From positions 1 through 20,210 of IMG/VR virus record IMGVR_UViG_3300009496_000110: a stretch of DNA of 20,210 nucleotides; one strand, 5' to 3'. A model generated the notes under the pieces. That model did not search any database and had not been told where the DNA came from. It worked only from the letters and a program-made list of their open reading frames with translations. The stretch's first letter is position 1; each line of letters begins with the position of its first letter. Both the position numbers and the translations under genes were made by a program. This document shows, piece after piece, positions 1 through 20,210 of this stretch. The stretch comes from a virus.

Positions 1-133
1 ATATGCTGAAAAACAGCGAGCCAATATAAGCCTGTTTAAGCGCCTCAAATAGCTAAACCTTTACCAGCAATCAAATAGCCCGCTAAAACCTGTTAGAACG
101 CAATCCAGGCGCTGCTATGGCTATTCTGAGCCA

Positions 134-203
134 TTGTTTTAACCCCTGTTTCACTACTTATATTTTTGGCTCTGTTTGCTGGCGATTGTTTAACCTGTTT
201 CCC
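134..203 (+). repeat. Imperfect direct repeat ATTGTTT(T)AACC(CC)TGTTTC
   Basis: The copy at about 134-152 and the copy at about 185-203 share ATTGTTT, AACC and TGTTTC in the same order. They differ by three inserted bases and their starts are about 51 bp apart. Two further CCTGTT words lie at 31-36 and 89-94. They could be binding sites for an initiator or regulator; there is no direct evidence for that. Confidence 0.4.
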
Positions 204-210
204 GTAATGG

Positions 211-392
211 AGAGACAACAGAGAGACAACAGAGAGACAACAGAGAGACGATAGAGAGACGATAGAGAGACGATAGAGAGACGATAGAGAGACGATAGAG
301 AGACAGCAGAGAGGCAGCAGAGAGGCAGCAGAGAGGCAGCAGAGAGAGAAAGCAGAGAGGCAGCAGAGAGGCAGCAGAGAGAGAAAGCAGAG
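211..392 (+). repeat. Purine-rich tandem array, sixteen 11-13 bp units
   Basis: Sixteen head-to-tail units can be counted. There are three AGAGACAACAG (211-243), five AGAGACGATAG (244-298), one AGAGACAGCAG (299-309) and three AGAGGCAGCAG (310-342). Then come one AGAGAGAAAGCAG (343-355), two AGAGGCAGCAG (356-377) and one AGAGAGAAAGCAG (378-390). Positions 321-355 and 356-390 form a perfect 35 bp higher-order duplication. The 11 bp period is close to one helical turn, so each unit presents the same face of the DNA. The unit length is not a multiple of three, and no + strand frame stays open through the array. A replication origin, packaging or protein-binding array are all possible; the function is unknown. 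Confidence 0.93.
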
Positions 393-400
393 TCTAAAGC

Positions 401-426
401 GTGACCCAAATCCTGGTTCTGGTCAC
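401..426. promoter_or_regulatory. Inverted repeat GTGACC-N14-GGTCAC, possible operator
   Basis: The arms 401-406 and 421-426 are perfect 6 bp inverted copies, and their starts are 20 bp apart, about two helical turns. The site lies just after the tandem array and about 85 bp before the first gene. This placement suits a dimeric regulator controlling the early operon. No convincing -35/-10 pair was found beside it, so the regulatory role is inferred from geometry only. Confidence 0.35.
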
Positions 427-509
427 ATTATAGCACTGGGGAAGTTGAACCATTGGGGAGAATGTTGTCAAATGCTGCGGAACATTTAACCAATAGAGGT
501 ATAAAGACA

Positions 510-812
510 ATGCAACAGGCACACTTACACTTGATAAAATGGGCAATAAACAAAGGCTACACTCTGGAAGTTTGGGGCGATGGCGTAGAGGTAGATTATA
601 AAGGCAGTAAATATAAACCAGCTAAGGAGGCTTCCGAAGCCTGCGATACAGCGCATATTATGCTCTATAAAGACGCTAACAGAGAAGCTGGGAAGCGTTA
701 CGAAGCATGGTTTGTGGTTAATAATTGGAATGATGGCGACGAGAGGATCGGAGACTATTCAGCAAATGCAGTAGGAGAGGCTTGGGACGCTGATTACGAA
801 GCTACCCGATAA
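510..812 (+). CDS. Small early phage protein, unknown function
   Basis: This is a 100-residue, soluble, acidic protein rich in Trp, Asp and Glu. It starts MQQAHLHLIKWA and has no signal peptide or membrane segment. I recognise no domain. A longer in-frame start exists at 453, but ATG 510 is chosen because the leader TTAACCAATAGAGG (486-499) stands 10 bases before it. The same leader precedes the genes at 867 and 1212. It is the first gene of the early cluster, directly after the repeat array. By position, it and its neighbours are candidates for host take-over or counter-defence; that role is inference only. Confidence 0.75.
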   Translation: MQQAHLHLIKWAINKGYTLEVWGDGVEVDYKGSKYKPAKEASEACDTAHIMLYKDANREAGKRYEAWFVVNNWNDGDERIGDYSANAVGEAWDADYEATR

Positions 813-866
813 AATAAATCAATGGCATGGAAGCCCTATTTTTAACCAATAGAGAGAGGCAGAACC

Positions 867-1046
867 ATGATTATTTTAACAGCCCCACAATGGGTAGAGA
901 CTTATACAGAAATGGCAGAGAGTATTGGAGAGAGGTATCACGGAGAAGGAATAGAGGATTTTACATCAGAGGAATGGCTAGAATTGTGTGATTTTGCAGA
1001 GGATTTGCTATATAGCGCAGGAATTAAAAAGGAAGGTGACGCATGA
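867..1046 (+). CDS. Small early phage protein (59 aa), unknown function
   Basis: The ORF reads MIILTAPQWVETY and ends GIKKEGDA, 59 residues, strongly acidic and probably helical. It is short enough to be missed by a 60-residue cut-off. Support for the gene is threefold. The strong leader TTAACCAATAGAGAGAGGC (842-860) ends 6 bases before the ATG, the stop overlaps the next ATG as ATGA at 1043-1046, and the reading fills an otherwise empty gap between two genes. I recognise no domain or family. Confidence 0.75.
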   Translation: MIILTAPQWVETYTEMAESIGERYHGEGIEDFTSEEWLELCDFAEDLLYSAGIKKEGDA

Positions 1047-1225
1047 GAGAGGGTTTAGATTTTACAGATATTGAGGACAATAACGCCCGTACAGAGGCGC
1101 TGGCAGAGTTTGTTGACATTATCAAGTCAATGCCCTATCGTGCCAGTGCAAGGGTCGTAGAGGCCATAAAAGACAGAGTAATTATTAACCAATTAGAGAG
1201 AGGCTTTAACAATGATAATCACTAA
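1043..1225 (+). CDS. Small early phage protein (60 aa), unknown function
   Basis: This 60-residue protein has a mixed acidic and basic helical composition, with MREGLDFTDIEDN at the start and a basic patch around KDRVIINQLERG. It overlaps the upstream gene by four bases (ATGA) and the downstream gene by 14. Its last codons also carry the ribosome-binding leader of the next gene (1185-1204), so that stretch serves two purposes. A GGAAGG ribosome binding site lies at 1031-1036. No family is recognised. Confidence 0.7.
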   Translation: MREGLDFTDIEDNNARTEALAEFVDIIKSMPYRASARVVEAIKDRVIINQLERGFNNDNH

Positions 1226-1400
1226 AACTAGCCCTTTAACGGGCATGCTTAACACAATGGATATTGATGTAACGGAGTTACAAATAGCGCAATGGGAGAG
1301 AGGTATGCTAATTCAAGAGGCCATGCCATTGCTAACAAGAGATGAAAGAGAGTTTATTATGACAGGTTTCACCGCTGCTGATTGGGAGGCTATGCAATGA
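1212..1400 (+). CDS. Small conserved phage protein with DEREFIMTG motif
   Basis: This 62-residue protein carries the segment DIDVTELQIAQWERGMLIQ followed by AMPLLTRDEREFIMTGFTAADWEAM. From memory, short proteins with this WxxGxLIQ...DEREFIMTGxTxxEW pattern are widespread in phage genomes, but I know no function for them. The ATG at 1212 follows the leader TTAACCAATTAGAGAGAGGC (1185-1204). An internal Met at residue 12 or 16 is a possible alternative start, because the conserved part begins only there. The stop overlaps the next start as ATGA. Confidence 0.8.
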   Translation: MIITKTSPLTGMLNTMDIDVTELQIAQWERGMLIQEAMPLLTRDEREFIMTGFTAADWEAMQ

Positions 1401-1645
1401 AAATGCCCTGTAGAGTGACAGACCAGTGGGATAAGGAACCAGACGGAACAGAGGATAAACTAAGCTATATTAGCGACTTTAACGACTATCTGATGCGCGG
1501 TGACTATGACGGAGAAGCGCCTATAAAGACTATAGAGACTCCAGAGTCTCCTTGGGTGATAGCAGAGGCGCGAAAGCAAGCAGCAGAGCAACAAAAGAGA
1601 GTTGAAGAGATTGTTGAAGGTTATAGAAAGCTTTTTAGTAAGTAA
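1397..1645 (+). CDS. Small early phage protein (82 aa), unknown function
   Basis: The protein starts MKMPCRVTDQWDKEPDG and ends with a charged, probably helical segment (about residues 55-82, EARKQAAEQQKRVEEIVEGY). The in-frame start at 1382 is rejected. The ATG at 1397 overlaps the preceding stop as ATGA and has GGGAGG 7 bases upstream (1384-1389), the arrangement seen throughout this operon. No known domain is recognised. A 71 bp gap follows, the largest in the cluster after the one at 813-866. Confidence 0.7.
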   Translation: MKMPCRVTDQWDKEPDGTEDKLSYISDFNDYLMRGDYDGEAPIKTIETPESPWVIAEARKQAAEQQKRVEEIVEGYRKLFSK

Positions 1646-1716
1646 TTATTATTATTTTAAAGGGCTTTAACGAACTATAGAGTAATATTTTATCATAAAT
1701 TTAAGAGGTTTTAAAG
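1646..1716 (+). other. AT-rich 71 bp intergenic gap
   Basis: This short gap is very AT-rich (TAATTATTATTATTTTAAAG at its start) and ends with the ribosome binding site AAGAGG at 1702-1707 before the gene at 1717. It could hold a promoter, but no hexamer pair near consensus with correct spacing is clear. No hairpin followed by a T run was found either, so I call neither promoter nor terminator. Confidence 0.4.
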
Positions 1717-1968
1717 ATGGGACGTAAAATAAGATATTTTCGCAATGGAACAACAGACAGTAGACTTGTAGCAGGTAAACTGTATACTATGAACGAGTTA
1801 GCCAAATTGGTTAATTTTTCGCCATCAACACTACGCAACAGGGTAGGCACTGGCGATACAGTGACAGACGAGCATTTTATCAGCCGCAAGAGAGTACATG
1901 TTATATGGCCTGTGTTCGAGACAGAGGCAGAAGCTAAATCAGCACAATGGTTACGGAGGGCGTTATGA
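1717..1968 (+). CDS. Putative small helix-turn-helix DNA-binding protein
   Basis: This 83-residue basic protein contains a likely helix-turn-helix at residues 25-43 (MNELAKLVNFSPSTLRNRV). That segment has the usual pattern of a first helix, a turn at NFS and a recognition helix TLRNRV. The rest carries several Arg and Lys residues. It could be a transcription regulator, or a protein that modifies the host RNA polymerase or an initiator. It is preceded by an AT-rich gap, so it may head its own sub-operon, and its stop overlaps the next ATG as ATGA. The DNA-binding assignment rests on this motif alone. Confidence 0.6.
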   Translation: MGRKIRYFRNGTTDSRLVAGKLYTMNELAKLVNFSPSTLRNRVGTGDTVTDEHFISRKRVHVIWPVFETEAEAKSAQWLRRAL

Positions 1969-2171
1969 TTTTTAAAGAGTATATGTTGAATGGCACAATG
2001 GATCCAGAGGTTCAGGCAGTGTTTAAGGCGGCAGCAGACATTAGCAATGGTGTGTTTAGCTTGCAAGAGGCCGCTAACTTCTACAAAGTCCACCCAGCAG
2101 TGATTGTTAGATTTATCGCTGAGAGTGCAGAGTACGATATGATTTTTCACAAAGGAGATAAAGAACAATGA
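1965..2171 (+). CDS. Small early protein, possible helix-turn-helix
   Basis: The 68-residue protein starts MIFKEYMLNGTMDPE. The ATG at 1965 is preferred over an in-frame start at 1947 because it overlaps the upstream stop (ATGA) and has ACGGAGGG at 1954-1961. Residues 32-50 (SLQEAANFYKVHPAVIVRF) have the spacing of a helix-turn-helix of the kind that reads a helix, a short turn and a second helix. The score by eye is weaker than for its upstream neighbour. Pairing with that gene suggests two small regulators or a heteromer. This is inference. Confidence 0.55.
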   Translation: MIFKEYMLNGTMDPEVQAVFKAAADISNGVFSLQEAANFYKVHPAVIVRFIAESAEYDMIFHKGDKEQ

Positions 2172-2365
2172 TTTTATTTAACAGAAGTTTGAACATAGAA
2201 CTGATTAATGGTTGCGGTATTTTCCTGGAATTTTCCGACAGCCGACCAGTGTGGTGTTTTAACAAAGACACTGAGGAGACTTACACAATGCCATTTGAGG
2301 GTGTGTTATTAATGCTGCCCTTTATGCTAATCAGCTATGGCAGAGTTTATGAGGAGATAGAATAG
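2168..2365 (+). CDS. Small early phage protein (65 aa), unknown function
   Basis: The 65-residue protein has a central hydrophobic stretch (about residues 43-57, PFEGVLLMLPFMLISYG) in an otherwise polar sequence. It could be one amphipathic or membrane-associated helix. No signal-peptide pattern is seen and no family is recognised. It starts in an ATGA overlap with the gene before it, behind AAAGGAG at 2151-2157. Its stop codon TAG shares a base with the GTG start of the primase-helicase, which ties it into the replication operon. Confidence 0.65.
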   Translation: MILFNRSLNIELINGCGIFLEFSDSRPVWCFNKDTEETYTMPFEGVLLMLPFMLISYGRVYEEIE

Positions 2366-3981
2366 TGGCTAAAATACACCAACCATGTCCAGACTGTGGC
2401 AGTAGCGATGCGCTACAGATTAACGACAACGGCAGCACATTCTGTCACAGTTGTCACAAATACACGCCCAGCAGCCAAGTCAGCGAGGAGACTTGGGATA
2501 TCTCTGTGCCAGTGTCTACTGAGCCGAAGGCTAAACCAGACTTTAGTGCAGTAGAGAGAACACTAACAACAGGAAACTACCAAGCCATTGTCGATAGAGG
2601 TTTAACGACAGCGACAGCTAAAACCTATGGTATCTTGGATCAGGCAGACAGAACCTATTTCTCCTACCATGACCCAGCAGACGCTAATGTACCCATAGCA
2701 GCCAAGATCAGACTGCCAGACAAAAACTTCTACAATGTTGGCAACTGGGCAGGCACTGGCTTGTTTGGTCAGCAGCTATTCAATGGCGGTGGGAAGTACA
2801 TCACCATCTGTGAGGGTGAGTTTGACGCAGCAGCGGCATACCAGATGCAAGGCAGTAAGTACCCGTGTGTCAGTGTCAGGAATGGTGCTGGCGGTGCGCT
2901 GAAAGACTGCAAGGCTGCCTACGAGTATCTGGATAGCTTTGAGGCGATAGTTATATGCTTTGATGCAGATGAGGCAGGAACAAAGGCAGCGCGAGAGGTT
3001 GCAGAGCTGTTTGGCGGCAAGTCAGCCATTGTGAAGCATACCAACGGCCACAAGGATGCCTGTGACTATCTGAAGGCCAATGATGTTAGAGAGTTTACAG
3101 CAGCGTTCTGGGCAGCAGAGAAGTTTGTACCAGATGGCATCATCAATGGCGCTAGTCTCTGGGACGAGGTAAACAGACCAGTGGAGAAGTCTGCTGTGAT
3201 GTACCCGTGGGAGAGTTTAAACAAGCTAACCTACGGCATCAGAGAGGCTGAGTTAGTCACCATCACCGCTGGCTCTGGACTTGGCAAGTCACAGTTTGTC
3301 AGAGAGATTGTGTGGCATATTCTCAAGCATTCTGAGGAGAACATTGGTCTGCTGTTTCTGGAGGAGAATGCACGAAAGACTGCATTGTCGCTAATGTCTC
3401 TAGCAGCTAACAAGCCATTGCACCTACCAGACGTAGAGAGTACAGAGGAGGAGCGATGGGAAGCGTTTGAGACTACCATGGGCACTAACAGACTCTACCT
3501 GTTCGACCATTTCGGCAGCACCAGTGTTGATAACATTATTGCACGTTGTCGCTACATGGCTAAGGCGCTAGACACTAAGTTTTTGTTCCTCGACCACGTT
3601 AGCATTGTTGTGTCAGCGCAGAGCAATGGTGACGAGCGCAAGGCTCTGGATGAAATCTGCACCAAGCTGAGAATGTTAGTGCAAGAGACAGGCATAACAT
3701 TGTTTATGGTTAGCCATCTAAAGCGACCAGACGGCAAAGGCCACGAGGAAGGCGCTGCTAGTAGTCTTTCACAACTCAGAGGCTCTGCATCCATTGCACA
3801 GCTATCAGACATGGTGATAGGGCTGGAGAGGAACGGTCAGGCTGACGATCCTACAGAGAGAAACACCACCTATGTCAGGGTACTGAAGAACCGCTTTTGT
3901 GGCACTACAGGTAAGGCAGGTGGCTTGCTATTCGACCAGACAACAGGTAGAATGACAGAAATTAGAGAAGAGGGACTGTAA
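2365..3981 (+). CDS. Bifunctional primase-helicase, T7 gp4 type
   Basis: This protein unwinds DNA 5'-3' at the phage fork with NTP hydrolysis and makes the RNA primers for lagging-strand synthesis. Domains in order are as follows. A zinc ribbon has C8, C11, C27 and C30. A TOPRIM primase fold has E150 in CEGEFDA and D200/D202 in CFDADEAG. A RecA-like helicase of the DnaB/T7 type has Walker A GSGLGKS at about 303-309, the catalytic-Glu segment GLLFLEEN and Walker B FLFLDHVS. The late motif GSASIAQLSDMVIGLERN is also present. At 538 residues it is close to T7 gp4 (566). The start is GTG, overlapping the preceding TAG. It lies two genes upstream of DNA polymerase, as a replisome partner. All catalytic residues I can check are present. 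Confidence 0.96.
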   Translation: MAKIHQPCPDCGSSDALQINDNGSTFCHSCHKYTPSSQVSEETWDISVPVSTEPKAKPDFSAVERTLTTGNYQAIVDRGLTTATAKTYGILDQADRTYFSYHDPADANVPIAAKIRLPDKNFYNVGNWAGTGLFGQQLFNGGGKYITICEGEFDAAAAYQMQGSKYPCVSVRNGAGGALKDCKAAYEYLDSFEAIVICFDADEAGTKAAREVAELFGGKSAIVKHTNGHKDACDYLKANDVREFTAAFWAAEKFVPDGIINGASLWDEVNRPVEKSAVMYPWESLNKLTYGIREAELVTITAGSGLGKSQFVREIVWHILKHSEENIGLLFLEENARKTALSLMSLAANKPLHLPDVESTEEERWEAFETTMGTNRLYLFDHFGSTSVDNIIARCRYMAKALDTKFLFLDHVSIVVSAQSNGDERKALDEICTKLRMLVQETGITLFMVSHLKRPDGKGHEEGAASSLSQLRGSASIAQLSDMVIGLERNGQADDPTERNTTYVRVLKNRFCGTTGKAGGLLFDQTTGRMTEIREEGL

Positions 3982-4187
3982 TGAGATGCGTAGCGTGTAA
4001 CAAGGCTTTATCGGACTTTGAGTCCACCAGGAAATCTGCAATCAGCGGAGAATACTTAGATATGTGCAATGATTGCTACTTTTACACTGACGATATAGAT
4101 ACCATTGACCGCGAAGACTTACGGTCAGAATCAGACACAGTAATGGAGAGTCAAGAATATGAGCAAGATTGGAAGCTGGATAGCTGA
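3981..4187 (+). CDS. Small CxxC zinc-binding phage protein
   Basis: The 68-residue protein has two CxxC pairs, C3/C6 and C29/C32, separated by FESTRKSAISGEYLD, followed by an acidic tail. The four cysteines can bind one zinc ion in a ribbon-like fold. Proteins with this start (MRC-x-x-C, then TRKSA-x-SG) are familiar next to replication genes in T7-like phages, but I know no proven function. The ATG shares one base with the stop of the primase-helicase (TAATG), which suggests translational coupling and a role linked to replication. Confidence 0.82.
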   Translation: MRCVACNKALSDFESTRKSAISGEYLDMCNDCYFYTDDIDTIDREDLRSESDTVMESQEYEQDWKLDS

Positions 4188-4371
4188 ACAGCAAGAGAGC
4201 AAGGCACAGACAGCCTATACTAACCCGTATGACAGACACAGCAACACAGACAACGCAACGAGGCAATACTATGTTGATTACGCTGGATATAGAAACAAAC
4301 ACCAGCCACGACAATATCTGGGTAGTGGTAACTCAGGACGTAGAGACTGGAGAGATGCTAGAGCATTATAG
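4159..4371 (+). CDS. Small ORF overlapping the start of DNA polymerase
   Basis: The reading frame gives 70 residues, starting MSKIGSWIAEQQESKAQT, and becomes Arg, Gly and Tyr rich. It overlaps the upstream gene by 29 bases and the polymerase by 101 bases in a different frame. A ribosome binding site ATGGAGAG lies at 4143-4150, before the ATG. The start resembles short MSKIG-type proteins seen beside replication genes in related phages, as far as I recall. The C-terminal half is doubtful as a conserved product, because it is constrained by the exonuclease domain of the polymerase on the same strand. Confidence 0.5.
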   Translation: MSKIGSWIAEQQESKAQTAYTNPYDRHSNTDNATRQYYVDYAGYRNKHQPRQYLGSGNSGRRDWRDARAL

Positions 4372-5914
4372 TGCTATGACTCTAGCGCCTCTGATTAGTC
4401 AGGCATCAGGCGTTATAGGCCACAACATTGTAGGCTTTGATGCGCCAGTGCTGCTGAAGCAGTGGAACCTGCACATACCAACACCAAAGCAGCGTGACAC
4501 ATTGGTGATGTCGCGTCTATACAACCCATCACTGGAAGGAGGCCACAGCCTAGACTCTTGGGGCAAACGCTTTGGCGACCACAAGATAGACTTCCACGAC
4601 TACGATGGTGGACTGTCTGACGAGATGGTGGAGTATTGCAGGCAGGATGTTGCACTAACTACTAGACTGTACAAGCACTTAACTGACACACTGAAGCGTG
4701 AGGGGTTTTCACAACAATGCGTAGATTTAGAAGAGAAGGTCGCTATCATTACGGCACAGCAGGAGCGCAACGGCTTTATGCTAGACGTAGAGCAAGCAAC
4801 TTTGCTGTGGCAGGACATAACCCACAAGATGCGACAGATAACGGAACAGCTACAGAAAGTGTTTCCACCAATAGTGGAGGAACGCTGGAGCGAGAAGACG
4901 GGGAAGCGACTGAAGGACAAGGTGACAGAGTTTAACGTAGGCTCTCGTAAGCAGATTGCAGAGAGGCTGGAAGGTGTAGGCGTTAAGTTTAAGCTACAGA
5001 CTGAGAAGGGCGCTATCATCGTCAATGAGAAGGTGTTAGAAGGCATTGACGTACCAGAGGCTAAGACGATATACGAGTACCTGATGTTGCAGAAGAGAGC
5101 AGCACAGATAGACTCTTGGCTAACCCATGAGAAAGATGGTAGGGTACACGGCAGAGTTATCACCAACGGTGCTGTAACAGGCCGTATGACGCACCACAGC
5201 CCTAACCTAGCACAAGTGCCATCAGTGTCTGCACCGTATGGCAGAGAGTGTAGATCATTCTGGTGTGTGCCTGAAGGACATAAACTAATAGGCTGTGATG
5301 CCAGTGGCTTAGAACTGCGTATGCTTGCACACTACATGCGCGACGAGAGATACACCAACGAAATACTAAGCGGTGACATCCACACAGCTAACATGAAAGC
5401 AGCAGGGCTTACAGATCGTAACCAAGCCAAGACATTCATCTACGCTTTCTTGTATGGCGCTGGTGCAGCCAAGATAGGTCAGATAGTAGGCGGTGGCTAC
5501 AGAGAGGGTCAGCAGCTTATAGACTCGTTCCTACGCAACACACCAGCACTGGCGAAGTTACGAGAGAAGGTAGCAACACACTCAGCAGGCGGCACACTAC
5601 CTGGTCTGGACGGCAGACGCTTACGAGTCAGGAGCGAACACGCTGCACTAAACACGCTATTGCAAGGTGCTGGTGCTGTTGTGATGAAGCAGGCTCTGGT
5701 GTTGTTGTCAGAGTCACTTAACCAATACGACATTCCACACAAGCTAGTGGCTAATGTGCATGATGAATTTCAGATAGAAGTACCAGAGAATTTTGCTGAT
5801 GTAGTAGGCAAAGCAGCAGTACGAGCCATCAGGAATGCAGGAGATGTGTTAGACCTGCGCTGCCCTCTTGATGCTGAATACAATGTAGGAAATAACTGGG
5901 CAGAGACGCATTGA
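4271..5914 (+). CDS. DNA polymerase, family A, with 3'-5' exonuclease
   Basis: This is the replicative polymerase. The exonuclease domain has D6/E8 (LDIETN), D57 (GHNIVGFD) and D126 (YCRQDVALT). The polymerase domain has motif A with D343 (CDASGLELRM), motif B R383...K387...Y391...Y395 (RNQAKTFIYAFLYGAG) and motif C H497-D498-E499. The residue matching E. coli Pol I F762 is Tyr, as in T7. At 547 residues it is about 150 shorter than T7 gp5. I see no obvious insertion matching the T7 thioredoxin-binding loop, but that needs an alignment. The ATG at 4271 is chosen over a start at 4229 because the exonuclease motif begins right after it and CGAGG stands 8 bases upstream (4258-4262). The stop codon lies inside the -35 box of the next promoter. 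Confidence 0.96.
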   Translation: MLITLDIETNTSHDNIWVVVTQDVETGEMLEHYSAMTLAPLISQASGVIGHNIVGFDAPVLLKQWNLHIPTPKQRDTLVMSRLYNPSLEGGHSLDSWGKRFGDHKIDFHDYDGGLSDEMVEYCRQDVALTTRLYKHLTDTLKREGFSQQCVDLEEKVAIITAQQERNGFMLDVEQATLLWQDITHKMRQITEQLQKVFPPIVEERWSEKTGKRLKDKVTEFNVGSRKQIAERLEGVGVKFKLQTEKGAIIVNEKVLEGIDVPEAKTIYEYLMLQKRAAQIDSWLTHEKDGRVHGRVITNGAVTGRMTHHSPNLAQVPSVSAPYGRECRSFWCVPEGHKLIGCDASGLELRMLAHYMRDERYTNEILSGDIHTANMKAAGLTDRNQAKTFIYAFLYGAGAAKIGQIVGGGYREGQQLIDSFLRNTPALAKLREKVATHSAGGTLPGLDGRRLRVRSEHAALNTLLQGAGAVVMKQALVLLSESLNQYDIPHKLVANVHDEFQIEVPENFADVVGKAAVRAIRNAGDVLDLRCPLDAEYNVGNNWAETH

Positions 5915-5940
5915 CAAATCCGTACCATTCGTGGTATAAT
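5911..5940 (+). promoter_or_regulatory. Near-consensus sigma70-type promoter, extended -10
   Basis: TTGACA (5911-5916) and TATAAT (5935-5940) both match consensus exactly, with an 18 bp spacer and TGG directly before the -10 (extended -10). Transcription should start near 5946-5948. The spacer contains TACCA-TTCG-TGGTA (5922-5935), a 5 bp inverted repeat that reaches into the -10 and could be a repressor site. The polymerase stop codon TGA lies within the -35 box. The promoter would drive the ssDNA-binding protein and the genes down to the reductase through the host RNA polymerase. Confidence 0.9.
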
Positions 5941-5945
5941 ATATG

Positions 5946-5963
5946 TAGATCAGTTGTGATCTA
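5946..5963 (+). promoter_or_regulatory. Palindrome TAGATCA-GTTG-TGATCTA at the transcript start
   Basis: A perfect 7 bp inverted repeat with a 4-base loop (arms 5946-5952 and 5957-5963) begins 5 bases after the -10 box. As DNA it is a possible operator covering the start site. As RNA it would be a hairpin at the very 5' end of the message, which can protect it from decay. The ribosome binding site AAAGAGG (5972-5978) lies outside it, so translation would not be blocked. Confidence 0.6.
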
Positions 5964-5986
5964 AAACAACCAAAGAGGCAATTAGT

Positions 5987-6400
5987 ATGAGCGAAGCAAA
6001 ACCAGTAACAATAGCAGCAGATATGATGTGGTCTAGCCTGACTGAAGTAAACCGCATGTCAGGTAAGTACCAAGTAGGCCTAGCTAACCTATCCAAAGCA
6101 GCAACAGAGGCTCTGGAGATGATGGGCTTGAACGTAAGACAAAAAGACGGACAAGGAAACTTCATCACTGCTAAGTCTAACCACCCTATCCGCATCTACG
6201 ACACTGACGGCGACGAGATCAAAGGCATCCTAGTAGGCAACGGCTCTAAAGCCAAGGCAGTAGTAGGCTACTATGACTGGAAATCTCCAGCAGGTCAGGC
6301 AGGACGTAGCCCTTCACTGTTGAAGCTAGTGGTCACTGACCTAATCCCCTATGGCGGCAACGCTGAGACTACTGATGTGGACTTGGGCGAAGCATTGTGA
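5987..6400 (+). CDS. Putative single-stranded DNA-binding protein
   Basis: The 137-residue soluble protein starts MSEAKPVTIAADMMWSSLTE and ends with an acidic tail ETTDVDLGEAL. It contains alternating beta-like stretches such as HPIRIYDTDG and AKAVVGYYDWKSP. Small proteins of this type between DNA polymerase and the flap exonuclease are the ssDNA-binding protein in related phages. The size and acidic tail fit an OB-fold that coats the lagging strand and contacts replisome partners, although the tail lacks the terminal Phe of T7 gp2.5. It is the first gene after the strong promoter, which fits an abundant protein. The family is assigned by context and overall look, not by a decisive motif. Confidence 0.6.
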   Translation: MSEAKPVTIAADMMWSSLTEVNRMSGKYQVGLANLSKAATEALEMMGLNVRQKDGQGNFITAKSNHPIRIYDTDGDEIKGILVGNGSKAKAVVGYYDWKSPAGQAGRSPSLLKLVVTDLIPYGGNAETTDVDLGEAL

Positions 6401-7089
6401 TCTTAATTGATGCAGACATTCTAGTCTATCGCATAGGTTGGTCATGTAACGATGAATCAGAGAAGACAGCCGTTAGCACCATCGACGGCTTTATCTCCGA
6501 CATCCTGTTGCAACTCAACGTAGACGAGGAAACAGACTACTATGTTCTGTATCTCACTGGCAAAGGAAACTTCCGCAAGGAATATGCCGTCACTGCTGAG
6601 TACAAAGGAAACCGCAAGGATAAGGAAAAGCCAGTACACATCCAAGCACTGCGTCAACACCTTATCGACAAGTGGGCTGCTGTAGTTACTGAAGGAGAAG
6701 AGGCAGACGATGCCATAGCTATAGCAGGAACCACACACGGTGATAAAGCCATCATGGTCTCTTTAGACAAGGACTTTGACCAGATTCCAGGTTGGCATTA
6801 TAACTTTGTTAAACAACGCAAATACTATGTTAAGCCAGAGGAAGGCTTACGCTTTTTCTACCGCCAGATACTGATGGGTGACAGGATTGACAACATCATT
6901 GGTATCCACGGTATTGGCGAGAAGAAGTCAGAGAAGATATTAAAGGACTGCGTTACTGAGCAGGAACTCTACGACAAGTGTGTAGAGATGTACGATGGTG
7001 ACGAGGCCAGAGTGATAGAGAATGGTAGGATGCTCTGGCTAAGGCGCTACGAAGGTGAGATATGGAGCTTCAATGAAACCAAGGAATAA
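6397..7089 (+). CDS. 5'-3' exonuclease, T7 gp6 / FEN-like
   Basis: This nuclease should remove RNA primers and degrade DNA from 5' ends during replication and recombination. The PIN-like acidic site is visible as D5/D7 (IDADIL), E102/D104/D105 (EGEEADDAIA) and D124/D126 (SLDKDFDQ). It is followed by D162/D165 (GDRIDNIIGI) and the helix-three-turn-helix GIGEKKSEKIL at 172-182, which grips the DNA backbone. The length of 230 residues is somewhat below T7 gp6 (about 300). The GTG start overlaps the stop of the upstream gene as GTGA (6397-6400), so translation is probably coupled to the ssDNA-binding protein. The acidic residues expected at this site appear to be present. Confidence 0.92.
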   Translation: MILIDADILVYRIGWSCNDESEKTAVSTIDGFISDILLQLNVDEETDYYVLYLTGKGNFRKEYAVTAEYKGNRKDKEKPVHIQALRQHLIDKWAAVVTEGEEADDAIAIAGTTHGDKAIMVSLDKDFDQIPGWHYNFVKQRKYYVKPEEGLRFFYRQILMGDRIDNIIGIHGIGEKKSEKILKDCVTEQELYDKCVEMYDGDEARVIENGRMLWLRRYEGEIWSFNETKE

Positions 7090-7450
7090 CGGAAGATGGA
7101 CAGAAGCACGTTTTCGTTCCTTTATCGTCTCTGCACTCCGACAGGCTCACGCTAAGTGGGGTGTAAAGCACGATGTCAAGTCAGCGGCTAGAGTAGCTAG
7201 AGGAGTTTACAAGTGTGCCAAGTGTGGCAAAGGCTCCCCAGCTACTCTACCACCGCTAGAAGGAAAGAAGCGTAGACGCAACAACGCAGCAGTAGACCAT
7301 ATAGACCCAGTAGTAGACCCAGCAGTAGGCTTTATAGATTGGAACACCTACATTGAGAGGATGTTCATCGAAGCTGAAGGGTATCAGGTACTGTGTCACA
7401 AGTGTCACACTGCTAAGACTAATGCAGAACGCAAGAGGCGTAAGAAATGA
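7073..7450 (+). CDS. HNH endonuclease, phage replication/recombination type
   Basis: The 125-residue basic protein has a zinc-bound HNH fold. C48/C51 and C108/C111 form the zinc knuckles, and D75-H76-I77-D78-P79 is the catalytic strand. It starts MKPRNNGRWTEARF, a start I associate with HNH proteins that sit beside the exonuclease in T7-like phages. These probably act in junction resolution or DNA processing, in the place of T7 gp3. The ATG at 7073 is preferred over an in-frame GTG at 7055 because GGAG ends 6 bases upstream. It overlaps the exonuclease end by 17 bases and the next gene by four (ATGA). Confidence 0.85.
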   Translation: MKPRNNGRWTEARFRSFIVSALRQAHAKWGVKHDVKSAARVARGVYKCAKCGKGSPATLPPLEGKKRRRNNAAVDHIDPVVDPAVGFIDWNTYIERMFIEAEGYQVLCHKCHTAKTNAERKRRKK

Positions 7451-7950
7451 GAGATTTAACTGTAGACTTATTAAATCATTTGTTTGAGTACGACAAAGAA
7501 ACTGGTAATTTGATCTGGAAAATTCAAAAGCGAGGAACAAGAAAAGGAAGTATTGCAGGTACAACGAACTCAGAAGGTTATAGAGTAATAACCGTAAATT
7601 ACAAAGCATATAAAGCACATAGACTTGTTTATTTAATGCATAAAGGTTATTTGCCTAGAACATTAGACCACATAAACAACAACCGATCAGACAACCGTAT
7701 TGAGAATCTAAGAGCTGTGTCAGCAGGACAGAATCAACACAACAGAAAGATCAACAGTAACAACAAAAGCGGATATAAAGGCGTATCGTGGTTTGCGAGA
7801 GATAGAAAATGGAGCGCTCGTATTCATTTAGAGAATAAACTTGTGTTTTTAGGCTACCACAACACACCAGAAGAAGCAGACAAAGTATTACGAGCAGCCA
7901 GAAAAGAACTACACGGCAGCTTTGCCAATCACGGAGATGACAATGACTAA
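7447..7950 (+). CDS. HNH homing endonuclease with AP2 domain
   Basis: The 167-residue protein has an HNH_3-type nuclease in residues 50-100 (H58-R59, D74-H75, N83, N87, N96). This is followed by an AP2-like DNA-binding domain at 108-161 (SGYKGVSWFARDRKWSARI...). That order is typical of free-standing homing endonucleases in phages. It would cut a related genome lacking the gene and copy itself in by repair. Its coding sequence looks more A-rich than its neighbours, which suggests later arrival. It fits between the first HNH gene (ATGA overlap) and the phosphoesterase (8-base overlap) without breaking either. No intron boundaries are visible around it. Confidence 0.9.
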   Translation: MRDLTVDLLNHLFEYDKETGNLIWKIQKRGTRKGSIAGTTNSEGYRVITVNYKAYKAHRLVYLMHKGYLPRTLDHINNNRSDNRIENLRAVSAGQNQHNRKINSNNKSGYKGVSWFARDRKWSARIHLENKLVFLGYHNTPEEADKVLRAARKELHGSFANHGDDND

Positions 7951-8710
7951 GCATCTAGTTATACCAGACACACAAGTAAAACCTGGAAATCCTATCGAGC
8001 ATCTACGATGGGCTGGACAGTATGCTGTAGATAAGAAGCCTGACGTTATAGTACATATCGGAGACCATTGGGACATGCCAGCCCTGAGCAGCTACGATAG
8101 CGGCACTCGTAACTTTGAGGGCAGACGCTACAGCAACGACATCGAAGCAGGTATACAAGGCATGGAAGCCTTCCTAGAACCTATCAGACAAGAGCAGCAG
8201 CGTCTTATACGCAACAAAGACAAACGCTGGAATCCTCGCATGGTGTTCACTCTAGGTAATCACGAATACCGCATTGAAAGAGCAGTCAATGCAGACCCTA
8301 AGCTAGACGGTCTAATTGGCTTTAAAGACCTGAAGCTGGAAGAGATGGGCTGGGAAGTGTATGACTTCTTAGAGCCTGTTATCATTGACGATATCGCCTA
8401 CTCTCACTACTTCACCAGCGGTGTGATGGGCAGACCAGTCAGCAGTGCAAAGCTGATGCTACAGAAGAAGTATATGTCGTGTGTGATGGGACATGTTCAA
8501 GACAGGGATGTTGCTTTTGCGCGTAAGGCAGATGGCACTAACATGCTAGGCTTATTCGCTGGTATCTTCTACCAACACGACGAAGACTATCTAACACCAC
8601 AGACCAACGGAAGCTGGTCAGGTATATGGATGCTCAACGAAGTTAAAGACGGTGGTTGTGACGAGATGCCAGTCAGTATAAACTACTTGCGAGAGAAATA
8701 CGGAGACTAG
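7943..8710 (+). CDS. Phage metallophosphoesterase (calcineurin-like)
   Basis: The 255-residue protein shows the metallophosphoesterase metal-site blocks in order: D9-T-Q11 (VIPDTQ), G40-D41-H42 (IGDHWD), G105-N106-H107-E108 (LGNHE), H155 (AYSHYF) and G183-H184-V185-Q186 (GHVQ). The first block has Gln where DxH is usual, a variant also seen in phage members of the family. It may act as a nuclease, a nucleotide phosphatase or a protein phosphatase; the substrate cannot be told from sequence. The ATG at 7943 is 6 bases after GGAG (7933-7936), inside the end of the homing endonuclease gene. ATG 7937 and a TTG at 7922 are less likely starts. Confidence 0.9.
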   Translation: MTKHLVIPDTQVKPGNPIEHLRWAGQYAVDKKPDVIVHIGDHWDMPALSSYDSGTRNFEGRRYSNDIEAGIQGMEAFLEPIRQEQQRLIRNKDKRWNPRMVFTLGNHEYRIERAVNADPKLDGLIGFKDLKLEEMGWEVYDFLEPVIIDDIAYSHYFTSGVMGRPVSSAKLMLQKKYMSCVMGHVQDRDVAFARKADGTNMLGLFAGIFYQHDEDYLTPQTNGSWSGIWMLNEVKDGGCDEMPVSINYLREKYGD

Positions 8711-8711
8711 G

Positions 8712-8879
8712 ATGCCTCTAACATACTATGAACTATTGGAGAAGATGTCGCAGCTAGACGAACTAACACTAATAGAGATATTAGACATAAGCTCAGAAGA
8801 GTTAGTCAACAAGTTTAGTGACCGCATCAACGACAGATTAGAAGAACTATCAGAGGATTTTAAACATGAGACTCAATGA
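8712..8879 (+). CDS. Small conserved LTYYELL phage protein (55 aa)
   Basis: The reading MPLTYYELLEKMSQLDELTL continues to DISSEELVNKFSDRINDRLEELSED, 55 residues of acidic helical sequence. Short phage proteins with an LTYYELL start followed by a helical ELVxxFxDRI segment are familiar from T7-like and cyanophage genomes, with no function known to me. It starts one base after the phosphoesterase stop, behind GGAG at 8702-8705, and overlaps the next gene by 14 bases. It is below a 60-residue cut-off but well supported by packing and pattern. Confidence 0.78.
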   Translation: MPLTYYELLEKMSQLDELTLIEILDISSEELVNKFSDRINDRLEELSEDFKHETQ

Positions 8880-9207
8880 CGCAACACCTGATATGTGGGA
8901 CAAGGCAACCCAGAAGTACGGAAAAGTAGCAGAGAAAACAGGACTAGAGCCTTGGGCGACCATGGCAGAGGAAGAAGCAGTGGAAGATGTAGTAAACAAC
9001 CCAGACCATTACAACACAGGCAACATAGAGTGCATTGATGCAATAGAGGAGTCCATGTCCAGTGTTGCATTCAAAGGCTACCTCAAGGGCAACTGCATTA
9101 AGTATCTGTGGCGCTATGATTACAAAGGCAAGCAGGTAGAGGATTTAGAGAAGGCTGGTTGGTACTTAAACAAACTAACAGACATGGTAGCAGAGGAGAA
9201 CAACTAA
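8866..9207 (+). CDS. DUF3310 protein, related to T7 gp1.7 C-terminus
   Basis: The 113-residue protein has the DUF3310 pattern: NPDHY at 45-49, ECIDAIEESM at 55-64, FKGYLKGNCIKYLWRY at 69-84 and DLEKAGWYLNKL at 93-104. The same pattern forms the C-terminal part of T7 gp1.7, a nucleotide kinase acting on dGMP and dTMP. Here only the DUF3310 part and a 40-residue acidic lead are present. The gene stands directly before the ribonucleotide reductase, sharing one base (TAATG), which supports a role in nucleotide supply. Kinase activity itself is inference, because the protein is shorter than T7 gp1.7. Confidence 0.87.
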   Translation: MRLNDATPDMWDKATQKYGKVAEKTGLEPWATMAEEEAVEDVVNNPDHYNTGNIECIDAIEESMSSVAFKGYLKGNCIKYLWRYDYKGKQVEDLEKAGWYLNKLTDMVAEENN

Positions 9208-11087
9208 TGGATCAGTATCAGCAGTTTATACACAAGAGCAGGTACGCACGATGGCTACCAGAGGAGAGCAGACGAGAGACATGGGAAGAGACGGTAACAC
9301 GCTATGTAGACTTCTTTAAAGACCGTAAGCAGCTAAAAGGCAAAGACTACGACCTACTCAAAGAAGCTATCATGCACCAGGATGTGATGCCTTCAATGCG
9401 CTGTATGATGACAGCAGGTGAAGCACTGGCTAAGGACAACGTAGCAGGCTTTAACTGTAGCTATCTGCACATTGACTCACCGCGCAGCTTTGACGAGTTG
9501 ATGTATGTTCTTATGTGCGGCACAGGCGTAGGCTTCAGCGTTGAGCGTAACTTCATTAACAAGCTGCCAGAGGTTGCAGAGACTTTCCACAAGACAGACA
9601 CCGTTATTGTTGTTAGTGACAGCAAGATTGGTTGGGCATCAGCGTTCCGTGAGTTAATTGCTATGCTGTACGCTGGTAAGATACCGCAGTGGGACATGAG
9701 CCGCATACGTCCAGCAGGGGCTAGACTGAAAACCTTTGGTGGTCGTGCGTCAGGGCCAGAGCCTTTGATTGATCTGTTTAACTTCTGCGTAGAGATATTC
9801 CAGAAGGCAGCAGGACGCAAGCTAACCTCTATTGAGTGTCACGATGTTGTATGTAAGATAGCTGACATTGTAGTGGTCGGTGGTGTGCGTAGGTCTGCAC
9901 TGATTAGCCTCTCTAACCTCTCTGATCCGCGTATGGCTAAGGCTAAGTCAGGAGACTGGTGGCGACACGAAGGGCATCGTAGGCTTGCTAACAACAGCGT
10001 AGCGTACACTGAGAAGCCAGACTTTGAGTCATTCCTGTCAGAGATGCAGTGCATGTACGAGAGCAAGGCGGGTGAGCGTGGTATCTTTAGCCGTGTAGCA
10101 GCGCAGAAGATTGCAGCGCGTAACGGCAGGCGTGACAGTGAGCAGGACTTTGGTACTAACCCATGCTCTGAGATTATACTGCGTAGTAACCAGTTCTGTA
10201 ACCTGTCAGAGATTGTAGTGCGTCCTGAAGACGACCTAGACACGCTAAAGAAGAAAGCAGAAGTAGCAGCCATCATTGGCACGTTACAGGCTACACTGAC
10301 AGACTTCCGTTACCTGCGTAACTGCTGGAAGAAGAACACGGAAGAAGAGGCGCTATTGGGCGTGAGCATGACAGGTATAATGGATCACTACCTGCTGAGT
10401 AAAGGTGACTCCCCAGACCTGGAGAAGTGGCTTGAACAAATACGCGATGTTGCTGTTAAGACTAACGAAAAGTGGGCTGCAAAGCTTGGCATTAACCAGT
10501 CTGCTGCTATTACATGCGTTAAGCCTAGCGGTACTGTATCTCAGCTTGTCGATTCTGCTAGTGGTATCCATCCTCGCTTCTCTAAGCATTACATTCGCAG
10601 AGTTCGTAGCGACAAAAAAGACCCGCTTGCAGTCTTTATGGAGTCAGCAGGATTCCCAGTAGAGCAGGATGTGATGTCGCCTACATCAGCAGTGTTTAGC
10701 TTCCCTGTGCAGTCACCAGAAAAGTGTACCACGGTTAAGCAGGTAGGGGCTATGCAGCAGCTACAGCTTTGGAAGGCTTATCAGAATCATTGGTGCGAGC
10801 ATAAACCAAGCATCACTGTATATTATACAGATAGTGAATTCCTGCAAGTAGCACAGTGGATATGGGAAAACTTTGATCTGTGTAGTGGGATTAGTCTGTT
10901 GCCTTATAGTGATCATGTATATCAGCAAGCTCCGTATGAAGAGATAGACGCTGAGAAGTACGAGGAGTTACTAGCGGCTATGCCTGTTGGGGTTAATTGG
11001 GAAGACTTAGGTAACTTTGAGCAGGAAGATAACACAACAGGGAGTCAAGAGTTAGCCTGTGTAGGTGGTGCGTGTGAGATAGTGTAG
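9207..11087 (+). CDS. nrdJ: Adenosylcobalamin-dependent ribonucleotide reductase (class II, monomeric)
   Basis: The enzyme converts ribonucleoside triphosphates to deoxy forms using a radical from coenzyme B12. Aligned by eye with the Lactobacillus leichmannii enzyme, C84 (FNCSY) and C331 (QFCNLSE) match its redox pair C119/C419. C320 in NPCSEIIL matches the thiyl radical C408, with N318 and E322 beside it. The C-terminal C618-VGGA-C623 matches the swinging pair C731/C736. At 626 residues it is about 110 shorter than that enzyme, but no catalytic residue is lost. ATG 9207 follows GAGGAG at 9192-9197. It is the last gene of the + arm and ends just before a terminator. Activity needs cobalamin from the host or its surroundings. 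Confidence 0.96.
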   Translation: MDQYQQFIHKSRYARWLPEESRRETWEETVTRYVDFFKDRKQLKGKDYDLLKEAIMHQDVMPSMRCMMTAGEALAKDNVAGFNCSYLHIDSPRSFDELMYVLMCGTGVGFSVERNFINKLPEVAETFHKTDTVIVVSDSKIGWASAFRELIAMLYAGKIPQWDMSRIRPAGARLKTFGGRASGPEPLIDLFNFCVEIFQKAAGRKLTSIECHDVVCKIADIVVVGGVRRSALISLSNLSDPRMAKAKSGDWWRHEGHRRLANNSVAYTEKPDFESFLSEMQCMYESKAGERGIFSRVAAQKIAARNGRRDSEQDFGTNPCSEIILRSNQFCNLSEIVVRPEDDLDTLKKKAEVAAIIGTLQATLTDFRYLRNCWKKNTEEEALLGVSMTGIMDHYLLSKGDSPDLEKWLEQIRDVAVKTNEKWAAKLGINQSAAITCVKPSGTVSQLVDSASGIHPRFSKHYIRRVRSDKKDPLAVFMESAGFPVEQDVMSPTSAVFSFPVQSPEKCTTVKQVGAMQQLQLWKAYQNHWCEHKPSITVYYTDSEFLQVAQWIWENFDLCSGISLLPYSDHVYQQAPYEEIDAEKYEELLAAMPVGVNWEDLGNFEQEDNTTGSQELACVGGACEIV

Positions 11088-11101
11088 ATGTTGTAGGTAC
11101 T

Positions 11102-11138
11102 AAAAAGCCCTGTGTAGATGACTGCACAGGGCTTTTTT
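11102..11138. terminator. Bidirectional intrinsic terminator between convergent arms
   Basis: An A5 tract (11102-11106) leads into GCCCTGTG (11107-11114). A 10-base loop separates this from CACAGGGC (11125-11132), which is followed by T6 (11133-11138). The 8 bp GC-rich stem is perfect, and T runs stand on the correct side for both strands. It should end transcription of the reductase operon and, on the other strand, that of the structural operon, whose last stop codon begins at 11140. Confidence 0.95.
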
Positions 11139-11139
11139 G

Positions 11140-12894
11140 TTATGGTCTAGCTAATAACTCTGGCACACCTTCTTCTTCTTGTTTAACTGTTTCTAAATTT
11201 TTCAGCATATCTGCTATGTATATTCTATCAGCGCGTAGCTGTTTAATCATCGCAGAGTTTTCAGATTTTTTAATTGCTTTGTCAATTCCTTTTAGCAAAA
11301 CCCCTACTCCTCTTTTTGTCTGTCCGTAAGCACCAGAACCTCTTAACTGTTTAGCTGCTCCTGTTAATACTAAACCACCTGCCATCAAAGGTATTAACTG
11401 AGGGAAATTATAACCAGTTCCACCCGCAGCGGCTAACAGCCAAATGTCTCTTTGGTCTTGATAAGGCAAAGTTTTTTGTACGTTTTGCATAGCTCGGCCT
11501 AGTATGGTTTTTTTCTCGTCCGCTGCTTTAGGGGCTATGTTATCTAGGGCTTGATACAGTAAAGACTGCTCCCTCAAAGACTCCTTAACTTTAGCACTCG
11601 GTACTTTTTCGTCTACTATATTATTAAGCGTTTTCCTGAGAGTCCTAAAAGGAATGCTCAAAGCATTTTCATCTACTTGATTAAAAACAGTTCCTTTGCT
11701 TTTTAAAATATAATCGTCTAATTCTTGCCTAGTTTTTATTAAATTAGCAGGAGTGAGAGGCTTGCCTTCTAAAAGTTCTAAAGTTTTTGTTAGCAATGCT
11801 TCAGCAGTTTTTTGCAGAGACTCTTGGCCTCGTATTAAAGGGTTTGTGTTTATTAAGTCGGTCATGTCAGTTACGAGTCTGTCTGTAACCTCTGACTTTT
11901 CCAGGCGTGTTTTTGCTCCAGTAGCTTTCATCCTATTAACTTCGTAAGTAGTTAAATCTTGAACTAACTTGTTCGCTCTTTTTCCTATATCAGTTCTGAT
12001 ATTGTTGTAATTTGCTTTTAAAGTTTTGCTATATCCGACATCAGGAATACTCTTCACTAACTTAGCAGTAGCAATCTCGTCTGCTGTTTGACGCACAGTA
12101 GCTGTTTGTAACACAGGACTAATTTCTGTTAAAGGTAACTCAGCCTCTCTTGTTTTTTGAGTTTCTACTGGTTTTATTAAATCGTTGACAAATCTTTCTT
12201 TGCTTTTTATAACGCTTTTTTCGCCTGATTTAGCAGATAACTCGCCTAGCCTAGAAAAAGAACCTGATACTGGAGATGCTTTAGGCGTAGGAGCAAACAA
12301 TAGAGTTGTGTTTATTACAGTTTCTATATCTCTAGCGTCTAACGGATTGTCTTTTTTAAACTGGGCATACGAATCAGCCCCTCCTTGAAATGCTTGTACA
12401 GCTTTTGCCCCTAATTCTGTGTTTAACAATCTATTGACATTTTTTGAAAAAACCTCTTTAACTGGGTCTTCTATTTCGTCAGGAATGAGTAAACCAATTC
12501 CTTTAACAGCGCCTCCTACTCCTTCCGCTATGACATCTACAGTTGCTCCTACAGCGAGAGAAGGCAGGCTAAACTTACGAGAAGCATACAAAGGGTCTTT
12601 CATTTGCTCTTCAACTGTTGGTATACTCTCTTGCGCTCTTTTACTTAATCTTTCACTAAAACTCTCAATCATCTCAGGAATAAGACTAGGAATAGCTCCT
12701 AACTGACCTGCGTAGGTTTCAGGATAGTCAGCTTGTCTTCCTGTAGGCACAGGTGTTTCAACAACAGACGCAGCGTTGTAGTTTTTAAGATAATTAGCAA
12801 GTTTTTTAGCGTTTTCAGTATCACCAGCCGCGTGTGCTGCCTTTAAAGCATCTGCCGCTTTACGAGAAGCATACAAAGGGTCTAATTCAGCCAT
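11140..12894 (-). CDS. Putative virion/ejection protein (584 aa)
   Basis: The last gene of the structural arm gives a large, Ala-, Lys- and Leu-rich, mostly helical protein. It has a duplicated DPLYASRK motif (residues 5-12 and 100-107). It also has an N-terminal stretch ALKAAHAAGDTENAKKLANY of the ADAAGD type seen in other phage internal proteins, as far as I recall. A glycine-rich hydrophobic segment before the C-terminal region (LIPLMAGGLVLTGAA) may insert in a membrane. These traits and the position after the tail genes suggest an internal virion protein that helps eject DNA. No enzymatic motif is seen, and the ejection role is inference. The ATG shares a base with the upstream stop (TAATG), and the gene ends next to the terminator. 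Confidence 0.75.
   Translation of the reverse strand: MAELDPLYASRKAADALKAAHAAGDTENAKKLANYLKNYNAASVVETPVPTGRQADYPETYAGQLGAIPSLIPEMIESFSERLSKRAQESIPTVEEQMKDPLYASRKFSLPSLAVGATVDVIAEGVGGAVKGIGLLIPDEIEDPVKEVFSKNVNRLLNTELGAKAVQAFQGGADSYAQFKKDNPLDARDIETVINTTLLFAPTPKASPVSGSFSRLGELSAKSGEKSVIKSKERFVNDLIKPVETQKTREAELPLTEISPVLQTATVRQTADEIATAKLVKSIPDVGYSKTLKANYNNIRTDIGKRANKLVQDLTTYEVNRMKATGAKTRLEKSEVTDRLVTDMTDLINTNPLIRGQESLQKTAEALLTKTLELLEGKPLTPANLIKTRQELDDYILKSKGTVFNQVDENALSIPFRTLRKTLNNIVDEKVPSAKVKESLREQSLLYQALDNIAPKAADEKKTILGRAMQNVQKTLPYQDQRDIWLLAAAGGTGYNFPQLIPLMAGGLVLTGAAKQLRGSGAYGQTKRGVGVLLKGIDKAIKKSENSAMIKQLRADRIYIADMLKNLETVKQEEEGVPELLARP
12575..12883 (-). repeat. 24 bp direct repeat coding for DPLYASRK twice
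   Basis: Two perfect 24 bp copies lie at 12575-12598 and 12860-12883, 285 bp apart, which is exactly 95 codons. Both are read in frame within the 584-residue protein. Identity also holds at synonymous positions, pointing to recent duplication or gene conversion rather than chance. Confidence 0.85.
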
Positions 12895-14147
12895 TATCTA
12901 GACGCTCCTGTTTTTGGTGTGTAAAGATCAATAAGGTCTTGAATTTCATTATCTACTGTAGGCTGTTGATCATAAGCCCAAGCAAATTCAGGAACATCCA
13001 CAGTCATTCCAAATTGAGCTACTCCCTCGCCTAATTGAGCTATTTGTTTATTATGTTCTTGTATCTTTTTTCTGGTTGCTCTAGCCTGTAACTTAATAAG
13101 TCTCTTTAAAGACTCACCATCAAGAGTTATTGTACCGCCTACAATTCCTTTAGCAAACTCCCTATCAGCATCAGAAAGACCAGTACCAGCACCAAACGCT
13201 TTAATAACTTCAGCAACAAGATTACCAGCATTAGCTATAAATGTTTCTGTATTGCTTATTAATTGTTCTCCTTCACCGCTTATTAAACCGACAGCTTTTA
13301 ATAACTTTCCTGCTCCTAGTTTTATCTCAGCTCCAGTTCCTGTTAAAATACCAGCGCCTTGGCTTATTGTGTTCCATTGAGTGTCTATTACGTCACTTTT
13401 TAAAGAAGCTGCTTTAGCGTCCTCAAATTGATCTATAAGACTATTTGCTCTTTTTTCGCCTAGTTGCTCTATAAACGCACTTCGTCCTTCTTGATTTAAG
13501 TTTACTTCTACTGATGTGCCGTTTTTATTGATAGTAGTACCTGCGGGTGCGGGTTTTTGAGTCAAAGCATCTACAACTATATCGCCCATTCCTTCTTCGC
13601 TTTTCACAGCCAACATAATAGGATTGCCATTATGCTCACCAGCAAACGGCTTACTTAACCCCACGCCTTTTTTAGAGCCTTGCAATAAAGGCAACAGGTC
13701 TTTTAAATTACCATCAAAAGCACCTGCTTCTATCAAAGGAATAACGTCTTCGTTTTTTTTATCAACAGACAACCTTTTAATTAAAGCGTTTCTAGTATCT
13801 AGTGTCTGCTTGTTTTTAGCCTGCTCAACCGCCCTAACTCTACCTTGCTGTGCAAACTGCGCCACCATAGCAGCTTCTTTTTCTGGAGCATACTTGCGTA
13901 CAACCTCAAGAATCTTAGGCTGGTCTGCTGGTTTGTTAATGTCTAAGTCCTGCATAGCTACTCTAGCCGCTTCTGGGTTAGTCATTGTATCAGCACCAGT
14001 AAGAGCGCCCACGCCTCTACGCAGCCCTGTGCCTGCTGACTGTGCTTGTCTTATCATGGCTTCTTGAAAGGAAGACGGTATGGCCTGCTGAGTAGGCTGA
14101 AACAAGCCTTCTGTGAGCATTCCTGTTAAATCTGTTGGTTGTGCCAT
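12894..14147 (-). CDS. Putative phage virion protein (417 aa)
   Basis: The 417-residue soluble protein is Ala- and Gln-rich at the N-terminus (PTDLTGMLTEGLFQPTQQAI). Its C-terminal half is the part I find most familiar, with the segments VIDTQWNTI, IKAFGAGTGLSDADREFAKG and GGTITLDGESL. From memory, that block recurs near the ends of structural or ejection proteins of marine podoviruses. It then has a helical, basic segment (KLQARATRKKIQEHNKQIAQL). No enzymatic motif is visible. A ribosome binding site AAGGAGA lies 8 bases before the ATG on the - strand, within the 12 bp gap to the upstream gene. The stop overlaps the next start (TAATG). Confidence 0.75.
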   Translation of the reverse strand: MAQPTDLTGMLTEGLFQPTQQAIPSSFQEAMIRQAQSAGTGLRRGVGALTGADTMTNPEAARVAMQDLDINKPADQPKILEVVRKYAPEKEAAMVAQFAQQGRVRAVEQAKNKQTLDTRNALIKRLSVDKKNEDVIPLIEAGAFDGNLKDLLPLLQGSKKGVGLSKPFAGEHNGNPIMLAVKSEEGMGDIVVDALTQKPAPAGTTINKNGTSVEVNLNQEGRSAFIEQLGEKRANSLIDQFEDAKAASLKSDVIDTQWNTISQGAGILTGTGAEIKLGAGKLLKAVGLISGEGEQLISNTETFIANAGNLVAEVIKAFGAGTGLSDADREFAKGIVGGTITLDGESLKRLIKLQARATRKKIQEHNKQIAQLGEGVAQFGMTVDVPEFAWAYDQQPTVDNEIQDLIDLYTPKTGASR

Positions 14148-14159
14148 TGTTCTGTCTCC

Positions 14160-15764
14160 TTAAAGTTGATAACCAAAGTCATCAGGGGCTTGTATGTTGC
14201 CTAAGTTTATTTGCTGTCCTGGTGATGGAATAGCTGGTGGAACATAACCACTAAACAAAGAACCTGTATCGTATGGGTTAGTTACTTCAGGTAAGAAAAT
14301 ACTGCTTAAGAAGTCACTACCGCCTAAAAAAGAGTCAGTAGCTGTTGTAGGCAGTGTTAGCATATCTTGAGTAGACTCTCTACCGCCTAGAATACTACCT
14401 AATAAACCACCACCAAAGCTACCAGTTGTAGGGTCTTGTCTGCCTGCTACAGAGTTAAGCAGATTCTGTAATTGTATTCCCCTGTTTATCTCAGCAGTTT
14501 GAGAGCCTTCCAACAGCGCCTCAATACCAGCTAAACCAGCTTGCTGTTGGAACTGAGCGCCTGATCTGCGACCAATATCAGCAAACCCAGCAGGAATCTG
14601 ACTAGCCTGTAGTAAATCTAGTGCTTGCTGCTGTGGCATGTAACCAGCACCCAACAAACCACCAGCAATACCAGCAGCTTGTTGTTGTTCAGCCAATGCC
14701 TGCTGTCTAGCACCTACGTTAGCCCGTGCCATAGCCTCCTGTCGTGCAGTCTCCATAGCCAGTAGCTCAGGTGATGCACCGCCATAGGCAGCAGAGGATA
14801 GCCCTAAGCGACCTTGTGACAACATACGCTCTTCTAACGCTAGACGCTGACGTTCCTCTTCAGGTCGCTGTGTGGCTCTAATGTCTTCGTAGATGCCAGC
14901 CTGTACAGCAGCAGGGTCAGCCTGTAGTTGACTGAAGAACCCACCAGCTTGTCCCATGATTTGATTCTGTAAAGCCTGTTGCTCTGGGCTTAGTTGTGTA
15001 GTAAAGCCACCAGAAGGGTCTGTACCAATACGAGCCAGGTTACTAGTGACAGTGTAGGGTCTAAACGCTGCTGTTTCTGCACCACGCTGTCCTACCTGCT
15101 CTGCCATCTCTAAACCAGCACGACCTACCTCGTAAGGAGCAGAGATAGCTTCTTGACCTAGATAAGCCTGTCCAGCAGTGCCTAGAACATTCTGTAAGTC
15201 TATACCACCTCCCAATAGACCACCTAGAACGCCACCTAAAGCAACCTCACCAGCGCCTACTGAGCTAGGTGCAGAAGGTATGCCAGTAAGTCCTACAGTG
15301 GTAGGAGCAGCTACAGGAGCCTGTGTAGGCAGTGTAGTGTCAAAGCCTGTGTTGCCGAAAGCTATCATGTCGTTACCACGGCCTAACGTATTGCGATACT
15401 CGTTTACAAGATAGGGGTTAAGATTAGGGTTAGCCTGTGTAAACGCATTAAAAGTTTGTAAACGATCTCCTCCATACTTATTAAGGTTATTTTGGTCAAA
15501 CTCTATCTGCCTTCTGCTAAAATCGTCCACCATCTCGTTTGTAACATTTTTAGGCAATACAAGACCACCAGCACCTCCATTAACAGGCATAGACACAGGA
15601 GGCAACATACCACCAAAAGCACCACCAATGGTTTGAGTAGGGGCGTTTAAGCCTCCTCCTTGTGCAGCACCTATAGCAGTTCGTGGATCGTTAATGCGGT
15701 TAGGTGTGCCACCAGCAAACATTGTAGGCTGGCGACGAAACATCTGATCTTTTAACATAACCAT
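14160..15764 (-). CDS. Putative internal virion protein, Gly/Ala/Gln-rich (534 aa)
   Basis: The 534-residue protein starts MVMLKDQMFRRQPTMFAGG. Glycine-rich loops (GAAQGGG, GGAFGGMLPP, GGVLGGLLGGGID) precede a long helical middle rich in Gln, Ala and Arg (about residues 260-420). A Gly/Ser-rich tail follows. The repeated glycine zippers and amphipathic helices resemble membrane-active ejection proteins, and such proteins usually lie after the tail genes, as here. The ATG at 15764 follows GGAGG by 9 bases and overlaps the upstream stop (TAATG); the second in-frame Met two codons later is an alternative start. Function is inferred from composition and context only. Confidence 0.72.
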   Translation of the reverse strand: MVMLKDQMFRRQPTMFAGGTPNRINDPRTAIGAAQGGGLNAPTQTIGGAFGGMLPPVSMPVNGGAGGLVLPKNVTNEMVDDFSRRQIEFDQNNLNKYGGDRLQTFNAFTQANPNLNPYLVNEYRNTLGRGNDMIAFGNTGFDTTLPTQAPVAAPTTVGLTGIPSAPSSVGAGEVALGGVLGGLLGGGIDLQNVLGTAGQAYLGQEAISAPYEVGRAGLEMAEQVGQRGAETAAFRPYTVTSNLARIGTDPSGGFTTQLSPEQQALQNQIMGQAGGFFSQLQADPAAVQAGIYEDIRATQRPEEERQRLALEERMLSQGRLGLSSAAYGGASPELLAMETARQEAMARANVGARQQALAEQQQAAGIAGGLLGAGYMPQQQALDLLQASQIPAGFADIGRRSGAQFQQQAGLAGIEALLEGSQTAEINRGIQLQNLLNSVAGRQDPTTGSFGGGLLGSILGGRESTQDMLTLPTTATDSFLGGSDFLSSIFLPEVTNPYDTGSLFSGYVPPAIPSPGQQINLGNIQAPDDFGYQL

Positions 15765-15997
15765 TAGTACGATCCTCCAGTAATTGTATCAGCCGTCAGT
15801 GTGCCTGTGACGTTTACGGTAGCGGCTGTAACAGTACCAGTAAAAGTAGGACTAGCAGAGTTGGACTTAGTAGCCACTGCTGTCGCAATGTTGTTATATT
15901 CAGTGTCAATCTCTGTGCCTCTCACAATCTTAGCAGCATTACCAGAAGGAAGAGAATCCTTTGTAGCAAAGTTAGTTGTCTTTGTATAATCAGACAT
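15764..15997 (-). CDS. Small tail-fibre-like virion protein (77 aa)
   Basis: The protein starts MSDYTKTTNFATKDSLPSG and contains KIVRGTEIDTEYNNIATAVATK, a pattern common at the start of tail-fibre or neck-attached proteins in marine podoviruses, as I recall. After it come short repeats of TFTGTVTAATVNVTGTLTADT, the beta-strand repeat style of trimeric fibres. In many relatives this stub leads into a longer fibre or receptor-binding part; here the ORF ends at residue 77. It lies directly after the nozzle gene (TAATG overlap, GGGAGA ribosome site). This suggests an adaptor that attaches a separate fibre, or a minor virion protein. Confidence 0.75.
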   Translation of the reverse strand: MSDYTKTTNFATKDSLPSGNAAKIVRGTEIDTEYNNIATAVATKSNSASPTFTGTVTAATVNVTGTLTADTITGGSY

Positions 15998-17529
15998 TAG
16001 ATAAGTCTCCCTAATAGAGCGTGTATGTCAATTTTTTGAATAGAAAATGCAGCACCGTTTACTTCTGCTTCGATACCAATAGTTACTACCTCACCACTGC
16101 CGCTGGTATTGACCTTTGGCGTGTTGATTAGAATAGAGGAGGTGTACTCTGCTGTAGTGTTATACTCAGAAACACCATACTCACCAATGTTACTAGAGCC
16201 GAATGTAAACGCTTGTTTAATGTAGCTTTGTGTGTAGTCATAGCCCCAGTTCAATGTAGTAGGTGTGTTCTGTCCACCAATGATAGTTAAGTTAAACTTC
16301 TTCAAGAACTTCAGGTTAGAAGTGTTGCCAAAGTCCATAGCATTGCTAAAATATCTCAACTCGTACTTAACAGCACCGTCCATAAAACCTTTGTACTCTG
16401 CTATGCCGCTAGAGATACCAATGTATATCTCACCATCTTCTAACACAGCAAACGACAGAGGATACATACTAGACCAGGTAGTAGCGCGGTGAGAACCATC
16501 TTCTAAAGGTGTCCGCATATCAAAGCAGTACACAGTGTTGCTGTCTGGTAGCGTCAACAAGTAGAAAGCATTGTCAGAGCTGTACACAGACTTGATAGCG
16601 TTAGTCTGTAAAGTCACTAAGCTCATTAAGTCAGTGCGTACATTCTTGCTAATGTCGCGCATAGGCATAGACTTTTCTTGTATAGTCCTACCAAAGCTTC
16701 GTACACCAGCGTCTGATAAAAATATAATGTCAGTGCCTGTGTGCTGTACTGAGTCACGGGCTATACAGCCAACACCTTCTATGGTGTCTGTAAGCGTCAT
16801 AGAGGCAGGAGAGGATGCACCAGAGTACACAAGTATAGACTTCTTACCAAAGATGATTAGGAAGCCATTGTGAGCCGCTAGAGCCACTATCTCGTCAAAG
16901 CCTGTAGGCCATACAGTAGTGACGTCTAACGAGCCTGACGTACCACCTGTCCAAGCATGGCCGTTAAGCGTGTCAGACCAGTAGACAGTGTGCTTATCGC
17001 CTGTAACATCAGCTACAAATAACTTACCGTAGGCTGCTAAGACTTCGTTACCCTGTGGGGCAGTGCCTGTGCTGTGGCTGTGGCCTGACATAGTTTCTAG
17101 CACAAAAGAGCCTGACTCGTCTGTGCCTATCAGTGGCTCGTGGTCTCTCTGGAACATGTATACATGATTGTTTAGTGTTACTACTTTCCAGTTGTTAGCG
17201 GTAGGTGTGTAGCTACTAGGAGTAATGTCTGTTAAGGTTGAAGTGCCTTTGAATACTTTAGCGTTACCCGCTGACAGTACAACCTTATCGCCAGAGGTGT
17301 CAATAAACTCGTACATGGTTTCAATACCACGGCTACTGCCTAGCACAGAAGAGCCATTAGTAGAGACAGCTTCCCAACCCTTACGCGCACCAATACGGCC
17401 TAGCTGGTCAATAACACAGTTGTCTGCAATAGACGCAAACGATGGATTACCGCCTACGGGAGAGTCCTGTGTGTTAAGACCAAAAAAGCCTGGAGCAGCT
17501 ACTGTAATGTTCTGTAATTGTTGTGCCAT
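15997..17529 (-). CDS. Tail nozzle / DNA stabilisation protein
   Basis: The 510-residue beta-rich protein starts MAQQLQNITVAAPGFFGLNT and continues PSFASIADNCVIDQLGRIGARKGW. That start is typical of the marine podovirus nozzle or stabilisation protein, in the place of T7 gp12 or P22 gp10. Repeated strands such as HNGFLIIFGKKSILVYSG and SDAGVRSFG suit a beta-propeller that forms the distal tube and holds the packaged DNA. No signal peptide is seen. The stop overlaps the fibre-stub gene, and the start directly abuts the stop of the adaptor gene, so adaptor and nozzle are made in series. The family assignment is by recognised N-terminal pattern and gene order. Confidence 0.83.
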   Translation of the reverse strand: MAQQLQNITVAAPGFFGLNTQDSPVGGNPSFASIADNCVIDQLGRIGARKGWEAVSTNGSSVLGSSRGIETMYEFIDTSGDKVVLSAGNAKVFKGTSTLTDITPSSYTPTANNWKVVTLNNHVYMFQRDHEPLIGTDESGSFVLETMSGHSHSTGTAPQGNEVLAAYGKLFVADVTGDKHTVYWSDTLNGHAWTGGTSGSLDVTTVWPTGFDEIVALAAHNGFLIIFGKKSILVYSGASSPASMTLTDTIEGVGCIARDSVQHTGTDIIFLSDAGVRSFGRTIQEKSMPMRDISKNVRTDLMSLVTLQTNAIKSVYSSDNAFYLLTLPDSNTVYCFDMRTPLEDGSHRATTWSSMYPLSFAVLEDGEIYIGISSGIAEYKGFMDGAVKYELRYFSNAMDFGNTSNLKFLKKFNLTIIGGQNTPTTLNWGYDYTQSYIKQAFTFGSSNIGEYGVSEYNTTAEYTSSILINTPKVNTSGSGEVVTIGIEAEVNGAAFSIQKIDIHALLGRLI

Positions 17530-18174
17530 TTACGAATACCAGATAGTTTCTTCAGGATGTTGTGACGCATCAATAGCGATAGCGTCAGCCAAGGTATTAT
17601 CTGCTAGTGCAAACAACTCTGCTGCGCTAGTGCCTCCAGTCTCTCCACGCTCTCTAGCACCTAATGCGGTAGCTAGTTGGATGACTGGCGAGGAAGGTAC
17701 AGCCATGTTCTCTGCGTCTTCTGTAAAGTCTGCTGTACGGAGTACCACGTTAAAGCGTAGCTGAAACACTCCGCTAGGCTTAGGGTATACATCAACAGCA
17801 TTGTCACCGTTAGCGTCTACACCGTTAAAGCTGTAGAACTGTGGAGAACCAATAGGCGGTGTCTCAATCAAGAAAGCATTATCCATCCAACGTGAAGCGC
17901 GGTACTGCATAAAGAAGTCTGAGGTGTCGTTAATAACATCTAACAGCTTCATCCTGTTCTGTGACCCCGTCAGCACATAGTTAAACGTGTCTGTTGTGGT
18001 TGATACAGTCAGTGTAGTACGCAGAGCAGTCCAATCGTAAGCGTCTTCTACGGTACGTTTAGCATCGTTGACAAACTCACCAATAAGTTTAGAGTAAGAA
18101 GTCTGACCAACAGTGGTTACTTCGTCCTCCCGCAGTCTGCGTAATACGCTATTAACAAGTTGTAAGTAAGTCAT
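17530..18174 (-). CDS. Head-tail adaptor, tail tubular protein A (T7 gp11-like)
   Basis: The 214-residue protein starts MTYLQLVNSVLRRLREDEV and has VNDAKRTVEDAYDWTALRTTLT, the helical start of the T7 gp11-type adaptor. A beta-rich middle follows (TDTFNYVLTGSQNRMKLLDV), with the variant DVYPKPSGVFQLRF. Rings of this protein join the portal to the nozzle in the short tail. The length matches the family (about 200 residues). It is encoded directly before the nozzle gene with no gap between stop and start. The start overlaps the stop of the 614-residue gene (TAATG). Confidence 0.9.
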   Translation of the reverse strand: MTYLQLVNSVLRRLREDEVTTVGQTSYSKLIGEFVNDAKRTVEDAYDWTALRTTLTVSTTTDTFNYVLTGSQNRMKLLDVINDTSDFFMQYRASRWMDNAFLIETPPIGSPQFYSFNGVDANGDNAVDVYPKPSGVFQLRFNVVLRTADFTEDAENMAVPSSPVIQLATALGARERGETGGTSAAELFALADNTLADAIAIDASQHPEETIWYS

Positions 18175-20018
18175 TAGAAATTGTAGCTCCGTGGTTGTTG
18201 CTCGTAAATTGTGCCTTCAAAAAAGCCATCAGATTCCTCTGTAGAATCTGGATATGTTAGTTCTAATTCTAATTCTTGTGACTGATCAAAAGGACTGTTT
18301 AAGTCAATGTAGTCTAGGCGCTCTTGTGTGCCTTCCATTGGTGTCTTAAACTTAAACAACTCGTCACCAAACAAAGCATCTGTTGTGCGTGTAGAAGAAG
18401 GCTGTGTTGCTGGTTCGCCTGTATCTGATACCTGTGTAAACTGTAGACCAAACTGACCTAAGTTGGGGTTGAAGTTAGGTATATTTAAACTAGGCAAGTC
18501 TATGCTAGTGCTGGGCAGTGCTTGTCTAACAGCAGTGTCTACAGCAGAAAAAGCATCGCCTACAGGTTGTATCACAGCATCATCAAAAGCCTTAGCTACT
18601 TCTCTAGTAGGCTGTATAACAGCTTGATCTACGGCTCTACCACCTGCTCTAACAACATCTTCAGTTGTTCTACCTGCTTGTCTAATAGCATCTTCAATAG
18701 GGTCTAAGTCGCTAGTGTCTATGCCTTCAACAAACTTAGCTGCGGCTGTGCCTATTCGCCCTATAGGACGTACAGCGGCTCTAGCAATGTCTTCAACAAC
18801 ACCTAAGTCAACGTCCACACCGTCTAAGTTTAAACCACCGCCTTCTGTAACATACTTACCTAAGCCAGCAACAAGTGCCGTGTCAAAGTCTGCACCGCCA
18901 GCTAGTTTATCAACGACCTTAACCATGCCTGCTTTAACATCATCAGCTTGGAATCTACCTAGCAAGTCTGAGTCTACAGGGATGTCCTTAAATGCTTTGT
19001 CAAGGGCTTCGTTACCAAACTTACCTACAATAAAGCTCGTAGGATCGCCCGTAGCTGCTGCGCTTAATAGACCAACAGAGTCAGCATATCCTAAATTTGC
19101 TATGCCTTTACCAGCCGCTGCTGCGCCTGTAGCTCCTGCTTCTGGAGGAACTAGCATGCCTGATTTTTGTAGAGCAGGAACAGCTAAAGAAAGATAATCT
19201 CCACCATGAAGAGTCTCTCCGCTTATTGCTTTAGCGCCTGTTATAAAACCTTCAGAAAGACCGCCAGTAGCTACACCAAGGGCTGCTCTAACAACAGGGT
19301 TAATGCTTGATAAAACACTTTCTGGTTTTTGATAGACTGTTGAGTAAGTACCTACTGGGCCGTAAGCCTCGTAAGAGCCAGATGCTTTATAGTCATCGCC
19401 TAAAGTTCTAGCTAAAACATCTTCGCTTAACCCTGTAGTTAAATACAGAGTCTGGCCATCCTTTTCTATAGAAGGGGGTATTTTATTTTTAGTGATGTAC
19501 TCAGCAGTTGCTTCTGTCGCTGCTCTGTTGCTTACACTAGAAGGGCCGCTATAGCCTGCTCTAGCAAAGTCACCTGGATCAAACTGATTGTAGTTTATTT
19601 TAGAGGCAGTTTGTTTAACACTTTTGTCTATATTCCCAAGAAAAGAACCTAAGCCAGCTAATGCTTGGTCAGGAGAATCGTAAGTCCTACCTGATGAATA
19701 AGTAGGAGCCACTATGCCGCCATAAGTATTTAAGTTTAAAGAAGGAGCTTTTCCAGATTCTATATCATCTACTGCTTTTTTCTCAGCCGCAGACATTTCT
19801 GAATAAAACTTAGCTTCTCTTCCTCCTGTAACAATGGGCTGACGGCTTTGTCCAATTACTTTACCACTACTGTCCGTAATGTCTACCATTTTAAATTCTG
19901 TAGAACTAAGAGGACTTATGTTAGCACCTTGCACAGCAGACGGAGAAGGACGCAAAGCTGCTCTAGTAGCAACTGCATCGTTAATTCGTTTGTTTCTAGT
20001 CCAGCTTCCTCCACCCAT
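18174..20018 (-). CDS. Large virion protein candidate between holin and adaptor (614 aa)
   Basis: The 614-residue protein starts MGGGSWTRNKRINDAVATRA. It has a Gly/Ala-rich hydrophobic middle (about 270-330), then serial amphipathic helices with a repeated pattern. Examples are RPIGRIGTAAAKF, DAIRQAGRTTEDVVRAGGRA, VDQAVIQPTREVAKAFDDA and VIQPVGDAFSAVDTAVRQA. The end is acidic (ELELELTYPDSTEESDGF). The AVIQP phrase occurs twice, 23 residues apart. No catalytic motif is recognised. Placement between a holin-like gene and the adaptor, plus helix repeats that could line a channel or wrap DNA, suggests a head-interior or ejection protein. The start shares a base with the holin stop; the ribosome binding site is CAGAGAGAA. 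Confidence 0.7.
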   Translation of the reverse strand: MGGGSWTRNKRINDAVATRAALRPSPSAVQGANISPLSSTEFKMVDITDSSGKVIGQSRQPIVTGGREAKFYSEMSAAEKKAVDDIESGKAPSLNLNTYGGIVAPTYSSGRTYDSPDQALAGLGSFLGNIDKSVKQTASKINYNQFDPGDFARAGYSGPSSVSNRAATEATAEYITKNKIPPSIEKDGQTLYLTTGLSEDVLARTLGDDYKASGSYEAYGPVGTYSTVYQKPESVLSSINPVVRAALGVATGGLSEGFITGAKAISGETLHGGDYLSLAVPALQKSGMLVPPEAGATGAAAAGKGIANLGYADSVGLLSAAATGDPTSFIVGKFGNEALDKAFKDIPVDSDLLGRFQADDVKAGMVKVVDKLAGGADFDTALVAGLGKYVTEGGGLNLDGVDVDLGVVEDIARAAVRPIGRIGTAAAKFVEGIDTSDLDPIEDAIRQAGRTTEDVVRAGGRAVDQAVIQPTREVAKAFDDAVIQPVGDAFSAVDTAVRQALPSTSIDLPSLNIPNFNPNLGQFGLQFTQVSDTGEPATQPSSTRTTDALFGDELFKFKTPMEGTQERLDYIDLNSPFDQSQELELELTYPDSTEESDGFFEGTIYEQQPRSYNF

Positions 20019-20210
20019 TATCGTTCTCTCTGTACGTTTTTAGTCTTCTCTACTGTACGCATAGCACCTAAGCCTAACATACCCATTAGTACACTTGTGA
20101 GTAATGAGCTATCAACAGGTGGGACAGTAAACCAGATGCCTAGTATTGGAGCTAGGATAGTAGAATAGAATAAGGCTAGTCCACATATCCAGCCTATAGC
20201 GGGTCGCCAG
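20018..20210 (-). CDS. Putative 3TM holin, C-terminal 63 residues (5' end cut)
   Basis: The window edge cuts this gene. The visible part starts WRPAIGWICGLALFYSTILAP and has two hydrophobic segments: residues about 5-29, and 35-50 (SLLTSVLMGMLGLGAM). It ends RTVEKTKNVQRER. The order RP-x-x-GW, then LLGLG followed by RT-x-EK, is the pattern of the GTA-type 3TM holin family, which opens the inner membrane at lysis. The first membrane segment would lie beyond the window. It was found by translating 20018-20210 on the - strand, where the frame is open to the edge. The stop overlaps the start of the next gene (TAATG), so the holin heads or joins the structural operon. Confidence 0.75.
   Translation of the reverse strand, partial: WRPAIGWICGLALFYSTILAPILGIWFTVPPVDSSLLTSVLMGMLGLGAMRTVEKTKNVQRER

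Follow-up and report, generated by a model that had tools for sequence, protein, structure and literature searches.

Conspicuous repeats beside replication genes invite a functional explanation, and a GA-rich tandem array near one end of a marine phage contig raises the question of whether it is a constrained site, such as an origin, a packaging site or a set of protein-binding sites, or a spacer in which repeats have come and gone. The window analysed here, an entire linear IMG/VR record of 20,210 bp, is a fragment, 20.2 kb long, of the genome of a marine phage that is uncultured and related to HTVC103P. It encodes a primase-helicase, a family-A DNA polymerase and a ribonucleotide reductase, with structural proteins on the opposite strand. 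The nearest cultured relatives are the Pelagibacter phages HTVC103P and HTVC104P, whose DNA polymerases are ~51% identical to that of the window. Uncultured 'group IV' phages related to HTVC103P have been described with a GC content of 31.9-44.4% and hosts reported as unknown (PMC8528129); the window appears to resemble them in its GC content (45%) and in lacking a host assignment. It differs from group IV and the HTVC103P-type pelagiphages in that its own group has no cultured representative.

Relatives were retrieved by a scan with the primase-helicase, which gave 80, and more were added by pattern scans for two landmarks of the array interval, the 20-bp motif M and the interrupted palindrome P (Table 1). 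All phage sequences are metagenome assemblies and partial contigs, so that copy numbers within repeats are approximate. In the tblastn alignment, TerL of one contig (L049) is interrupted by a single internal stop that its otherwise identical neighbours do not have; an error of sequencing or assembly is the probable cause.

The array and its setting

The relatives share a common frame. A terminator-like hairpin (CCCAGTGTAACAGCTGGGCTTTTTT) is followed by a conserved non-coding stretch, motif M, a variable spacer, palindrome P, the promoter-like TTGAAC-N17-TCWAAT, the sequence TTTAACCAATAGAGAGAG and then the first gene. The original prediction set the array directly before the early genes. It does precede the replication-gene operon, but these are not the first early genes: the left end of the window's contig is cut, and relatives carry 2-3 kb more early genes, together with the hairpin, ahead of the interval.

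Table 1. Features of the array interval and its surroundings (window coordinates)
Feature	Position	Strand	Basis or remark
Motif M, ACCTGTTTCCCGTAATGGAG in the window, consensus ACCTGTTTCCCGTAATAGAG; left landmark of the interval	193..212	+	20 bp, conserved across relatives
Variable-number GA-rich tandem array, 16 units (14 of 11 bp, two of 13 bp)	210..392	+	TRF, unit split, Markov controls, homologous intervals in 32 relatives
35-bp higher-order unit (11+11+13), copy 1	321..355	+	Identical to 356-390
35-bp higher-order unit, copy 2	356..390	+	Identical to 321-355
Interrupted palindrome P, CTAAAGC-GTGACC-N14-GGTCAC-ATTATAG; putative operator	394..433		Arms kept in relatives
Promoter-like TTGAAC-N17-TCAAAT, putative promoter of the operon with the replication genes	445..473	+	Conserved in 32 aligned relatives
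Start-associated sequence TAACCAATAGAGG, variant of TTTAACCAATAGAGAGAG	489..509	+	Repeat family found in the window
First gene after the promoter, 100 aa	510..812	+	ORF list
Primase-helicase gene	2365..3981	+	Query used to retrieve relatives

A single array was detected in the window by TRF (210-382, period 11, 15.5 copies). Its units comprise, in order, three GAGAGACAACA, five GAGAGACGATA, one GAGAGACAGCA and three GAGAGGCAGCA, then one 13-bp GAGAGAGAAAGCA, two further GAGAGGCAGCA and a final 13-bp unit. Within a 160-bp stretch, 146 positions equal the base 11 bp further on; the same count reached at most 68 in 300 second-order Markov sequences and at most 96 under a model trained on the array itself. 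The head-to-tail repetition is far beyond chance, and the predicted sixteen-unit structure, with three block types and a perfect 35-bp duplication, is borne out. The array is also non-coding, as had been proposed, since the lengths of the homologous intervals take all three values modulo 3; the minus-strand ORF that runs over it is of low complexity. The further suggestion that the array is helically phased is not supported. The two 13-bp units shift the phase, so that phasing is not strict even internally, and spacer lengths in the relatives follow no clear 10.5-bp phase (Rayleigh p ~0.14), a weak one at 11 bp (p ~0.04) and a stronger one at 10 bp, all calculated with relatedness ignored.

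An RNA reading of the array was rejected, because an Rfam covariance-model search of the window gave no match and single-strand folding of the array and palindrome was no better than that of shuffles, save for a weak value for the array's pyrimidine strand. A leader or ribosome-binding array was likewise discarded, given that the array lies upstream of the conserved promoter. A genome-wide AGAGAG signal was dropped as well; the enrichment is mild, falls in early coding sequence (19 against 11.8 expected) and was reached by 4 of 200 shuffles.

Conservation is found instead on either side of the array. The GTGACC/GTCAC arms of P are retained across the aligned relatives, and P folds no better than shuffles, a result more in keeping with an operator in DNA than with a hairpin. 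In 30 spacers it is separated from the -35 box by 44-45 bp, and in two others (L063 and L123) by 34 bp, one turn less. A distance that is fixed or shorter by one helical turn is the pattern expected of an operator facing polymerase, whereas the distance from M to P follows no such rule. TTGAAC and TC.AAT are invariant in 32 aligned relatives; a generic sigma-70 consensus scan did not call this element. P would thus be a candidate operator and TTGAAC-N17-TCWAAT a candidate promoter. Further downstream, TTTAACCAATAGAGAGAG (485-504) recurs before two other early genes (841-860 and 1185-1204). The 5'-AGAGAGG of the start-associated sequence may pair with the 3' end of 16S rRNA, and the repeat could act as a linker for gene exchange. 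The first gene product has no PHROGs hit, and the alignment has differing start regions here, unrelated small genes filling this position in close relatives.

A spacer of free length and rapid turnover

The search of relatives that the original prediction called for did find arrays at the same place, albeit in some relatives only. Between M and P lie 25 to 191 bp in 32 distinct relatives. Arrays of 11-bp units fill this interval in some phages and a 22-bp array does so in another; the remainder have AG runs or unrelated sequence there. Turnover is rapid. L012 and L014, with helicase genes 99.9% identical, differ by exactly one 11-bp unit, and L009 and L103, identical throughout the helicase gene (100%), differ in spacer length (188 and 57 bp). 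Between the window and L085 the flank is 98% identical, yet their unit order differs throughout, and L085 has a 33-bp higher-order unit. In a clade ~82% identical in helicase, L035 carries five copies of a 22-bp unit; its neighbours have no 22-bp array, showing either AG runs or an unrelated sequence that contains CCCTATG modules. The unrelated contig L084 has a GA-rich 11-bp array of its own.

The spacer is minimal in L039, L094 and L104. In the shortest spacers the sequence is GAGGGACTACAGAGAGAGCTATAAC, apparently the seed of the 11-bp arrays, and a seed of the same form adjoins M in the L117/L136/L141 family, which is without the palindrome. A second short motif, AGTCCCTATGAG[GT]ACCG, is contained in 22 viral contigs and takes shifting positions in the interval: inside the array in L012, L013 and L014, before M in L035 and L049, and after M in L060. 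Other tandem arrays occur in L029, a relative without M, at 3942-4060 and 667-788, with 26-bp and 17/51-bp units rich in AGAGACTTTAAAG.

One-unit differences, re-arranged arrays and variable spacers find their simplest account in slippage or unequal exchange within a length-tolerant spacer. The array is most likely (probability roughly 0.7) a lineage-specific variable-number tandem repeat, grown by slippage or recombination in a non-coding spacer of free length and having no dedicated function beyond that of a GA-rich spacer. Its units run head to tail, their number differs between close relatives and the interval is non-coding. A short GA-rich seed (M and GAGAGACTACA-GAGAGAG), still present in relatives with 25-35 bp spacers, would have expanded by replication slippage or unequal recombination into an array placed between single-copy M and the operator-like palindrome with its replication-operon promoter. 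Since the M-to-operator distance is free, gains and losses of whole units would be tolerated and units homogenised in blocks. Slippage as the mechanism, and near-neutrality, are what we infer from these patterns; a counter-point to neutrality is that the 11-bp unit occurs in several lineages.

The predicted block-wise homogenisation agrees with the one-unit differences between near-identical phages and with re-arrangement under 98% identical flanks. Its companion claim, that the array is constrained as an origin, packaging site or titration array, is not supported: neither unit sequence nor unit number is conserved, and sister phages manage with a 25-bp spacer or unrelated sequence. It is M and the palindrome/promoter that are conserved, and the array is best not read as a set of fixed phased binding sites, an origin or a packaging site. 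A looser variant would have the GA-rich units weakly bind a regulator or replication protein, their copy number tuning the promoter or titrating the protein. The array does sit just upstream of the putative operator and promoter with a period close to a helical turn, and all 32 spacers keep a GA-rich core. However, the bases between cores differ between lineages (AACA, GATA, AGCA, CACT, CAAT), relatives with the same promoter have no array and the 13-bp units break the phase, so that such an accessory role appears unlikely. At least one AGAGAG is present in each of the 32 spacers (64.9 per kb; mean purine fraction 0.69), which may reflect mild selection on composition, though not on length; shared descent would also explain it.

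Assembly from short reads that cross a repeat could also have given rise to false unit counts and to the exact 35-bp duplication, and contigs L007/L085 and L010 do end within the array, as repeats break assemblies. Many independent contigs nevertheless carry arrays at this place that differ, are self-consistent and have both flanks, and an assembly artefact is scarcely credible.

Motif M in phages and bacteria

M matters more than the array beside it. Thirteen phage contigs with M, the window among them, each have a single copy at up to three mismatches. Because loci found through a 16-mer of M match by construction, its conservation was measured anew using just those loci retrieved by helicase. 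Of these 39, 28 carry M at 0-3 mismatches (16 of them exactly), no locus shows 4-5, and 11 are at background, two of which (L007 and L042) start after the place of M. Scrambled-motif controls never fell below five mismatches. Every contig with the full 20-mer encodes proteins of the window's phage group, and among them the helicase is as little as ~49% identical to that of the window; where the 16-mer lacks its extended flanks, the contig encodes no marker protein of the group, and such matches are taken as chance. The phage record collection contained no M, nor did a text search return a match.

Near-exact as M is whilst the helicase diverges, its placement shifts. It lies within genes in some relatives, encoding QPVSRNR in the L020-L025 group, and outside them in others; the L110 group has it in reverse orientation, and in the L117 group a different promoter follows it. 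A 20-bp sequence that stays nearly unchanged, on either strand and in differing genes, across helicases only ~49% identical must reflect selection at the DNA level or copying between phages. An apparent enrichment of contig ends upstream of M was set aside, the table having been judged by eye on too few cases. Assembled contigs mostly run through M.

One exact match was found among 84,980 species genomes, in HTCC2207, a SAR92 gammaproteobacterium. Here a 415-aa gene with a match to phrog_4756 ends ~70 bp before M; family-A polymerase palm motifs were read by eye in its product, and this replicase-like gene follows a tRNA-Arg and an integrase-like gene. The 112 genomes of the same family hold just one further M (one mismatch), adjoining what by eye is a remnant of the 3' end of an HTCC2207-type replicase; M also lies in L153 (2736-2755) and in L172. 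A sample of 369 genomes drawn from across the class gave no other M, the family's other replicase copies are without M, no phage contig was found to encode this replicase and no repeat was found flanking the M-bearing element. The last ~38 codons of the replicase also occur as separate fragments (L180-L182, L184-L186), and in G038, G051 and G053 3'-end fragments form direct repeats separated by 9-21 kb, as though this end of the gene served for recombination.

By gene content the HTCC2207 element appears satellite-like. PICMI are small marine satellites of virulent phages (PMC10803314), which it recalls in being small and lying beside a tRNA-Arg with integrase-like and replicase-like genes; it differs in being outside Vibrionaceae, not adjoining fis and having no flanking repeat that could be found. 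M is accordingly a first lead, not a result, towards a host in the SAR92/HTCC2207 family for a phage group whose hosts are reported as unknown (PMC8528129).

As to what M might do, a role as attP of a tyrosine integrase was rejected, since no PF00589 match was obtained in 16 partial phage contigs, the control being detected in 14 of 14 genomes. Under a wider proposal, replication or packaging would start within a region made up of M, the array and the AT-richer block upstream, the array supplying iterons or a zone of melting or cleavage. M occurs once per genome upstream of the replication genes, and in two bacterial genomes it adjoins a replicase gene or its remnant. Against an origin, the cumulative GC-skew minimum lies at a divergent region 1.7-3 kb from M in five of seven loci; in L110 it coincides with a contig end, and in the window, truncated on the left, it lies 40 bp upstream of M. 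Clusters of DnaA-box-like TTATCCACA near the divergent region (L131, 6763-6846; L116, 10500-10648; L118, 6662-6827; L013, 444-475) mark a possible replication origin there in some relatives. Packaging would fit the single copy and the presence of M in a satellite-like element as well, but M does not appear to follow the small terminase: L029, a contig of only 7.3 kb, lacks M despite a TerS 92% identical to that of L053, and L116 and L131 have exact M with TerS 60-67% identical. With the array dispensable where M is retained, and other replicase-bearing elements of the bacterial family without M, the proposal for the combined region is decidedly unlikely.

More tentatively, M may itself be an essential, movable single-copy site acting at the DNA level in replication, packaging or recombination of this phage group; small SAR92-family integrative elements would carry it to parasitise these phages, the GA array being a tolerant spacer between M and the replication-operon promoter.

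Comparison with known repeat systems

The array would represent slippage caught in the act within a phage control region, and it counsels caution in assigning function to conspicuous repeats. Iteron-type origins consist of direct repeats near replication genes, as does the window's array. Its units, by contrast, are not conserved, their number is not fixed, the array is absent in sister clades and no initiator gene was recognised. Minisatellites, or variable-number tandem repeat loci, occur in non-coding DNA, and the array shares with them tandem units of ~11 bp, block homogenisation and whole-unit length differences between close relatives. Unlike them, it is flanked on both sides by conserved cis elements within a regulatory interval of a phage, with a GA-rich seed in every relative examined.
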